NCBI GenBank assembly: GCA_030550025.1
Contig: JAUQQC010000004.1
Location: 62,001-126,000, forward strand
DNA: 64,000 nt
From: Acidobacteriota bacterium
GTDB lineage: Bacteria > Acidobacteriota > Blastocatellia > HR10
Direction: 5' to 3'
Shown: piece by piece, positions 1-64,000 of the stretch
How positions within the stretch are numbered: position 1 is the stretch's first letter
Layout of the letters: every line of letters starts with the position of its first letter
Position numbers and translations under genes: made by a program
The notes under the pieces: generated by a model
Told to the model about the DNA's origin: nothing
Databases searched by the model: none
The model's input: only the letters and a program-made list of their open reading frames with translations

Positions 1-291
1 GGGAGAGCTTGGCCCATGCCGTGCACAGCTGGCGAGACCTCGCTCGTCATTGATTTCAACGGCGATGTCCGCGCCTGCGAGTTGCGCACCCCACTGGGGA
101 ATTTGCGCGATTATGACATGGATTTCACCGCCTTTTGGCACTCGGCGGTCCGGCAACGAGAGATCGAGGCGATCGCTCGCGACCGGTGCTTCTGCACGCA
201 CGTCTGCTTCCTTCACGATAGCCTGCGCTTCTCGCTGAAGGCACAGCTTGTGGGGGTTCCGGCGAGTTATTTCGCGCGCCACTTCTGGTGA
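1..291 (+). CDS. Radical SAM/SPASM protein, C-terminal fragment (5' end outside window)
   Basis: The frame is open from base 1, so the gene begins upstream; 96 residues are visible. They carry a SPASM-type auxiliary iron-sulfur cluster region: a Cys in PCTAGE, a Cys in GDVRACE and a closing Cys cluster with spacing C-x-C-x3-C (CFCTHVC), ending 20-odd residues before the stop. SPASM domains bind extra 4Fe-4S clusters in radical SAM enzymes that modify peptides or small molecules. The radical SAM core (CxxxCxxC) is not in the window, so the substrate cannot be assigned. The gene converges on the ABC permease with 4 bases between the stops. Confidence 0.7.
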   Translation, partial: GRAWPMPCTAGETSLVIDFNGDVRACELRTPLGNLRDYDMDFTAFWHSAVRQREIEAIARDRCFCTHVCFLHDSLRFSLKAQLVGVPASYFARHFW

Positions 292-295
292 GCCC

Positions 296-1309
296 TCACT
301 TTCGAAACACGCGGCGACGCTCCAGGGCGCGTTGCCGGAGCACGTCCACCCAGACCGCGATGACGATGACGACGCCGATGACCGTCGTCTGCCAATAGGC
401 GGAGACATCGAGGAGGTTCAATCCGTTCCGCAAAACCCCCATGATGAGGGCTCCGACGAGCGTCCCCCAGACTGTGCCCACGCCGCCGAAGAAGCTGGCT
501 CCACCGATGATCACGGCGGCGATGGCATCCAACTCTGCGCCCACGCCCGCCAGCGGGAATCCAGAGTTCATCCGTCCAGCTAAGATGATCGCCCCCAGGG
601 CCGCCAGACCGCCGCTTAGGGCGTAGACGGTAATGAGGCGCCGATCCACGGGGATGCCTGAGAGCAAGGCCGCCTGTTTGTTCCCGCCAATAGCGTAGAT
701 GTCGCGTCCGATGGTCGTGCGCGTGAGGAAGAGATGAAAGAGCGCGTAGACGATCAAGACGATGATCACCGGCATGGGAATGCCGCCGAGGGCGCCGGCA
801 CCCCAAAAGCGGAAGTCCTCGGGAAGTTCGGAGATTGGGAATCCTCCCGAGAGCACGAGCGCCAATCCGCGGGCGACGTTCATCATCCCCAGCGTTGGAA
901 TGAACGGGTGGGGAAGACGAAGCTTCGTGAACAGCAGTCCGTTGGTCATCCCCAACGCTGTCCCTATAGCGAGCGTCGCCGCGATGGCAGCGGATGCCGG
1001 CATCCCAGCCTTGAGCAACAGAGCGGCCAGGACGCAACAGAGTCCTAGGATAGAGCCCACCGAGAGGTCAATCCCCGCCGTGATGATGACGAGCAATTGC
1101 CCGAGGGCGAGCAGCGCGTTGACGGCCGACTGTCGGAAGACGTTAAGCACATTCTCGAAGGTGAGGAAGTGCGGGGAGAGTATGGTGAGGGCACCGCTCA
1201 TCAGCAGCAGCGCTAGAAGAGGGCCGAATCGTCGCAGCAGTGGGAGGACCAGGTCGGGTCGAAGGATTCGACCGATATCCGCCATCGCCGATGACGTCTC
1301 GCGATTCAT
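296..1309 (-). CDS. Ribose/inositol-type sugar ABC transporter permease (RbsC family)
   Basis: This 337-residue integral membrane protein has about eight to ten hydrophobic segments and the family signature region ITAGIDLSVGSILGL near residue 80, typical of RbsC/XylH/IatP permeases (BPD_transp_2). It would form the inner-membrane channel that works with the ATPase encoded just upstream. Its ATG overlaps the ATPase stop by 4 bases (ATGA), which points to translational coupling. The substrate is a monosaccharide or cyclitol by family; an inositol-like substrate is inferred from the iol genes further up the same strand. No periplasmic binding protein gene lies beside it, which is unusual for the family. 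Confidence 0.9.
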   Translation of the reverse strand: MNRETSSAMADIGRILRPDLVLPLLRRFGPLLALLLMSGALTILSPHFLTFENVLNVFRQSAVNALLALGQLLVIITAGIDLSVGSILGLCCVLAALLLKAGMPASAAIAATLAIGTALGMTNGLLFTKLRLPHPFIPTLGMMNVARGLALVLSGGFPISELPEDFRFWGAGALGGIPMPVIIVLIVYALFHLFLTRTTIGRDIYAIGGNKQAALLSGIPVDRRLITVYALSGGLAALGAIILAGRMNSGFPLAGVGAELDAIAAVIIGGASFFGGVGTVWGTLVGALIMGVLRNGLNLLDVSAYWQTTVIGVVIVIAVWVDVLRQRALERRRVFRK

Positions 1310-2817
1310 CCTTCCCCTCCTGTGGCGAGATAGAGGATGCGATCGTCGGTGGCTTCCTCTCGCTGTAGCTCCCCGACGATTCGCCCGCGGTGCATGACGA
1401 GGATGCGATCAGCCAGATGTCGCAGCTCTTCAAGCTCCGAGGAGACCAGCAGGATCGCCGTCCCCTGCGCCGCCAGTCGCCGAATCAGCTCATAGATCTC
1501 CATTTTCGCGCCAACGTCGATGCCCCGCGTGGGCTCATCCATGAGAAAGATGCGCGGATGCATCGCAAGCCAACGCGCGAGGATGACCTTCTGCTGATTC
1601 CCTCCGCTCAAGAACATGACCGGATGATGGGCACTCGGCGTTTTCACCCGCAGCTCGCTGAGAAGGCGTTCGGTGAGGTGCCGCTCCGCACGTGTGTTCA
1701 CAAGAAAGCCAAGGTGGGCGACTCGTGCTTGAACCGGAAGGATGAGATTGACCTGGACGGAAGCCATCGGGATGAGCCCCTTCGCTTTTCGATCATCCGT
1801 CACCAGTGCCATCCCATGTCGTATGGCATCGGCGGGCGTTCGGATCGTCACCGGACGACCTTCGATGAAGATCTTCCCCGATGTGTATTCCCGCGCGCCG
1901 AAGAGCGCTTCCACCAGCTCGGTCCTGCCCGCGCCGACAAGCCCCGCCAGGCCCACAATCTCTCCATGATGGACGGTGAAGGTGATGTCGTAAAACCTTC
2001 CCGGAGCCGTCAAGCCCTCGACGCGAAGCCTCGGTTCGCCTATCGCTCGAGGTTCGCGTTCGGGAAAGTACTCCGTCAATTCTCGACCGACCATCGCGCG
2101 CACCAATTCCTCAGCGCTCGTCTCCGAGATGGATTTCGTGAGGACGCGCCGGCCGTCGCGCAAGACCGTCACCCGATCGGCGATGCGGTAGATCTCAGGC
2201 ATTCGATGCGTGATATAGATGACGCCCATGCCGCGCGCTCGCAGTTGCGCGATCGTCTGAAATAAGCGCTCCGCCTCGGGTTCTGAGAGTGGGGAGGTCG
2301 GTTCGTCCAGGATCAAGAGTTCGGCTTCGAAAGCGAGCGCTCGGGCGATTTCGACCAGCTGCTGCTCGGCGACGCTCAATTCGCCCGCTGGACGCCGAGG
2401 ATCGAGATCGTGACCCAATCCTTGAAGGAGTCGGCGCGCGCGCTCGTAGATCTCGTTCCACTGAACCCAGGAGAAGACTGCTCGTCGGCTCGGTGGGCGT
2501 CCGAGGAAGATGTTCTCCCCAATGCTCAATTGGGGAATGAGCATTAGCTCCTGATGCACCATACGAATGCCCAAGCGATGCGCATCGCGCGGCGTCTGAA
2601 GTTTCACCGGGCGCCCTTTCCACAAGAGGCGACCTCGATCGGCTGAGTGAACGCCTGTCGCGATCTTCATGAGCGTGGATTTCCCCGCTCCGTTCTCCCC
2701 GATGAGCGCGTGAACTTCGCCTGCTTTCACCTCGAAGTCTACATCCTCCAGAGCGACGATCCCTCCAAAGGTCTTCGTGATCCCTTCGAGTCGCAGTAAG
2801 GCTTCCGATGAAGACAT
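1306..2817 (-). CDS. Sugar ABC transporter ATP-binding protein (RbsA/MglA family, two nucleotide-binding domains)
   Basis: This 503-residue tandem ATPase has a first Walker A GENGAGKST at about residues 40-48, an ABC signature LSVAEQQLVEIARAL and Walker B LLILDEPTSPLS. The second half carries GLVGAGRTEL, LSGGNQQKVILARWL and FLMDEPTRGIDVG. The degenerate second P-loop is normal for RbsA-type proteins. The frame is open 20 codons further upstream, but the ATG at 2817 is chosen because a GGAGG ribosome site lies just before it and the homologous start (LLRLEGITKTFGG) follows. It energises the permease encoded downstream. Confidence 0.92.
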   Translation of the reverse strand: MSSSEALLRLEGITKTFGGIVALEDVDFEVKAGEVHALIGENGAGKSTLMKIATGVHSADRGRLLWKGRPVKLQTPRDAHRLGIRMVHQELMLIPQLSIGENIFLGRPPSRRAVFSWVQWNEIYERARRLLQGLGHDLDPRRPAGELSVAEQQLVEIARALAFEAELLILDEPTSPLSEPEAERLFQTIAQLRARGMGVIYITHRMPEIYRIADRVTVLRDGRRVLTKSISETSAEELVRAMVGRELTEYFPEREPRAIGEPRLRVEGLTAPGRFYDITFTVHHGEIVGLAGLVGAGRTELVEALFGAREYTSGKIFIEGRPVTIRTPADAIRHGMALVTDDRKAKGLIPMASVQVNLILPVQARVAHLGFLVNTRAERHLTERLLSELRVKTPSAHHPVMFLSGGNQQKVILARWLAMHPRIFLMDEPTRGIDVGAKMEIYELIRRLAAQGTAILLVSSELEELRHLADRILVMHRGRIVGELQREEATDDRILYLATGGEG

Positions 2818-2839
2818 AGCGGCCTCCGAACGTGGCTCT

Positions 2840-3523
2840 CTACAGGCCCTCACCCGCGCATGCGCTTCCATGTTCATATCCGGGGGGGGGAAAGAGATGC
2901 TCTTCGCCAGGCGCGCTCCCAGAAGTCACCTCCCCCTCTGCGCCAGGTGCAGGAGGCATTTCGGTCGGAAGGATCGCCCGTCCATCCATCCCCCCCCAGA
3001 CCTTCAAGCGCCGGGCTAAACGTGAGGTATCTTCGGTGACGCTCTCTCCCGCGACGACAGGGACGGTGCGCAATCCGAGTTGTGAGAGTAAGAGCGCGCG
3101 TCGTGCGGCCCGTTCGACATCGGATAAGCCGGCACCCCAGGAGACTTCAATGACGAGGTAGGCCTCGCTCCCCTCCTCCGGATGCCATCCGCGCGCGACA
3201 ATGTCCGTTTGGATGATCTCATCGGCTTCGGCATCCGTCGGTCGTCCCTGTTCGACAGCATCTTCCAAGAAGGCGCTCAGTTCTTCGGAGGAGAGGACGC
3301 GGATTTTTCGGGCGAGCGCGCGGAAATAAGCGGGCGCATGTCGCTCGTGTTGATACGGGAGGTGAAAGCCTTTCGGACGGACGACGTCCCGGCTCATGGT
3401 ATCCATGCGCTTCGTCAGGAAGTCCACGCCAGACGCTAGGACCGCGATCTGTTGCTCAGCATGCTGTTGCGCGCGGGCCAAAGCCGCGACTTCCGCGCTC
3501 AATGCCGTTACGACCTCCTCCAA
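2840..3523 (-). CDS. Coiled-coil protein with possible PD-(D/E)XK nuclease-like domain; probably the 3' part of a frameshifted gene
   Basis: The first 50 residues are a heptad-like coiled coil (EVVTALSAEVAALARAQQHAEQQ). The remainder contains EAYLVIEVSW and GLRTVPVVAGE, which resemble the strand-helix-strand core of archaeal/bacterial coiled-coil proteins with a predicted restriction-like fold; that assignment is tentative. The frame starts only with TTG and lacks a convincing ribosome site. A second frame immediately upstream (3456-3644) encodes more of the same coiled coil, so one base has probably been lost or gained near 3520-3540. A run of nine G (2882-2890 on the plus strand) lies in the last coding part and could also slip. 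It sits between the MDR dehydrogenase and the ABC genes. Confidence 0.5.
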   Translation of the reverse strand: MEEVVTALSAEVAALARAQQHAEQQIAVLASGVDFLTKRMDTMSRDVVRPKGFHLPYQHERHAPAYFRALARKIRVLSSEELSAFLEDAVEQGRPTDAEADEIIQTDIVARGWHPEEGSEAYLVIEVSWGAGLSDVERAARRALLLSQLGLRTVPVVAGESVTEDTSRLARRLKVWGGMDGRAILPTEMPPAPGAEGEVTSGSAPGEEHLFPPPGYEHGSACAGEGL

Positions 3524-3644
3524 CCGACAGTCGAGCCACCCGTTCCTCCAATGTCAACAGCACCCGTCGTAACTCCTCTCCCCACTCCAGATGCTGCTCC
3601 AAGAACCGCAGGAGGTCTCGAGACTCTGCGCTTGTGAAGGACAT
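3456..3644 (-). pseudogene. 5' fragment of the same coiled-coil gene
   Basis: The ATG at 3644 is followed by about 40 residues of amphipathic helix (LLRFLEQHLEWGEELRRVLLTLEERVARL), then low-complexity Gly/Arg residues typical of reading on after a frameshift. A change of +1 near 3520-3540 would join it to the coiled coil of the downstream frame. A promoter-like TTGACG-18-GATAAT ends 9 bases before this ATG, which supports it as the true start of the intact gene. Sequencing error, a real decayed gene and programmed frameshifting remain possible. Confidence 0.45.
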
Positions 3645-3653
3645 ACTGCTTCA

Positions 3654-3683
3654 ATTATCGTCGCGCGCGATCAACTCCGTCAA
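3654..3683 (-). promoter_or_regulatory. Candidate sigma-70 promoter for the coiled-coil gene
   Basis: On the minus strand TTGACG (3683-3678) is separated by 18 bp from GATAAT (3659-3654). The expected start site falls within a few bases of the ATG at 3644, so the transcript would be nearly leaderless. Confidence 0.4.
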
Positions 3684-3716
3684 GACGGCGAATGTCTGTC
3701 CCCTCTCACCTCTTGA

Positions 3717-4739
3717 TTAAGGGATCACGGTGACTTTGACGGCTTCGCCTGCGCGCAAAAGTCGAAAGCCTTCGCCGATCGCCTCCAGTTCCACACGGTG
3801 AGTCACCAACCGCTCGAGCGGCAGAAGCCCCGCTTCCAATATGTGCACGACTTTCGGAAAGGCCGTGCGTTGGATGTACGATCCCAGGACGGTGATCTCG
3901 TAGCGCGTGATCTCGTATTGATTCAACTCGCGCTCCGCGTGTAAGTTCATGCCGAAAAGGACGATGCGCCCTCCACGCCGCACCAGCCACATAGCTTCCG
4001 GCAAGAGCGTCCCTACGGCATCAATGACGATGTCGGCGCCCAGACGGGTTCGCCTCTTGATCTCCCGAGGGACGTCATGGGCATTTGGATCAAGAACGGC
4101 GTCGGCCCCCAGACTTTCGGCCATATGGCGGCGAAACTCGGCGGGTTCGACCACGCAGATCGGATAAGCTCCAGCAGCCTTATAGAGCATCAAAAACATG
4201 AGTCCGATGGGCCCCGCCCCAAGGATGACGACGCTCTCCCCCGGAACGAAAGCCGACTTCTCAAATGAATGAAGCACGCAGGAAAAGGGTTCGGCGAGCG
4301 TCGCGCGATCTAAGGGGACCTCTGGGCTGATCTTGTGCACGGCTTTTGCTGGAGCGACGTTCCACTCCGCCAATCCGCCATGCTGGAAAATCCCTAATGT
4401 GGTCATGTTCTCGCACATATTCGAGAAACCCAATCGGCAATATTCACAAATTCCGCACGTGATGTTCGGATCGACCACCGCGCGGTCTCCTGGGCGAAGA
4501 TGATGCACGCCGGGGCCGACCTCAACCACCGTCGCGACATATTCATGGCCGAGGATCGTCCCTGGCGTGGCTGGATGTCCCGGAGGGACCGAGAGGATGT
4601 GAAGGTCGGTCCCACAAATGCTCGCGCGTTCCACTTTCAGGAGGACCTCGTCCTCCGTTCGAAGTTGCGGTGGAGGGTGAGATTCGATTCGCCACTCCCC
4701 TTCACCTCGAAAGACCACGGCTCGCATCGTCTCTCTCAT
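3717..4739 (-). CDS. Zinc-dependent medium-chain alcohol/polyol dehydrogenase (MDR, threonine/sorbitol dehydrogenase type)
   Basis: This 340-residue MDR enzyme has catalytic-zinc ligands in SICGTD and ILGHEYV, a structural-zinc cluster with four cysteines (CGICEYCRLGFSNMC), and a Rossmann motif VVILGAGPIGLMFL. It should oxidise a secondary alcohol of a sugar, polyol or amino acid with NAD(P). Its ATG overlaps the stop of the preceding secreted-protein gene by 4 bases. In this inositol/glycan locus a cyclitol or sugar-alcohol substrate is plausible. MDR enzymes have been reported to act in a Thermotoga inositol pathway, but threonine dehydrogenase activity cannot be excluded. Confidence 0.88.
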   Translation of the reverse strand: MRETMRAVVFRGEGEWRIESHPPPQLRTEDEVLLKVERASICGTDLHILSVPPGHPATPGTILGHEYVATVVEVGPGVHHLRPGDRAVVDPNITCGICEYCRLGFSNMCENMTTLGIFQHGGLAEWNVAPAKAVHKISPEVPLDRATLAEPFSCVLHSFEKSAFVPGESVVILGAGPIGLMFLMLYKAAGAYPICVVEPAEFRRHMAESLGADAVLDPNAHDVPREIKRRTRLGADIVIDAVGTLLPEAMWLVRRGGRIVLFGMNLHAERELNQYEITRYEITVLGSYIQRTAFPKVVHILEAGLLPLERLVTHRVELEAIGEGFRLLRAGEAVKVTVIP

Positions 4740-6106
4740 GGCCAGATCTCCACCATATCGCCGGCTCGAAGGCGGATGGGATCCATTCGAACCGGTAGGG
4801 TAGGACCAGGACGAAAGTTCGCGTCCAGGAAGAACGCCTTACGCACTCCTCGCACGAAGCATCCCGCTTGTGCCCATCGCTCACCGGCGCGCGGCGTCCG
4901 AGGATCCAGAAGTGCATCGCATCGAAGAAGGAGCCGCTCGATGTGCGATGCGCTCATCCCTTCCGGAAGCGGGATCGTCGTGCGCAGGAAACCGCTCCGT
5001 TCGAGCTTGAAGTAAACGAACCCGAGATCCGACGAGTACCACTTTGGATCCCCTACACATTTCGCGGCGAGACTCACACCCGCATCGCGCTGCTCCGACG
5101 CGATCTCGAGGTACAAATAGCGACGGGGGTCGAGGATCTGCTGACCGACGCGAGGCGTCGAACCCACTTTGCCCTCTCGACGCAGCTCCTCAGTCATGAT
5201 GCGGTACGTCCATGGATGCCGATCCATCAATTCCTCGCGCGCGACCGCGCTTGTGTCGAAAGGGAGAGGGCGAAGGGCGAATCGCATGGGCGAGCGTCCG
5301 CGATCCGAGAAGTTGTTGTTGTCGGAGACGACGAAAAGGAGCGGATGGTCATCCTCCCGCCGTCCGCGAAATCGGCGCGTCCGGTGACGCGTGCCTTGAT
5401 AGCGGGCGTCAAGGACGCGTCCCTCCGGGGTTATCGTCACTTCGTAAACCCACTCGATGTCCGTCGCTCGCCCCCATCGAGCCATGAGAGCGTTCGTCTC
5501 CGTCCCTCCGTCCTCGTTACTGAAGATGACGCTGTAGCGGATCGTGAGCATCTCCTGCGCGCGCGTCATCTCATACCACATGAGGAGGGGGATATCGGTG
5601 AACCTCCCGATGCTATTCGGGCGCGCATAGAGGATAGGCGAGTGCGCGAGCGGGAAGAACTCGGGATCGGCGCGGCTCACCAGATGCAACGCGAAATCCT
5701 CGATGATGGGCGCGGAGACATGTGGCGCCGAGCGCGTGCGATTCCAGAGCAAGTGAATCGTATGCGTCCCCGGGCGCACTCTCCCCAGATGAAGGGCATA
5801 GCGGAAGGAGACTTCTCCGGCGAAGAGGATGACATCTTGATGAGAGCGCCCATCCAACCAGACGGTGAGCACGGCGGCTTCGCGCCCCCTTTCGCCCCAA
5901 TTGGCTCCGGGGACTCTGGCCTGCAACTCGGCCAGAACTTCCGATTCCACATCCACGCGAAAAGAGCGCTCCAGAAGAACTTGTGCATGAACGCGCGGAA
6001 GGGATCCATGGAGGAGAAGTCCTCCGATGCCCAAAAGCCACGCGCGCATCAAGCAAGGCCACCACTTGCTCCCTCTTTCGCGGTTTGCCTTCTCCATCGC
6101 CCTCAT
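4736..6106 (-). CDS. Secreted protein of unknown function
   Basis: A basic N terminus followed by a hydrophobic stretch (LLGIGGLLLHGSLPRVHA) looks like a signal peptide cleaved near residue 41. The rest (456 residues in total) is rich in beta-strand-like segments, with paired motifs such as WYEMTRAQEMLTIRYSVIFSNEDGG and later RYLYLEIASE. I do not recognise a family. The start codon overlaps the alpha-mannosidase stop by 4 bases (6103-6106) and its own stop overlaps the MDR dehydrogenase start, so it is locked into the operon. A carbohydrate-binding or glycan-processing role is inference from context only. Confidence 0.8.
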   Translation of the reverse strand: MRAMEKANRERGSKWWPCLMRAWLLGIGGLLLHGSLPRVHAQVLLERSFRVDVESEVLAELQARVPGANWGERGREAAVLTVWLDGRSHQDVILFAGEVSFRYALHLGRVRPGTHTIHLLWNRTRSAPHVSAPIIEDFALHLVSRADPEFFPLAHSPILYARPNSIGRFTDIPLLMWYEMTRAQEMLTIRYSVIFSNEDGGTETNALMARWGRATDIEWVYEVTITPEGRVLDARYQGTRHRTRRFRGRREDDHPLLFVVSDNNNFSDRGRSPMRFALRPLPFDTSAVAREELMDRHPWTYRIMTEELRREGKVGSTPRVGQQILDPRRYLYLEIASEQRDAGVSLAAKCVGDPKWYSSDLGFVYFKLERSGFLRTTIPLPEGMSASHIERLLLRCDALLDPRTPRAGERWAQAGCFVRGVRKAFFLDANFRPGPTLPVRMDPIRLRAGDMVEIWP

Positions 6107-9100
6107 CGAAATTCGATCTTCACCGTCTTGATCTCATAGGGCTTGGTCGGAACGAGCACTTGCTGCCCATCCACGAGAAGGGGAGCCATCTCTCGCTCCA
6201 CGAGATTGACCTCACGGGCAGCCTTCGGCGGCTTCGGAAGCGCGATCCTCACATCGGCGGCTTTCCCGCCGAATTCGTAGAATCGGAGGATCCAGGCGTC
6301 GGCGTCCTCGGCCTTCTTCAAGGCCGTGAGGATCACCGTGTTTGGCTCCAGGCGTAGAAACGAGTGGATCGGAGGAAGCAAGCCGCGGTGCCCCGTCGTG
6401 GGATACGGAATGAGCGGATAGTTCAATTCATACCCTCGTTGAACGGTCCCCGCTTGAATCCAATCGCCCACATGGGGATAGATGGCGTAGGTGAAGCGAT
6501 GCCGCCCTTCATCGGCGTGCGGATCGGGATAGGCGGGAGAGCGCAACAGCGTCAGGCGAATGACGTTGTCGCGAACGTCGTAGCCGTATTTGCTGTCGTT
6601 GAGCACGCTGACGCCATAGGTCCCATCCGAGAGGTCGGCCCAAAAGAGCGCCGGGACTTCGAACTTCGCCTGCTCTGCAGGCGTGCGACGTGTGGTCGGT
6701 CTCTGGATCGAGCCGAAGGGAATCTCGAACGTCGCCTTCGGACTATGCACGGAGACTGGGAAGGCGACTTTCAGGAGGATATGTCTCTCGCGCCAGTCCA
6801 CATCCATCTGGCATTCGAGCCGTGGAATCTTCGGATAGAGGATGAGGTCCTGAGTGAACGTGGAGTTCTGGAACTTCTTCACCACGCGGATCACGGCACG
6901 CGTGGGGCCGGTCTCCAGCACCTTCACCTCTTCAGCTTGGCGCAGCTCCCACTTCTTCTCCTCGAAATTCGCGTCGATGTTCCAGGCATCGTAGACGGAC
7001 GGTTTATCGTAGAACGTTTGCAGGAGATTCCCGCATCGGGAATCGTCGAGGACCTCTCGACGGGCGACCTTGTCGTAGAGGCTCGTGAGGCATCCGGATC
7101 GAGCGTCCACGGTGACCCGAAGGAACTCGTTCTCCATGGTCAGGCCGTGGACCGAGAGCGAAGACCGAAGGGGGGGGCGTCGGGGGACGGGGATGACGCG
7201 GAAGACCTTGTATCCGAGTGACGGTACGTCTTCGGCGATGAAGCGAACCTTCACGCGGTTCGTTTGCGGATCGCGCTCGATCGTCTCAGCGATGAGCCGT
7301 CGGCCGTGGGGATCGCGAACTTCAACCTCTGAGACGGGATCGCGGAACGTGAGGACGGCTTCGACGACGTCCGTGCGCGTCCAAGAGAGCGGATTGAAGA
7401 CGATGAGGGGAAGTCCGGGGCCTTTCGTGTGGATACGATCGGCCAGCTCTCGCAACGCGTCATGGAGGACCTCGCGACCGATGCGACGCACTTCGGCATA
7501 GTCGCGATCCGCATCTCGATAAACGGCGGCGATGCTGCTTCCGGGCAGGATGTCGTGAAACTGATTGAAGAGCACCTTCTTCCACGCCACGTCGAGGTCG
7601 CCCTGCGGGTAGGCGTGGCCGAAGAGCTGCGCGAGCGAGGCGAATTTCTCCGCGTTGAGGAGCAGGACCTCGCTTTGGCGATTGTTCCGCTTCGTCGTCG
7701 CCTGGCTCGTGTACGTCCCGCGATGCGTTTCAAGATACAACTCATCGCGCCAGACCGGTGGATTCAGCTGGGGCAGCTCGGCCAGCGCGCGTTCGAAGAA
7801 CTCGTGCACGGTGCCGAAAAACAGCTGCGGGTAGATCGCCCCGGCGGATCGCCATCGCGCGGCCGTCTCCAACATGCTTCGCGTCGGTCCCCCACCGTGA
7901 TCCCCAACGCCGTAAAGATGCATGTACTCGCGATGACCCGTCGCCGCCGTGTAATCGGCCAGGTCCTTCACCGTCGGGACGGGCTCGATGGGGTTCCCGT
8001 AGTGGTTCGGGAAGTAGGTGAGGACGCGACTCCCATCCGGCGCCTCCCACCAGAAGAGCCGATAGGGGAAGCGCGTGACTTCGTTCCAGAAGATCTTCTG
8101 CGTGACGAAGAAATCCATGCCGGACTTTTTCAGGATTTGCGGCAACTGCCAATTGTAGCCGAAGGCGTCCGGATTCCATCCGACGCGAACTGCGATGCCG
8201 AACTTCTCCTTGAAGTATCGCGTCCCGTGCAAGAATTGCCGGACGAGCGATTCGCCATGCGGCAGGTTCATATCCGACTCGACCCATACGCCGCCGACCA
8301 CTTCCCACCGGCCTTCGCGCACGCGCTCTCGGATCTGCTCGAAGAGCTTCGGATATTTCTCCTCCATCCAGGCATAAGTCTGGGCGGCTCCATGCGCGAA
8401 CGTGAATTCCGGGAATTCGCGCATCAGTTGCAGGACCGTGGAGAAGGTGTCCCGCACGATCTCGACCGTCTCCGTCCACGGCCAGAGCCATGCCAGGTCA
8501 ATGTGGGAGTTGCCGACGGCGCGAATCGAGAATTCCCGAAGCATGGGGAGAATCGGCTTCAGCGCCTCGCGCGCTTCGCGGAGGGAATGATCGAAGGCCG
8601 ATTGATCACCTCGATCCAGAGCATTGAGGTCGAGCCTCCGAAGCGCGGCCTCCAGATATTGTTCCCACCGCGAGCGATCGTCTTTTCGTACGTTCAGGAG
8701 CAGCTCCGCGACTTGGCACTCCTGCAAGAACGTTCGCGGATCGGGACGAGACGGTGGCGCTTCGACCTCCAATTGTCCGGCACGCACCCACGTGCGTCCG
8801 CCGGGCACGTCGGCTTTCACTGCGATCACGAACGTGTCGCCGGGACGCGCGCTCTCGGTCAGGACGATCGGATCCAGGTCGTTCCCTTCGGCTCGCTTCT
8901 CTCCATTCAAGAAGACAGTGAGGTGGACGGGATTCTCCCCCACGATGCGGATGCGCAAGCGCAGTCGCGCTCCCCGAATGTCATATCCTCCAACCGCCGG
9001 CGGCAGCGTCACACGATAGCGAAACCAGGCCGGACCCGTGTTCCATTCCTCGCCGACCGGGAAGAGTCTCCACGTCGAATCATCGAGATCCACAGCCTCT

Positions 9101-9279
9101 CCCCTCAGGACGAACCCCTCCTTGAAGCGCCAGGGCGAGAGGGGGAGGACCGTCGCCTCCTCCAAGCGCTTGAAGATCGCCGCTCGATCTACAGATCGAG
9201 CGAAGAGAGAGTGGATCGGGGAGAGGGAGATCGAGATCAGAGGCATGAAGAAGGCGCAGCTCCATCTCTTCCAACTCAT
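6103..9279 (-). CDS. Alpha-mannosidase, glycoside hydrolase family 38
   Basis: This protein of 1058 residues hydrolyses alpha-mannosyl bonds. The GH38 hallmarks are present: HIDLAWLW at about residues 259-266 (zinc-binding His and Asp) and GWNPDAFGYNWQLP, whose Asp at about 371 is the catalytic nucleophile. An N-terminal jelly-roll-like region (WFRYRVTLPPAVGG) precedes the catalytic domain, and C-terminal beta domains follow. The ATG at 9279 is preferred over an earlier in-frame start because a GGAGGG ribosome site precedes it and a signal-like segment (CAFFMPLISISLSPIHSLFA) follows; export to the periplasm is therefore likely. It sits between the PHP-type hydrolase and the unknown secreted protein. 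Confidence 0.93.
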   Translation of the reverse strand: MSWKRWSCAFFMPLISISLSPIHSLFARSVDRAAIFKRLEEATVLPLSPWRFKEGFVLRGEAVDLDDSTWRLFPVGEEWNTGPAWFRYRVTLPPAVGGYDIRGARLRLRIRIVGENPVHLTVFLNGEKRAEGNDLDPIVLTESARPGDTFVIAVKADVPGGRTWVRAGQLEVEAPPSRPDPRTFLQECQVAELLLNVRKDDRSRWEQYLEAALRRLDLNALDRGDQSAFDHSLREAREALKPILPMLREFSIRAVGNSHIDLAWLWPWTETVEIVRDTFSTVLQLMREFPEFTFAHGAAQTYAWMEEKYPKLFEQIRERVREGRWEVVGGVWVESDMNLPHGESLVRQFLHGTRYFKEKFGIAVRVGWNPDAFGYNWQLPQILKKSGMDFFVTQKIFWNEVTRFPYRLFWWEAPDGSRVLTYFPNHYGNPIEPVPTVKDLADYTAATGHREYMHLYGVGDHGGGPTRSMLETAARWRSAGAIYPQLFFGTVHEFFERALAELPQLNPPVWRDELYLETHRGTYTSQATTKRNNRQSEVLLLNAEKFASLAQLFGHAYPQGDLDVAWKKVLFNQFHDILPGSSIAAVYRDADRDYAEVRRIGREVLHDALRELADRIHTKGPGLPLIVFNPLSWTRTDVVEAVLTFRDPVSEVEVRDPHGRRLIAETIERDPQTNRVKVRFIAEDVPSLGYKVFRVIPVPRRPPLRSSLSVHGLTMENEFLRVTVDARSGCLTSLYDKVARREVLDDSRCGNLLQTFYDKPSVYDAWNIDANFEEKKWELRQAEEVKVLETGPTRAVIRVVKKFQNSTFTQDLILYPKIPRLECQMDVDWRERHILLKVAFPVSVHSPKATFEIPFGSIQRPTTRRTPAEQAKFEVPALFWADLSDGTYGVSVLNDSKYGYDVRDNVIRLTLLRSPAYPDPHADEGRHRFTYAIYPHVGDWIQAGTVQRGYELNYPLIPYPTTGHRGLLPPIHSFLRLEPNTVILTALKKAEDADAWILRFYEFGGKAADVRIALPKPPKAAREVNLVEREMAPLLVDGQQVLVPTKPYEIKTVKIEFR

Positions 9280-9346
9280 CGCTTCTGCCCTCCGCGTGAG
9301 ATTCAGCGAGGTCGCGCGCTCTCCCAAAGGAGGCGCGGCGCCCTCG

Positions 9347-10825
9347 TCATTCTCGAACCGAGAAGTAGATGGGATTGGTGAGCGCTGTGAGCCCCCGCTC
9401 ATCGCGCAGGTTCAATCGAACCCACGTGCGCGGTTCGGCGCGCCAGGACAGCGTTCGCGCGAACTCCGGCGCATCCACGCGGATCCGATCGGCCACGCGC
9501 CCATTGACGATGACCTCGACGACCTGCCCGACGCCTCGCTTCACCTCGATGCGCAGCGCGAGGCGCTCTCCCGTGCGAGCGACGGAGATCTCATCGCCCA
9601 TCATGAAGCGACGACCGCGCGCGTCTTCGGCGAAGAGGAAGAGGTCGGGGCCATCGGGCCCGCGCGTTTTGATGAAGACGCGACCGGATTTCAATCCCGC
9701 CAGGATGGCCGGTTCCGAAAGCTCCGTCGCATAGACGACAGTCGTCGGAATCCCCATGACGTGGTCGGGATGCTCGCCACTCCCCGCGCGATGGTCATCG
9801 CTCCCTCCGATGCCCGTGATGCGATGGCCTTCGTTGAGGCGGGCTTCCCAGAACGGGATTCCGCTGAGCGGGCCTTCCACGCGATTGCCGTTGATGACCT
9901 CGATCATATCCACCTTGCGGAAATCGGTCGCGCGAACATCCTCCCATCCGCAGCCCATGCACTGTTCGCCCGTTGGATGCGTGGGATGGTTGATCGAGAC
10001 CATCCCTCCGGCGCGATGGATGTCATCGAGGATGTCGTTGATCGTGCGCCCTTGCCAACCGAGGCGAAAGTCGATGAAAGCGCTCGTGCCGTAGACGTTC
10101 GCGTGTCCGCGATAGGTCGTCAACTCGCGACCGGGCAGAAGGAGCAGGGGCGCGAAGTACTCCTGCAATCGGCGCATCTCCGGATGATGACTTGTCGTGT
10201 TGTGATCGGTGATGGCGAGGAAATCGAGGCCTCGCGCGGCTGCCGCTTGTACGACGCGGAAGACGGGGCAAGGGATCAGCTCGCCTTGGCCGTTGCGACA
10301 GCGTCCATCGCTATGCCCGCTATGCGCGTGAAGATCGCCACGATACCACCCTGGCCCTCGCTTTAGGGCGCGCGGCGCGCTCGGTTCGGAGGTTGGCGGC
10401 TCTGGCGAGCGAGCGGGAATCCATCGGATTCGGATCGTGTAGCGGGAGACTTGGTCGGGACGAATGTGCGGGACGCCGAGGAGGATGCGCCACGTCCCGG
10501 CCGGGAGGTCGCCGGGAAGATAGGAGGGCGTCGCTTCGTCGCGCGCGATGAAGAAGCGTGTCTTGTCGCTTCCGCTCCAGCCGCGAAAGCGCACGGGATC
10601 GAAGATGCCGATGTCTATCGCCGTCCCCTCGCCACGATGCGTATAGGTATACTCGACCTCTAGACGTTCGAGCGGCTCGGGGACAAAAAACTCCCGCACG
10701 AGATACGTCCCGTGATTGGCGCGTGCGATGGTCCCTTCCAGGACGATCTCGGTGGATTGAAGGACGGGGAGGGGAAAGAGGAGGGCGAGCAGACAACCGA
10801 AGGCGAGAAGGCGCATCCCCAACAT
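9347..10825 (-). CDS. CehA/McbA-family metallohydrolase (PHP superfamily), secreted
   Basis: This 492-residue protein has an N-terminal signal peptide (LLAFGCLLALLFPLPVLQS) and a beta-rich N domain of about 140 residues. A PHP metal site follows: GDLHAHSGHSDG at about 163-174, LAITDHN at about 203-209, SINHP and GGSDDH. PHP proteins of the CehA/McbA group hydrolyse esters or phosphoesters, and some are annotated as phosphoesterases. The exact substrate is unknown. A C-terminal beta domain follows the catalytic part. The gene lies 67 bp upstream of the alpha-mannosidase on the same strand, so it may remove a glycan substituent. Confidence 0.85.
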   Translation of the reverse strand: MLGMRLLAFGCLLALLFPLPVLQSTEIVLEGTIARANHGTYLVREFFVPEPLERLEVEYTYTHRGEGTAIDIGIFDPVRFRGWSGSDKTRFFIARDEATPSYLPGDLPAGTWRILLGVPHIRPDQVSRYTIRIRWIPARSPEPPTSEPSAPRALKRGPGWYRGDLHAHSGHSDGRCRNGQGELIPCPVFRVVQAAAARGLDFLAITDHNTTSHHPEMRRLQEYFAPLLLLPGRELTTYRGHANVYGTSAFIDFRLGWQGRTINDILDDIHRAGGMVSINHPTHPTGEQCMGCGWEDVRATDFRKVDMIEVINGNRVEGPLSGIPFWEARLNEGHRITGIGGSDDHRAGSGEHPDHVMGIPTTVVYATELSEPAILAGLKSGRVFIKTRGPDGPDLFLFAEDARGRRFMMGDEISVARTGERLALRIEVKRGVGQVVEVIVNGRVADRIRVDAPEFARTLSWRAEPRTWVRLNLRDERGLTALTNPIYFSVRE

Positions 10826-10879
10826 GGCCCGTGTCCAAAGGCGCAGAGCGAGAGCGGCTCGCCCTGCGCCTTCGCCTCT

Positions 10880-13800
10880 TCAGAAGTAGAATTTCAGCGC
10901 GAATTGCATGACGCGCGGATCACCGGCGAGGCTGCCGATTCGACCGAAACTGCCGCTGGAAGCATTCCGATCCGGCAATCCGAACTGCGGCGTGTTGAAG
11001 GCGTTAAACATCTCCCAGCGGAATTCCAAGCGTCGGCCCTCGCCGAAGTATTCGAACGTGCGCGCCAGCGCGAAGTCGAAGTTGACCAAGCCGGGCCCGT
11101 AGAGCGTATTTCGCCCGCACGTCCCCAGGCGTGGTGGCGAGGGGACGCGATAGGCCGTCGTATCGAACCAGCGGTCCACCGTGCGCTGATCCTTTGGCAG
11201 CGTTCCATCGCGCAGGCAGTCGGCCAGGGCACTGACCATGCCTCCGCCACGAGGCCCTCCGATGGCGGTGTTATTGGCGCTCGCGACGATCGTGAAGGGA
11301 CGGCCTGTGCGCAGGACGGTGATGCCGCTGATCCGCCAGCCACCCAAGATGTGCGAGGCCGCGCCCTGGTTCAAATACGCGCGCCCGCGTCCAAACGGCA
11401 GCTCGTAGTTGTACGCGAACACGAAGCGATGCCGGTAGTCGAAGTCGCTTGGCCCACGCCGCTCCCGAATGTTGTGCGCGTTTTGGAGGAAGCTCCCCGA
11501 GCCGCCCGTGAACAGGTGCTCCATCGCATAGTCAATGGACTTCGACCACGTCCATGCGCCATGGAAGCCCAGCCCACGGCTGAAGCGCTTCTCCACGGTC
11601 ACCTCCATCCCATGGTAGCTGGAGTTCCCCATGTTGTCCCGGTATTCGATCGGCCCGAGATTGGGATACGGCACGATCCCCGTCGGCGTCCCATCGGGAT
11701 TGAAGAACTGCTGATTGAGGTTGCGCAAGACCGAGAGATGCGTCCCCTTCGTCCCCACGTACTCGATCGTCGCGATGATGTTGCCGGGGAGCAACCGCTG
11801 GATGCCGAAGTTCCACTGATCCACGGTGGGGATCACGGCCTCGGGATTCACCGCGCGCAGTCGCACATTCCTCGGATCCACGGCGCTCGGATCGAGCGAG
11901 AGGTTGAAGCCCGTGCGCAAGCGCATGTTATTGGCCGTCGTGTTTGGATTCGGCGCCGTCACCACGTTATTGACAACCCAGGGGAGATTGAGCCCGAGCT
12001 GATCCTCACTCCCTGCGCGCTCGAAGAGCATGAAGAATCGCCCGTATCCGGTGCGGAGGACCGTGTTCGGCGTCACGCGATAGGCGAAGCCGATGCGTGG
12101 CGCGATGTTGTTCTTGTCCGACCGGACGAGGCTCTTGCCCACGGTCGAACGCTCGAATCCGGGGAACGGCGCGGCCGTGAAGCGCTGCCCCGTCCTCGGA
12201 TCGAAGTTCGTCAACCGGTCCCGCCCCTCATAAGGCCACGTCGTGAAGTCGTACCGGAGCCCGAGGTTCATCGTGAGCTTCGGCGTGACTTTCCAATCGT
12301 CCTGCCAGAAGAAGGAAGCCATCCAGATGCGCGCGTCTACGACGTGCGGGTTCGTCAACTGAGCCGCCGAGGGGTAACCGAGCAAGAAATCGGCCATGCC
12401 GATGCCTGTGCGGTTCCCATCGAAGGTCCAATCGCCGCGCAGCGCCGGCAGATCGAGATAGATGTTGCGCATGGGCAGACGCACGTCCATGCCGAATCGG
12501 AACTGATGCGCGCCGGCCGTGACGCTCATCATGTCCCACCACTGGAATTGGTTCGTGAATTGGAACTTGGGCAGGAAGACGGGCGACCCCAAGTGATCGA
12601 GCCCACCGCCCTGACCGGCCGGAATGGTCTGCGTTCCGCCACGTGCCTGAATGCGAATGGCCGGTAGTCCGCCGCTATAGAGCGGATCATCTCGAACCCC
12701 GAGGATCCCGAATTCCGCGAGCGTGTTTTTCCCGAACGGATCCTGCACGCCGTGCGACCCATTGCGACCCCACCCGATCCGGAACTCGTTCAGCACGCGC
12801 GGTCCCAACGTGCGATTCCATCCGATCGCCGCCGAGTGCCCTTTCATGAAAAGCCGTCCGAAGGCCGATGTGGATGTGCCATCAATAATCCCGCCGAACA
12901 CCCCAGGGACGTAGCGGAAGCGGTCCGAGAAGGTGTAGCGCACGAAGACGTTATTGTTGGCATTGATCTGCCAGTCGCCGCGCACAGTGAACTTGTCTGT
13001 ATCATCAATGAGCGTCGGCGTGCGCAGGAAGTTGAAGACGTTCCTCAAAGGCCCGGATCCCGGCAGATTCGGCAGCGGCACGAGCTCGAGGATGCGCTTG
13101 GCCACGGGATCAATGCACTCGGGCGGGATCTTGTTGTCCTTGAACGAGCCGTCGGGATTGAAGGCGTCGGGGACTTTCGCCCGACAGTCGCCCACGCGGT
13201 CGAAGATCTTCGCATATCCGGGCGCGGAGAAATCACCGATGCGCTCGTTCGGCAGCGGGACGTTCCCCAGCCGCGTCACCCCTCGACGAATGCGCGTGCC
13301 CTCGTAGTCGAAGAAGAAGAACGCGTGGTTGCGAACGATCGGCCCACCTACGTTGAATCCGAACTGGTTCTGCCGATTCTTCGCCTTCTTCGCCCCCGCG
13401 CGATTCAGGAAGAAGCTCGTCGCGTCGAAGATGTCATTGCGTCCGAACCAGTAGGCCGTCCCGTGGAACTCGTTCGTGCCGCTTTTGGTCGTCACGGTGA
13501 TGGCCGCTCCTGGGCTGCGCCCGTATTCCGCCGAGTACGGGTTCGTGATGATCTTGAACTCTTGGATGGAGTCCACCGACGGGCGCACGACCTGCGTCGT
13601 CAGCTCCTGCACGTTCGTGGAGATGGAGTTGTTGTCCACGCCGTCCAGGATGAAGTTGTTCTGCAGCGAGCGCACGCCGTGGACGTTGACGCCGCCCGTC
13701 CGCCCGGCGGCTGTCGCTCCACCCTCCTCCGTGTAGCGATCGCCCTGCACGCCTGCGATCAAGCTCATCAGATCATCCCAGTTGCGCATGCTGAGCGGTA

Positions 13801-14239
13801 GATCGCTCACCAGGCGATTCTGCACGACGGCTCCGGGAGAAGCGTCCTGAGTCGAGAGCAGCGGCGTCTGGGCTTCTACGATGACCGTCTCCGCGATCTC
13901 GCCCACTTCGAGCGTGAGGTCCAAGCGCGCTCGCTGTCCGACCTCCAGCACGATATTCTCGCGGATGAACTTCTTGAACCCTTGCGCTTCCGCCGTGACC
14001 GTGTAGGTTCCGATGGGCAAGCTCGCGAACGTATAGTATCCCGACTGATCGGTGACCGTCGAATACTCGACGCCCGTCGCTTTGTTCTTCGCGACGATCG
14101 TCGCGTTCGCGATTACCGCACCCGTCGGATCGGTGACCAGCCCGGTGAGGCTGGCCGTGTGGATCTGCGCCACTCCGCGCAGGGCCATCCCCGCGCAGAG
14201 CAGCCACAAACACGCGATCAGTAGGTTCTTGCGTCGCAT
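10880..14239 (-). CDS. Oar-like TonB-dependent outer-membrane receptor
   Basis: This protein of 1119 residues has a signal peptide (LLIACLWLLCAGMALRGVAQ) and a carboxypeptidase-regulatory-like beta-sandwich at about 27-110 (LTGLVTDPTGAVIANATI). A TonB plug follows at about 115-230 with the VDNNSISTN-type loop, then a very long barrel ending in Phe (ALKFYF). This architecture is characteristic of the expanded receptor family of Acidobacteriota and is thought to import glycans or peptides. The ATG at 14239 is chosen because an AGGAGGG ribosome site lies 6 bases upstream; a longer in-frame start at 14284 has none. No SusD partner follows. Confidence 0.9.
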   Translation of the reverse strand: MRRKNLLIACLWLLCAGMALRGVAQIHTASLTGLVTDPTGAVIANATIVAKNKATGVEYSTVTDQSGYYTFASLPIGTYTVTAEAQGFKKFIRENIVLEVGQRARLDLTLEVGEIAETVIVEAQTPLLSTQDASPGAVVQNRLVSDLPLSMRNWDDLMSLIAGVQGDRYTEEGGATAAGRTGGVNVHGVRSLQNNFILDGVDNNSISTNVQELTTQVVRPSVDSIQEFKIITNPYSAEYGRSPGAAITVTTKSGTNEFHGTAYWFGRNDIFDATSFFLNRAGAKKAKNRQNQFGFNVGGPIVRNHAFFFFDYEGTRIRRGVTRLGNVPLPNERIGDFSAPGYAKIFDRVGDCRAKVPDAFNPDGSFKDNKIPPECIDPVAKRILELVPLPNLPGSGPLRNVFNFLRTPTLIDDTDKFTVRGDWQINANNNVFVRYTFSDRFRYVPGVFGGIIDGTSTSAFGRLFMKGHSAAIGWNRTLGPRVLNEFRIGWGRNGSHGVQDPFGKNTLAEFGILGVRDDPLYSGGLPAIRIQARGGTQTIPAGQGGGLDHLGSPVFLPKFQFTNQFQWWDMMSVTAGAHQFRFGMDVRLPMRNIYLDLPALRGDWTFDGNRTGIGMADFLLGYPSAAQLTNPHVVDARIWMASFFWQDDWKVTPKLTMNLGLRYDFTTWPYEGRDRLTNFDPRTGQRFTAAPFPGFERSTVGKSLVRSDKNNIAPRIGFAYRVTPNTVLRTGYGRFFMLFERAGSEDQLGLNLPWVVNNVVTAPNPNTTANNMRLRTGFNLSLDPSAVDPRNVRLRAVNPEAVIPTVDQWNFGIQRLLPGNIIATIEYVGTKGTHLSVLRNLNQQFFNPDGTPTGIVPYPNLGPIEYRDNMGNSSYHGMEVTVEKRFSRGLGFHGAWTWSKSIDYAMEHLFTGGSGSFLQNAHNIRERRGPSDFDYRHRFVFAYNYELPFGRGRAYLNQGAASHILGGWRISGITVLRTGRPFTIVASANNTAIGGPRGGGMVSALADCLRDGTLPKDQRTVDRWFDTTAYRVPSPPRLGTCGRNTLYGPGLVNFDFALARTFEYFGEGRRLEFRWEMFNAFNTPQFGLPDRNASSGSFGRIGSLAGDPRVMQFALKFYF

Positions 14240-14279
14240 ACGCGTCCCTCCTTCGCTCAAAGTGATCGCCCCATGAGAG

Positions 14280-14301
14280 CACATCCTACCCCGTGGATGT
14301 G
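14280..14301. promoter_or_regulatory. Inverted repeat in the leader of the receptor gene
   Basis: Perfect 7-bp arms CACATCC (14280-14286) and GGATGTG (14295-14301) enclose an 8-base loop, 41 bp upstream of the receptor start. There is no T-run after it on either strand, so an operator or mRNA hairpin is more likely than an intrinsic terminator. Confidence 0.3.
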
Positions 14302-14380
14302 AACGCCGGATGAAAAAGTCCTGAAATTGGTGTGAAATCTGCCGCGACGCATCTCGGCGATTGCCGGGCGCGACCAGTGC

Positions 14381-15847
14381 TCAGAATGTGCGCGTCCATT
14401 CGCCCAACCATCGTTCGACGATGACCTTCTTCTCCGTGTAAAACTCGATGGCATCGCGCCCTTGACCGTGCACGACGCCGAAGAAGCTCTCCTTCCACCC
14501 ACTGAAGGGGAAGAAAGCCATCGGCGCGGCCACGCCGACGTTGATGCCGATATTGCCAGCCGGCACCTCATATCGGAACTTGCGCGCCGCAGCCCCGCTG
14601 CTGGTGAAGATCGAAGCCATGTTGCCGTAGCTGTGACGAGAGAGAATGGCGATGGCTTCATCCACCGTCTCGGCGCGGACGAGGCTCAGGACCGGTCCGA
14701 AGATCTCCGTTTGCCAGACCTCGCTACCTGGGGAGACGTTCTCCAGAAGCGTTGGCGTGAGGAAGTTTCCGTGCTCGTAATTGGGGATCTTCGCCCCGCG
14801 CCCATCGAGCAGCAGCGTCGCCCCCTCGCTCACTCCCTTCGCGATCAACGCTTCAATCCGCGCCTTGCTCTCGCGCGTGATGACCGGCCCCATCTGCACG
14901 CCCTCATCCAATCCGTATCCGACCCGGATCGAGCGCGCGATATCGGCGATGGCTTCGCGAAACGCGCGGTGCGCTTCGCCGACGGTCACGGCGACCGAGA
15001 CGGCCAAACACCGTTGTCCGGCGCACCCGAACGCGCTCTCGCTGATGCTGCGGGTCGCCATTTCGAGATCGGCATCGGGTAGGACGACGACGTGATTCTT
15101 CGCGCCTCCCTGGCATTGCACGCGCTTGCCTTGAGCGGCCGCGCGCGCGTAGATGTACTTGGCCACGGGTGTCGAACCGACGAAACTGATCGCGCGCACG
15201 TCCGGATGGTCCAGGAGCGCATCCACGGCCATCTTCGTCCCGTGCACGAGATTCACCACGCCCGGCGGAAGTCCCGTTTGCTCGATCAACTCGAATGCCC
15301 GCACGATCGAGAGCGGAACTTTCTCCGAGGGCTTTAGGAGGAATGTGTTTCCGCATGCGATGGCGTAGGGGAGGAACCAAAAGGGCACCATGACCGGGAA
15401 GTTGAACGGCGTGATGGCGGCGACGACGCCCAGGGGTTGACGGATCATGTGCTCGTCAATGCCGCGCGCGGCGTCTTCGAGGTTATAGCCCTGCATGAGC
15501 GTGGGGATGCCGCAGGCAACCTCGATGTTCTCGATCGCACGCCGCAACTCGCCCCGCGATTCGGCGAGCGTCTTGCCGTTCTCCATGGTGATCAGACGAG
15601 CTAGCTCGTCCAGATGCGCTTCGAAAAGACTCTTCAGCTTGAAGAGATACTGGATGCGTTCCTCGGCCGGCGTGCGTCGCCATTCGGGAAAAGCCGCAGC
15701 CGCCGCCTCGACGGCGCGCGCGACATCGGCTTCCCCGGAGAGCGGGACTTCGGCAAGCACCTCCGCCGTCGCCGGATTGATCACCGGCAGCACGTCGCTT
15801 GTCGTCACCGGCACCCATTTCCCGTTGATGTAATTGGCGAGTCGCAT
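14381..15847 (-). CDS. mmsA: CoA-acylating methylmalonate-/malonate-semialdehyde dehydrogenase
   Basis: This 488-residue aldehyde dehydrogenase has the sequence style of the MmsA/IolA subgroup: NYINGKWV start, [11 protein letters not shown], a [12 protein letters not shown] nucleotide loop and [10 protein letters not shown] with the catalytic Cys at about 280. It converts malonate or methylmalonate semialdehyde to acetyl- or propionyl-CoA, which is the last step of myo-inositol catabolism (IolA) and also of valine breakdown. The ATG at 15847 has a GGAGGAG ribosome site. It lies 55 bp downstream of the GH4 gene. The iolBCD genes on the same strand favour the inositol role. Confidence 0.9.
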
Positions 15848-15902
15848 GGCCTCTCCTCCTTCCCTTCGCGCCGTGCGGAAGAGGCGCGAGGGCTCTCCCT
15901 CC

Positions 15903-17288
15903 TCACAGCGCGAGGTCTCCGAAGTGATCGGGGTCCTGCTCTCGGAAAGCCGCCAGGAGTCGTCCGGCCAGTTCCCATTCACCGATCAGCGGATGAACGA
16001 GTAGCGCCAGCCGCGCCCATTTCGCGGAACGCTCCACGGCGGCGCGAATCACCAGGCGCTCGTAGGCCTTCACCGCGAGGACGAGACCGCGCACGGCCTC
16101 CGGCAATCGTCCGACGGCCAATGGATGCACGCCCTCGTGAGCGACCATGCAGGGGACCTCGACCACGTCATCTGGTTCCAGATCCGCGATCGCATCGCGA
16201 TTGCGCACGTTCAGGACGAGGCGTCGCGATTCCGCCCCCCAGAGCGCCGTCAGCACATCGAGCGCGACGCGATGATAGCCCGTCGCCGCCGTGAAGGGAT
16301 CTTCCGTCGCGGGCAGCTCCGCGCGCAGGGCCGACTCCGCGTGCCCCTCCAGCCTCAAGTATGAGGCCGAGCGGCGTCGCAGAGAAGCGCGATACATCGC
16401 CAACGCATCCTTCGGACGACCAGCCGCGATCTCTCGCGCAAGGTCTCGGAGAAGCTCTTCGTTCAATTGCTCCAATTCCTCCCCGCGGCTTGCGCCCACA
16501 CGCTTTTGGTTCGCCAACGCGCGCGTGCGTCCGTAGTAGAAGAAGAGATATTCGGTCGGGATGAGCGCGAGCGCGCGAATCAGTTCGGGATCGAAGAGCT
16601 CGACTGGATACAGGCGCCGCAAGCTCTCGTCATCGGAGAGCAAGCGTGCCGTCTCATCGCGACCGCGTACGAAGACGGCCCGCACCCATCCCAGATGATT
16701 GAGCCCGAAGTAGTCGAAGACGACATGCTCGGGCGGCTCCCCAAGGATGCGCGCGATGCGATGGAAAAGCTCGCTCGGCGTATCGCAAATCCCGAGAACG
16801 CGCAACCGCGTGTGCGTCACGAGAGCCTGCGTGATGATCCCCGCCGGGTTGGTGAAGACGAGGACCCATGCCTCCGGATTCACCCGCTCGATCACGCGCG
16901 CGTGTTCGAGCACGACGGGGATCGTGCGCAACGCCATGGCCCATCCGCCCACGCCCGTCGTCTCTTGCCCGACCAAACCGTGCTCGATGGCGATGCGTTC
17001 GTCGCGCGCACGAGCCCGAAGGCCGCCGACGCGAATACTCGTGATGATCGCTGCGGCATCGGCCACCGCTTCTGCTAGATCGTCCGTTACCGTCAGGGCA
17101 AAGGTCCCGTCCATTTGTCGAACTAATTCTTGCCCGAGCACGGCCATGAGTTCCACGCGCTCTCGTTCGACATCGTAAAGCGCTACCTCGCGCAGGTCGA
17201 GCGCCGCCTGTCGCTCCAGCAGCCCGTATACGAGCAATGGCGTGCGTACTCCCCCACCGCCGATGATCGCCAGCTTTCGCCGACTCAT
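15903..17288 (-). CDS. Glycoside hydrolase family 4, 6-phospho-beta-glucosidase type
   Basis: GH4 enzymes use NAD+ and a divalent metal to cleave glycosides by oxidation-elimination. This 461-residue protein has an N-terminal nucleotide-binding loop ([16 protein letters not shown]), [12 protein letters not shown], a metal-ligand Cys at about 168 in GICDTPSE and a His at about 198 in FGLNHLGW. The key residues therefore appear intact. The ATG at 17288 overlaps the kinase stop by 4 bases. Family members usually act on 6-phosphorylated disaccharides. No PTS component is visible nearby, so the phosphate may come from the adjacent kinase (inference), or this enzyme may act on an unphosphorylated or differently activated substrate. 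Confidence 0.88.
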
Positions 17289-18229
17289 GGTTCCGCGCCT
17301 CTTGTCGAATTTCCTCGCAGCGCCTCCTCGATCTCTTCCCTCGTCGGAAAGGCAGCCACTCCGCCCAGACGCTGCGTCGAGAGCGCGCCGCAGATGGAGG
17401 CGATCTTCAGACAACGCTCCGGGGACGCCCCCAAGAGCCACGCGTACAGGAACCCGGCGTCGAAGCAATCGCCGGCTCCGGTCGTGTCCACCGGAACGGC
17501 GGGGTACGCTCCTTCCCGGAGAAGTTCGCCATCCCAGAGAAGCATCGCTCCGGCCAATCCCCGCTTCAGGGCGATCTTCGCCGGGCCAGCTTTCGCGAGT
17601 GCGCGCAGAGCGCTCTCCGGATCACGCTCTCCCGTCAGTTCGAAGATCTCCCGCTCATTGGGGAAGAAGAGATCGAGCGCGCGCAGAGCGCGACGACTCT
17701 CCGAAGACCGAAGCCATTCGGGATGCCAGCCGACATCCAACGAGAGGGTCGTCCCCTGCTCGTGCAGGAAATCGCTCAGGGCGATCAACACCAGAGGATC
17801 GGGCGCGCACGCCAGGTGCACGTGTCGCGCCGCACTGAGTTCTCTCCACGTGCTCTCCTTCGCGAGCCACAGCGGGAACGCCCGATTGGCCCCCATATAG
17901 GTGAAAAGCATGCGATCGTCCTCGCGCGAAACGCTCACGGTCACGGCCGTTGGCTCCTCGTCATGCCAGATGAGCAGGTGCGTATCCACGCCGTAGGTCA
18001 TCAATCGTCGTCTCACCCATTCTTCTTCATCGCGCCCAACGATAGCCAACAAGCTCACTCGCATCTCTAATCGCGCCAACCCACACCCCGTGATGGCCGC
18101 GCCACCCCCAATCTCGCGGGCGAAGCGCGTGGCGAAGACTTCTTCGCCCGGCTGTGGCCACGCTGAGAAGCCACCCAGGATCAAGTCCACGAACACGTCC
18201 CCAGCAGTGATGACGTCCCACACCTTCAT
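17285..18229 (-). CDS. PfkB-family carbohydrate kinase
   Basis: This 314-residue ribokinase-fold protein has GDVFVDLILGG at residues 10-20, REIGGGAAITGCGLARL at about 38-54 and the anion-hole/catalytic motif DTTGAGDCFDAGF at about 248-260 with catalytic Asp near 254. It transfers the ATP gamma-phosphate to a sugar or nucleoside hydroxyl. Both ends overlap neighbours by 4 bases: the permease stop at its start and the GH4 start at its stop. That tight coupling suggests the three products act on one substrate. The substrate is not identifiable from sequence. Confidence 0.88.
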   Translation of the reverse strand: MKVWDVITAGDVFVDLILGGFSAWPQPGEEVFATRFAREIGGGAAITGCGLARLEMRVSLLAIVGRDEEEWVRRRLMTYGVDTHLLIWHDEEPTAVTVSVSREDDRMLFTYMGANRAFPLWLAKESTWRELSAARHVHLACAPDPLVLIALSDFLHEQGTTLSLDVGWHPEWLRSSESRRALRALDLFFPNEREIFELTGERDPESALRALAKAGPAKIALKRGLAGAMLLWDGELLREGAYPAVPVDTTGAGDCFDAGFLYAWLLGASPERCLKIASICGALSTQRLGGVAAFPTREEIEEALRGNSTRGAEP

Positions 18230-19611
18230 GGGCGAAGCGAGACCTCCTCCATCGCTTTCGGCACGAACGGCCATTCTCCCCTCCGGTGGGCCCACCAGAG
18301 ATATGCGCCGATGCCCAGCACAAGCAATCCTATCCCCGCGAGGATGAAGGGGAGTCCGCTGGAGATGAGGATGTAAGTCCATCCCAAGAAGGCGACGAGC
18401 ACGGGCACCGGATACAGCCACATGCGGAAGGGACGGGCGATGTTCGGTCGAAATCGTCGGAGCATCACCACGGCCAGGACCTGCGCGAGATATTGGATGA
18501 TGATCTGAATGACGAGAAGCGCTTTGATGATCTCGTCGAGCGTGAACCAGCATGCGGCGGCCGAGAGCACTCCGATCGTTACGAGCGAGAAGGCCGGGAA
18601 CCGTTTGGTGGGGTGAAGTCGCGCGAACGGCGCGAAGAATCGGCCTTCGACCGCCGCCGCGTAGGGGACGCGGGAGTATCCGAGCAAAATGGCGAAGATC
18701 GAACCGAGCGAGGCCCACAGGATCAGCGCGGTGACGAGATGGCCAGCCCACGAGCCATACAATCGCTCGATGAAATCGGAAACGATCGAGCTACTCCGCA
18801 TGGCCTCGCGCCAAGGGATGACGCCTAGGATCGTGACGCTCATGGTGATGTAGAGCGCCGCCACGGCGAGGATCGCCAGGAGAATGGAACGCGGGATCGT
18901 CACGCTCGGATTCTTCACCTCGCCGCCGAAGAGGCACACGTTGAAGTATCCGCCGTAACTGTACATGGCGATGAGCGTCGCACCTCCAAGGCCCAGGACG
19001 AATTCCCGGGAGAATCGGAGCGCCTCGGGTGGGAGATCGAGGACGAGTCGCCACTCAAACGATCGTAGCCCGGAGAGGATGACCCAGCCGACGGTCAACA
19101 TCACGACGACCCACAAGACGACGGATAGCCGTCCGACCGAGCGGATGTCCCGATAAAGCAGCGCCGTGACGAAGAGACAGAGGCCGGCCGCCAGCAACTT
19201 CGTCTCCCACGTCGTCATCGCCGGCCAGAAGTATTTCGTGTAGAGGGCGAAGCCGACGGCCCCGGAGGCGATCGAAAGCGGCGCGATGAAGATCGTCTGC
19301 CAGATATAGAGGAAGCTCATCAATCGCCCCAGCCGATTCGGTCCATACGCCTGCTGCAGGTAGAGATACGGCCCTCCGGCGCCCGGCATCGCTGCTCCCA
19401 ATTCCGCCCAGACCAATCCATCGCAGAGGGAGATGAGCGCCCCCACGATCCATCCGATCAGAGCGTGCGGCCCGCCCGTTGTCGCGATCATGATCGGGAT
19501 CGTGATGAACGGCCCGATCCCAATCATGTTGAGCATGTTGGTGGAAGTCGCCTGTAGCAGGCCGATCCCTCGAATGAGGCCTGGGCGCTCGTGCGTCTCC
19601 GCGCGTTCCAT
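18226..19611 (-). CDS. APC-superfamily permease
   Basis: This 461-residue protein has about 12 hydrophobic segments and an N-terminal APC motif (TSTNMLNMIGIGPFITIP) and MPGAGGPYLYLQQAYG. It resembles amino acid/polyamine/organocation antiporters or symporters. Genes of this family normally carry amino acids, yet this one is translationally coupled to a sugar kinase and a GH4 glycosidase, so an amino-sugar or glycoside substrate is possible (inference). The ATG at 19611 is selected because a GGGGGCAGG purine-rich site precedes it and the transmembrane pattern begins shortly after; a much longer in-frame extension is Arg-rich and unlikely. Confidence 0.87.
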   Translation of the reverse strand: MERAETHERPGLIRGIGLLQATSTNMLNMIGIGPFITIPIMIATTGGPHALIGWIVGALISLCDGLVWAELGAAMPGAGGPYLYLQQAYGPNRLGRLMSFLYIWQTIFIAPLSIASGAVGFALYTKYFWPAMTTWETKLLAAGLCLFVTALLYRDIRSVGRLSVVLWVVVMLTVGWVILSGLRSFEWRLVLDLPPEALRFSREFVLGLGGATLIAMYSYGGYFNVCLFGGEVKNPSVTIPRSILLAILAVAALYITMSVTILGVIPWREAMRSSSIVSDFIERLYGSWAGHLVTALILWASLGSIFAILLGYSRVPYAAAVEGRFFAPFARLHPTKRFPAFSLVTIGVLSAAACWFTLDEIIKALLVIQIIIQYLAQVLAVVMLRRFRPNIARPFRMWLYPVPVLVAFLGWTYILISSGLPFILAGIGLLVLGIGAYLWWAHRRGEWPFVPKAMEEVSLRP

Positions 19612-19643
19612 GTCCCTGCCCCCTTTGGGGAGCGATCGAAGCT

Positions 19644-22340
19644 TCAGGTCTTCGCGCGACGCAAGCTGATCATATTCGCGAAGAGCCGATAGGCACCGGC
19701 CACGCCAGCCGGGAGTTGACGATAGAAGGCATACGCGGCGTAGAGGTAAGTCCCGCGCCCGTATCGCGCGGCGAGCATTCCTCCGCGCTGCGGCTCTTGT
19801 CCGCGATCGTGCGACATGAGCAGCGGTTGGTATCGCGCGTCCCACTGAGTCATGAACTTCGAGCCGCGCTCTTCGACCCACCCCTCGAAATCCGCTCCCG
19901 TGATCCGATTCGGCCAGGTGAAGATCGGATGCGTGGGATCAAGGATCGTCACCGGCGCATCTTCCTCAGAAACTTCCTCCGCACGCGCCCCCAGCAGGTA
20001 CGGATACGGACCAAAAGGTGCGGCGTCGAACTCTTGCGTTTGATACTGCACGATGAGTACCCCTCCGCGCTCGACGTAATCGAGCAAACGTCGATTGTAG
20101 GCCTTCAGATCCTCACGCACGGCATAGGCGCGGATGCCGATCACAATGGCGTCAAAGGCATCCAGATCGCCCGACGCCAGGTCCGATGGGCCGAGCTGCC
20201 GAACGGCGACGCCCAACTGCGTGAGGGCTTCGGGAACGTGATCCCCAACGCCCATGACGTAGCCGATCCTCAATCCCGGGGCGACCTTCACATCCGCCGC
20301 GCGCAACTCGATCGTCGCCGGGCGATAAAGATGGCGCGGCTCCAATTCTCGATAGGCGATGACCTGATACCCCTCCGTGTATTCCTTCCCGTGGTATTCG
20401 GCCACAGCGTGTACGTGATAGCTCTTCCCAGCTTCGACGCGCGACACCGAGAGCTGGAACGTGAACGTTTGAACTTCTCCTTCATGGGTGAACCGGAAAG
20501 TCGCTTCCCGAGGGGAGACCATCCAGCCCATAGGCACGCGCAGGCGAACTTTCCCCTCGGCGGTGCCCTTCACGTTATTTCGCACTTCGACGCGCAGGGG
20601 ATAGGGCAGTCGCGTCACTCCCAGAGGGATAATGCCGATGCGCGGAGAGACGGTCACGCTCACGGGAGGGGCGACCATGAGGAGCCGGCGTTGCTCCCCC
20701 CACGGACGATCCACGAAGACCGTCTGCGCCGGTTGCGTCAGTGTGAAGGTCACGCCATCCAAACGGTACGTGAATACGCCGACGACGTCCGGCGGCGGCC
20801 ACGGCAGGTTCAGGAATTCCGGTTTGTGGATCGTGTACACGGCATCGTGATATTCCGACGCGCGCGACCAATAGGGGCGCGTGTATTCGGCATCTTCGGG
20901 AACGGTCACCTCAAATCGAGCGCGTGCCTGATCGTTCCGATCCAGTGGGCGCAACTCCTGCCATAGCAAGCGTACGCGCCATCCTTGGGGCGCGCGCACG
21001 GCGATCTCCACAGGCTCTATGCGCATGGGACTTCGGTTGGTGGCCGTCGCCGTCATCGTGAAGCGCTGTCCGGGAATGGCGACCGAGAACGTCTCCCGAA
21101 GCCATGTGCGCTGCGAGTTGCCGGGGAATCCTTCGCCCTCTTCGCCCGGATCGACGAGAACGTCGAAGGCCAGCCCTAACGCCCTATTCATCGCCTCCAT
21201 GAATTCTCGCTCCTTGTTGCGCAAGAGGAAGAGCAAGTGATCCTTCGCTCCCTCTTCGAACGACGCGCGCTCCACGCGCTCGATGAGCGCGCGCGTCCGG
21301 CGCAGGCCCGATATGAGCTGAGGTGCGATGGTCCACGGATGTCGCGCATCGAAGCTCGCCAGCGCTTCGTCCACGAGCGCTTGCACCTCGGCCAATTCCG
21401 GCCGGAGATCCAGAGCTGGGGCCGCGAGCTTCTCCAGACCGAGCCAGCTTGTATCCAATCCCTCGAAGAGGCTCGTCTCTCGCTCGACTTTCGGCAGCAC
21501 CGTGTCCACCAACCGCAACGCGACGCGCGAGGAGCCGCGCGGAGCTCGTGCCTGACCGGCCCCTTGCGAGCGTTGGCGGCTCAAGCCTTCGCGACCGATC
21601 TCCCGATACGTACGGCCGAGCAAGGGATCATACGTTCCCGTCTCGATCTCCACCGTAGGGGGCTCTCGATCATCACCGCCGAAGCGGAAGGGCGCAAGGT
21701 AAAGCTTCTTCGCTTGCCAAGGCCGCAGGCCTTCGGCGAAGTGCTCTGGGAAGCGGTTAGGGTCGGCGGCCGCTCGAAAGGCCTCGCGCGTGATCACGCC
21801 CGCCGCTTGATGATTCCCGTGTCCATCTGAAGGATCGCCACGAAATCGAGAGATGATGATGTCGGGCCGATACATCCGGATGACGCGCACGACATCGCGC
21901 AGGACGGTCTCCCGACCCCATTTCTCCAGTGTCTCATCGAGCCGCTTCGAGAAGCCGAAATCCACGACGCGCGTGAAGAATTGATCCACGCCGTAGTAAC
22001 GCCCGGCGGCGAGCAACTCTTCCGTGCGCAGAACGCCCAACGCGTCGAACAGCTCGGGGCCCATCAAGTTCGCTCCCCCTTCTCCCCGCGTGAGCGTCAA
22101 CAAGCCCGTCCGCACCCCCTGCCCGCGGCTGAGCCAAGCGAGCAAGGCTTCGTTCTCATCGTCTGGGTGCGCCGTCGTATGCAGGACGGTGACGGTCGTG
22201 CGCAGGCGCAAAAGCGCTTGCCAGACGGCCGCCGCGTTCTGATTCTCGACGATCTCCTGAACTTGCGCCGAGGGGCAGACGAACTCACCGAGCGAATCGA
22301 AGATGAGCGATCCGATGAGGAGCAGAGGAACTCTCTTCAT
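19644..22340 (-). CDS. LmbE/PIG-L family deacetylase with C-terminal class-I GATase-like domain, secreted
   Basis: This 898-residue protein has an LmbE catalytic region with AHPDDE at about residues 57-62 (zinc ligands His and Asp) and a distal GHGNHQAAG histidine motif. LmbE/PIG-L enzymes remove N-acetyl groups from GlcNAc-like sugars. A long beta-rich middle section follows. The C-terminal 200 residues (DAIVIGIRAYAVREDLKAYNRRLLDYVERGG) look like a catalytically modified glutamine-amidotransferase/ThuA-type flavodoxin-like fold. The ATG at 22340 has an AAGGAG ribosome site; a GTG nine codons earlier does not. A weak signal peptide (LLLIGSLIFDSLGEFVCPSA) suggests export. Confidence 0.85.
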   Translation of the reverse strand: MKRVPLLLIGSLIFDSLGEFVCPSAQVQEIVENQNAAAVWQALLRLRTTVTVLHTTAHPDDENEALLAWLSRGQGVRTGLLTLTRGEGGANLMGPELFDALGVLRTEELLAAGRYYGVDQFFTRVVDFGFSKRLDETLEKWGRETVLRDVVRVIRMYRPDIIISRFRGDPSDGHGNHQAAGVITREAFRAAADPNRFPEHFAEGLRPWQAKKLYLAPFRFGGDDREPPTVEIETGTYDPLLGRTYREIGREGLSRQRSQGAGQARAPRGSSRVALRLVDTVLPKVERETSLFEGLDTSWLGLEKLAAPALDLRPELAEVQALVDEALASFDARHPWTIAPQLISGLRRTRALIERVERASFEEGAKDHLLFLLRNKEREFMEAMNRALGLAFDVLVDPGEEGEGFPGNSQRTWLRETFSVAIPGQRFTMTATATNRSPMRIEPVEIAVRAPQGWRVRLLWQELRPLDRNDQARARFEVTVPEDAEYTRPYWSRASEYHDAVYTIHKPEFLNLPWPPPDVVGVFTYRLDGVTFTLTQPAQTVFVDRPWGEQRRLLMVAPPVSVTVSPRIGIIPLGVTRLPYPLRVEVRNNVKGTAEGKVRLRVPMGWMVSPREATFRFTHEGEVQTFTFQLSVSRVEAGKSYHVHAVAEYHGKEYTEGYQVIAYRELEPRHLYRPATIELRAADVKVAPGLRIGYVMGVGDHVPEALTQLGVAVRQLGPSDLASGDLDAFDAIVIGIRAYAVREDLKAYNRRLLDYVERGGVLIVQYQTQEFDAAPFGPYPYLLGARAEEVSEEDAPVTILDPTHPIFTWPNRITGADFEGWVEERGSKFMTQWDARYQPLLMSHDRGQEPQRGGMLAARYGRGTYLYAAYAFYRQLPAGVAGAYRLFANMISLRRAKT

Positions 22341-22392
22341 GACGGTCGGCTCCTTTTCCCGCTTCACGTTAAAAGTGTAAGCTACCGCCGAT

Positions 22393-22484
22393 CCCCCTCA
22401 TCGGGGGCGATCCCGATCTCCTTCGTGGGGGAAGCGAGCCCCACGAGGGCACCATCTCCTACGATCGCGTTCCGGCAATGCCGG
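22393..22484 (-). terminator. Tandem hairpins between the receptor and deacetylase genes
   Basis: Three stems follow the receptor stop on the minus strand: CCGGC-aat-GCCGG (22472-22484), CGTGGGG/CCCCACG with an 8-base loop (22424-22445) and CCCCC/GGGGG with a 5-base loop (22393-22407). None has a T-run, so they may reduce read-through or stabilise 3' ends rather than act as a classic intrinsic terminator. Confidence 0.35.
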
Positions 22485-22485
22485 T

Positions 22486-25400
22486 TCAGAAGTACAGCTT
22501 CAACCCCAGTTGGATCTCGCGAGCCGGACGCTCGGGATTCCGCAGACTCGTCGTCCGCCCGAAGGTGCCGCTGGCGACATTTGAGTCCGGCGCGGCGAAC
22601 TGCGGCGTGTTCCACACATTGAAGAACTCGACGCGGAGTTCCAAATAGCGCTCCTCCGTGAAGCGGAACTTCTTGAACACGGAGAGGTCCCAGTTGTGAA
22701 AGGCCCACGAGCTGATCGTGTTCGGGCCGCAGTTGCCGAAGGTGAATGGCGCCGGGATGCGGAAGGCGTTCGTGTCGAAATATCGCGCGAGCGTAGGCTT
22801 AAAACCGGGAGGGAAGGGATTCCCCACGCAGTCGGCGCGCGCCGTATGTCCAGGACCCGTATTGCTCCGATCCGGCGCGTAGATCGTGATCGGGACGCCG
22901 CTGGTGGAGCTGACGATCCCATTCAGTTGCCAGTCGCCGAGCAGCTTCGCCAGCGCGCCTTGATTCACGAACGGTTGGCGTGGTCCGAAGGGCAGTTCCC
23001 ATACCCAGTTCACCACGAGGCGATGCCGTTGATCGAACGGCAGTCGCCCGTAATCGGCGCGCATATCGTAGACGTTCTGCGGCAAGTTCTGCGGATTCAC
23101 GTTACCGAACGTCGGCGAGAGGTGCTCGCTCACGGTCCCGAGTGCCTTCCCCAGCGTATACGCCACGTTGAACGCGAAGCCGCGCGAGTAGCGCTTGTTC
23201 ACCGTAATCTGGAGCGAATTGTAGTTGGCCGTCCCATCGGTACCGAGCCACTGGATGTACGCGCACGAGCCCGGAGCGAGGCAGAAATCGGGGAAGGGAA
23301 AGACGACCGGCCCGACCCCCGGCGTGACGATCCGCCCCTGATTCAGATTCCGCAGCTTCCGGATCTTGCGGTTGTAGTTGCCGACGAAGGAGATGTCCAC
23401 CGAGAGATCGTTCGTGAGGAGGAACTGCGGGCCGAAACTGATCTGCTGCGAATATGGCGAGCGCTCGTAGAAACTCCGCGAGCGGATCTGGAGCCGTCGG
23501 ACGTCCACCGTCGGCGGCGCCGGCAGAAAGCCATCCCGCAGCAACAGAAGCGGCGGCGCGTTGCTCGGCACGCTCAGGCTCGCGTCAATGACCTGCGGCG
23601 GATTCAACTGGAGCATGCTCTCGCTCCCCATCCGATCCATCACCTGGTAGAAGATGCCGAATCCGCCGCGCCACACCATCCGCCGATTCGGCGTGTAAGC
23701 GAGGCCGAGCCGCGGCGCCAGATTGTTTCGATCCGGGCGCACGAGCGTGCGCGAGAAGAGCCCCTGTCCTTTCGGCGCCGGTTGAATCGGCGGGAAGGGG
23801 TTCGGCGCTGCCGTGATCAATCCCCCACGCCCGCCGTTGGCCGAGGGATCAAAGTTCGTCGTCAGATCGTTTCGCTCGATGAAGGGCGTGAAGTACTCGT
23901 AGCGCACGCCATAGGTGAGCGTGAGCTTCGACGTCGCGCGCCAGCTGTCCTGGGCGTACCACATGAAGCCGTCAATGTAGTTGTGCACGACATGCGGCGT
24001 CGTCGTCTGCTGGAAGAAGGCGAGGCCGAGCAAGAGATTGGCGAAGCTCTCCCCGGTCCAGAACGTGTTGAACGCCAGCTCCCCATGTGGCGCGCGCACG
24101 TCGAGGAAATTGTTCACGAGCCGCTTGTACTCGAAGCCGAATTTGTAGGAGTGAGCCCCGCGGATGTACGAGACGTTGTCAAGGAGCTGGTAGACCTGCG
24201 AGACCTGGAACTGCGGGCGCCATCCCGATGTCCCGAGGAAGCTGTAGCCGACGACGCGAATCCACGGCAGGCCGTAGACGAATTCGTTCGCGGGCGCGTT
24301 CTTGAGGCCGAATTCCGCGGCCGCGCTCCCTTTCGGCGCGAGCGGTCGGGACCAGCTCTTGATCCGATTGAACCCGAGGCGGAGGTCGTTGAGGAGATTG
24401 GGCGAGAACGTGTGATCCCAGGTGAGGGAGAGGACCTGACCGCGCACCTCGCTGTTCGCGCTGAAGCCGCCGGTGGCCAGTGGGTTCGGGAACGGCCCAC
24501 GCTCGATCATCGCGCGCTCGTCGAAGAAGTCGTAGACGCCGAAGATCAAATCCTTCTCGCCGATCCGATGGTCAATGCGCGCATCGAACGAATCGTTGTT
24601 CGTCGGGATGTTGATCGAGGAGACGAACGTGAATGGAGAGATGCCCGGCGCGTTCGGCAGCGGGTAGAGCGAGGCGAGTTTCATCCCCACGGGATCGGCG
24701 CAGGGACGTCCATCCGTGCGCAGGGCATTGAGGTTCAGGCGATCGGGCGGCGAGATGCACGGTGCGATGACCGAGAGAAAGCTGGGCGGTGCCGTCAAGA
24801 CCGGGCGCTCGCTGAAATCGCCCTGGCGCATCTTCGCCGTCGGCACCGTGCCGGTCAGCGTCGTCTCTCGCCGCGAGCGCAAGCCCTGATAGTCGAAAAA
24901 CCAGAAAGTTCGATCTCGGCGAATCGGGCCGCCGATGGCGAATCCCGCTTGATTGCGAAGGAATTCGCCCTTCGGGATCACGCGCGAGCCGTCGGGCCGT
25001 CGCCCCGCCGCGTTGGAGAAGAAATCAGCGGCATCCAAGTTGTCGTTGCGGTGGAACCACCAAGCCGTTCCGTGCAGGTCGTTGCTGCCGGAGCGGATCT
25101 CGGCATTGATCACCGCCCCTTGGAACCACCCGAACTCGGCGTTATAGGTGCGCGTCTGCACGCGAAATTCCCGGAGCGCGTCCGGAGGCGGCTGCACGAC
25201 CTGCGGGCTGCGCTCCTGCGCGTTGGTCGAGAATGAATTGTTGTCCACGCCGTTCAGGGCGAAGTAGTTCTGTAGCGAGAAGTTTCCATTCACGTTGATC
25301 TTCGCCTCGCGCGGATTGCCGCCGCTTGGAGTAGGTACGGCGCCCGGAGCAAGTAAAATCAAATCCGAATACCGTCGGCCATCCAAGGGCAGGTCCACGA

Positions 25401-25836
25401 TTCGCCGTTGTTCGACGATCGCGCCCACGTCGGCGCTCTGCGTCTGCAAGATCGGGACTGATTCGGTAACGATCAACTCCTCGGTGATCGCCCCAGGCTG
25501 GAGCGTCACATCTACTGACAGGCGCTCTTGCACGTGCAGGATGATGTTGCTGCGGACGGCCGTTTGAAAGCCAGGTGCGGTGACGCGAATCTCATACGGC
25601 CCAGGTTGAAGCGCGGGCGCGATGTAGGAACCCGTCGCGTCGGTGACGACTCTCACGCTCGTCCGCCGCTCCAGATGAGTGATCGTCACCTCCGCGTTCG
25701 GGATCACTGCCCCGGTCGGATCGGTGACCGTCCCAAGGATGATCCCCGTGTTGATCTGAGCGCTTGTTCCAGAGAAGAGACCGAGAAGCAGCGGAGCAAC
25801 GAGCGTACCAATGATGACCGACCACGCCTTCTTCAT
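22486..25836 (-). CDS. Oar-like TonB-dependent outer-membrane receptor
   Basis: This protein of 1116 residues has a signal peptide (VIIGTLVAPLLLGLFSGTSAQ), a carboxypeptidase-regulatory-like domain at about 24-110 (ILGTVTDPTGAVIPNAEVTI), a plug domain containing IVEQRRIVDLPLDGRRYSDL, and a large barrel ending LGLKLYF. It has the same layout as the receptor at 10880-14239, but the sequences differ, so they probably take different ligands. The ATG at 25836 is chosen for the GGAGGGAGGGG ribosome site. It directly follows iolD on the same strand and may bring the glycan or cyclitol ligand across the outer membrane. Confidence 0.9.
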   Translation of the reverse strand: MKKAWSVIIGTLVAPLLLGLFSGTSAQINTGIILGTVTDPTGAVIPNAEVTITHLERRTSVRVVTDATGSYIAPALQPGPYEIRVTAPGFQTAVRSNIILHVQERLSVDVTLQPGAITEELIVTESVPILQTQSADVGAIVEQRRIVDLPLDGRRYSDLILLAPGAVPTPSGGNPREAKINVNGNFSLQNYFALNGVDNNSFSTNAQERSPQVVQPPPDALREFRVQTRTYNAEFGWFQGAVINAEIRSGSNDLHGTAWWFHRNDNLDAADFFSNAAGRRPDGSRVIPKGEFLRNQAGFAIGGPIRRDRTFWFFDYQGLRSRRETTLTGTVPTAKMRQGDFSERPVLTAPPSFLSVIAPCISPPDRLNLNALRTDGRPCADPVGMKLASLYPLPNAPGISPFTFVSSINIPTNNDSFDARIDHRIGEKDLIFGVYDFFDERAMIERGPFPNPLATGGFSANSEVRGQVLSLTWDHTFSPNLLNDLRLGFNRIKSWSRPLAPKGSAAAEFGLKNAPANEFVYGLPWIRVVGYSFLGTSGWRPQFQVSQVYQLLDNVSYIRGAHSYKFGFEYKRLVNNFLDVRAPHGELAFNTFWTGESFANLLLGLAFFQQTTTPHVVHNYIDGFMWYAQDSWRATSKLTLTYGVRYEYFTPFIERNDLTTNFDPSANGGRGGLITAAPNPFPPIQPAPKGQGLFSRTLVRPDRNNLAPRLGLAYTPNRRMVWRGGFGIFYQVMDRMGSESMLQLNPPQVIDASLSVPSNAPPLLLLRDGFLPAPPTVDVRRLQIRSRSFYERSPYSQQISFGPQFLLTNDLSVDISFVGNYNRKIRKLRNLNQGRIVTPGVGPVVFPFPDFCLAPGSCAYIQWLGTDGTANYNSLQITVNKRYSRGFAFNVAYTLGKALGTVSEHLSPTFGNVNPQNLPQNVYDMRADYGRLPFDQRHRLVVNWVWELPFGPRQPFVNQGALAKLLGDWQLNGIVSSTSGVPITIYAPDRSNTGPGHTARADCVGNPFPPGFKPTLARYFDTNAFRIPAPFTFGNCGPNTISSWAFHNWDLSVFKKFRFTEERYLELRVEFFNVWNTPQFAAPDSNVASGTFGRTTSLRNPERPAREIQLGLKLYF

Positions 25837-25893
25837 ATCCCCTCCCTCCATTTTTTTTCGCACGGTTTTTGTGCGGGACGCGCGGACGTCCGC

Positions 25894-27786
25894 TCATAAC
25901 GGGACGTCCGCCGGTGGACGAGTCGAAAGGAAGAAGCGCTCGCGCTTCCTCGCTTCTTCGTACTGTGCGCGAGCTTGGCGCACGGAGTCCATCTCAGAGA
26001 CCTCCGCTACGGGCACATCCCACCAAGCGTCATAGTTCGGCACGCGCGCCTCTTTGTCGACCTCGACGGCGATGACGGTCGTCCGCGGTTGTTGCCGAGC
26101 TTCTTCGAGAGCGCGCTCCAGCTCCTCGCGCGTTCGAGCGCGGAGGGCATGCGCGCCCAAGCTCGCGGCGTTCGCCGCGAAATCCACTGGCAGCCACTCG
26201 CCGTCCAGGTGTCCGGTCTGCGGATTCCGAAAACGGTAATCGGTGCCGAACGTCCCGAGCCCGAGCGACCGCGAGAGCCCGCCGATGCTGCCAAAGCCGT
26301 GATTGTCGAGCACAAGGATCACGAGCTTGTACCCCTCCTGGATCGAAGTCACGATCTCCGAGGACATCATCAAGTAGGAGCCATCCCCGACCAGGACGTA
26401 AACCTCGCGCGAAGGATCGGCCATCTTCACGCCGAGGCCTCCGGCGATCTCATATCCCATGCACGAGTAGCCGTATTCGAGGTGATACCCCTTTGGGTCG
26501 CGCGTGCGCCAAAGCTTGTGCAGATCGCCCGGCAAGCTGCCGGCCGCGCAGACGACGACGTCGCGCGGGCCGACGAACCGATTGAGGACGCCGATGACCT
26601 CGCTCTGCGCCATCGGCGGACCATGCCGTAGGTCGAACACGCGTTCGACTTCGGCCTCCCATTCCGCCTTCAAGCGCGCGATCTCCGCCGCGTAGTCTGC
26701 CGCGACACGATAGCCCGCGAGCGCTTCCCGCAGTTCTTCGAGCGTGATTCGCGCATCGGCCACAAGCGGCAGCGCCGCATGCTTATACGCGTCCATCTCT
26801 GCGACGTTGATCGTGAGGAAGCGCACCTCGGGATGCTGGAAGGCCGTCTTCGAAGCCGTCGGAAAATCGCCCAAACGCGTGCCAACGGCGATGACCAGAT
26901 CCGCATCGCGCGCGATGACGTTAGCCGCGCGCGTGCCCGTCACGCCGATGGCGCCGAGATTCTGCGGGTGATCGAAGGGCAGCGAGCCTTTGCCCGCCTG
27001 CGTCTCAGCCACGGGAATCCCCGTCTGCGCGACGAAGCGCGCCAGCGCTTCGGTCGCCTCACTGTAGATGAGGCCGCCTCCGGCGATGAGGAGCGGTCGC
27101 TTCGCCGCACGAATCCATTGCACAGCTCGGCGCAGCCGCTCGCGATCGGCCGGAGGGCGAGGAATATGCCAGACGCGCTTCTCGAAAAGCTCCTCCGGAT
27201 AGTCCCAGGCTTCCGTTTGCACATCCTGCGGCAAGGCGAGCGTCACGGCCCCCGTATCCGCCGGCGACGTCAAGACGCGCATGGCCTCCAGTAAAGCGAA
27301 CGGCAATTGATCTGGCCGCGAGATGCGATCCCAATAGCGGGAGACCGGTCGGAAGGCATCGTTGACGGAGATATCCTGCGTGTGCTCGGATTCGAGCTGT
27401 TGCAAAACAGGCGCGACGTTCCGCCGGGCGAAAATGTCCCCGGGCAGGAGCAACACGGGCAGGCGATTGATCGTGGCCGTTGCAGCTCCCGTGAGCATGT
27501 TCGTCGCCCCCGGTCCGATCGAGGACGTGCAGGCGAAGGTGCGCAGCCGATTGTGCATCTTGGCGAAGGCCACGGCGATATGCACCATCGCTTGTTCGTT
27601 GCGCGGCAGGTAGTACCGGAAGTCGGGATTCTGCTGCAGGGCTTGACCGATCCCCGCCACGTTCCCGTGCCCGAAAATCCCCCACACGCCGGCGAAGAAG
27701 GGGATCTCGCGCCCGTCTCGCTCGACGTACTGATTTTTCAAGAACGCGATGAGCGCTTGCGCCATCGTCACGCGTCGTGTTCGCAT
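25894..27786 (-). CDS. iolD: 3D-(3,5/4)-trihydroxycyclohexane-1,2-dione hydrolase (ThDP-dependent)
   Basis: This 630-residue thiamine-diphosphate enzyme of the acetolactate-synthase superfamily has an N-terminal pyrimidine-binding region with the IolD-typical GVWGIFGHGNVAGIG, and a C-terminal ThDP-binding motif GDGSYLMMSSEIVTSIQEGYKLVILVLDNHGFGSIG (GDG...N pattern). IolD opens the cyclitol ring of the diketone intermediate to 5-deoxy-glucuronate in myo-inositol catabolism. A GAGGAG ribosome site precedes the ATG. It lies 30 bp downstream of iolC, so it is co-transcribed with iolB and iolC. Confidence 0.95.
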   Translation of the reverse strand: MRTRRVTMAQALIAFLKNQYVERDGREIPFFAGVWGIFGHGNVAGIGQALQQNPDFRYYLPRNEQAMVHIAVAFAKMHNRLRTFACTSSIGPGATNMLTGAATATINRLPVLLLPGDIFARRNVAPVLQQLESEHTQDISVNDAFRPVSRYWDRISRPDQLPFALLEAMRVLTSPADTGAVTLALPQDVQTEAWDYPEELFEKRVWHIPRPPADRERLRRAVQWIRAAKRPLLIAGGGLIYSEATEALARFVAQTGIPVAETQAGKGSLPFDHPQNLGAIGVTGTRAANVIARDADLVIAVGTRLGDFPTASKTAFQHPEVRFLTINVAEMDAYKHAALPLVADARITLEELREALAGYRVAADYAAEIARLKAEWEAEVERVFDLRHGPPMAQSEVIGVLNRFVGPRDVVVCAAGSLPGDLHKLWRTRDPKGYHLEYGYSCMGYEIAGGLGVKMADPSREVYVLVGDGSYLMMSSEIVTSIQEGYKLVILVLDNHGFGSIGGLSRSLGLGTFGTDYRFRNPQTGHLDGEWLPVDFAANAASLGAHALRARTREELERALEEARQQPRTTVIAVEVDKEARVPNYDAWWDVPVAEVSEMDSVRQARAQYEEARKRERFFLSTRPPADVPL

Positions 27787-27816
27787 CGCCGTCCTCTCCT
27801 CTTCGCTTCGCCCACG

Positions 27817-28830
27817 CTAAAATCCGCCGTGCGCTTCGATGAACGACAAAACCTCGGCTTCATACGGCATGAAATTCGCGCAACCGTGGCGCGTGACGAC
27901 GATCGCCCCACACGCGTTGCCCATGCGCGCCGCCCGATACCAATCCCATCCTTTCAGATAGCCGTAGAGGAATCCGGCGGCGAACGCATCTCCGGCGCCG
28001 AGGACATTGAGGACCTCGACGGGAAAGGCCGGGGCGACGATCGTCTCTCCCTGAGCCAGATGAACGGTCGCGCCTTCGGCACCGCGTTTCACGACCAGGG
28101 CTCGCGGGCCGCGTTCCAGAAGCGTTCGGATCGCTCGCTCCACTTCACCCGCGACGCGGGATTCGGAGATTTGCGCGTGCTCGATTCGAACCTCTTCCGC
28201 TTCCGCGAGGGCGGCCGCTTTCACTTCGTTCGCCGTTCCGAGCACGACGTCCACAAGCGGCAGCGCCAGACGAATCATCACGCCATAGGCGCGCACGTCA
28301 TGCCAGAGCGTCGGGCGAAAATCGAGATCGAGAAAGACTTCCGCGCCGTGCATTCGCGCGCGCTCGGCAGCCCAGAGCGTCGCGCTCCGACTGGGTTCTC
28401 GACTGAGACCCGTCCCGCTGATAAGCAGTACGCGGCTCTCCGCAATCGGGGCGGCACGGACATCATCAATGGTCAACTCTATATCGGCGCAATTGTCGCG
28501 GTAGTAGACCAGGGGGAAGCGGTCCGGCGGCTCCACGCCCAGCAGCACGGCGCTCGTTCGACGCCCTGGCTTTCGCGGGATGTATCGCGTCTCCACCCCT
28601 TCGCGCTCCAGAAAGCGCAAGACGAAATCGCCCACAAGGTCATCGCCGACAGCCGTGAGCAAAGCCGAGCGCAACCCCAGCCGCCGCGCGCCCACGCTGA
28701 TGTTGGTTGGGCATCCTCCCACGTAAGCCGCGAAACTTCTGATCTCTGGAAACGGCACACCGATGTCGGCGGCATAGAGGTCAATCGAGCTGCGACCCAT
28801 GGCGAGAAGATCGTACCGACGCTCCGCCAT
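27817..28830 (-). CDS. iolC: 5-dehydro-2-deoxygluconokinase
   Basis: This 337-residue PfkB-family kinase has LLAMGRSSIDLYAADIG at the N terminus, YVGGCPTNISVGARRLGL at about 36-53 and LGAGDAFAAGFLYG at about 277-290. The GRSSIDLY and GGCPTNI signatures are those of IolC, which phosphorylates 2-deoxy-5-keto-D-gluconate. The protein stops after the kinase domain and has no fused C-terminal aldolase-like domain, so an IolJ-type aldolase must be encoded elsewhere. The ATG at 28830 has a GGAGG site. It lies 14 bp downstream of iolB. Confidence 0.94.
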   Translation of the reverse strand: MAERRYDLLAMGRSSIDLYAADIGVPFPEIRSFAAYVGGCPTNISVGARRLGLRSALLTAVGDDLVGDFVLRFLEREGVETRYIPRKPGRRTSAVLLGVEPPDRFPLVYYRDNCADIELTIDDVRAAPIAESRVLLISGTGLSREPSRSATLWAAERARMHGAEVFLDLDFRPTLWHDVRAYGVMIRLALPLVDVVLGTANEVKAAALAEAEEVRIEHAQISESRVAGEVERAIRTLLERGPRALVVKRGAEGATVHLAQGETIVAPAFPVEVLNVLGAGDAFAAGFLYGYLKGWDWYRAARMGNACGAIVVTRHGCANFMPYEAEVLSFIEAHGGF

Positions 28831-28844
28831 CGCACTCCTCCCTC

Positions 28845-29696
28845 TCAGCGCACGAGTGGGACGCGCGGATCTTTCTCCGTCCACGTCGCGCGCACCCACG
28901 CGTGGGCTGGGTCATCGGAGGCCGCCATCGAGCGCGCGCTTCCGGCCAGTGCGTTCAAGTAGTAGACGTTATATCCGTGCGCGGCCACGACCGGATGATA
29001 CCCCTCCGGAATCAGCACCAGATCGCCATCCCGAACCGTGAGCGTCACATCCCGCCTCCCATCCGCCGTGTAAATCCGCTGGATCGCATACCCCTCCGGA
29101 CGATCCACCTTGTAGTAGTAAATCTCTTCCAGGTCCACCTCCTCCGGCGGATTGTGGACATCGTGCTTGTGCGGGGGATAGCTCGACCAATTTCCGCTCG
29201 GCGTGTAGACCTCGACGATCATCAACCGATCAGCGGGAAAGTCGGGGGTAAGGATGTGATTGATCTGTCGGGTCGCGTTCCCGCCGCCGCGGATCTCGAT
29301 CCGAACGTCCTCGGGAGGGATCAGCCGAGCCGGGAACGCCCTTTCGGCGCGGGCTCGACAAAAGGCCAGCTCACCATCGGTCTCGGCCGTGATCGTGTAG
29401 GAGGTGCCAATAGGGAGGTAGAGGGCTGTCGGGAGTCCGTCGAAAACGTGTGCACGCATGCCAACGTGTGACCACGAGCCCGCTGAAGAGTGGACCGTGA
29501 ACCGCCCTCCAAGGATCACGATCCCCACCTCCTCGCTCCCCGTCTGTCCGGAGATCATCTCTCCGGCCGCCAACGCTTGGACGGAGAAACTCAGATATTC
29601 GAATCCGACCGCTTCCGGCGTGATGGAGACGCGCTCGCCCGTCTTTCCCTCCAAAGGGCGCGGCCGAATGAGCAGATCATGAGCGGGGATGGGCAT
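28845..29696 (-). CDS. iolB: 5-deoxy-glucuronate isomerase
   Basis: This 283-residue double-cupin protein is of usual IolB length. The conserved stretch SYPPHKHDVHNPPEEVDLEEIYYYK (about residues 175-200) carries the metal-binding His and Glu, and GYHPVVAAHGYNVYYLN is typical near the C terminus. IolB isomerises 5-deoxy-glucuronate to 2-deoxy-5-keto-gluconate, feeding IolC. A GGAGGAGG ribosome site precedes the ATG. Its 5' end overlaps the 3' end of the LacI-type regulator gene by 20 bases, suggesting one transcript starting at the regulator. Confidence 0.95.
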   Translation of the reverse strand: MPIPAHDLLIRPRPLEGKTGERVSITPEAVGFEYLSFSVQALAAGEMISGQTGSEEVGIVILGGRFTVHSSAGSWSHVGMRAHVFDGLPTALYLPIGTSYTITAETDGELAFCRARAERAFPARLIPPEDVRIEIRGGGNATRQINHILTPDFPADRLMIVEVYTPSGNWSSYPPHKHDVHNPPEEVDLEEIYYYKVDRPEGYAIQRIYTADGRRDVTLTVRDGDLVLIPEGYHPVVAAHGYNVYYLNALAGSARSMAASDDPAHAWVRATWTEKDPRVPLVR

Positions 29697-30711
29697 AGGC
29701 CTCCTCCTTTCGCGGGGGAGCGGTCGAGGCTCGAATGATCAACTCGCCTTGCACCCAGATCGTCTGCTGAGAATTCTCTCCATTGAGGAGCTGCAGCAAC
29801 AACGCCATAGCTTGCCGCCCCATCTGCCGTTTCGGTTGACGGATCGTCGTCAGCGGTGGCTCCGTATATGAGGCGATGAAGAGGTCATCGAATCCCACGA
29901 GCGAGATGTCTTCCGGAACGCGAAGTCCTCTCATGCGCGCGACGCGCAGCGCGCCCAAAGCCGTCATGTCGTTGTAGCAGAAGACGGCCGTCGGCGGCGG
30001 GGCGAGCGCCAGCAGCCGCTCCATCGCCCGCATCCCCCCTTCCGGCTTCCCATCCCCATGAACGACCAGCTCCGGTTGAAAGGTGAGCCCAGAGCGCTCC
30101 AGAGCTTGACGGTACCCAGCGAAGCGTTCGGTGTCGGATTGATACCCGAATTGATCGCCGATGTACGCGATGTGTCGGTGGCCGAGCTGAATCAGATGCT
30201 CGGTCGCCGTACGACTGGCCGTGACGTTATCAATCATGACCGAGTGGACGAATTCGCCCGGATGTTGATTGTTGATGAGCACAATCGGGACCTTCATCTC
30301 GCTCAGGTGATTCATGTAGAGCGCGCCAACGCGCGAGGCCGTCACGAGAATACCGTCCACCCGTCGCTCGTGAAAAGAATGCACGACCTTGATCTCGCGG
30401 TCTGGATCCGCATTGGAGTTCGCCAGAAAGACCGAATAACCGTGATCATTGGCCACCTCTTCGATACCGCTGACCACCTCGGCGATGAAGGGATCGGCAA
30501 TCGTCGTGACCACGACGCCGATCGTCTTGGTCTTTCGGGTAACTAAGCTACGGGCGACGGCGCTTGGCCGATACCCCATCTCTTCGGCGATTCGACGAAT
30601 GCGCTCGGCCGTCTCCCGGCTGACAAGCGGACTATTGTGCAAAGCCCGCGAGACCGTCGAATGCGAGACCTTCGCCACGCGCGCAATGTCTTTGATCGAG
30701 ACGGTGCTCAT
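29677..30711 (-). CDS. LacI-family transcriptional regulator
   Basis: This 344-residue repressor-type protein begins with a LacI helix-turn-helix (VSIKDIARVAKVSHSTVSRALHNS, residues 4-27), then a hinge and a periplasmic-binding-protein-like sensor domain (TKTIGVVVTTIADPFIAEVVSGIE). The ATG at 30711 is preferred to a TTG six codons upstream because LacI proteins start just before the HTH. It heads the minus-strand iol/glycan operon, so it probably senses an inositol or glycan product and controls the locus, including itself (inference). The ribosome site is weak. Confidence 0.9.
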   Translation of the reverse strand: MSTVSIKDIARVAKVSHSTVSRALHNSPLVSRETAERIRRIAEEMGYRPSAVARSLVTRKTKTIGVVVTTIADPFIAEVVSGIEEVANDHGYSVFLANSNADPDREIKVVHSFHERRVDGILVTASRVGALYMNHLSEMKVPIVLINNQHPGEFVHSVMIDNVTASRTATEHLIQLGHRHIAYIGDQFGYQSDTERFAGYRQALERSGLTFQPELVVHGDGKPEGGMRAMERLLALAPPPTAVFCYNDMTALGALRVARMRGLRVPEDISLVGFDDLFIASYTEPPLTTIRQPKRQMGRQAMALLLQLLNGENSQQTIWVQGELIIRASTAPPRKEEAYAHPRS

Positions 30712-30808
30712 GGCTGCACACGTTTCCAATCATTGGCCAAAGAATAAACTTCCCAAGATCTTCTCTGAGACCGCTTCCGCAAACCCACGCCCTCCGCAAG
30801 AGCCCTCT

Positions 30809-30836
30809 ATCATATCCCGAATCCCAAGCTTGTCAA
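30809..30836 (-). promoter_or_regulatory. Candidate promoter of the lacI-iol operon
   Basis: On the minus strand TTGACA (30836-30831) and TATGAT (30814-30809) are separated by 16 bp. The predicted start leaves a leader of about 90 nt before the lacI ATG. The -35 lies only 14 bp from the -35 of the divergent promoter. Confidence 0.6.
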
Positions 30837-30850
30837 GACCGAAAAAATCC

Positions 30851-30878
30851 TTGACATCGAGCGGAATTCGTCTATAAT
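30851..30878 (+). promoter_or_regulatory. Consensus sigma-70 promoter for the TPR-HTH gene
   Basis: A perfect TTGACA (30851-30856) and perfect TATAAT (30873-30878) are separated by 16 bp. The ATG at 30931 follows after a leader of about 45 nt. The -35 overlaps the left arm of an inverted repeat ATCCTTGAC (30847-30855) / GTCAAGGAT (30898-30906), so the promoter may be controlled by a protein binding both arms. Confidence 0.7.
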
Positions 30879-30930
30879 TCTTCTTGCGATCGTTGAGGTC
30901 AAGGATCGTGAACGATTATCGAGGGGAATC

Positions 30931-32355
30931 ATGAAGGCGACGAAGGTTCGAGAGATCACGCTCTTAGAGCAGGCCATCTACTCCGGTCGATTCCGGGAAG
31001 CGGAGCGGATGGCCGAGGAGATTTCGCCGACCGACTTGCGGTCGGCAGCCGCGAAGGCTCAGGTGTTGATCTACAAGGGGGAGCTTGAGGAAGCTGGGGA
31101 GTTGCTCGGGGCCTTTGAGAAGCGGCTGGCAGAGGCGAACTTGAAGGAAGCGGCCGAGTTCGGTTTGGCGAAAGCGGAGTGGCATTATTGGCGGGGCGAG
31201 TACGAGGAGGCCAAGCGGCAAGCGCAAGTTGTCCTCGGGATCTATAGCCTCAATCGCGATCATTTCGGGCTGGCGCGCGCGCTATACGTATTGGGACGGG
31301 TGTATCGGCGTCAGGGCGACTATGAGCAAGCGCGGCAGGAGATGTTGCGGGCCCTTGAAGAGGCGGAGGTCGTTGCGGATCGGCCGACGGCATTTCTGAT
31401 TGGGCTTATCACTTTCAACCTGGGTGTCATTCATTACTTTTTGGGCGATCTCGTGCGGGCGGAGCAGGAGTTATTGGCAGCCATTCGCGCCCTGGAGGCG
31501 GAGCGGGGTCGGTACTATGGTAATGCCTTGAACTTCTATGGGACGCTGCTGATTGGAAAGGGGCTGTACGAAGAGGCGGCGCGCATCATCCAAGCAGCAT
31601 ACGGGTGCTTGGCCGAGAGCGCGTTCTTCGACGATCTGGCACATGCGACGAACAACCTGGCCTACGCGTGTATCCGCATGGGGGAGTTCGAGCGCGCAGC
31701 ACGGTTACTGGAGGAGAGTTTGGAACTGCGCCGCCGGTCCAAGGACATCGCCGGAGAATCGGCCACGCTGGAGCTTTTCGGGCGACTGCGCTTGGAGCAA
31801 GGGCAGTTGTCCGAGGCAGAGACTATCCTGCGACAAGCCATCGAGTTGGCGGAGTTGGGGAAGAATCCGCACGAGAAGGCGGTCGCAGCGATCACCCTGG
31901 GGCGCGTGCTCATGGCGCAAGGACGGTTGGAGGAGAGTCAACAACTTCTCGAAGAGGCCTTGGACTTGGCTCTGCAGTTGAAGAACAAGTCGCTTCAGGC
32001 CGAGAGTCACACCTATCTTGCGGAGCTGTGGGTCCATCGAGGCAACGGGATGCAGGCTCTGGAACATCTCAGGCGCACGAAGGCGTTGCTCAATGGGTAT
32101 CGCGATGCCTATCTGTTCGCGCAGATTGAGCGGATCGAGAGGTTGGTGCAGCAGCAGCGGATCAAAGCCGAAGAGGGGGTCTTCATGATCCGGAGTAGCT
32201 TCCTGCCTACCTGGCGAGAGGCTCATGAGATGCTGGGGAAGTTTCTCTTGGCGGAGGCGTTGCGGCATGCCGGTGAGAATCAGACGAAAGCCGCCGAGCT
32301 GCTGGGCGTCACCAAGGCCTACATCACGATGTTGCGAAAGAAGTACGGGATTTGA
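30931..32355 (+). CDS. TPR-repeat protein with C-terminal Fis-type helix-turn-helix
   Basis: This 474-residue protein is almost entirely helical repeats of TPR type (for example ALYVLGRVYRRQGDYEQARQEMLRALEEA and ESATLELFGRLRLEQGQLSEAETILRQAIELA), about eight units up to residue 420. The last 35 residues (EALRHAGENQTKAAELLGVTKAYITMLRKKYGI) match the Fis/HTH_8 domain found at the C terminus of sigma-54 activators, but no AAA+ domain is present. There is no signal peptide, so it should be cytoplasmic and bind DNA. It is transcribed divergently from lacI and followed after 16 bp by a small exported protein. The combination recalls TPR regulators that sense peptides, but that is inference. Confidence 0.85.
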   Translation: MKATKVREITLLEQAIYSGRFREAERMAEEISPTDLRSAAAKAQVLIYKGELEEAGELLGAFEKRLAEANLKEAAEFGLAKAEWHYWRGEYEEAKRQAQVVLGIYSLNRDHFGLARALYVLGRVYRRQGDYEQARQEMLRALEEAEVVADRPTAFLIGLITFNLGVIHYFLGDLVRAEQELLAAIRALEAERGRYYGNALNFYGTLLIGKGLYEEAARIIQAAYGCLAESAFFDDLAHATNNLAYACIRMGEFERAARLLEESLELRRRSKDIAGESATLELFGRLRLEQGQLSEAETILRQAIELAELGKNPHEKAVAAITLGRVLMAQGRLEESQQLLEEALDLALQLKNKSLQAESHTYLAELWVHRGNGMQALEHLRRTKALLNGYRDAYLFAQIERIERLVQQQRIKAEEGVFMIRSSFLPTWREAHEMLGKFLLAEALRHAGENQTKAAELLGVTKAYITMLRKKYGI

Positions 32356-32371
32356 TAAGGAGGTTCGGCAT

Positions 32372-32737
32372 ATGAGGAGACTTCTCGCGATCGCGTTTCT
32401 CATGTTCATGCTCGGGAGCCTTGTGTTGCCCATTCGTGCGGGCGTCACAGCAGGTGGAAGACCGTATCTCCCTGGTGAGGACCTCCCGGTCGGAGGAGTG
32501 ACGGCCGGAGGCCGACCTTTCATCACTGGTGGAGGGGTGTTCACCCCTGCTGGTTTCGGCCTGGGGGCTCAGCTCTACGATGAGGGATGGGACGTCGCGT
32601 CCGATCCTTATTGGGGCGGGGGCGGATGGGTCGATCTAGGATGGTGGCCTTCCTGGTCCTGGCTCGGATGGGGAGCATTTGGCATCCTCGATTTCTTCTT
32701 CGGTCTTCCCGTTGGCTTTTTCTTCACTCTGTACTGA
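32372..32737 (+). CDS. Small exported Gly/Trp-rich protein with repeated GVTAGGRP motif
   Basis: This 121-residue protein has a clear signal peptide (RRLLAIAFLMFMLGSLVLPIRA) with a likely cleavage after Ala-23. The motif GVTAGGRP follows immediately at residues 24-31 and again, exactly, at 42-49. The second half is dominated by Gly and Trp (eight Trp between 73 and 100) and ends in a hydrophobic Phe-rich tail (about 102-121) that could sit in a membrane. A canonical AAGGAGG lies 8 bases before the ATG. It is 16 bp downstream of the TPR-HTH gene and must be co-transcribed. No family is recognised; it could be a secreted signal precursor, a cell-surface peptide or a small membrane protein. Confidence 0.75.
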   Translation: MRRLLAIAFLMFMLGSLVLPIRAGVTAGGRPYLPGEDLPVGGVTAGGRPFITGGGVFTPAGFGLGAQLYDEGWDVASDPYWGGGGWVDLGWWPSWSWLGWGAFGILDFFFGLPVGFFFTLY

Positions 32738-32749
32738 CTGTGCTGGAGG

Positions 32750-32790
32750 AGGTGCGGTCCCGAACATGGCCCCCCTTCGGGACCGCGCCT
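32750..32790. terminator. Bidirectional hairpin between convergent operons
   Basis: Arms AGGTGCGGTCCCGAA (32750-32764) and TTCGGGACCGCGCCT (32776-32790) pair over 15 positions with one G-T wobble and an 11-base loop. The core 11 bp are perfect. It lies between the TPR operon and the phosphate operon ending with phoR, so it can end both, although no long T-run is present. Confidence 0.7.
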
Positions 32791-32795
32791 AACAC

Positions 32796-33926
32796 CTACT
32801 TCGTTGCGTCGGTCGAAGGCGCTCCCTGCGCGACCTTCGGTTCAGGGACTGCCTTCAAGCGGACAGTGAATTCCGAACCCACGCCGGGTTCGCTTCTGAC
32901 GTGGATCTCTCCTCCATGAAGTTGAACGAGATGCTTCACGATGGCTAGGCCGAGGCCACTCCCCCCGGTCTCGCGAGATCGAGATTTCTCACCCCGATAG
33001 AAGCGCTCGAAGATGCGGGGTTGGTCGGCCGGAGGGATACCGATTCCGGTGTCGGCGATCGAGATCTCCAGATGTTCCCCCAGACGGCGCGCGCGAATCC
33101 ACACGTGGCCGTTAGGCCGGTTGAACTTCACGGCATTGTCCAAGAGATTCTGCAGGATCTGCGTCAGGCGGAGGGGATCGGCCAGAACCTGAATCGCCTC
33201 TGGGACTTCATTCACTATGGCGATGCCGCGCTCTTCCGCTTGAGGTTGGATCAGGGCCAAGACATCTTCGACGAAAGCGCGCAACGGGAGCACTTCGAGA
33301 GAGAGGGCGATCGCGCCCGATTCGATCTCCGCCAGATCGGTGATGTCGCGCACCAAGGCGTGGAGGCGCTGCGCTTGACGAAAGAGGCCATCAAGGCAGC
33401 GGCGCATATGTTCGGAATCATCCGGTTCGATCTCCTGCAGGGTCTCGACGTAAGCGAGGATGGCCGCCAGTGGCGTGCGCAGTTCGTGCGAGAGGTTGGC
33501 GAAGAAGTCGCGCCGTATGCGCTCCAAGCGCTCCAGGGCGGTGATCTCCACGAAGACGCCCAGGGCAGCGTGCGGCGTATCGGAAGCGAGGTGCAGCGGG
33601 GCGATCCTGACCTGAAACGCGCGCGGCTCGCCGCGTCGCAGCTCGAAGCGCGATTCGACGGAAGCGCCATGTTCGAGCGCCTGTTGGAAGCCTTCGTGCA
33701 GCGTGGGATCGCGCGTGAGATCAATTAGTCGAAGGGGGCGGGAGGAGATCGGCGGTGGGGGGAAGATCTCGGCGGCCGCTGGATTCTGGACGAGAACGGT
33801 CATCTCCCGATCCACGACGAGCACCCCTTCGCGCATGGCAGCCAGGATGGTCCGCCACACAGGGTGGGCCGCGTGGACCAGCTCACGAAGGAACTCGCGA
33901 TGGGCGTTCTCTTCGGCGGAGATCAC
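32796..33926 (-). CDS. phoR: PhoR-like sensor histidine kinase without membrane segments
   Basis: This 376-residue protein has a PAS-like sensor region (MREGVLVVDREMTVLVQNPAAAEIF), a DHp motif FFANLSHELRTPLAAIL with phospho-accepting His at about 147, and HATPase_c boxes NLLDNAVKFN, DTGIGIPPADQPRIFERF and GGSGLGLAIVKHL. It should autophosphorylate and control PhoB. The GTG at 33926 overlaps the phoB stop as GTGA; longer in-frame extensions would only read phoB in the wrong frame. The predicted protein has no transmembrane helices, unlike the usual membrane-bound PhoR, so signal may come through PhoU or another cytoplasmic partner. Confidence 0.88.
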   Translation of the reverse strand: MISAEENAHREFLRELVHAAHPVWRTILAAMREGVLVVDREMTVLVQNPAAAEIFPPPPISSRPLRLIDLTRDPTLHEGFQQALEHGASVESRFELRRGEPRAFQVRIAPLHLASDTPHAALGVFVEITALERLERIRRDFFANLSHELRTPLAAILAYVETLQEIEPDDSEHMRRCLDGLFRQAQRLHALVRDITDLAEIESGAIALSLEVLPLRAFVEDVLALIQPQAEERGIAIVNEVPEAIQVLADPLRLTQILQNLLDNAVKFNRPNGHVWIRARRLGEHLEISIADTGIGIPPADQPRIFERFYRGEKSRSRETGGSGLGLAIVKHLVQLHGGEIHVRSEPGVGSEFTVRLKAVPEPKVAQGAPSTDATK

Positions 33927-34633
33927 GGCGAGGCGTCGGAAGGTTCGTGCGGTCGCGGGCGAAATCGGTACCCGATGCCGACGACCGTCTCGATGTATCC
34001 TTCGATCCCGAGCTTCTTCCGCAGATTGCGCACGTGCACGTCGAGCGTGCGCGTATCGCCGTAATAGGCGAGGCCCCAGATGCGATCGAGCAGGTATTCG
34101 CGCGTGAGCGTGCGACCGGGATTTCGCACCAGAAGAGCGAGCAACGCGAACTCCTTTCGCGTGAGCTTGATCTCGCGCCCTGCGACCTTCACGATGAAAT
34201 GGGCTGGATTCAGATAGAGCGTCCCATCGTCGTAGATGGACGCCGGCTCCTCCTCGTCCTGGGCCCGGCGCAGCAGGGCTTGCAGTCGTGCTTCCAGCTC
34301 CCGCAGGCTGAAGGGTTTGGTCACGTAATCGTCTGCCCCGAGGTTCAACCCAAGGACCTTGTCCGACTCGCTCGTCCGGGCCGTGAGCATGAGGATCGGC
34401 AACCGACGCGTTGCGTGCTCCAGACGGAGGCGGCGGCAGAGCTCGAAGCCGTTCATCTCCGGCAGGTTCACATCGAGAATGAGCGCGTTTGGCCGCCGCC
34501 GGGCAAGGGCGCGTAAGCCCTCTTCGCCCGTCAGCGCGATCTCCACCTCGTATCGTCCCCAACGTTCCAGATGCTGTTTGAGCAGATGCGCCAGTTCGAC
34601 GTCGTCCTCGATGATCAGGATCGTCGGCTTCAT
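33923..34633 (-). CDS. phoB: Phosphate-regulon response regulator (OmpR/PhoB family)
   Basis: This 236-residue regulator has a receiver domain (LIIEDDVELAHLL, phospho-acceptor Asp at about 54 in LILDVNLPEM, Lys in DDYVTKPFS) and a winged-helix DNA-binding domain (KEFALLALLVRNPGRTLTREYLLDRIWG). PhoB-type proteins activate pst and porin genes when phosphate is scarce. The ATG at 34633 overlaps the phoU stop as ATGA and is preferred to a GTG four codons earlier. The coupling phoU-phoB-phoR identifies the phosphate role. Confidence 0.93.
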   Translation of the reverse strand: MKPTILIIEDDVELAHLLKQHLERWGRYEVEIALTGEEGLRALARRRPNALILDVNLPEMNGFELCRRLRLEHATRRLPILMLTARTSESDKVLGLNLGADDYVTKPFSLRELEARLQALLRRAQDEEEPASIYDDGTLYLNPAHFIVKVAGREIKLTRKEFALLALLVRNPGRTLTREYLLDRIWGLAYYGDTRTLDVHVRNLRKKLGIEGYIETVVGIGYRFRPRPHEPSDASP

Positions 34634-35307
34634 AACTCTGGCCACTCGCGATGATGCTTGATGACCTCGCCGCGCGCCATGTAAACGATCTGCTCGCAGA
34701 TGTTCGTCACGTAATCGGCGATCCGCTCCAGATGCTTGATGATGAAGAGCAGTTCCGCTCCTCGGCGGACGGTCGTCGGATCTTCGGTCATGAGCTCGAG
34801 TAGCTCATCGTAGATGCGCTTGTAGAGCGCATCGGCTTGATCGTCGTGCCGAATCGTCTCCAGAGCTTTCGCCGCATCGCAACCGGTGAACGCATCGAGA
34901 CCGTCCAGCAGCATCTGCTGGACGATGCGGGCCATCTCCGGGATGTCGAAGTAGATCTTCAACTGCGGTTCTCGATTCAGTCGGAGGACGTGACGGGCGA
35001 TATTCACGGCATGATCGGCGATCCGCTCAATAGCCGGGGCCGTCTTCACCGCGGCGATGACGAAGCGCAAATCGGAGGCTGTCGGTTGTCGGAGCACGAG
35101 GATATCGATGCACAGCTCATCCACTTCGTTCTCCAGTTGGTCGATCTTATCATCATCGCGAATGACCTGTTCGGCCAGCTCCGAGTCGCGTTCGACCAGG
35201 GCGCGGATCGCCTGAGCGATGGCCGCTTCGGCGCGCCCGCCAAGCATCAGGAGCTTGTCGCGCAGCCGATTCAAATCATGATCTATTGGCCTGAGATGAT
35301 CGGCCAT
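34630..35307 (-). CDS. phoU: Phosphate signalling complex accessory protein PhoU
   Basis: This 225-residue all-helical protein has the two PhoU repeats, including RIADHAVNIARHVL and RIADYVTNICEQIVY, the E/DxxxD metal-binding helices of the family. PhoU links the Pst transporter to PhoR and dampens phosphate uptake when phosphate is plentiful. It lies 22 bp downstream of pstB and overlaps phoB, the usual pst-phoU arrangement. Confidence 0.95.
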   Translation of the reverse strand: MADHLRPIDHDLNRLRDKLLMLGGRAEAAIAQAIRALVERDSELAEQVIRDDDKIDQLENEVDELCIDILVLRQPTASDLRFVIAAVKTAPAIERIADHAVNIARHVLRLNREPQLKIYFDIPEMARIVQQMLLDGLDAFTGCDAAKALETIRHDDQADALYKRIYDELLELMTEDPTTVRRGAELLFIIKHLERIADYVTNICEQIVYMARGEVIKHHREWPEL

Positions 35308-35329
35308 GTGTGCTCTCCTTCCCTCGCCC

Positions 35330-36169
35330 TCATCCGAAGCGCCCCGTGAGATAATCTTCGGTCAACTTCTCACGCGGCACCGTGAACAATTTCTCCGTCT
35401 GGTTGAATTCTACAAGACGGCCCATCCAAAGGAAAGCCGTGTAATCGGAGACGCGGGCGGCCTGTTGCATGTTGTGCGTGACGATGATGATCGTGTAGTG
35501 GCGTTTCAGCTCGGCGATCAGCTCTTCGATCTTCTCCGTGGCGATCGGGTCCAAGGCCGAGGCCGGTTCATCCAAGAGCAGGACCTCCGGTCGCACGGCC
35601 AACGCCCGGGCGATGCAGAGCCGTTGCTGTTGCCCCCCAGAGAGCGTGAGTGCCGACTCATGCAACCGATCCTTCACTTCGTCCCAGAGAGCGGCCTGGC
35701 GCAAGCTCTCCTCGACGCGCTCTTCTAACTCCCGGCGATCGCGCACGAGTCCGTTGACGCGCAAGCCGTAGGCGATGTTCTCGAAGATCGTCTTCGGGAA
35801 GGGATTCGAGCGCTGAAAGACCATGCCCACGCGCCGCCGCAAGCGCACGACGTCCACCTGCGGGTCGTAGATGTTCTCCCCATCCAGAAGGATGTGCCCT
35901 TCCGCGCGCGTGTCTGGGATGAGGTCGTTCATGCGATTGATGGCGCGCAAAAGCGTCGTCTTGCCGCATCCTGAAGGGCCAATGAGCGCCGTTACCTGAT
36001 TTCGCGGGAACCCCAGCGTGATGTCGTGCAAGACGCGCGTGTCTCCGTAGTAGAAGCTGAACCGCTCGACCTGAACCTTCACCGACAGCGCCTGCGGTTC
36101 GGCCAAGCGCGCCTCAGTCACTTCCGATCTCGAAGCGTTCTCTCTGAGCAACTCGACTTTTGGCCGCAC
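35330..36169 (-). CDS. pstB: Phosphate ABC transporter ATP-binding protein
   Basis: This 279-residue ATPase shows Walker [10 protein letters not shown] at about 64-72, the PstB-specific INRMNDLIP and QRSNPFP loops, signature [15 protein letters not shown] and Walker [13 protein letters not shown]. It powers phosphate import through PstC and PstA. Translation starts at a GTG (36169), 6 bases after a strong GGAGGAG ribosome site. It lies 39 bp downstream of pstA. Confidence 0.96.
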
Positions 36170-36208
36170 CGTTCTCCTCCTGATTGACGAGACCTCAGCC
36201 TTCGCTCC

Positions 36209-37255
36209 TCAAGTGCGAACGCGGAATCGCCGTCGCACGCGGGCGCGAATGAGCACGGCGACGACGTTGAGGGCGAACGTGAGTGCCAGCAGGACCAGGA
36301 CCGTCCCGTAGAGCAAAGGCTTGGTCTTCTCGACATCCGGCGATTGGGTCGAGAGGATGAAGACGTGATAGCCGAGCTCCATGAACTGGTCGTTCAATCG
36401 GCTCGGCAGATAGGGAAGGAAATAGGCGGCGCCTGTGAAGAGGACCGGAGCGACCTCCCCGGCCCCGCGACTCACGGCGAGAATGGTGCCGGTGAGGATC
36501 CCGGGCAGTGCCTCTGGCAGGACGACGCGCCAGATCGTTTGCCAGCGCGTGGCTCCCAGCGCCAAGCTCGCTTCGCGCAGTTCGCGCGGCACGGCGCGCA
36601 GCGCCTCGTCGGTGGCGACGATCACCACTGGCAGCGTGAGCAAGGCCAGGGTCAGCGCCGCCCAGATGATAGCCGGCTGCCCGTAGGTCAATTCCCCCCC
36701 ATAGAGAAGTCGGTCAATGCTCCCGCCCACGAACTGCACGAAGAACCCAAGCCCAAAAAGGCCGAAGACGATCGAGGGGACGCCGGCCAAGTTATTGACA
36801 GCCGCGCGCGTCGCCTGGGCGAAGAGGATCTCCAGAACGTGCATCCCCTCCCGAAGACGCGCTCGCCACGAACGCGCCGCCCGCGCTCGCGCCCACGCGT
36901 AGGCGAGGTTCGATCCGGGGACGAATTCGCGCAGGTATACCGCCGTCGCCACGCCGATCGGAACGGCGGCGATGGTCATCAGGATGACGAGGGCCACCGT
37001 CCCGAAGATCGCCGGGAAGATCCCCCCCTCGGTCATGCCCGCGCGCGGCGCCGTCGTCAGGAAGTCCACCGTGATCTGTCCAGCCCCATTCCAGACGATG
37101 TTCCCCAAGATGATCCCGAGCATCGCCACGATGAGGGCGCTCGCCACCGCGAGCAACCCGATAGGGACCTGTTCGCGGAAGCGTTCCCAGAACAACGTCG
37201 GTCGCGAGACGATGAGCGATGTCGTCGGCATCTCCAGACGAGGCCCGGCGTTCAT
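36209..37255 (-). CDS. pstA: Phosphate ABC transporter permease PstA
   Basis: This 348-residue membrane protein has about six hydrophobic helices and the ABC permease EAA loop LREASLALGATRWQTIWRVVLPEALPGILTG. The ATG at 37255 overlaps the pstC stop as ATGA. An insertion-like Arg/Ala-rich stretch (YAWARARAARSWRARLREGMH, about residues 120-140) lies in a loop and makes the protein somewhat longer than common PstA. It forms the inner-membrane phosphate channel with PstC. Confidence 0.94.
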   Translation of the reverse strand: MNAGPRLEMPTTSLIVSRPTLFWERFREQVPIGLLAVASALIVAMLGIILGNIVWNGAGQITVDFLTTAPRAGMTEGGIFPAIFGTVALVILMTIAAVPIGVATAVYLREFVPGSNLAYAWARARAARSWRARLREGMHVLEILFAQATRAAVNNLAGVPSIVFGLFGLGFFVQFVGGSIDRLLYGGELTYGQPAIIWAALTLALLTLPVVIVATDEALRAVPRELREASLALGATRWQTIWRVVLPEALPGILTGTILAVSRGAGEVAPVLFTGAAYFLPYLPSRLNDQFMELGYHVFILSTQSPDVEKTKPLLYGTVLVLLALTFALNVVAVLIRARVRRRFRVRT

Positions 37256-38214
37256 ATCTCTCCCCGCAATCGGCGTTGGACGCGGTGGATGATGTACACG
37301 CCCACCGAGTTCACGATGAACGTGACGACGAAGAGCAGCGCTCCGATGAAGAAGAGGACGTGATAATGTGGGCTTCCGAAAACGACCTCGCCCAATTCGG
37401 CCGCGATCGTCGCCGCCAACGTGCGCACCGAATCCGTGAAACGCCAGGACGTGATCGCCGCGTTCCCCGAGGCCATCAGGACGATCATCGTCTCTCCGAC
37501 GGCGCGTCCGAACCCTAGGACGAGGCTGGCGAAGATGCCGGGCGACGCCGCAGGTAGGACGACGCGCGTCGCCGTTTGCCAACGCGTGGCGCCCAGCGCC
37601 AAACTCGCCTCGCGCAGACTCTGCGGGACGGCGTTCAACGCATCCTCGCTCACCGTGTAGATGATCGGGATCAACGCCAGGGCGAGCGCCGTCCCCGCCG
37701 TGATCGCGTTCAACCGCGTCGGGAATCCGAACAGCTGCTGCATCCATGTCGCGAGGGCGATCAGTGCGAAGAACCCCAAGACCACCGATGGAATGCCGGC
37801 CAAAAGCTCAATGGCCGGCTTGATCACCTCTCGAATCCGCGCGGGCGCGAATTCGGACGTGTAGAGCGCTGCCGCGATGGCTAACGGTGCCGCGATCAGC
37901 AAGGCCACGAGCGCCGTCTTCAACGTCCCCAAGATCAACGGAATGAGACTGTATTTCGGCACGAGGGCAATGGGCTGCCACATATATCGGCTCGCCGGAT
38001 CCGGCCCCTCCATCGGGTGGAAGAAGTGACGGAAGCTCGCCTCCTGTTGGATCCTCGGATCGGTCAGAATTGGCAGCGCCTCGCGAAAGATGAAGATGAA
38101 GATAAGGACGATCGTGGCGATGGCCGTGAGCGAGAGCGTGAGAATCGCGCGACGCGCCCATCGGTCGGTCCACAGGCGCCGTTGGTCATCGCCGAACGTC
38201 ATCCTGCGCCTCAT
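37252..38214 (-). CDS. pstC: Phosphate ABC transporter permease PstC
   Basis: This 320-residue membrane protein has a first transmembrane helix at about 23-46 (AILTLSLTAIATIVLIFIFIF) and the EAA loop LREASLALGATRWQTATRVVLPAASPGIFASL. It is the partner of PstA. The ATG at 38214 lies directly after pstS; an alternative ATG four codons downstream is possible. Its stop overlaps pstA. Confidence 0.94.
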   Translation of the reverse strand: MRRRMTFGDDQRRLWTDRWARRAILTLSLTAIATIVLIFIFIFREALPILTDPRIQQEASFRHFFHPMEGPDPASRYMWQPIALVPKYSLIPLILGTLKTALVALLIAAPLAIAAALYTSEFAPARIREVIKPAIELLAGIPSVVLGFFALIALATWMQQLFGFPTRLNAITAGTALALALIPIIYTVSEDALNAVPQSLREASLALGATRWQTATRVVLPAASPGIFASLVLGFGRAVGETMIVLMASGNAAITSWRFTDSVRTLAATIAAELGEVVFGSPHYHVLFFIGALLFVVTFIVNSVGVYIIHRVQRRLRGEI

Positions 38215-38215
38215 C

Positions 38216-39127
38216 TCACGAATCGCGTTCCCACCTCCGGGCGATCTCCCGGCGCGTCTCTTCCGGCAGCGGATAGTACCCGACGTCCTTCACCACCGCC
38301 TGTCCTTCGGGCGAAAGGACCCACCGGATGAAATCGCGCGCCACCGGGTTGCTCGGCTTCCCCACCGTGTAGAAGTACAACTGGCGACTGATCGGATACT
38401 GGCCGGAGAGGACGTTCTCTAAGGTCGGAGCGATCGCCGGAGACACCTCATCCTTCCTGATCTTGAGCACCTTGATCCCCGCCCCGTAGGCGATCCCGCC
38501 GTAGCCGATAGCCTTCGGGTCTTTCGCCACGGCGTTGATGACGGCCGCCGTCCCCGGGAGCGTTTGCGTCGCCGGAGCGAAATCGGCGTTCTCCAGGACG
38601 TGCTCCTTGAAGTAAACATACGTGCCCGAGTTGTTCTCCCGGCTGTAGAGGACGATCGGCAGATCCGGCCCACCGATGTCCTTCCAGTTCGTGATTCGTC
38701 CCGTGTAGATCGCCTTGAGCTGCGCCAGCGAGAGCTCGCTCACCGGATTCGACTGATGGACGTACACGGCCAAGCCGTCCAGAGCGACCGGCGTCTCAAT
38801 CACCTCCACACCGAATTTGACCTTCACTTGCTCGGCCTCCGCGGGTTTGATCGGACGCGAACTTTGCGCGATGTCCGTCGTCCCGTTGATCAACGCGGCG
38901 ATCCCCGTTCCCGATCCCCCCCCGGTGACCTGGATCACCGTTCCCGGATGCCGTTGCATGTAGACCTCAGCAAATCGCTGGCCCAAGATCACCATCGTGT
39001 CCGAACCTTTGACGGTGACGGCGCGCGCGCGGTCCGATGGCGCGCGCGAGGAGCACGCGAGGCTCCAGATGGCCAGGACGCCGCACGCGATGAAGAGCCC
39101 TCGGTTCGTTCGGCGAGCGTTCCTCAT
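38216..39127 (-). CDS. pstS: Phosphate-binding lipoprotein PstS
   Basis: This 303-residue periplasmic binding protein begins with a lipoprotein signal peptide (lipobox LAC at Cys-25). The core shows VKGSDTMVILGQRFAEVY, QVTGGGSGTGIAALINGTTDIAQSSR and the phosphate-loop region YSRENNSGTYVYFKEHVL typical of PstS. It captures phosphate for PstCAB. A GGAGGAGG ribosome site precedes the ATG, and the porin gene ends 10 bp upstream, so they share a transcript. Confidence 0.95.
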   Translation of the reverse strand: MRNARRTNRGLFIACGVLAIWSLACSSRAPSDRARAVTVKGSDTMVILGQRFAEVYMQRHPGTVIQVTGGGSGTGIAALINGTTDIAQSSRPIKPAEAEQVKVKFGVEVIETPVALDGLAVYVHQSNPVSELSLAQLKAIYTGRITNWKDIGGPDLPIVLYSRENNSGTYVYFKEHVLENADFAPATQTLPGTAAVINAVAKDPKAIGYGGIAYGAGIKVLKIRKDEVSPAIAPTLENVLSGQYPISRQLYFYTVGKPSNPVARDFIRWVLSPEGQAVVKDVGYYPLPEETRREIARRWERDS

Positions 39128-39137
39128 GCCTCCTCCT

Positions 39138-40589
39138 TCAGAAAGCGAATTGTAGCCGCGTGAGCACGGAGATCGAGCGCTCCGCGTGATGGAGCGGCCG
39201 CGCCGGGAAATGCTCCACGGCCAGATCGAGCATGTACTTGACGAAGGGGGTCAGATACCAGTTCACCCCGCAGGTGACCGTCTCAGCGCGCGCCGATCCC
39301 ATTCCATCCGAGAGTTGCAGTACCGAATAGCGAATCTTCGCCTCCCAAGCACCCCATCCGCGTTCTCCCTTTCCCGAAGAGAGAAACGAGCGGCGAGGGG
39401 TGACCGGTCCATTCTCCGGCTTCTTCTCCCCGGTGAGCAAATAGGTGGCTTGCATCGTATACCCTTTCGCGACGACCGCTGGCAGCGTCGTCTTGTTCGG
39501 CCCCAATTGGTACCGGTCTTGAGCCATTTGGTTGTACTCGGCACGCAAGGCGAAGGGGCCGGCCAGGTATGTCAGTTCGCCATTGGCGCGCAGCAGTTGT
39601 CCATTCACTGGGCGTGCGGCGAAGAACGTGACGCTCTGACTCTCCGTTTGTCCGATCAGACTCATCCCCCCGCGTTGCCGACCAAGCGCCACGGCTCCGC
39701 CGAAGCTCACGCCCTGTCCCTCGCGCGCGTCTTTCTCTCGCCAGGGCGAGACGCGCACGCGCAGGACGCCTTCGGGCGTGCGCGTCGTATTCAGCGCGAG
39801 GCCGCCTTTCCCGTTGAAGGCGCCGATGTGGTAGACGACCTTTCCATCGGCGATTTCCCCCACAAGCTGTATGCCCGGGCTACGACTCGGAGCGATTCGC
39901 GTCGCCATCGCCCGCTCCACAAAATCTATATGCATCGCGCTACGCAATTCCTCCTGCGAGAACGGCTCCTTGAATTGACCCGCTTGCACAGAGAGCCCCG
40001 GGCGTACGTGCACTCGCAACCACCCATCCCGCAGCACTCCAGTGCCGCGCTCCGCGAAATCCGCCTGAATCCTGTACTCGTAGCGGGAGAGCATGCGCCC
40101 AGACATCGCCAGGCGAAGTCGGCGCACGAGGAACGTATTGGGTGGAGCAAGCGACTCTTGCCCATAGGCCCGAAAGTCCAGTTGCCCCTCTCCGGAGAAC
40201 GAGAGCTCGAAATCTCCGTCGGCGCTCCGGAATGTCGGACGCCCACTTGACCACAGAAAGAGCGAAGGCGCTCGCTCGCGCGAAGAAGCCGTTCGTTCCG
40301 ACGAGCGATTCGAGACATCCGAGGCTTCGTCAGCTCGGCGCACAAGCGCCCGCACCTCTTGGCGAAGCTCCTCGAGGAGCCGACGCTGTTCGGCCAGCTG
40401 TTGCTTCAGCTGTTCGATCGTCTGCTCCTGTTCTCGCACCAACTTTCGCAATGCCTCCAGCTCCATCGGGGACTGCGATTGCTGTGGGCCTGGGCTCGCC
40501 AAAAGTGGGGGGGTGAAGAGGAGGAAAAAGATCCATGCCCGGAGCCCTCCCCGGACGAGCGCCTCTTGCGCTCCGTGATGGCTCATCAT
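39138..40589 (-). CDS. OprP/OprO-like phosphate-selective porin
   Basis: This 483-residue protein has a signal peptide (AWIFFLLFTPPLLAS), an N-terminal coiled coil (LEALRKLVREQEQTIEQLKQQLAEQRRLLEEL) that probably trimerises or binds peptidoglycan, and an OprP-type barrel (FLVRRLRLAMSGRMLSRYEYRIQADFAERG) ending in Phe (RLQFAF). It should let phosphate through the outer membrane. It is the first gene of the pst-pho operon, with a 138-bp gap before it that holds the candidate promoter region. Confidence 0.9.
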   Translation of the reverse strand: MMSHHGAQEALVRGGLRAWIFFLLFTPPLLASPGPQQSQSPMELEALRKLVREQEQTIEQLKQQLAEQRRLLEELRQEVRALVRRADEASDVSNRSSERTASSRERAPSLFLWSSGRPTFRSADGDFELSFSGEGQLDFRAYGQESLAPPNTFLVRRLRLAMSGRMLSRYEYRIQADFAERGTGVLRDGWLRVHVRPGLSVQAGQFKEPFSQEELRSAMHIDFVERAMATRIAPSRSPGIQLVGEIADGKVVYHIGAFNGKGGLALNTTRTPEGVLRVRVSPWREKDAREGQGVSFGGAVALGRQRGGMSLIGQTESQSVTFFAARPVNGQLLRANGELTYLAGPFALRAEYNQMAQDRYQLGPNKTTLPAVVAKGYTMQATYLLTGEKKPENGPVTPRRSFLSSGKGERGWGAWEAKIRYSVLQLSDGMGSARAETVTCGVNWYLTPFVKYMLDLAVEHFPARPLHHAERSISVLTRLQFAF

Positions 40590-40624
40590 GCTGTGCTCCC
40601 TTGGCGGTTTCGTTTAACTATGGA

Positions 40625-40710
40625 CTTTACTCGATCCGGCGGCGCTTGTCCACATCCCCCCTTGGGTTCGGCGAATCTCACGATTGCCAGTTTATGAGGA
40701 GCGAGTAAAG
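40625..40710. promoter_or_regulatory. Inverted repeat CTTTACTCG in the porin/pst promoter region
   Basis: Perfect 9-bp arms CTTTACTCG (40625-40633) and CGAGTAAAG (40702-40710) are spaced by 68 bp. A TCATAAA core followed by CTGGCA on the minus strand (40700-40683) weakly resembles one enteric Pho-box unit. PhoB encoded in this operon is the obvious candidate regulator, but the match is imperfect. Confidence 0.35.
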
Positions 40711-40727
40711 GGCATGTGAGCGGAAGG

Positions 40728-41783
40728 TTAAATCTGTGTAAAATTTCGATGCGCGCGCAGCTGAGCGACCAACTCGTCGAACCGTTCGAGTGAGAGCGCG
40801 ACTTCGGAGAAGATGCCCCGCAGGTCCTCGGCCGTGATCCTCTCGAAGTGTTCCCGAATGGGGACGACCACCAACCCTGCCAGATCAATAGCGGCCGGGC
40901 TGATCAGCAGGCGCTTCGGTTCCTCGGCGAAAAAGCAACTCGGGCGATGGCGTGCGCGGGGGAAGAGGAGCACCGTCCACACCAGCGGAGGATGGCGCTG
41001 ATCCCCCGGCGCATTTGCTGGCGCCGCCTCCGCGAAGAGAATGAGATTGAGCATCGGTTCACCGGGAGAGTCGGTTAGGTTCGCGAGTGCCGAGAGCGTC
41101 TCGGCGATCCATGCGCTCAGTCGTTGGCGATCCGTCGCGCGGTAGATCAACGTCGGCGCCGGGTAGGAGACGGTATGGGAGATCGTGATCCCCGGTTCGC
41201 TCACTACGAGCTGTCGCTCGGCGAAGTTTCGCCCGATGGGCAGACGAGCGCGCACGGCGGCTTGGAAATGCAGGTGATCTGGAGCCGAGGCGCCGCACTT
41301 CGGCCCATTGTAGAGGAGGAAGAAATCCGGCGAGAGTGCGGCTGCCATATCGAGTAGGACGTCGAATCTCCCACCCAGGGCTTGGGGAGTGTGCGCGCGG
41401 TGAACGATCGTCACGTGCTGCTCGAGAATGGGATAGGGGTTGCAGAGGATCACGTACTCGTGCCCGTAGGCGAGCCCACGCTCTTCAACCGGGAGGTGTT
41501 CGGGACAGAGGAAACACGGGCGCTGTTGCACGGCTTCCTCATCCACGATGGCCGTCGTGCTCGTTAGCCGGAGCGGATTATGCTGGAGGAGAAGTGTGGC
41601 CGATCCGAGCGACACTTCTCGGATGAGCACCCGGGCAAGCGCCTCCAGACCGCGAGCGAGGGCCGGCCAGCGCGCGCATTGTTCCCGAAAGAGTGCATCC
41701 ACGCGGGCGCGCCAGGTCGCGTCCGCTGCGGGGAGCGCGAGTTCCTCATCGCGCAAAAGGCGTTCTTCCCACGCTCGCGACAT
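40728..41783 (-). CDS. DUF4922 / GalT-HIT-like nucleotidyltransferase or phosphorylase family protein
   Basis: This 351-residue protein contains a HIT-like motif GASAPDHLHFQAAV (about residues 185-198), plus RPCFLCPEHLP and ILCNPYPILEQHVTIVHR. These are features of the DUF4922 family, related to galactose-1-phosphate uridylyltransferase and to Ap4A or GDP-hexose phosphorylases. It probably acts on a nucleotide-sugar or dinucleotide. The ATG at 41783 has a GAGGAG ribosome site; a GTG 13 codons upstream lies inside the -10 element and is unlikely. It is the gene before the porin on the same strand. Confidence 0.78.
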   Translation of the reverse strand: MSRAWEERLLRDEELALPAADATWRARVDALFREQCARWPALARGLEALARVLIREVSLGSATLLLQHNPLRLTSTTAIVDEEAVQQRPCFLCPEHLPVEERGLAYGHEYVILCNPYPILEQHVTIVHRAHTPQALGGRFDVLLDMAAALSPDFFLLYNGPKCGASAPDHLHFQAAVRARLPIGRNFAERQLVVSEPGITISHTVSYPAPTLIYRATDRQRLSAWIAETLSALANLTDSPGEPMLNLILFAEAAPANAPGDQRHPPLVWTVLLFPRARHRPSCFFAEEPKRLLISPAAIDLAGLVVVPIREHFERITAEDLRGIFSEVALSLERFDELVAQLRAHRNFTQI

Positions 41784-41813
41784 GCGCTCCTCAATTGACA
41801 GAGGAAGATCGCC

Positions 41814-41842
41814 ATTATACACCTAAAGGCTGTCTCGGTCAT
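41814..41842 (-). promoter_or_regulatory. Candidate promoter of the DUF4922-type gene
   Basis: On the minus strand ATGACC (41842-41837) and a perfect TATAAT (41819-41814) are separated by 17 bp. The start site would fall about 25 bases before the chosen ATG at 41783. Confidence 0.55.
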
Positions 41843-41903
41843 GCGTTTCGTCCCCGCGCTCGACAAGCGACGGCGGTGAGGGGCCGAGAGAGAGGAGCAA
41901 GGG

Positions 41904-42881
41904 ATGCCCATCTTAAGCTTGGCGTCATCGGATGAGATTCGCGCGATCCTCTTGGAGACGCACGCCCTCTGGGGCGAAGGGATGACGCTGGACGACTATA
42001 TCGCCTTCGTGCGAGCGCAGATGGAGAGTCCGTGGGGGCGGGAGAACTTCCGATACCTCGTGTGGAGGGAGGGAACGCTCATCCTGAGCAGCCTGAAGCT
42101 CTACCGCTTACATGCGCGGTGCGGATCACGGCACGTGATCCTTGGTGGAATTGGCGCCGTATATACCCCTTGGGCGCAGCGCGGCCAGGGACATGCGCGC
42201 GCGATGCTCGCTGCTGTCCTGGAACGCTTGCAAGCGGAGGGTGCTCACGGCGCGCTCCTCTTCTCGGACATCGGGGCGGAGTATTATCGCCGGCTCGGAT
42301 TTCGGCCCGTGCCATCACACGAGTTCTCCGTGCCATTGACCGTCATTCCGACGAACGAATCTTCGTCAGTGGTAGTCGAACGAATTCGCGATGCCGATTG
42401 GCCGGATGTCGAACGCCTCTATGAGCAAGCGACGGCTTCGGATCCGTTCGTGCTGCACCGCTCCTCGACCTATTGGGCGCATTGGCGGCGCAAGGAGCAA
42501 GAGCGCATGGGGCGTCTGCCCGAGGGCGTGAGATCGTCGCGGCATTGGATCGCTCGGCGCGAGGGAGAGAGCGTGGGGTATGTGCTCACCGTCTTCGAGC
42601 CGCCCGCGCTCGTCCTCAAGGAGTTGATCATCGCCGATGGGACTCAGGAGACCGCCGAGGCTCTCCTCGCGGCGATCCGGTGGGATGGCGAAGCGCTCGG
42701 TGCCGTGCAGCTCGTCGGATGGTGGCCGCCGCTGGCGTGGTCGCGCTTTCTCCTCAGCGAACACATTCGCCCGCGTCCCCGAACGCGGGAGCTGGCGATG
42801 ATCGCGCCTTTCGATCCGACGCTCGATGTGGAGCAGCTTGCCGTATGGGGGGACTTGTTCTGGGCGACCGATCACTTTTGA
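41904..42881 (+). CDS. GNAT-family N-acetyltransferase
   Basis: This 325-residue protein has an N-terminal GNAT fold with the acetyl-CoA loop VYTPWAQRGQGHARAMLAAVLERLQAEG (Q/RxxGxG/A pattern) and ALLFSDIGAEYYRRLGFRPV, which matches the beta-alpha end of the fold. A second, weaker GNAT-like half follows, as in Eis-type proteins. It would acetylate an amine on an unknown small molecule or protein. It is divergent from the DUF4922 gene. Its 3' end converges on the LolA-like gene 15 bp away. Confidence 0.82.
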   Translation: MPILSLASSDEIRAILLETHALWGEGMTLDDYIAFVRAQMESPWGRENFRYLVWREGTLILSSLKLYRLHARCGSRHVILGGIGAVYTPWAQRGQGHARAMLAAVLERLQAEGAHGALLFSDIGAEYYRRLGFRPVPSHEFSVPLTVIPTNESSSVVVERIRDADWPDVERLYEQATASDPFVLHRSSTYWAHWRRKEQERMGRLPEGVRSSRHWIARREGESVGYVLTVFEPPALVLKELIIADGTQETAEALLAAIRWDGEALGAVQLVGWWPPLAWSRFLLSEHIRPRPRTRELAMIAPFDPTLDVEQLAVWGDLFWATDHF

Positions 42882-42896
42882 GCGCGCTCGATCGTC

Positions 42897-43670
42897 TCAC
42901 CGAACTTTGTCCGGGCTCGATGGCTTCTCAAAGAGCTTAGGATCAATGGGGACGTTCACCTGCACCTCCTCGAAGCTCGCGCGCGAGACTTGGACATCCC
43001 CCCGGTATCGGTCGATGCGCAGAGGGAGTTTGATGCCATCGAAGTCCTGGTAGAGGTGGAAGCGTTCCTCCTCGTTCTCGTAAGCGAGTTTCACGGGCAG
43101 GTGCGTTTGAGGGTCGAAGTAGACCTGGATGCGATCCACCTCGTCTCCCTCGAGCGGGACGATCAACTCCACGCCGACGCCGCGTTGACGAAACCAGAGT
43201 TCGCGCTCGCCCAAGTAGCGCAGTTTCACCTCGGGTCGTCGCCAGAGGTCGCGCATGACCGTCTCCAGGCTGCGCCGCTGCGCCGTTCGGAAGCGGGCGA
43301 TCTCCTCTTCTTTTTGGTCGCGGAGGTTGCGGGACGGGCCATCGTAGATCCACCCGCGCGCGCCGACGTTGACCTGGATGAAGCGATCCTTGCCGCGCCC
43401 GAATTCGACGCGCTCGCGATCGGGATAGAGGACGTAGACGGTGAAGGGGAGAAGTGCCTGCAATTGCTCCCGCTCGTTGAATTGCGAATAGAGCCCGCGA
43501 CCCATGAGGGACTTGAGCGCGAGATATCTCTCGCCGCCGAGCGCGCGCGTGGCCGCTTCGAAGAGCGCGCGCGCATGATCTTCCTGGGCGAAGACCGAAG
43601 ACAGAAGCCAGGGGAGAAGCGCGAGGCTCACCATGCGGTGAATCAGCGTCCGGAAAGGCTCGCCCGACAT
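42897..43670 (-). CDS. Secreted LolA-like/outer-membrane lipoprotein-sorting-type protein, function unknown
   Basis: This 257-residue protein has a signal peptide (MVSLALLPWLLSSVFAQ) and then a beta-rich body with repeated pattern ALGGERYLALKSLMGRGLYSQF, RGWIYDGPSRNL and DRIQVYFDPQTHLPVKLAYE. This pattern is frequent in acidobacterial secreted proteins that resemble the LolA/LolB fold, but identity is not certain. It begins 10 bp after the Clp ATPase stop, so it is probably the last gene of the htpX-grpE-clp operon. Confidence 0.75.
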   Translation of the reverse strand: MSGEPFRTLIHRMVSLALLPWLLSSVFAQEDHARALFEAATRALGGERYLALKSLMGRGLYSQFNEREQLQALLPFTVYVLYPDRERVEFGRGKDRFIQVNVGARGWIYDGPSRNLRDQKEEEIARFRTAQRRSLETVMRDLWRRPEVKLRYLGERELWFRQRGVGVELIVPLEGDEVDRIQVYFDPQTHLPVKLAYENEEERFHLYQDFDGIKLPLRIDRYRGDVQVSRASFEEVQVNVPIDPKLFEKPSSPDKVR

Positions 43671-43680
43671 GGATCGTCCA

Positions 43681-45957
<2,277 letters not shown>

Positions 45958-45990
45958 AGCCGTCGCAAATGCGAATTATACACAGCCGCT

Positions 45991-46713
45991 TCACCCCGAC
46001 TCAAGGCGATGCCCTTCGTCGGCCGCCGTCGTCGCTTCGGCGGCGACATCCTTCCGCGCGCGCCCGACACGCACGCGCGCCGGACGGATCAACGTCGTCT
46101 CCCCCAGGCGGTACCCGGGCTCTACGACGTCGAGGACGAGGCCATCCTGCTCGGGCTCGACCTCCACGACCTCGACGGCCTCATGCAGAGACGGGTCGAA
46201 GGGCTGATGTTGAGGCGCGATGACCGTGATCCCGCAGTGTTGGAGCCGGCGCTCGAATAGCGTGAGGATGGCTCGCAGGCCGTCCAGAAGGGCCCGGGCG
46301 TTCTCCGTCTGTTCGGCAGCGCGAAGAGCCCGCTTCAGCTCATCGAAGACATCGAGCACGGGACCGAGGATGTGAGCGACGCGTTGTTCGACGCGCTCCT
46401 GCAACAGACGTGTCTGTCGTTCGCGGAAGGCTTCGATCTCCTCCTGCATGCGCTCGCGCGCTTCCTGGAAGGCCCGTTCCAGTGCTTGCGCGCGCTCTTC
46501 GCTCAAGCGCAGCCGAGTATGCAGCTCCTCGACGTAAGAGGGATAGCGGGGAACGTCCTCAGGAGGGATTTCGGTCGGAGCCCCTTCTTCCAGCCAACGC
46601 GCGAAGCGCCGCTTATCCACGACGCGCGGATGAGAGTCGTCCGGCGCAGACTCCTCAACCGCCGGCTCCACGGGAGGCTCCGTCGGCTCTTTGATCTCCT
46701 CCGGTCGTCTCAC
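45991..46713 (-). CDS. grpE: Nucleotide exchange factor GrpE
   Basis: This 240-residue protein has a long charged N-terminal helix (EELHTRLRLSEERAQALERAFQEARERMQEEIEAFRERQTRLLQERVEQRV), then ILGPVLDVFDELKRALRAAEQ and the C-terminal beta-domain motif FDPSLHEAVEVVEVEPEQDGLVLDVVEPGYRLGETTLIRPARVRVG. GrpE releases ADP from DnaK. Translation starts at GTG (46713) after AAGGAGGG. DnaK and DnaJ are not nearby, so grpE is separated from its usual cluster and instead joined to htpX and clp. Confidence 0.93.
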   Translation of the reverse strand: MRRPEEIKEPTEPPVEPAVEESAPDDSHPRVVDKRRFARWLEEGAPTEIPPEDVPRYPSYVEELHTRLRLSEERAQALERAFQEARERMQEEIEAFRERQTRLLQERVEQRVAHILGPVLDVFDELKRALRAAEQTENARALLDGLRAILTLFERRLQHCGITVIAPQHQPFDPSLHEAVEVVEVEPEQDGLVLDVVEPGYRLGETTLIRPARVRVGRARKDVAAEATTAADEGHRLESG

Positions 46714-46749
46714 GGCTTCCCTCCTTTTGTCGCACGGGCATTCGCTGTC

Positions 46750-47601
46750 TCACGCGCGCGCGGCCTGCTCCAGCAAGCGGCGGATCCGCTCGCGAATAGG
46801 CGGATGCGTGCTGAAGAGCGACATCAGCGTCTCTCCAGCCAAGGGATTGACGATCATCATATGCGCCGTGGCCGGGTTGGCTTCCAGCATCGGGATGCGC
46901 GCGACGCCACGCTCCAGCTTCTCCAGGGCGCGCGCCAATCCATACGGATTTCCGGCGATCTCTGCGCCCGTGGCGTCCGCCTGGAATTCCCGCGCGCGCG
47001 AGATGGCCATCTGAATCAAGAGCGCCGCCAATGGCGCGAGGATGAAGAAGAGCAAACCCGCTAGACCCCGCAGCGGATTGTCACGCTCATCGCGCCCCAT
47101 GCCGCCGAAGAACAATCCCAATCGCGCGAGCATCATGATCGCGCCCGCGATGGTGGCCGCCACTGACTGAATGAGGATATCGCGATTCTTCACATGGGCC
47201 AGCTCATGTGCGAGGACGCCTTCCAGCTCCTCTCGACTCAGAAGCTGGAGGAGCCCTTCAGTGACGGCGACAGCTGCATGCTCCGGATTGCGCCCCGTGG
47301 CGAAGGCGTTCGGCGAGAGATTGGGGATGAGATAGAGTCGCGGCATCGGCAGCCCCGCTCGCGCTGAAAGCCGGCGAACGATCTCATACAGCTCCGGCGC
47401 CTCCGCCTCGCTCACCGGACGCGCTCCGTAGCTCATGAGCGCGATCTTATCCGAGAAGTAGTAGGCGCCGAAGTTCATCAACGCGGCGAAGAAGAAGGCC
47501 GCGATTAACCCCTGCTGGCCTCCGATCAGTTCTCCCGCCAAGAGAAAGAAGGCCGTGAGCAGCGTCAGCAGCAGAATCGTCCGAATGGTGTTCCCTGTCA
47601 T
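46750..47601 (-). CDS. htpX: Membrane zinc metalloprotease HtpX (M48B)
   Basis: This 283-residue protein has two N-terminal transmembrane helices ([21 protein letters not shown] and [19 protein letters not shown]), the HELAH zinc site at about 132-136 and a second pair of transmembrane segments around 152-200, with a downstream [11 protein letters not shown] third zinc ligand. HtpX degrades damaged membrane proteins. The ATG at 47601 has a GGAGGTGAGG site; an upstream start 7 codons earlier lacks one. It leads the four-gene stress operon. Confidence 0.93.
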
Positions 47602-47640
47602 CGCCTCACCTCCGCGTTCCACCGACTGTCCGAATACATA

Positions 47641-47669
47641 AGTATGGCCTCGCCGGGGTGAAAATTCAA
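47641..47669 (-). promoter_or_regulatory. Candidate promoter of the htpX operon
   Basis: On the minus strand TTGAAT (47669-47664) and CATACT (47646-47641) are separated by 17 bp. Both boxes match four of six consensus positions, so support is moderate. Confidence 0.35.
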
Positions 47670-47678
47670 CTCTCTCGC

Positions 47679-47707
47679 TTGACGGAACCCGATCCGCTCG
47701 GCAAAAT
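47679..47707 (+). promoter_or_regulatory. Candidate promoter of the 112-aa gene
   Basis: TTGACG (47679-47684) and CAAAAT (47702-47707) are separated by 17 bp, 38 bp before the chosen ATG. Confidence 0.35.
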
Positions 47708-47744
47708 CAAGCGGGATGAAGGATGCCGGTACCCGAGGCGCACG

Positions 47745-48083
47745 ATGATAAAGCGACAGAAGACGCAGAAGACGCACGTGCCGTTCATGAAGGCGATCAT
47801 TGGGCTTCCGTTCTACACGCGCGAGGAGTTCCGAAAGCAACAGCAATATGCCGAGGATCGGTTCGGCTACGAGAACTACGAGCAGTGGATTCACTCACAT
47901 CGCGAGCTGCGACGGAAGCTGGAGGCACTGGGCATCGTCGTGATCGAGGTCCCGATCAACGTCGAGGAGATGCAGCAGTACTTCCTGCAGCACGGGCTTC
48001 GAAACGATGCGGCGAATCGGAGCCAGTACGTCGCGCGAAAGCTCTTCGAGCAGCGCGATCTCGTGTCGTCCGTTCGCCGGTGA
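47745..48083 (+). CDS. Small hypothetical protein
   Basis: This 112-residue cytoplasmic protein starts with a basic segment (IKRQKTQKTHVPFMKAI), continues with an aromatic/charged region (PFYTREEFRKQQQYAEDRFGYENYEQWIHSHRELRRKLEALGIVVIEVPINVEEMQQYFLQHGL) and ends basic. No family is recognised. The ATG at 47745 follows GAGGCG; an ATG at 47787 is an alternative. It precedes the AIR synthase-like gene by 24 bp on the same strand and probably shares its transcript. Confidence 0.6.
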   Translation: MIKRQKTQKTHVPFMKAIIGLPFYTREEFRKQQQYAEDRFGYENYEQWIHSHRELRRKLEALGIVVIEVPINVEEMQQYFLQHGLRNDAANRSQYVARKLFEQRDLVSSVRR

Positions 48084-48107
48084 TCTCCGTCGCTGTGGTG
48101 GAGGAGC

Positions 48108-49139
48108 ATGTCGCGCGCCTTCGCCGTCGGGAAGCTCCCGCCGAGCGTCCTCCAACGGATGCTCGCGCAGATCCCCATTGAAGATGACCGCGTGAGGATC
48201 GGACCGCGAGTGGGCGAGGACGCTGCGGCCATCGCCCTTGGCGAGACGTACCTCATCGCGAAGACCGATCCGATCACGTTCGCCGCCGAACGCATCGGTT
48301 GGTACGCCGTGCACATCAATGCGAATGATGTGGCCGTCATGGGAGCGCGCCCTCGGTGGTTCTTGGCCGCGCTGCTGCTACCGGAAGAGAAGACCGACGC
48401 TGCACTCGTCGAGCAGATCTTCCAAGACGTCCTGAGCGCATGTCGCGAGCTGGGCGTTACACTTTGTGGCGGACATACGGAGATCACCTACGGCCTGGAT
48501 CGCCCGGTGATCGTCGGCCATATGCTCGGCGAAGTGCCTCGGGAACGGCTCGTCGAAAAACGGATGGAGCCCGGGGATCACATCCTCCTGACCAAGGGGA
48601 TCGCTATCGAGGGGACGGCGATCTTGGCGCGAGAGAAGGCCTCGGAATTAATGTCGGACGGCGAGGTGGCCCTTGTGGAACGCGCTGGGCGTTTCCTCTT
48701 CGATCCGGGCCTCAGCGTGGTGCGCGAAGCATTGCGCGCCGTCGAAGTCGCGCGCGTGCACGCCATGCATGATCCGACCGAAGGCGGTTTAGTCGGAGGC
48801 CTGTGGGAATTGGCCGTCGCCGGGGACGTGGGGATGCACATCTGGAAGGAGCGCGTTCGCATCTGGCCGGAGACCGAAGCCCTCTGTCGTCGCTTCGGAC
48901 TGGATCCGCTTCGCCTCATCGCCTCGGGAGCGCTCTTGATTGTCGCTCCGCCGCAGGAATGCTCGAAGATCATCGAGGCGCTCCGGCAGGAGCAGATCGA
49001 AGTGGCTCAGATTGGCGAAGTGAGAGAGAAGGCCTATGGTCTGAAGCTGGAGGTGGAGGGAAAGCTGATCGAACTGACTCCTCCTGAACGGGACGAGATC
49101 GCGCGGGTTTTCGAGGCCTCAAGTCCCCGAGGGGGATGA
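48108..49139 (+). CDS. AIR synthase-related protein (HypE/ThiL/PurM-like)
   Basis: This 343-residue protein has the AIRS fold pattern: PRVGEDAAAIALGETYLIAKTDPITF at about 34-58, HINANDVAVMGARPRWFLAALLLP, LCGGHTEITYG and DPTEGGLVGGLWELA. The DPTEGG and HTE signatures place it near HypE-like proteins. These bind ATP and use it to activate a carboxamide or amino group. No hydrogenase genes are in view, so a hydrogenase role is not supported here and the substrate is unknown. A GGTGGAGGAG ribosome site precedes the ATG. Confidence 0.82.
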   Translation: MSRAFAVGKLPPSVLQRMLAQIPIEDDRVRIGPRVGEDAAAIALGETYLIAKTDPITFAAERIGWYAVHINANDVAVMGARPRWFLAALLLPEEKTDAALVEQIFQDVLSACRELGVTLCGGHTEITYGLDRPVIVGHMLGEVPRERLVEKRMEPGDHILLTKGIAIEGTAILAREKASELMSDGEVALVERAGRFLFDPGLSVVREALRAVEVARVHAMHDPTEGGLVGGLWELAVAGDVGMHIWKERVRIWPETEALCRRFGLDPLRLIASGALLIVAPPQECSKIIEALRQEQIEVAQIGEVREKAYGLKLEVEGKLIELTPPERDEIARVFEASSPRGG

Positions 49140-49172
49140 ACGGCGATCGCCCGATGCCCTCCTAATGCGACT

Positions 49173-50054
49173 ATGGAACGTCGAACTTGTCGACTCCTCA
49201 TGCGCGAGCGCGCGCTGGAGCTGGGCGCGCGTACGTTGATCATGGGCGTCCTCAACGTGACGCCCGATTCGTTCTCCGACGGCGGCGAGTTCTTCTCCCC
49301 GGAGCGGGCGGTCGAGCGCGCTCTGGAGATCGAGGCCGAAGGGGCCGATCTCCTCGACATCGGGGGAGAATCCACACGTCCAGGGGCGAAGTCCGTCTCG
49401 GTCGAGGAAGAATGCCGTCGTGTCCTTCCGGTGCTCGAACGCTTACGCGACCTCCTCCATATTCCGATCTCCGTCGACACGACCAAGTACGAGGTCGCTC
49501 GCGCGGCCCTGGAGATGGGAGCGGCGATGATCAACGATGTGAGCGGTCTTCGCCGCGATGAACGACTGGCCGATTTGGCGGCTGAATTCGGTGCCGCTTT
49601 GGTCATCATGCACTCGCGGGGGACACCTGAGACCATGCAGCAGTTGCCACCGAGCCCGGATATCCTACGAGAGATCGCGGATCATTTCGCGTGGGCGCTC
49701 GCCCGCGCTCAAGCGCACGGGGTGGCTGTCGAACAGCTCGTGCTCGATCCCGGACTCGGTTTCGGCAAGACCTTTGCCGATAATCTGCTCATCTTGAATC
49801 GGCTCGGCATCTTCGCCGACTTCGGGCGTCCGCTACTGGTGGGCCCTTCGCGCAAGTCCTTCATTGGCCATATCACTGCAAAGGCACCCCGCGAGCGCAT
49901 TTTCGGCACGGCAGCCGCTGTCGTCGCGGCGATCTTTCGAGGAGCACACATCGTTCGCGTGCATGATGTGCGGGAGATGCGCGACGTCGTCCGCGTCGCC
50001 GATGCCATTCTCCAGGCCGGAGGCCCTTTGCCCTTCCTTGGACTTGCCGGTTGA
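49173..50054 (+). CDS. folP: Dihydropteroate synthase
   Basis: This 293-residue TIM-barrel enzyme has IMGVLNVTPDSFSDGGEF at about 23-40 (signature 1), LLDIGGESTRPGAKSV (pterin/diphosphate loop), SVDTTKYEVARAALEMGAAMINDVSG, LDPGLGFGKTFADNL and GPSRKSFIG. It joins dihydropterin pyrophosphate to p-aminobenzoate in folate synthesis. It follows the AIR synthase-like gene by 33 bp. The region after it is atypical and gene-poor. Confidence 0.95.
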   Translation: MERRTCRLLMRERALELGARTLIMGVLNVTPDSFSDGGEFFSPERAVERALEIEAEGADLLDIGGESTRPGAKSVSVEEECRRVLPVLERLRDLLHIPISVDTTKYEVARAALEMGAAMINDVSGLRRDERLADLAAEFGAALVIMHSRGTPETMQQLPPSPDILREIADHFAWALARAQAHGVAVEQLVLDPGLGFGKTFADNLLILNRLGIFADFGRPLLVGPSRKSFIGHITAKAPRERIFGTAAAVVAAIFRGAHIVRVHDVREMRDVVRVADAILQAGGPLPFLGLAG

Positions 50055-50071
50055 GGTGTGCGACCGAGCCT

Positions 50072-51004
50072 CTATAGAGAGGAATGGGTACGGGCGGGTG
50101 CGTTTGGACGCCCGGTGGGTGGATTGGGAGGTAAAGGAGGATGGGGCATGTTAGGAGGTACCCGCCCGTACGGTTCGCAGTCAGGGTGGAGCTTGGCCGC
50201 AAGGGATGGAAGGCCAGCAAGTGAAGAAGCCGCTCTCGCCCTCTCACCAGAAGCCGCCGCTTGAAGGTCACCTGGCTCGCCGACCTCACCCCCGTTCGCC
50301 CAGGAGGCCTTTTCGACCTCTCCCGAGCGCGTTCTCGACGAGAAAGGAGGACAGATGAAAAAGAGATGGCCCTGCCATCGGCCACCACATGAGCCCGCGC
50401 GTATCGAACCCGCCACATCCGCTTCCACTTGGAGAGGGACCTGCCGCAACCGCTGGCGTTTTCGCCGGAGCACGAATGCCCGCTTCTGGACTCGCCACTT
50501 CGCGAAGATATCCTGGCCCGAAGTCGTCGCCCGATCGTCCACTCGAGCGGGAGCAAGGAAGGGAGCCGCCGCTTGATGAGAAACGATGGCAGGGCCAATC
50601 TTGGTCAGGAGGGTGGAGCACGATCCGATGGAAGAGACATGCCGCAGCTCAGCCCGCCTTCGGTCCGCCTGAGCCGTTACCGTCATCCTCCTGAACTCGA
50701 GGTCCGCATCCGCATGAACTCTCACACGGTCATGAGCCATCGCTTCCACTTGCTCACGCGCGTTGGGAATATCCCATAGGAGCAGGAACCGTTCGGCCAG
50801 CCACATCTTTCGCTCGAACTCGCCAGAACCTCTCATCACGCGATCACGCTCCTGAACCCGTGCGCCCACATTCGAATCGGACAAAGCTGCGGCAATTCTG
50901 CGCGGCTTCCCCAGAGGCCAGCTGTCTGGGATCCCAGGGGCTATGTCGAGGATATTCAACCCGACCTCGGTAGCCCACATGTCCTTTTTGAACCAGATCG
51001 GCAT
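50072..51004 (-). CDS. Uncharacterised ORF in the atypical region (doubtful)
   Basis: This 310-residue frame has a good context: a TTGACT-17-TATAAC promoter at 51123-51095 and a GGAGG ribosome site 9 bases before the ATG at 51004. The first 110 residues (FERKMWLAERFLLLWDIPNAREQVEAMAHDRVRVHADADLEFRRM) look protein-like, but the C-terminal half is Pro/Ala/Arg-rich and resembles frame noise, so the real gene may be shorter or decayed. I recognise no family. Rare AGG codons occur more than in its neighbours. Confidence 0.3.
   Translation of the reverse strand: MPIWFKKDMWATEVGLNILDIAPGIPDSWPLGKPRRIAAALSDSNVGARVQERDRVMRGSGEFERKMWLAERFLLLWDIPNAREQVEAMAHDRVRVHADADLEFRRMTVTAQADRRRAELRHVSSIGSCSTLLTKIGPAIVSHQAAAPFLAPARVDDRATTSGQDIFAKWRVQKRAFVLRRKRQRLRQVPLQVEADVAGSIRAGSCGGRWQGHLFFICPPFSSRTRSGEVEKASWANGGEVGEPGDLQAAASGERARAASSLAGLPSLAAKLHPDCEPYGRVPPNMPHPPLPPNPPTGRPNAPARTHSSL
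50088..50171. repeat. 12-bp inverted repeat downstream of folP
   Basis: GTACGGGCGGGT (50088-50099) and ACCCGCCCGTAC (50160-50171) are perfect complements separated by 60 bp of purine-rich sequence. It could be a long-loop hairpin in the folP 3' region or the ends of a small decayed element. Confidence 0.45.
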
Positions 51005-51064
51005 CGCCTTTCGCCTCCAGAAAAGCCACCTGATAACCCGTTTCGCCTCTTGCTGCCCGCCGTC

Positions 51065-51346
51065 TCAAAGATCGCCTTGCCGACGGTCGCGCATGTTATA
51101 CCATGAGTCCCGCAAGAAGTCAAGAAAAAAGTTCAAGTGATTTCTCAACTCAGCCGGACTAACGCCTGGCGAATTAAGGACTAATATCGCCAGGAGGTAC
51201 CCATTTTGATCATAACTTGCCTCTATACTGCAACTTAACGAGGCCCGAAAGTCTATCTGAACCGACATAACCCCGCCTATTTTGCCCTTCGAAAAAAAAT
51301 CAAGCCTACTTCGAGGATGGTCCCTCTGACAGTAGCACATGGCCAT
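51065..51346 (-). CDS. Small ORF in AT-rich stretch (doubtful)
   Basis: This 93-residue frame reads with few rare residues (SVQIDFRASLSCSIEASYDQNGYLLAILVLNSPGVSPAELRNHLNFFLDFLRDSWYN). A later ATG in MSVQIDF has an AGGCGGGG site and would give 66 residues. The base composition is unlike neighbouring genes, and the promoter at 51123-51095 lies within it. No family is recognised. Confidence 0.25.
   Translation of the reverse strand: MAMCYCQRDHPRSRLDFFSKGKIGGVMSVQIDFRASLSCSIEASYDQNGYLLAILVLNSPGVSPAELRNHLNFFLDFLRDSWYNMRDRRQGDL
51095..51123 (-). promoter_or_regulatory. Near-consensus promoter in the orphan region
   Basis: On the minus strand TTGACT (51123-51118) and TATAAC (51100-51095) are separated by exactly 17 bp, each box matching five of six consensus positions. 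It reads towards the doubtful ORF at 51004. Confidence 0.55.
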
Positions 51347-51445
51347 GAGGGCCCTTTCGAGACAAACCCTCTACCGAGCGCTTTTTTGCTAACATAAAGC
51401 ATATCAGGAAATTGCAGCGAAACAGGGCTCTCGCACCCTCATCAA

Positions 51446-52780
51446 CTACCTAAGGTAGACGATGACCCGACCAGCTCTTCGCGACCTCCCAGGCTCTCCA
51501 ATGGCCAGATCTGGTTTTCTATCCCCATTGAGATCGCCAATTGCTAAGGCAGTTCCGAACTCGCCATTAACTTCCGGGTTGGGTGGGTTGAAGACCAGAT
51601 TCGCATTCGGGCCAATGGTACTTCCCCCATAGAAGACATATACCCGCCCAGCTCCTTGGCGATTGTCCACCGTTGCTCTGTAAGCGCTGACCGCGAGATC
51701 GGCTGTGCCATCGCCATTGAGGTCTCCAGCAGCTAAAGCATATCCAAAAGCAGAAGCGGCTTGGGGTATGGGCTCTTCCAGGATGAGGTTCGGGGTAGGA
51801 CTCACTGTGGGTCCACCGAAGTAAACGTACACTCGTCCCGGTCGGGATTTGCTCGGATCTTCGCTTGTGTTCGGCGATCCGACGACGATATCCGCATACC
51901 CATCACCGTTAATATCGGCGGCGATCAAGGCAGAAGCGAACGCAAAATCCGGGAGATCGGCCAGAGGGTGAGGACTCAGCAGCGTCAGGTTAGGCCGACT
52001 GCTCAAGGCCTTTCCTCCGAAGAAAACATACACGGCACCAGCCCCATTTGGTCCTCCAAACGGGGCGCCGATGAGGACATCGGCGAATCCATCTTTGTTA
52101 ATGTCCCCGGCCGCGACGGTGAAGCCAAACCAAATTGGTTCTTCGATATTCCCTTGCAGGATAGTGCGTCGTGATCCAATTGTCCTCCCTCCGTATAGGA
52201 TGACGACGGCCTCCAAAAGCCAGGCACCGATGATTAAATCGCTGGTCCCGTCTCCATCCACATCGCCAGTAGCCAGAGCTTCGCCGAAGCGACCGCCTGT
52301 CATTCCTAAATCGGGGAAATCAGGATCCGAGGGAACTGGAGCGAGTGGGCTTCGCAACGTCACCGGATTGGTTCCAAAATTCGATCCCCCACGGTAGATG
52401 AAGATTTTTCCATCGAATGCGGAATCTTCACTATCACTAGCTTCAGGAGCGCCGATGGCCAGGTCGGTCCGGCCGTCTCGGTTCCAATCGCCGGAGGTGA
52501 GAGCGCTGCCAAAACCGATTCCCGTCTCTCGAGTGGAGAGCGTCCGATTTGGCGTTCGTTGAAGCGTCGGGCGCCCGTAAAAGATGAAGACGCGTTCGTT
52601 GCCGCTGGAAACGGCCAGATCCGGGGTGCCATCGTTATTGAAATCTCCGACGGCCAGAGCCGAGCCGAAGGCCGCGTCAGCCGTCGGCCGCGATTCGGTC
52701 AGAATGAGGGGGGGATTCTGGAAAGACTGCGGGAAGGCGATGTTCCCAGTCAAAAGGAGCCCTATGAGAAAACGCTTCAT
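51446..52780 (-). CDS. Secreted seven-bladed FG-GAP (integrin-alpha-like) propeller protein
   Basis: This 444-residue protein has a short signal peptide (MKRFLIGLLLTGNIAFPQ) and seven FG-GAP repeats, each with a DxDxDG-type calcium loop: GDFNNDGTPDLAVSSG, GDWNRDGRTDLAIGAP, GDVDGDGTSDLIIGAW, GDINKDGFADVLIGAP, ADINGDGYADIVVGSP, GDLNGDGTADLAVSAY and GDLNGDRKPDLAIGEP. The last loop has Arg in place of Gly. The repeats should fold as one calcium-binding beta-propeller, probably at the cell surface. Its AT-richer codons suggest a different history from its neighbours. A 150-nt leader separates it from its promoter. Confidence 0.9.
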   Translation of the reverse strand: MKRFLIGLLLTGNIAFPQSFQNPPLILTESRPTADAAFGSALAVGDFNNDGTPDLAVSSGNERVFIFYGRPTLQRTPNRTLSTRETGIGFGSALTSGDWNRDGRTDLAIGAPEASDSEDSAFDGKIFIYRGGSNFGTNPVTLRSPLAPVPSDPDFPDLGMTGGRFGEALATGDVDGDGTSDLIIGAWLLEAVVILYGGRTIGSRRTILQGNIEEPIWFGFTVAAGDINKDGFADVLIGAPFGGPNGAGAVYVFFGGKALSSRPNLTLLSPHPLADLPDFAFASALIAADINGDGYADIVVGSPNTSEDPSKSRPGRVYVYFGGPTVSPTPNLILEEPIPQAASAFGYALAAGDLNGDGTADLAVSAYRATVDNRQGAGRVYVFYGGSTIGPNANLVFNPPNPEVNGEFGTALAIGDLNGDRKPDLAIGEPGRSRRAGRVIVYLR

Positions 52781-52944
52781 AGTACTTCACCTCCCGGAAA
52801 GTTCGTCGTGAAGCTGTGGTCTTCAAGGGCGTCTGCAGCAAAGGAGACGAGGTCCTCTCGATGAGCCATCGGAGGAGAAGGCCCCTGATCATACCTTTCG
52901 GCGAGCACGTGCCATCGCCAAGTCTCACTACTTCGCATAGCCCC

Positions 52945-52973
52945 TTTTTATCCAATTTTCCGAGCCATGACAA
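52945..52973 (-). promoter_or_regulatory. Candidate promoter of the FG-GAP gene
   Basis: On the minus strand TTGTCA (52973-52968) and TAAAAA (52950-52945) are separated by 17 bp. The leader to the ATG at 52780 would be about 155 nt and contains a GGCGA/TCGCC stem (52900-52919). Confidence 0.5.
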
Positions 52974-53064
52974 GAGGAAAAAGACCTTCACGGATGCGCT
53001 TTTTGTCGTGCCGCTGGCGTTTTCTCGGAAGATGTGCTGCACTACTGCTCAGGGAGGGAATGCT

Positions 53065-54483
53065 ATGGAGAGGATCGAGCGAGACAGTCTTGGGGAGAAG
53101 GCCGTTCCAGCCGAGGCGTATTATGGGATTCAGACGGTGCGGGCCTTGGAGAATTATCCGATCAGTGGATGGCGCCCCTTTCCGGAGCTGGTCCGGGCGA
53201 CGGTGCGGATCAAGAAGTGCGCGGCTCGGGTCAATGCGGAGCTGGGGCTTGTGGAAGAAGCCATCGCGCGCGCGATCATCGCAGCAGCTGATGAAGTGCT
53301 CGCTGGTCGGTTCGATGATCAGTTCGTCGTGGATGTCTTCAATTCCGGTGCTGGCGTGTCCTTTCACATGAATGTGAACGAAGTGTTGGCGAATCGGGCG
53401 AGTGAGCTTCTCGGGGGGCGGCGGGGGGAATATTCGCCTGTACATCCGAACGACCACGTGAATCGAGGGCAGTCCACAAATGACGTCGTGCCGACGGCGA
53501 TGCGGTTGGCAGCGCTAGAGGTCGCTCGCCCCTTGCTTGGATGCCTCGAGGAATTGACGCGAGCCTTCCACCAGAAGGGGGAGGAGTTTCACGATGTTGT
53601 GAAAGCTGGGCGCACGCATCTTCAGGACGCCGTCCCGGTTCGTCTCGGGCAGGAGTTCCGCGCCTATGCGCATATTGTCGAGGGGCACGCCCGGCGCCTA
53701 CGACAGGCTGTCGAAGAACTGCGCATCCTGGGTATCGGCGGCACAGCCGTCGGGACGGGATTGAACGCACATCCGGCCTTTCGCTCTCGCGTCATCGAGG
53801 AGTTGAGGCGAGAGACGGGGGAGGAACTGATCCCCGCCGAGGACCTGATGGCGGCGATGCAGAGCATGGCCCCTTTTGTTGCGGTCTCCGGCGCGATCAG
53901 AAACTTCGCTCTGGACCTGATCAAGATCTGCGACGATTTGCGGTTGATGGCTTCGGGACCGCGCGCGGGATTGGCCGAGATCGAGCTGCCGGCGCTGCAG
54001 CCGGGTTCCTCGATCATGCCGGGGAAGGTCAACCCCGTCATGCCCGAGATGCTGACAATGGTGTGCTTTCAGGTCATCGGCCATGATACGACCATCGCGC
54101 TTGCGGCAGCTCACGGAGAATTCGAGTTGAACGTCATGATGCCAGTGGTTGCCTTCGATCTGCTCCTCTCGGCGAAGCTGCTGACCAATGCCGTGCGCGT
54201 CTTCACCGAGAAGGCCGTCGTGGGAATTCGCGCCCATGCGGAGCGCTGCCGCTATTATGCTGAGAGCAGTCCGGCTTTGGTGACGGCGCTTGCCCCGCGC
54301 CTTGGCTACGAGCGTGCCGCTCGCGTGGCGCGCGAGCTGCTCCTGACGCGCAAGACCATTCGGGAGATCATTCGCGAAGAGGGATGGATGAGCGAGGAGG
54401 AGCTCCGCCGCGCGCTCGATGTCGAAGCGATGACCGAAGGGGGGCTCATCGGCTCGGCATCCGAGTCCCCGTCCGGGGAGTGA
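53065..54483 (+). CDS. aspA: Aspartate ammonia-lyase
   Basis: This 472-residue enzyme of the aspartase/fumarase superfamily begins IERDSLGEKAVPAEAYYGIQTVRALENYPISG, has the substrate loop PNDHVNRGQSTNDVVPTAMRLA and the superfamily signature GSSIMPGKVNPVMPEM at about 310-325. The YYGIQTVRALENYPI start favours aspartase over fumarase. It interconverts aspartate with fumarate and ammonia. The ATG at 53065 has a GGGAGGG site; a longer upstream extension is not protein-like. It converges on lysS with 3 bases between stops. Confidence 0.9.
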   Translation: MERIERDSLGEKAVPAEAYYGIQTVRALENYPISGWRPFPELVRATVRIKKCAARVNAELGLVEEAIARAIIAAADEVLAGRFDDQFVVDVFNSGAGVSFHMNVNEVLANRASELLGGRRGEYSPVHPNDHVNRGQSTNDVVPTAMRLAALEVARPLLGCLEELTRAFHQKGEEFHDVVKAGRTHLQDAVPVRLGQEFRAYAHIVEGHARRLRQAVEELRILGIGGTAVGTGLNAHPAFRSRVIEELRRETGEELIPAEDLMAAMQSMAPFVAVSGAIRNFALDLIKICDDLRLMASGPRAGLAEIELPALQPGSSIMPGKVNPVMPEMLTMVCFQVIGHDTTIALAAAHGEFELNVMMPVVAFDLLLSAKLLTNAVRVFTEKAVVGIRAHAERCRYYAESSPALVTALAPRLGYERAARVARELLLTRKTIREIIREEGWMSEEELRRALDVEAMTEGGLIGSASESPSGE

Positions 54484-54486
54484 CCG

Positions 54487-56025
54487 CTATCGTTCCGGCC
54501 GCATGTGCGGGAAGAGGATGACGTCGCGGATCGAGCGTTGATTGGTCAGGAGCATGACGAGTCGGTCAATGCCGATCCCTTCACCCGCTGTCGGCGGCAT
54601 CCCATAGCCGAGCGCGCGAATGAAGTCCTCATCCATGACCATAGCCTCTTCATCGCCGCGCTCGCGCAAGCGCATCTGCTGTTCGAAGCGGCGGTACTGC
54701 TCGGCCGGATCGTTCAATTCGCAGAAGGCGTTGGCGATCTCCAGGCCGCCGATATACAACTCGAAGCGGTGCACAATGGTCGGATCCTCTTCGCTCTGTT
54801 TCGCCAACGGGCTCAGCTCCGTTGGATAGCCCAGAACGAACGTCGGCTGAATGAGCTTCTCCTCGGCGACGTGCTCGAAGAGCTTCCCGAGCATCTGAGC
54901 GGGACTCCAGCGCGGATCGCACCGTCCGCTAATGGCTTGGAGCCATGCGGACAGGCGCTCCGGCACGTCGAGATCTTCCGGCGCGGGCGTCGGCATCGTC
55001 TCGGGCCAGTTAAGAAGGATCGCCTCTTTCAGCGTCAGACGGCGCCAAGGGCGCGTGAAGTCGATCTGGTTCCCAGCGTATTCGATGACGAGGGAGCCAC
55101 AGATGGTGCGCACCAGATGCGTGAGCAGCTCCTCGGTCAGCTCCATGAGGTCCTCGTAATCGCTGTAGGCCTCGTAGAATTCAAGCATCGTGAATTCCGG
55201 GTTGTGCTTGGTGGAGATGCCCTCGTTCCGAAAATTCCGATTCAGCTCGTAGACCTTCTCGAAGCCGCCGACGATCAACCGCTTCAGGTACAGCTCCGGA
55301 GCGATGCGCGCATAGAGGTCAATATCGAGCGCATTGTGGTGCGTGATGAAGGGGCGGGCGGCCGCTCCCGTCGCTAGCGGCGTGAGCATTGGCGTCTCCA
55401 CCTCGATGTATCCCCGTTCGTCGAAGAAGCGCCGAATCTCCTTGATGATCTGCGCGCGTCGCACGAAGACCTCGCGCGAGGCGCGGTTCGCGATCAGATC
55501 GAGATACCGTTGCCGATACCGCATCTCGATGTCCTGTAAACCGTGCCACTTCTCCGGTAGGGGGAGGAAGGCTTTCGCCAGGAAATGGAGCCGTTGGACG
55601 TGAATGGTCAACTCTCCCGTGCGGGTCACGAACAAGTATCCCTCGACGCCGATGAAATCGCCCAAGTCGAGATGGTTGTACAACTGCCACTCCCGCTCGC
55701 TCACTTCGTTGCTTCGGATGTAGATCTGGAGCCGCTGATCGCCGTCCGAGAGATGCGCGAACGCGGCGCGTCCCATCAGACGCGTCGTCATCATCCGGCC
55801 GGCGATACGCACGGCCACCTGTCGCAGCTCGGCGTTCACCCGCTCCAGTTCTTCGGGTGGCTTCGCTCCCGCATAGCGACCGTATGTCCGAACGATCTCG
55901 GCGATCGTGTGAGTGCGATCGAATTTGTGCGGGTATGGATCGAACCCGAGGGCGCGGATCACCTCGAAGTTCTTCCGCCGTTGAACCATCAATTCGTTCT
56001 CCTCCCCGAAAATCCCTCTGCTCAT
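54487..56025 (-). CDS. lysS: Lysyl-tRNA synthetase, class II
   Basis: This 512-residue enzyme has an N-terminal OB-fold anticodon-binding domain ([25 protein letters not shown]), motif 2 region [30 protein letters not shown], and motif 3 [29 protein letters not shown]. These are LysRS class II signatures. It charges tRNA-Lys. The ATG at 56025 has a GAGGAGG site about 10 bases upstream. A small gene lies 85 bp upstream on the same strand. Confidence 0.96.
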
Positions 56026-56067
56026 TCGGCCCGCGCCTCCTCACGATTTCAGGTGATGATAGGGATG

Positions 56068-56097
56068 ATGCTAGTCGGGGGGGGATGAACCGGTCAA
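56068..56097 (-). promoter_or_regulatory. Candidate promoter of lysS
   Basis: On the minus strand TTGACC (56097-56092) and TAGCAT (56073-56068) are separated by 18 bp containing an eight-C run. The match is moderate. Confidence 0.35.
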
Positions 56098-56110
56098 GGA
56101 CGCGCGCACG

Positions 56111-56359
56111 TCACTCCCGTTCGATCCACGTCCACAGCGGGTGTCCCAGCAAGGCGTACTTTTCGCGCAGGCGGCGCACGCGCTCGGCGTATTCCCCTTT
56201 GGGGAATTCTCCGGCGCGCCGCCGATCGCGCAGCCGCCGCAGCTCGTAGCAGTAGAGATCGTTGAGCTGCTCGCGCACCAGCTCCGGTGGTGTCCGATCC
56301 GTCGGGAGCAATCCGAAGCGTTTCAGCTCCTCCAGGATCTCCGCCCGATAGCGTCCCAT
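56111..56359 (-). CDS. Small charged conserved-looking protein
   Basis: This 82-residue protein is helical and charged (YRAEILEELKRFGLLPTDRTPPELVREQLNDLYCYELRRLRDRRRAGEFPKGEYAERVRRLREKY) and ends GHPLWTWIERE. A GGAGGTCACG site precedes the ATG, and a TATAGT -10-like element lies 20 bp further up (56382-56377), so it is likely expressed. No family is recognised. It precedes lysS. Confidence 0.65.
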   Translation of the reverse strand: MGRYRAEILEELKRFGLLPTDRTPPELVREQLNDLYCYELRRLRDRRRAGEFPKGEYAERVRRLREKYALLGHPLWTWIERE

Positions 56360-56434
56360 CGTGACCTCCGACAGACACTATAGCATAGGACGCTCGAACG
56401 TGTCCTGAGCCCGAAGCGGCCTCCGGGGCCAGCG

Positions 56435-56463
56435 TTGACCGGTATCGAGGGCGATGGTATTTT
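56435..56463 (+). promoter_or_regulatory. Candidate promoter of ftsY
   Basis: TTGACC (56435-56440) and TATTTT (56458-56463) are separated by 17 bp, 34 bp before the ftsY ATG. Confidence 0.5.
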
Positions 56464-56497
56464 TGCCCTTTTGGAGGTCGAGGAGGGATGAGACGCT

Positions 56498-57523
56498 ATG
56501 GGATTCTGGCGAAAAGAACGTGAGGAGAGCACGAGCCTGCTCTCGGGAGCAACGGGGACTTCCCCCGAGGGTTCGGAGCAGGAATCGGGGTTGCTGCAAC
56601 GATTCAAGCGCGCCGTCGCGCGAACCCGTCAGAATCTGATCGAGCGATTTCAGGATCTGGCATCGGGGAAGCGAGCGATTGATCCGGCGCTGCTGGAAGA
56701 GTTAGAGGAGACGCTCCTGGCCACCGATATGGGGCCGCGCACGGTGATGGAGCTTTTGGAGAAAGCACGGGGCGCGCTGGATCGAGAGGCATTGCGCGAC
56801 ATGGAGGCATTGAAGGGATTCCTCCAGTCGGAGTTGCTCGCCATTTTGAGGAGCACGCTTCGAAGCGAGAGCCCGTTGACTGAGGAACGCCTGCGGCGTT
56901 CGGACGTGCGTCCGTATGTGATTCTAGTCGTCGGCGTCAATGGGACGGGGAAGACGACGACCATCGGCAAGCTCGCGTATCGGTTGAAGCGTCAGGGATT
57001 CAGTGTCTTACTCTGTGGCGCTGATACATTTCGCGCGGCGGCGGCTGATCAACTGGAGATTTGGGCCGAACGCGTGGGCGTGCCGATGATCGGGCAGCAG
57101 CCGGGGGCGGATCCGGCCGCCGTGCTCTTTGACGCCCTGCGCTCGGCCAAGGCGCGCCATACGGATGTGGTGATCGCGGACACGGCCGGGCGATTGCACA
57201 CGAAGATCAATCTCATGCAAGAGCTGCAGAAGATGTGCCGCGTTGCTGCGCGCGAGGTCGCGGGCGCTCCACATGAGGTTCTGCTTGTGCTGGATGCCGT
57301 GACTGGGCAAAACGGGTTGGAGCAGGCGCGGCGCTTCCTGGAGGCCGTTCGGGTCACGGGATTGATCTTGACCAAGCTCGATGGGACGGCCAAGGGGGGG
57401 ATCGTTATCGCCATCGCGAAGGAGTTGGGAGTGCCCATCCACTACGTGGGCGTCGGCGAGGCGTTGGAGGACCTCCTCGAGTTCTCCCCGGAGGCTTACG
57501 TCCGCAGCCTCTTGGAGGGGTGA
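56498..57523 (+). CDS. ftsY: Signal recognition particle receptor FtsY
   Basis: This 341-residue SRP GTPase has a helical N domain (residues 30-125) and a G domain with G1 GVNGTGKTT at about 146-154, DTFRAAAADQL, G3 DTAGRLHTK and G4 TKLDGTAKGG. It docks SRP-bound ribosomes at the membrane. The acidic N-terminal A region is short. It has a GGAGGTCGAGGAGGG ribosome region upstream. It converges on the endonuclease V gene with a 15-bp gap. Confidence 0.96.
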   Translation: MGFWRKEREESTSLLSGATGTSPEGSEQESGLLQRFKRAVARTRQNLIERFQDLASGKRAIDPALLEELEETLLATDMGPRTVMELLEKARGALDREALRDMEALKGFLQSELLAILRSTLRSESPLTEERLRRSDVRPYVILVVGVNGTGKTTTIGKLAYRLKRQGFSVLLCGADTFRAAAADQLEIWAERVGVPMIGQQPGADPAAVLFDALRSAKARHTDVVIADTAGRLHTKINLMQELQKMCRVAAREVAGAPHEVLLVLDAVTGQNGLEQARRFLEAVRVTGLILTKLDGTAKGGIVIAIAKELGVPIHYVGVGEALEDLLEFSPEAYVRSLLEG

Positions 57524-57538
57524 ACGGCTTGGTTCGCT

Positions 57539-58246
57539 TCAAAAGAGCCGACCCGTCGTCGGCTCAATCCCTTCACCACGACGGAGACGATTGACGAGCA
57601 GGTGGGCTTGGCGCGTCGGCTCCGGCTGCCGATGCCCGGCCACGCAGCGAAGGACGAGTCGAATCGCGCTCTCCAGGTCAATCTTATGGCCGGGGGAGAC
57701 GAAGATGGGACTCGTGTGGTCTTTCGTTCGCAAGGCGACGCCGACGACTTCGCCGCGGTCGAGCAAGGGCGAAAAGCTGCCCGCCTCCGGAGCCGGTTCC
57801 TCATACGTGCCGACCAGCAGGCTTTTCGCGCATCCGATGGCCGGCAGATCAAGCAGCAGCCCCAGATGGCACGCCAATCCCATGCGTCGCGGATGGGCCA
57901 GCCCTTGACCGTCCAGCAGCAACGCGTCCGGCCAGCGGGTCACCTTCTCGAACGCCTTCAGCACGGCCGGCGCTTCTCGAAATGAGAGCAAGCCCGGAAT
58001 ATACGGAAATCGCGTCACCGTCGTCACGGCGGCTTCTTCGATGACCGCCAGATGCGGGAGCTCCAACACGACGACGGCGGCGAAGATCGTATCCGAACCT
58101 TTGTCGAAAGAGACGTCGGCGCCAGCCACCCACCGCACGCGTTCGACAGCCAGCGGCGTGAAGCGCAACTGCTCGCGCAGCCGAAGTTGGATCTCTATGG
58201 CCTCGCGCGGCGAGACATCCCACGCATGCAGCGGCTTGATCCTCAT
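57539..58246 (-). CDS. nfi: Endonuclease V
   Basis: This 235-residue enzyme has AGADVSFDKG with a catalytic Asp near 44, FPYIPGLLSFREAP with a catalytic Glu, and LLLDGQGLAHPRRMGLACHLGLLLDLPAIGCAKSLL with the second catalytic Asp. Endonuclease V cuts DNA next to deaminated bases such as inosine. Its ATG overlaps the TerC gene stop by 4 bases (ATGA). Confidence 0.95.
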   Translation of the reverse strand: MRIKPLHAWDVSPREAIEIQLRLREQLRFTPLAVERVRWVAGADVSFDKGSDTIFAAVVVLELPHLAVIEEAAVTTVTRFPYIPGLLSFREAPAVLKAFEKVTRWPDALLLDGQGLAHPRRMGLACHLGLLLDLPAIGCAKSLLVGTYEEPAPEAGSFSPLLDRGEVVGVALRTKDHTSPIFVSPGHKIDLESAIRLVLRCVAGHRQPEPTRQAHLLVNRLRRGEGIEPTTGRLF

Positions 58247-59250
58247 CTTCGTGACCTCTCTAATGAGGGTTCTTCGCGTTCCGAGGCGTCCTCCGGATTC
58301 GCCGCCGGCGGATCGGCCGCGACGACGGGAGTGACTTTCGCCGGTCGCAGGATCGAGAGGAGGACAGAGGCGGTCAAGACGCCGGCGACGACTCCGAGCG
58401 CGATCCCAATGGGGATCTTGTAGACATCCGAAAGGAGCATCTTCACACCGACGAAGACGAGGATGATCGAGAGGCCATAGTGTAGGTAGTGGAAGATGCG
58501 CATCAGTCCGGCCAGCGCAAAGTAGAGCGCTCGCAGACCAAGGATGGCGAAGACGTTCGATGTGTAGACGATGAATGGATCATGCGTGATGGCCAGGATG
58601 GCTGGGATCGAGTCCACGGCGAAGACCAAATCGGTCGTCTCCACCACGAGCAGGACGACAAAGAGCGGCGTCGCGAGCGTCCGCTTCATCCTTCGGATGA
58701 AGAATCGTCCATCCACGTACCGCCGCGTGATCGGAATGAGTCGGCGGGCGAGTCGAAGGATGGGATTCCGCTCCGGGTGGATCTCCTTCTCCTTCTCGCG
58801 AGCCATGCGCACGCCAGTCACAATGAGGAAGGCGCCGAAGACGTAGATCGTCCAGTGGAACTTCTGGATCAACGTGACGCCGGCCAAGATGAAGAGGAAG
58901 CGCATGATCAATGCCCCGAGGATGCCCCAGAAGAGGACCTTGTGCTGATAGAGCGCCGGGACGCGGAAATAGGTGAAGATGAGCACGAAGACGAAGATGT
59001 TATCCATGCTGAGCGACTTCTCGATGAGGTAGCCCGTGAGGAACTCCAGCGCGGCGACCCGGCCGAACCAGAAGTAGACGCCGATGTTGAAGAGTATGGC
59101 CAGAACGATCCAGAATGCGCTCCAGCCGAGCGCCTCCTTCAGCTCGATGACGTGCGCCCGACGGTGGAAGACGCCGAGATCAAGCGCGAGCATAGCGACG
59201 ACGAAGAGGCCAAAGGCGAGCCAGAGCCAGAGCTCATGTCCCATCATCAT
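58243..59250 (-). CDS. TerC/Alx-family membrane protein
   Basis: This 335-residue membrane protein has about nine hydrophobic helices and the TerC signature regions GYLIEKSLSMDNIFVFVLIF and VLLVVETTDLVFAVDSIPAILAITHDPFIVYTSNVFAILGLR. Family members such as Alx are linked to manganese export or metal homeostasis. The start overlaps the nadB stop as ATGA with a GGAGG site, and its stop overlaps nfi. No yybP-type riboswitch is possible here because it lies inside the operon. Confidence 0.92.
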   Translation of the reverse strand: MMMGHELWLWLAFGLFVVAMLALDLGVFHRRAHVIELKEALGWSAFWIVLAILFNIGVYFWFGRVAALEFLTGYLIEKSLSMDNIFVFVLIFTYFRVPALYQHKVLFWGILGALIMRFLFILAGVTLIQKFHWTIYVFGAFLIVTGVRMAREKEKEIHPERNPILRLARRLIPITRRYVDGRFFIRRMKRTLATPLFVVLLVVETTDLVFAVDSIPAILAITHDPFIVYTSNVFAILGLRALYFALAGLMRIFHYLHYGLSIILVFVGVKMLLSDVYKIPIGIALGVVAGVLTASVLLSILRPAKVTPVVAADPPAANPEDASEREEPSLERSRR

Positions 59251-60797
59251 GAGAAGACCTCCGTTCCGATCGGATGAGTGAAGATGCCGCGTTCGCAGTG
59301 TTGGAGGGAATGGCAGCGCCAGCGGGCATCATCCGGGATGGGAAAGTCGGTGCGGAAATGCGCGCCGCGACTCTCCTCTCGAAAGAGGGCGGCGCGGGCG
59401 ACGAGCCAGGCGACCGTGGCCATGTGGCGCGTGGCGAGCGTGGACGCGGCGGCACGCAGCTTCTCCAACTCGTCCACGGCCAAGCGCAAGGCATCGCCGT
59501 GACGGATGAGGCCGACGGCGTCCCACATGAGCGTTCGAATACGTTCGGCGATCACTTGGTCTATGAGGGCCTCCTCCGGAGACAGTCCTGGCCATGTCGC
59601 GGAGATCGAAGGGGACGGGGTCGAGAGTGCGCGCCGCGCTGCGCGAGCGCCGAAGACCAAGCCTTCGAGCAGCGAGTTGCTGGCCAAGCGATTGGCCCCG
59701 TGCACGCCGGTGCAGCTCACCTCTCCGGCTGCGAACAAGCCGGCGATCCCCGTCCAGCCCTCAAGATCCGTGCGCACGCCGCCCATGAAGTAGTGCGCCG
59801 CCGGACTGACCGGAATCCACTCGCGCGTCATGTCCAGCCCGTAGCGCCAGCAGGTCTCGTAGATGCGGGGGAAGCGCTCCCGCAGGACGTTCGCCGGCAG
59901 ATGAGTGAGATCGAGATACACGCATTCGGCCTGCGTGCGGTGCAGTTCGCTCACGATGGCGCGGGCGACGACATCGCGTGGGGCCAGCTCCGCCTGTTCG
60001 TGATATCGGAGCATGAATCGTTCGCCGAAGCGATTGCGTAGGACGCCGCCTTCGCCTCGCAGCGCTTCGCTGAGCAAAAAGCGCGGCGCGCCTTCTTGAT
60101 GAAGGGCCGTTGGGTGGAATTGGACGAACTCCATATCGGCCAGCAGGGCGCCGACCTCATACGCCATCGCCATCCCCTCGCCGGTGACGACATCGGGGTT
60201 CGTCGTCTGCGCATAGATGTGTCCAGCGCCTCCGGTGGCGAGGATGACCGCGCGCGCATGCACCGTATGAGATGTGCGCGCGCGCATATCCACATACTGC
60301 ACGCCCTCGCACTGTCCCTCACGAACGAGCAAGCGCAGAGCGAATGCGTGAGGGAGAATCCGAACGCGCGGCAGCTCACGCACGCGTTCGAGCAAAGTTC
60401 GCACGATCTCGCGTCCGGTCGCATCCCCCTGAGCGTGGACGATGCGGCGTCGAGAGTGCGCGGCCTCTTTCCCGAACTCCAACCGATCCCCCACGCGATC
60501 GAAACGGCACCCCCATTCCATCAACTCCCGCACATACTGTGGTCCCTCCTGGACGAGCACGCGCACGGCCTCAGGATCGCATAAGCCAGCGCCCGCGCGC
60601 AGCGTGTCTTCGAAGTGCAAGGCGATCTCATCGTCATCGCTCAGAGCGACGGCCACTCCCCCTTGCGCATACTTCGTGCTCGATTCGGTCAGCTCGTCTT
60701 TGGTCAGGATGAGGACCGATCCCGCTCGCCCCAGCTCCACCGCCGCACGCAGGCCAGCGATCCCGCTGCCGATCACGATGAAGTCGGTCTCGTGCAT
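59247..60797 (-). CDS. nadB: L-aspartate oxidase
   Basis: This 516-residue flavoenzyme has the FAD motif IVIGSGIAGLRAAVELG, TKYAQGGVAVALSDDDEIALHFEDTLRAGAGLCD, RRRIVHAQGDATGREI, FVQFHPTALH and GEVSCTGVHGANRLASNSLLEGLVFGARAA. It oxidises aspartate to iminoaspartate for NAD synthesis. nadA and nadC are not adjacent. It lies 12 bp downstream of recA on the same strand and overlaps the TerC gene. Confidence 0.95.
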   Translation of the reverse strand: MHETDFIVIGSGIAGLRAAVELGRAGSVLILTKDELTESSTKYAQGGVAVALSDDDEIALHFEDTLRAGAGLCDPEAVRVLVQEGPQYVRELMEWGCRFDRVGDRLEFGKEAAHSRRRIVHAQGDATGREIVRTLLERVRELPRVRILPHAFALRLLVREGQCEGVQYVDMRARTSHTVHARAVILATGGAGHIYAQTTNPDVVTGEGMAMAYEVGALLADMEFVQFHPTALHQEGAPRFLLSEALRGEGGVLRNRFGERFMLRYHEQAELAPRDVVARAIVSELHRTQAECVYLDLTHLPANVLRERFPRIYETCWRYGLDMTREWIPVSPAAHYFMGGVRTDLEGWTGIAGLFAAGEVSCTGVHGANRLASNSLLEGLVFGARAARRALSTPSPSISATWPGLSPEEALIDQVIAERIRTLMWDAVGLIRHGDALRLAVDELEKLRAAASTLATRHMATVAWLVARAALFREESRGAHFRTDFPIPDDARWRCHSLQHCERGIFTHPIGTEVFS

Positions 60798-60809
60798 GCT
60801 CGGGGAGCG

Positions 60810-61877
60810 TCACTCCGCCTTCTTCGCTTTTGCCGGAGGCGCCGCTTCCGATTCCGACGCGCGCGCCGCCTCGCGTCGCGGCAGACCAAGGGCCTGTCGG
60901 ATCTCGTTCTCGATCGTGAGCGCCAGATCGGGATTCGCTTTCAGGAAGAGGCGCGCGTTCTCTCGCCCTTGTCCGAGGCGTTCGCCTTTGTAGGAATACC
61001 ACGCTCCGCTCTTCTCGATGAGGCGATGCTCCACGCCGAGGTCCAGGATCTCGCCCTCGCGGGAGATGCCTTCGCTATAGAGCATGTCGAACTCTGCCTC
61101 TTTGAAGGGCGGCGCGACCTTGTTCTTGACGACGCGCACCTTCACGCGATTGCCGATGATCGTCTCGCCGTCTTTGAGCGCATTGGTCCGGCGCATGTCC
61201 AGGCGCACGCTCGCGTAGAACTTCAACGCTTGACCGCCGGTCGTCGTCTCCGGTGAACCGAACATGACGCCGATCTTCTGTCGCATCTGATTGATGAAGA
61301 TGAGCGCCGTGTTGGAGCGATAGACGGCTCCCGCTAATTTTCGCAGGGCTTGCGACATGAGGCGGGCCTGCAGCCCCGGAAGGGCATCGCCCATCTCGCC
61401 TTCTAACTCCGCGCGCGGCACCAGCGCCGCGACTGAATCGATGACGAGCACGTCCACGCCGCCGGATCGGACGAGCGCTTCAGCGATCTCCAGCGCTTGC
61501 TCGCCGCTGTCGGGTTGGGAGACGAGCAGATCGTCAATGCGCACGCCGATCTTCTCCGCATACGCGGCATCTAAGGCGTGCTCGGCATCAATGTACGCGG
61601 CCACGCCTCCGAGCCGCTGTGCTTCGGCCGCCACATGCAGCGCCAGGGTCGTCTTGCCGCTGGCCTCCTGGCCGAAGATCTCCGTGATGCGTCCGCGCGG
61701 GATGCCCCCGACGCCCAACGCGGCATCTAGGCTGAGGCTCGTCGTCGAGATGACCGGGATCTCCTCGACCCTTCGATCGCCGAGCCGCATGATCGCCCCC
61801 TTGCCGAATTGCTTCTCAATCTGGGCGAGGGCGATCTCGATGGCTTTGGCCTTCTTCTCCAATTCGCTCATACCCAT
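60810..61877 (-). CDS. recA: Recombinase RecA
   Basis: This 355-residue protein has Walker [10 protein letters not shown] at about 69-77 (the more usual form has GPESSGKT), the DNA-binding loop 1 region [30 protein letters not shown], loop 2 region [37 protein letters not shown] and an Ala/Glu/Lys-rich C-terminal tail. It drives homologous recombination and SOS induction. An ATG two codons later (61871) is better spaced from GGAG and may be the true start. A palindromic box overlaps the likely -10. Confidence 0.97.
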
Positions 61878-61889
61878 CTCTCCTGCAGG

Positions 61890-61902
61890 GGGGCTTCGCC
61901 CC
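61890..61902 (-). other. Stable hairpin in the recA leader
   Basis: GGGGC-gaa-GCCCC forms a short GC stem with a GAA triloop just upstream of the GGAG ribosome site. It could tune translation or stabilise the mRNA. Confidence 0.35.
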
Positions 61903-61904
61903 AG

Positions 61905-61918
61905 CGAAGTTTACTTCG
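61905..61918. promoter_or_regulatory. Candidate LexA box upstream of recA
   Basis: CGAAGTTTACTTCG is a 14-bp inverted repeat (arms CGAAGT/ACTTCG around TT), 27 bp before the recA ATG. It has the same CGAA-N6-TTCG layout as the Gram-positive-type SOS box. A minus-strand -10-like TAAACT (61913-61908) lies inside it, with TGGACT at 61937-61932 as the -35, so a bound repressor would block the promoter. Confidence 0.55.
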
Positions 61919-61947
61919 GAGCGACTCGAGAAGTCCAGCACGCGCGC

Positions 61948-62808
61948 TCACGCTCCTGAGGTGGACGCCAGCCGTTTCGCCCCTGCATAGACGTTGAAGC
62001 GTCCGTCGCGAAGGAAACCGATGAGCGTGAGGCCGAAATCGCGGGCCACGGCGACGGCCAGGCTGCTTGGCGCGCCAATGGCCGCCACCACGGGGATACC
62101 GGCCACGAGCGCTTTTTGCACCAGCTCGAAGCTCGCGCGCCCGCTCAGGAGAACGATCGTGCGGGAGGCCGGAATCCGATCGGCGAGCACCAGGTGTCCG
62201 ATCACCTTATCCATGGCATTGTGGCGACCCACGTCTTCGCGTACGAGCAGAAGCCGTCCCTGCTCGTCAAAGAGCGCCGAGGCGTGAACGCCTCCCGTAT
62301 GGGCGAAGAGCGTTTGCGCGCGTCGCGCGATCTCCGAGAGGGAGAAGATCGTCTCGCGAGAGAGGGGGGCCATTTCGGCAACCGGATGTCGAACGAGCGC
62401 GCGCACGAGCTCCAGCGATGCCTTCCCGCAGATGCCGCAGCTTGAGGTCGTGTAGAAGTTCCGGCTGAATCGCGCCGGATCCACATCCACGCCTTCGGCC
62501 AGGACGACATTCACGACATTACGGGAAGCATCGCCTTCGTGCTCGGAGCAGTAGTGGATGTCTCGAATATCTTGACGACTCCGAATCACGCCTTCGGCGA
62601 AGAGGAATCCGATGGCCAGCTCGAAATCATGGCCCGGCGTGCGCATGGTCACGGCGAGGCTGTGCGCGACCCACGTCCCTCCTTCGCGCCACAGCACGCG
62701 CACTTCCATCGGTTCTTCGACGGCCAAGGCCTCTTCCCGCACGTGGACGCTCTCTCGCTCGACGGCGAGCACGGGAGCGCAGCACATCAGGTCCGAGGGC
62801 TCTCGCAT
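61948..62808 (-). CDS. fdhD: Formate dehydrogenase accessory sulfurtransferase FdhD
   Basis: This 286-residue protein has the FdhD signature TSSCGICGKASLELV with the sulfur-carrying cysteines at about 124 and 127, and REDVGRHNAMDKVIGHL. FdhD transfers sulfur to the molybdenum cofactor of formate dehydrogenases. The ATG at 62808 has a GAGGAGG site and lies 10 bp after the oxidoreductase stop, so the two are co-transcribed. Confidence 0.95.
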   Translation of the reverse strand: MREPSDLMCCAPVLAVERESVHVREEALAVEEPMEVRVLWREGGTWVAHSLAVTMRTPGHDFELAIGFLFAEGVIRSRQDIRDIHYCSEHEGDASRNVVNVVLAEGVDVDPARFSRNFYTTSSCGICGKASLELVRALVRHPVAEMAPLSRETIFSLSEIARRAQTLFAHTGGVHASALFDEQGRLLLVREDVGRHNAMDKVIGHLVLADRIPASRTIVLLSGRASFELVQKALVAGIPVVAAIGAPSSLAVAVARDFGLTLIGFLRDGRFNVYAGAKRLASTSGA

Positions 62809-62818
62809 CGTCGCCTCC

Positions 62819-64000
62819 TCATGCCGTTGGCGCTGAGTCCGGGAGGACTTCGACGATCGCATTGCGGAAGGCCGGCATGCCGCATTCGGGATCGCAGGCG
62901 CCGCGAGGGATGAGCGCGTTGGCTTCCGGCCAATACATCATCACCACGCCGGGACAAATCGGCCCCGATCGTGCGCGTCCGCGGAATTCTCCGCTCTCGG
63001 ACCGTACGAGGATGGGATCGCCATCGCAAAGGCCGAGACGCCGCATATCCTCCGGCGCGAGGATCACGTCCTCGCGGCGCGCTTGGGCGAGCCCATCCCG
63101 GTCGCCAAAGACCATGCTGTTGAACTGCTTCCCGCGACGGGTCGTCAGGTGAAAGCGGCCTGCGGGGACGTCGCGATCGGGTGGCACAAGGGGCGTGAAG
63201 CGCGCTCTCCCGCTCGGCGTGGGGAATCGGCCCCCTTCGCCGAGTCGCGGGCCGCCCCATTGGATTTGATCTCCGCGTCGCCGCAAGTTTTGAATCCCTT
63301 CATAGAATGGCACAAGACGCGCGATCTCCTCTCGAATCGCTTCGGTCGAAGCGAAGGTGATCTCCGCCGCGAGTTCGGGACGGACGCGCCGCGCGATCTC
63401 CACCAGCACGCGCCATTCCTCGCGCGCCTCGGGCAGGCGCGGCCCCGGAATTTCAGGATTGAAGATGATGCGTCGTTCGGTCGTCGTCTCCGTACTGCCG
63501 CCGGCCATCTCGTAGCGCGTTGTCGCCGGAAGGATCAGGACCGTATCGGCTGGGTCCACAAGCATCTGCGGATTGAGGACGATGTCGTGATGCACGCGCA
63601 ACGGGATGCGCGCGAGGGCTTCCTGGACGAATTGGCTGTCGGGGAGAACGCCCGCGAGGTTGCTGCCGATCAGATAGAGCATGTCCAACTCCCCGCGATG
63701 CGCCGCTTCGATCATCTCCGCGACAAAATATCCGCGCCAGGCGGGGACAGGGAATCCCCATGCTGCGGCCAACCGCTCGGCGCTTTGCTCGGTGATCGAG
63801 AGGCCACCCGGGAATTGGTTGGGGACGGCGCCCATCTCCGCTCCCCCCTGGACGCCGGAATGGCCACGAATGGCGACGAGCCCGCAATGGGGACGTCCGA
63901 GCATCCCACGCGCCAGCGCCAGATTGACGATGGCCTTGACATTAGCCACGCCGTGCTCGTGCATGGTCACGCCCATGGACCAAATGAATACGGCCGTTCG
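62819..64000 (-). CDS. FdhF/YdeP-type molybdopterin oxidoreductase, C-terminal part (5' end outside window)
   Basis: The frame is open through base 64000; 393 residues are visible. They include [39 protein letters not shown] and [24 protein letters not shown], characteristic of the YdeP/FdhF branch, and a C-terminal molydopterin dinucleotide-binding domain ([35 protein letters not shown]). The active-site Sec or Cys and cofactor loops lie upstream of the window. Coupling to fdhD supports a formate-dehydrogenase-like activity. Confidence 0.9.

Follow-up and report, generated by a model that had tools for sequence, protein, structure and literature searches.

A TPR regulator with a C-terminal Fis-type HTH and an exported octamer-repeat protein: a probable peptide receptor and propeptide pair in Blastocatellia

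Our findings on two adjoining genes, located in a stretch of 64,000 nucleotides that was analysed as a whole (the window), suggest that the first, a TPR regulator, is probably a cytoplasmic peptide receptor and that the second, a small protein with two copies of the octamer GVTAGGRP, is its exported propeptide. Gene pairing, the doubled peptide and recurrence across the class together make this look like undescribed peptide signalling in two-membrane bacteria. The source genome (3.17 Mb) belongs to the class Blastocatellia of the Acidobacteriota, consistent with the phylum named in an earlier, sequence-only reading, and its order includes Bacterium HR10 and HR08 according to public records. 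That reading had also described a TPR protein ending in a Fis-like domain and followed, after 16 bp, by an exported protein of 121 aa; ORFs and Pfam agree with this, the HTH_8 match lying just below its cut-off. By its layout the locus is bicistronic, with the TPR gene at 30931-32355 and the small gene at 32372-32737; the features of the operon are as follows.

30851-30878, + strand: strong sigma70-type promoter of the two-gene operon, TTGACA-N16-TATAAT, read from the sequence
30904-30917, no strand assigned: palindrome GATCGTGAACGATT in the 5' UTR, conserved in the window's genus, candidate operator
30931-32355, + strand: TPR regulator, 474 aa (Pfam; AlphaFold2; orthologues in 10/10 order genomes)
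32357-32363, + strand: strong ribosome-binding site AAGGAGG of the small gene, 8 nt before its ATG
32372-32737, + strand: exported 121-aa repeat protein, candidate propeptide (ORF, conservation, structure model)
32372-32440, + strand: signal peptide, residues 1-23, with an AxA-type site directly before the octamer
32441-32464, + strand: octamer copy 1, GVTAGGRP, mature +1 to +8 (sequence)
32495-32518, + strand: octamer copy 2, GVTAGGRP, unlike copy 1 at 8 of 24 nt, all silent
32660-32734, + strand: C-terminal hydrophobic tail, predicted helix and possible membrane anchor (model; relatives end likewise)
32751-32789, + strand: hairpin 3' of the operon, inverted repeat GGTGCGGTCCCGAA / TTCGGGACCGCGCC, possible terminator

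Five genomes of the window's genus keep the promoter hexamers, the one exception being a single -35 base in G001. In the same five genomes the pattern RATYGTGAACGATY occurs once per genome, always at the site of the 5' UTR palindrome, and a control pattern does not occur at all; as a candidate operator, this site may serve autoregulation of the operon. Read from the sequence, no T run follows the 3' hairpin. To one side of the pair lies an IolB/PfkB/LacI sugar cluster, to the other a PhoR/PhoB/PhoU/Pst-type phosphate cluster; the latter (32796-40589) is an ordinary Pho/Pst-type cluster with genes for a histidine kinase, a PhoB-like regulator, PhoU, an ABC ATPase, a transport permease and a phosphate-selective porin.

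Pfam assigns the regulator to TPR_12 (7.6e-29) and TPR_MalT (4.6e-21), with a weak Fis-type HTH_8 match at residues 439-461 (19.5 bits, cut-off 22). A TPR superhelix (about residues 2-410) is followed by a beta hairpin (411-420) and the C-terminal Fis-type HTH, which is its sole HTH: an N-terminal HTH or three-helix bundle is absent. The AlphaFold2 model (pLDDT 91.2) predicts an all-helical superhelix of the peptide-groove type that ends in the HTH. Its fold matches include phage phi3T Rap, crystallised with pheromone present (TMt 0.73), as well as NprR and the complex of Rap with CSF (Rap/NprR TMt 0.65-0.73); since LGN and APPBP2 (with its degron) match as well as these, the model appears to resemble peptide-binding TPR superhelices in general rather than to single out RRNPPA. 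RRNPPA profiles gave no match above threshold (AimR NF038310, 18.2 bits against a cut-off of 70; RGG_Cterm, 12 against 36.9), and PADLOC and PHROGs returned generic TPR matches alone.

The small protein has a signal peptide (calls made by eye and by rule) that opens with basic residues and continues into a hydrophobic core. All orthologues have Ala at -1, and an AxA-like signal-peptidase site directly precedes the first octamer. As the sequence-only reading had claimed, GVTAGGRP stands at the mature start (residues 24-31) and is repeated exactly 18 residues on (42-49). In five genomes of the genus the octamer DNA pattern occurs exactly twice per genome, in the small gene only, and its reversed control not at all. 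A structure model, whose low confidence (pLDDT 49) restricts its use to the helix and disorder pattern, predicts a helix (2-18), disorder (21-96) and another helix (97-120), as would be expected of a propeptide held at the membrane. The protein is glycine-rich and its genome GC-rich. A search of the own genome gave a second, weak match (G000:C10, E 0.37), which we dismissed as chance; it lies upstream of an isocitrate-dehydrogenase-like gene.

Is the pair conserved? Orthologues of the TPR gene were found in 10/10 order genomes examined (3 families, 5 genera), and in all ten loci the next gene downstream encodes a small exported protein, so the co-occurrence that the earlier reading had put forward as a check holds in all ten. 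Family f1 has 15-22 bp between the two genes, the other families 95-130 bp. The neighbours in the window's genus are LacI and PhoR. G005 has pyrC together with an ECF sigma factor, G007 has pyrC, and G006, G008 and G009 have an ECF sigma factor, the gene names in other genomes having been read from the sequences by us. As flanking genes differ between lineages, the pair was kept intact while the genes around it changed. In three genera the gene divergent to the TPR gene encodes an ECF-type sigma factor (L091, L092, L093, L094), a possible target of the regulator there; the window has no such gene at that place.

Conservation of the octamer itself is more differentiated. The window's genus does keep GVTAGG[RK]P at mature +1, the conservation that the earlier reading had proposed to look for, but other lineages carry different octamers: GQTHGGRP in G005, REGHTGRP in G006, RESHAGRP in G008 and G009 (RESHAG[RK]P being the variants of this lineage, both copies taken together) and GDTHGGGP in G007. 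These align without gaps, a second copy follows 18-19 residues on in all lineages except G007, and lineage-specific changes occur in both copies together. Copies 1 and 2 differ at 4-9 of 24 nt and at 0 or 1 residues, which indicates old copies kept alike by selection rather than a fresh duplication. The small gene is a conserved reading frame in relatives (overall pN/pS 0.28), so that neither of the two outcomes named as refuting by the earlier reading is seen, and within the window's genus the octamers (0.08 and 0.00) are its most constrained part, compared with 0.49 for the signal peptide and 0.17-0.34 for linkers and tail.

Paralogues of the regulator within the order and class are less uniform. 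In G008 and G009, the gene downstream of paralogue p2 encodes an exported protein of 55 aa that carries GDGHTGHR once; in family f1 only a tail-like ORF of 30 aa lies downstream of p2. This hydrophobic ORF (MELWLLILFAFYRFFIQFVNVLD...), located after the p2 stop codon, is conserved (L041, L042, L043, L044), comes with a separate sigma70-like promoter as well as an inverted repeat (GAAAACCC...GGGTTTTC), and resembles a propeptide tail that lacks signal peptide and octamer. The p2 copy of G003 (L049, G003:C32, about 3961-4769) looks broken, with fragmentary matches, one of which has an in-frame TAG. For paralogue p3 and the regulators of family f4, no small exported gene was found within 3 kb on each side. 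Family f4 does encode an exported 103-aa protein (L161, G021:C46:129305-129415) in which GDIDTG lies close to a membrane segment at the C terminus; no TPR-Fis regulator was identified beside its gene.

In support of a wider occurrence, the design recurs in family f5. A class-wide profile of signal peptide plus octamer gave weak matches that were checked one by one; most were rejected for being alike in the signal peptide only, and two adjoin other TPR regulators in f5, which revealed the f5 pairs. Searching with one f5 regulator found relatives in 44/162 class genomes, and a profile built from the short f5 regulators had strong matches in 5/396 genomes phylum-wide, in both cases all in f5. Among the stronger of the matches listed, 57 of 62 f5 TPR-Fis regulator genes are preceded, in divergent orientation, by a small exported ORF at a distance of 130-540 bp (nearly all 130-260 bp), compared with 2/74 control genes of the same loci; both of these control genes themselves encode peptides of the same type, in loci with neighbouring paralogous regulators. 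The f5 regulators, too, have TPRs followed by a Fis-type HTH, some with a sigma-54 AAA+ or receiver domain. With hhalign they match the window family along their whole length, with a score that the TPR repeats inflate.

The f5 small proteins consist of a signal peptide, a motif at +1 that is often repeated, a linker and a hydrophobic tail, the latter ending all 57 proteins. In 53/57 the mature part begins with G, the -1 Ala being imposed by the calling rule. Among the 57 proteins there are 54 different first hexamers, and 22 repeat their own at 5/6 or better (cross-protein comparisons, 1.2%), leaving 35 that do not. Extreme cases are a GNITSRT-type unit present five times (L257) and GDIGVG present four times (L223). 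In L257 and L258, units such as GNITSRT and GNITVSS stand four or five times in tandem in the exported proteins, whose genes lie roughly 500 bp upstream of those for TPR regulators about 800 aa long. Paralogous pairs within one genome carry different motifs; pair counts per genome being lower bounds, G053 has at least GEVHSTD, GDMPTCG, GDLPTAG, GNIPTTD, GDIAAPG and GDIHTCG. In three close f5 relatives, signal peptide and tail are near-constant and both octamer copies have switched together (VIYTD, IIWTG, IIHTE). Octamers co-diversify with their receptors: across 55 f5 pairs, the more alike two receptors are, the more alike are their octamers (Mantel r 0.33). This correlation persists when the scaffold is controlled for (partial Mantel r 0.286, p 0.0005), and co-inheritance of linked genes can contribute to it.

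How might such a pair operate? We envisage that the small protein is exported via Sec and that signal peptidase I exposes the octamer as mature N terminus, with the remainder disordered and held at the membrane by the hydrophobic C-terminal helix. Proteases would then free both octamer copies and peptide permeases would carry the peptide back in; oligopeptide-binding proteins (PF00496) are present in 10/10 order genomes, with no tie to the pair. Inside, the octamer may bind the groove of the TPR superhelix and so alter DNA binding by the Fis-type HTH at targets that would include the pair's own operon. Conserved octamers, joint copy changes and the 57/62 recurrence in f5 thus lend support to the peptide-signalling or feedback pair suggested by the sequence-only reading, with peptide binding as its presumed core. 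Points against a receptor and its propeptide are that in a diderm cell the peptide has to pass two membranes, that p3 and f4 regulators are without a partner gene and p2 in f1 has just the tail-like ORF, that known pheromone propeptides are not known to end in a hydrophobic tail, that 35 of the 57 f5 proteins do not repeat their first hexamer at 5/6 or better, and that the fold match is general to TPR superhelices. Whether the Blastocatellia hold a large, independently evolved class of peptide communication, in which each diderm cell runs many parallel channels between membrane-tailed propeptides and receptors whose TPRs are N-terminal and whose Fis-type HTH is C-terminal (in some cases with an added sigma-54 AAA+ or receiver domain), each receptor having its own propeptide, is to our minds evenly balanced.

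Could the small protein be output rather than signal? As a membrane-tethered envelope or surface protein, its octamer might be recognised outside by a neighbour cell, a phage, a protease or a binding protein, while the regulator controls the small gene in answer to another ligand. The conserved hydrophobic tail would suit this, regulators often control the adjoining gene, and selection by an outside partner could diversify octamers. It leaves unexplained, however, why octamer similarity follows receptor similarity with the scaffold controlled and why TPR-Fis regulators in particular carry such genes, and the TPR fold is of a peptide-binding type; hence we regard an output role as unlikely, and the surface-protein alternative raised earlier as less likely. 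Improbable, to our minds, is an export monitor confined to one cell, in which the regulator binds the precursor or its fragments and so reads out secretion or the state of the membrane, with no signalling between cells: operon or divergent pairing and a membrane-anchored precursor agree with it, yet many paralogous pairs with different octamers per genome are hard to explain in this way.

The regulator might instead control the precursor of a bacteriocin, toxin or RiPP, which could equally be small, exported, repeat-bearing and diverse. Nonetheless, no immunity or modification genes were recognised beside the pair in the orthologous loci examined, and the small protein has no match in Pfam, NCBIfam, PADLOC or PHROGs, making such a role highly improbable. 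Finally, a GC-rich genome and a glycine-rich product might invite the view that the repeat arose by chance or recent duplication of a segment in an ordinary protein. This is refuted by shuffles of the mature region, which gave a repeat at +1 in 0/200,000 trials for the window protein (0, 0, 1 and 4 of 200,000 in four lineages), by the silent differences between the octamer copies and by other lineages that show the same design with other motifs.

If the regulator and the small protein are indeed receptor and propeptide, peptide signalling would extend to a major diderm soil group with several motifs per genome, and how pheromones pass two membranes would become a question. Defined synthetic peptides would also be available for testing. 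Similar pairs with lineage-specific peptides recur in this class of soil and hot-spring bacteria. To our knowledge, TPR-type cytoplasmic peptide receptors with exported propeptides have been described almost solely in Firmicutes, and the literature we searched, in which subscription journals were thinly covered, gave no description of peptide signalling in Acidobacteria or of TPR-Fis regulators with secreted peptides.

The closest parallel are the RRNPPA systems of Firmicutes (Rap, Rgg, NprR, PlcR, PrgX, AimR; Phr-type propeptides), in which a cytoplasmic TPR-superhelix receptor likewise goes with a Sec-exported small propeptide. Mature RRNPPA pheromones usually lie at the propeptide C terminus, whereas the window's octamer is at mature +1 and internal and the C terminus is a hydrophobic tail. 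In RRNPPA, identical pheromone copies may be repeated up to six times (PMC9765709; repeats also PMC11343458). RRNPPA regulators have an N-terminal HTH and Firmicutes as hosts (PMC9765709); in contrast, the window regulator has its TPRs N-terminal and a Fis-type HTH C-terminal, and its host is a diderm acidobacterium. A TPR superhelix domain and an adjacent gene for an exported protein, the putative propeptide, are shared with RRNPPA (10/10 orthologues, 57/62 in f5); HTH position, profile scores and the lack of a C-terminal pheromone lead us to leave the pair outside RRNPPA, and it appears to work like such a system. The RRNPP_detector survey removed candidates with N-terminal TPRs and by default took propeptides of <=100 aa (PMC10075063), so the window pair would have been passed over and similar systems may be overlooked elsewhere. 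Internal copies set apart by linkers also occur in the tandemly duplicated Phr propeptides Phr3T and Phr105, from which they are released by proteolysis (PMC11343458). The Phr motif RRGHTA recalls the DGHTG and DMHTG octamers of Acidobacteriota pairs, a likeness that is without demonstrated homology and may be chance. MalT-type regulators share the order of TPR sensor and C-terminal HTH, but the window regulator has no STAND ATPase domain and no LuxR-type HTH (Pfam, NCBIfam), and we know of no exported partner gene for MalT. Unlike Fis/NtrC-type regulators, it has neither a sigma-54 AAA+ nor a receiver domain (Pfam); it does share their HTH_8-type C terminus, and several f5 relatives also carry a sigma-54 AAA+ or receiver domain.
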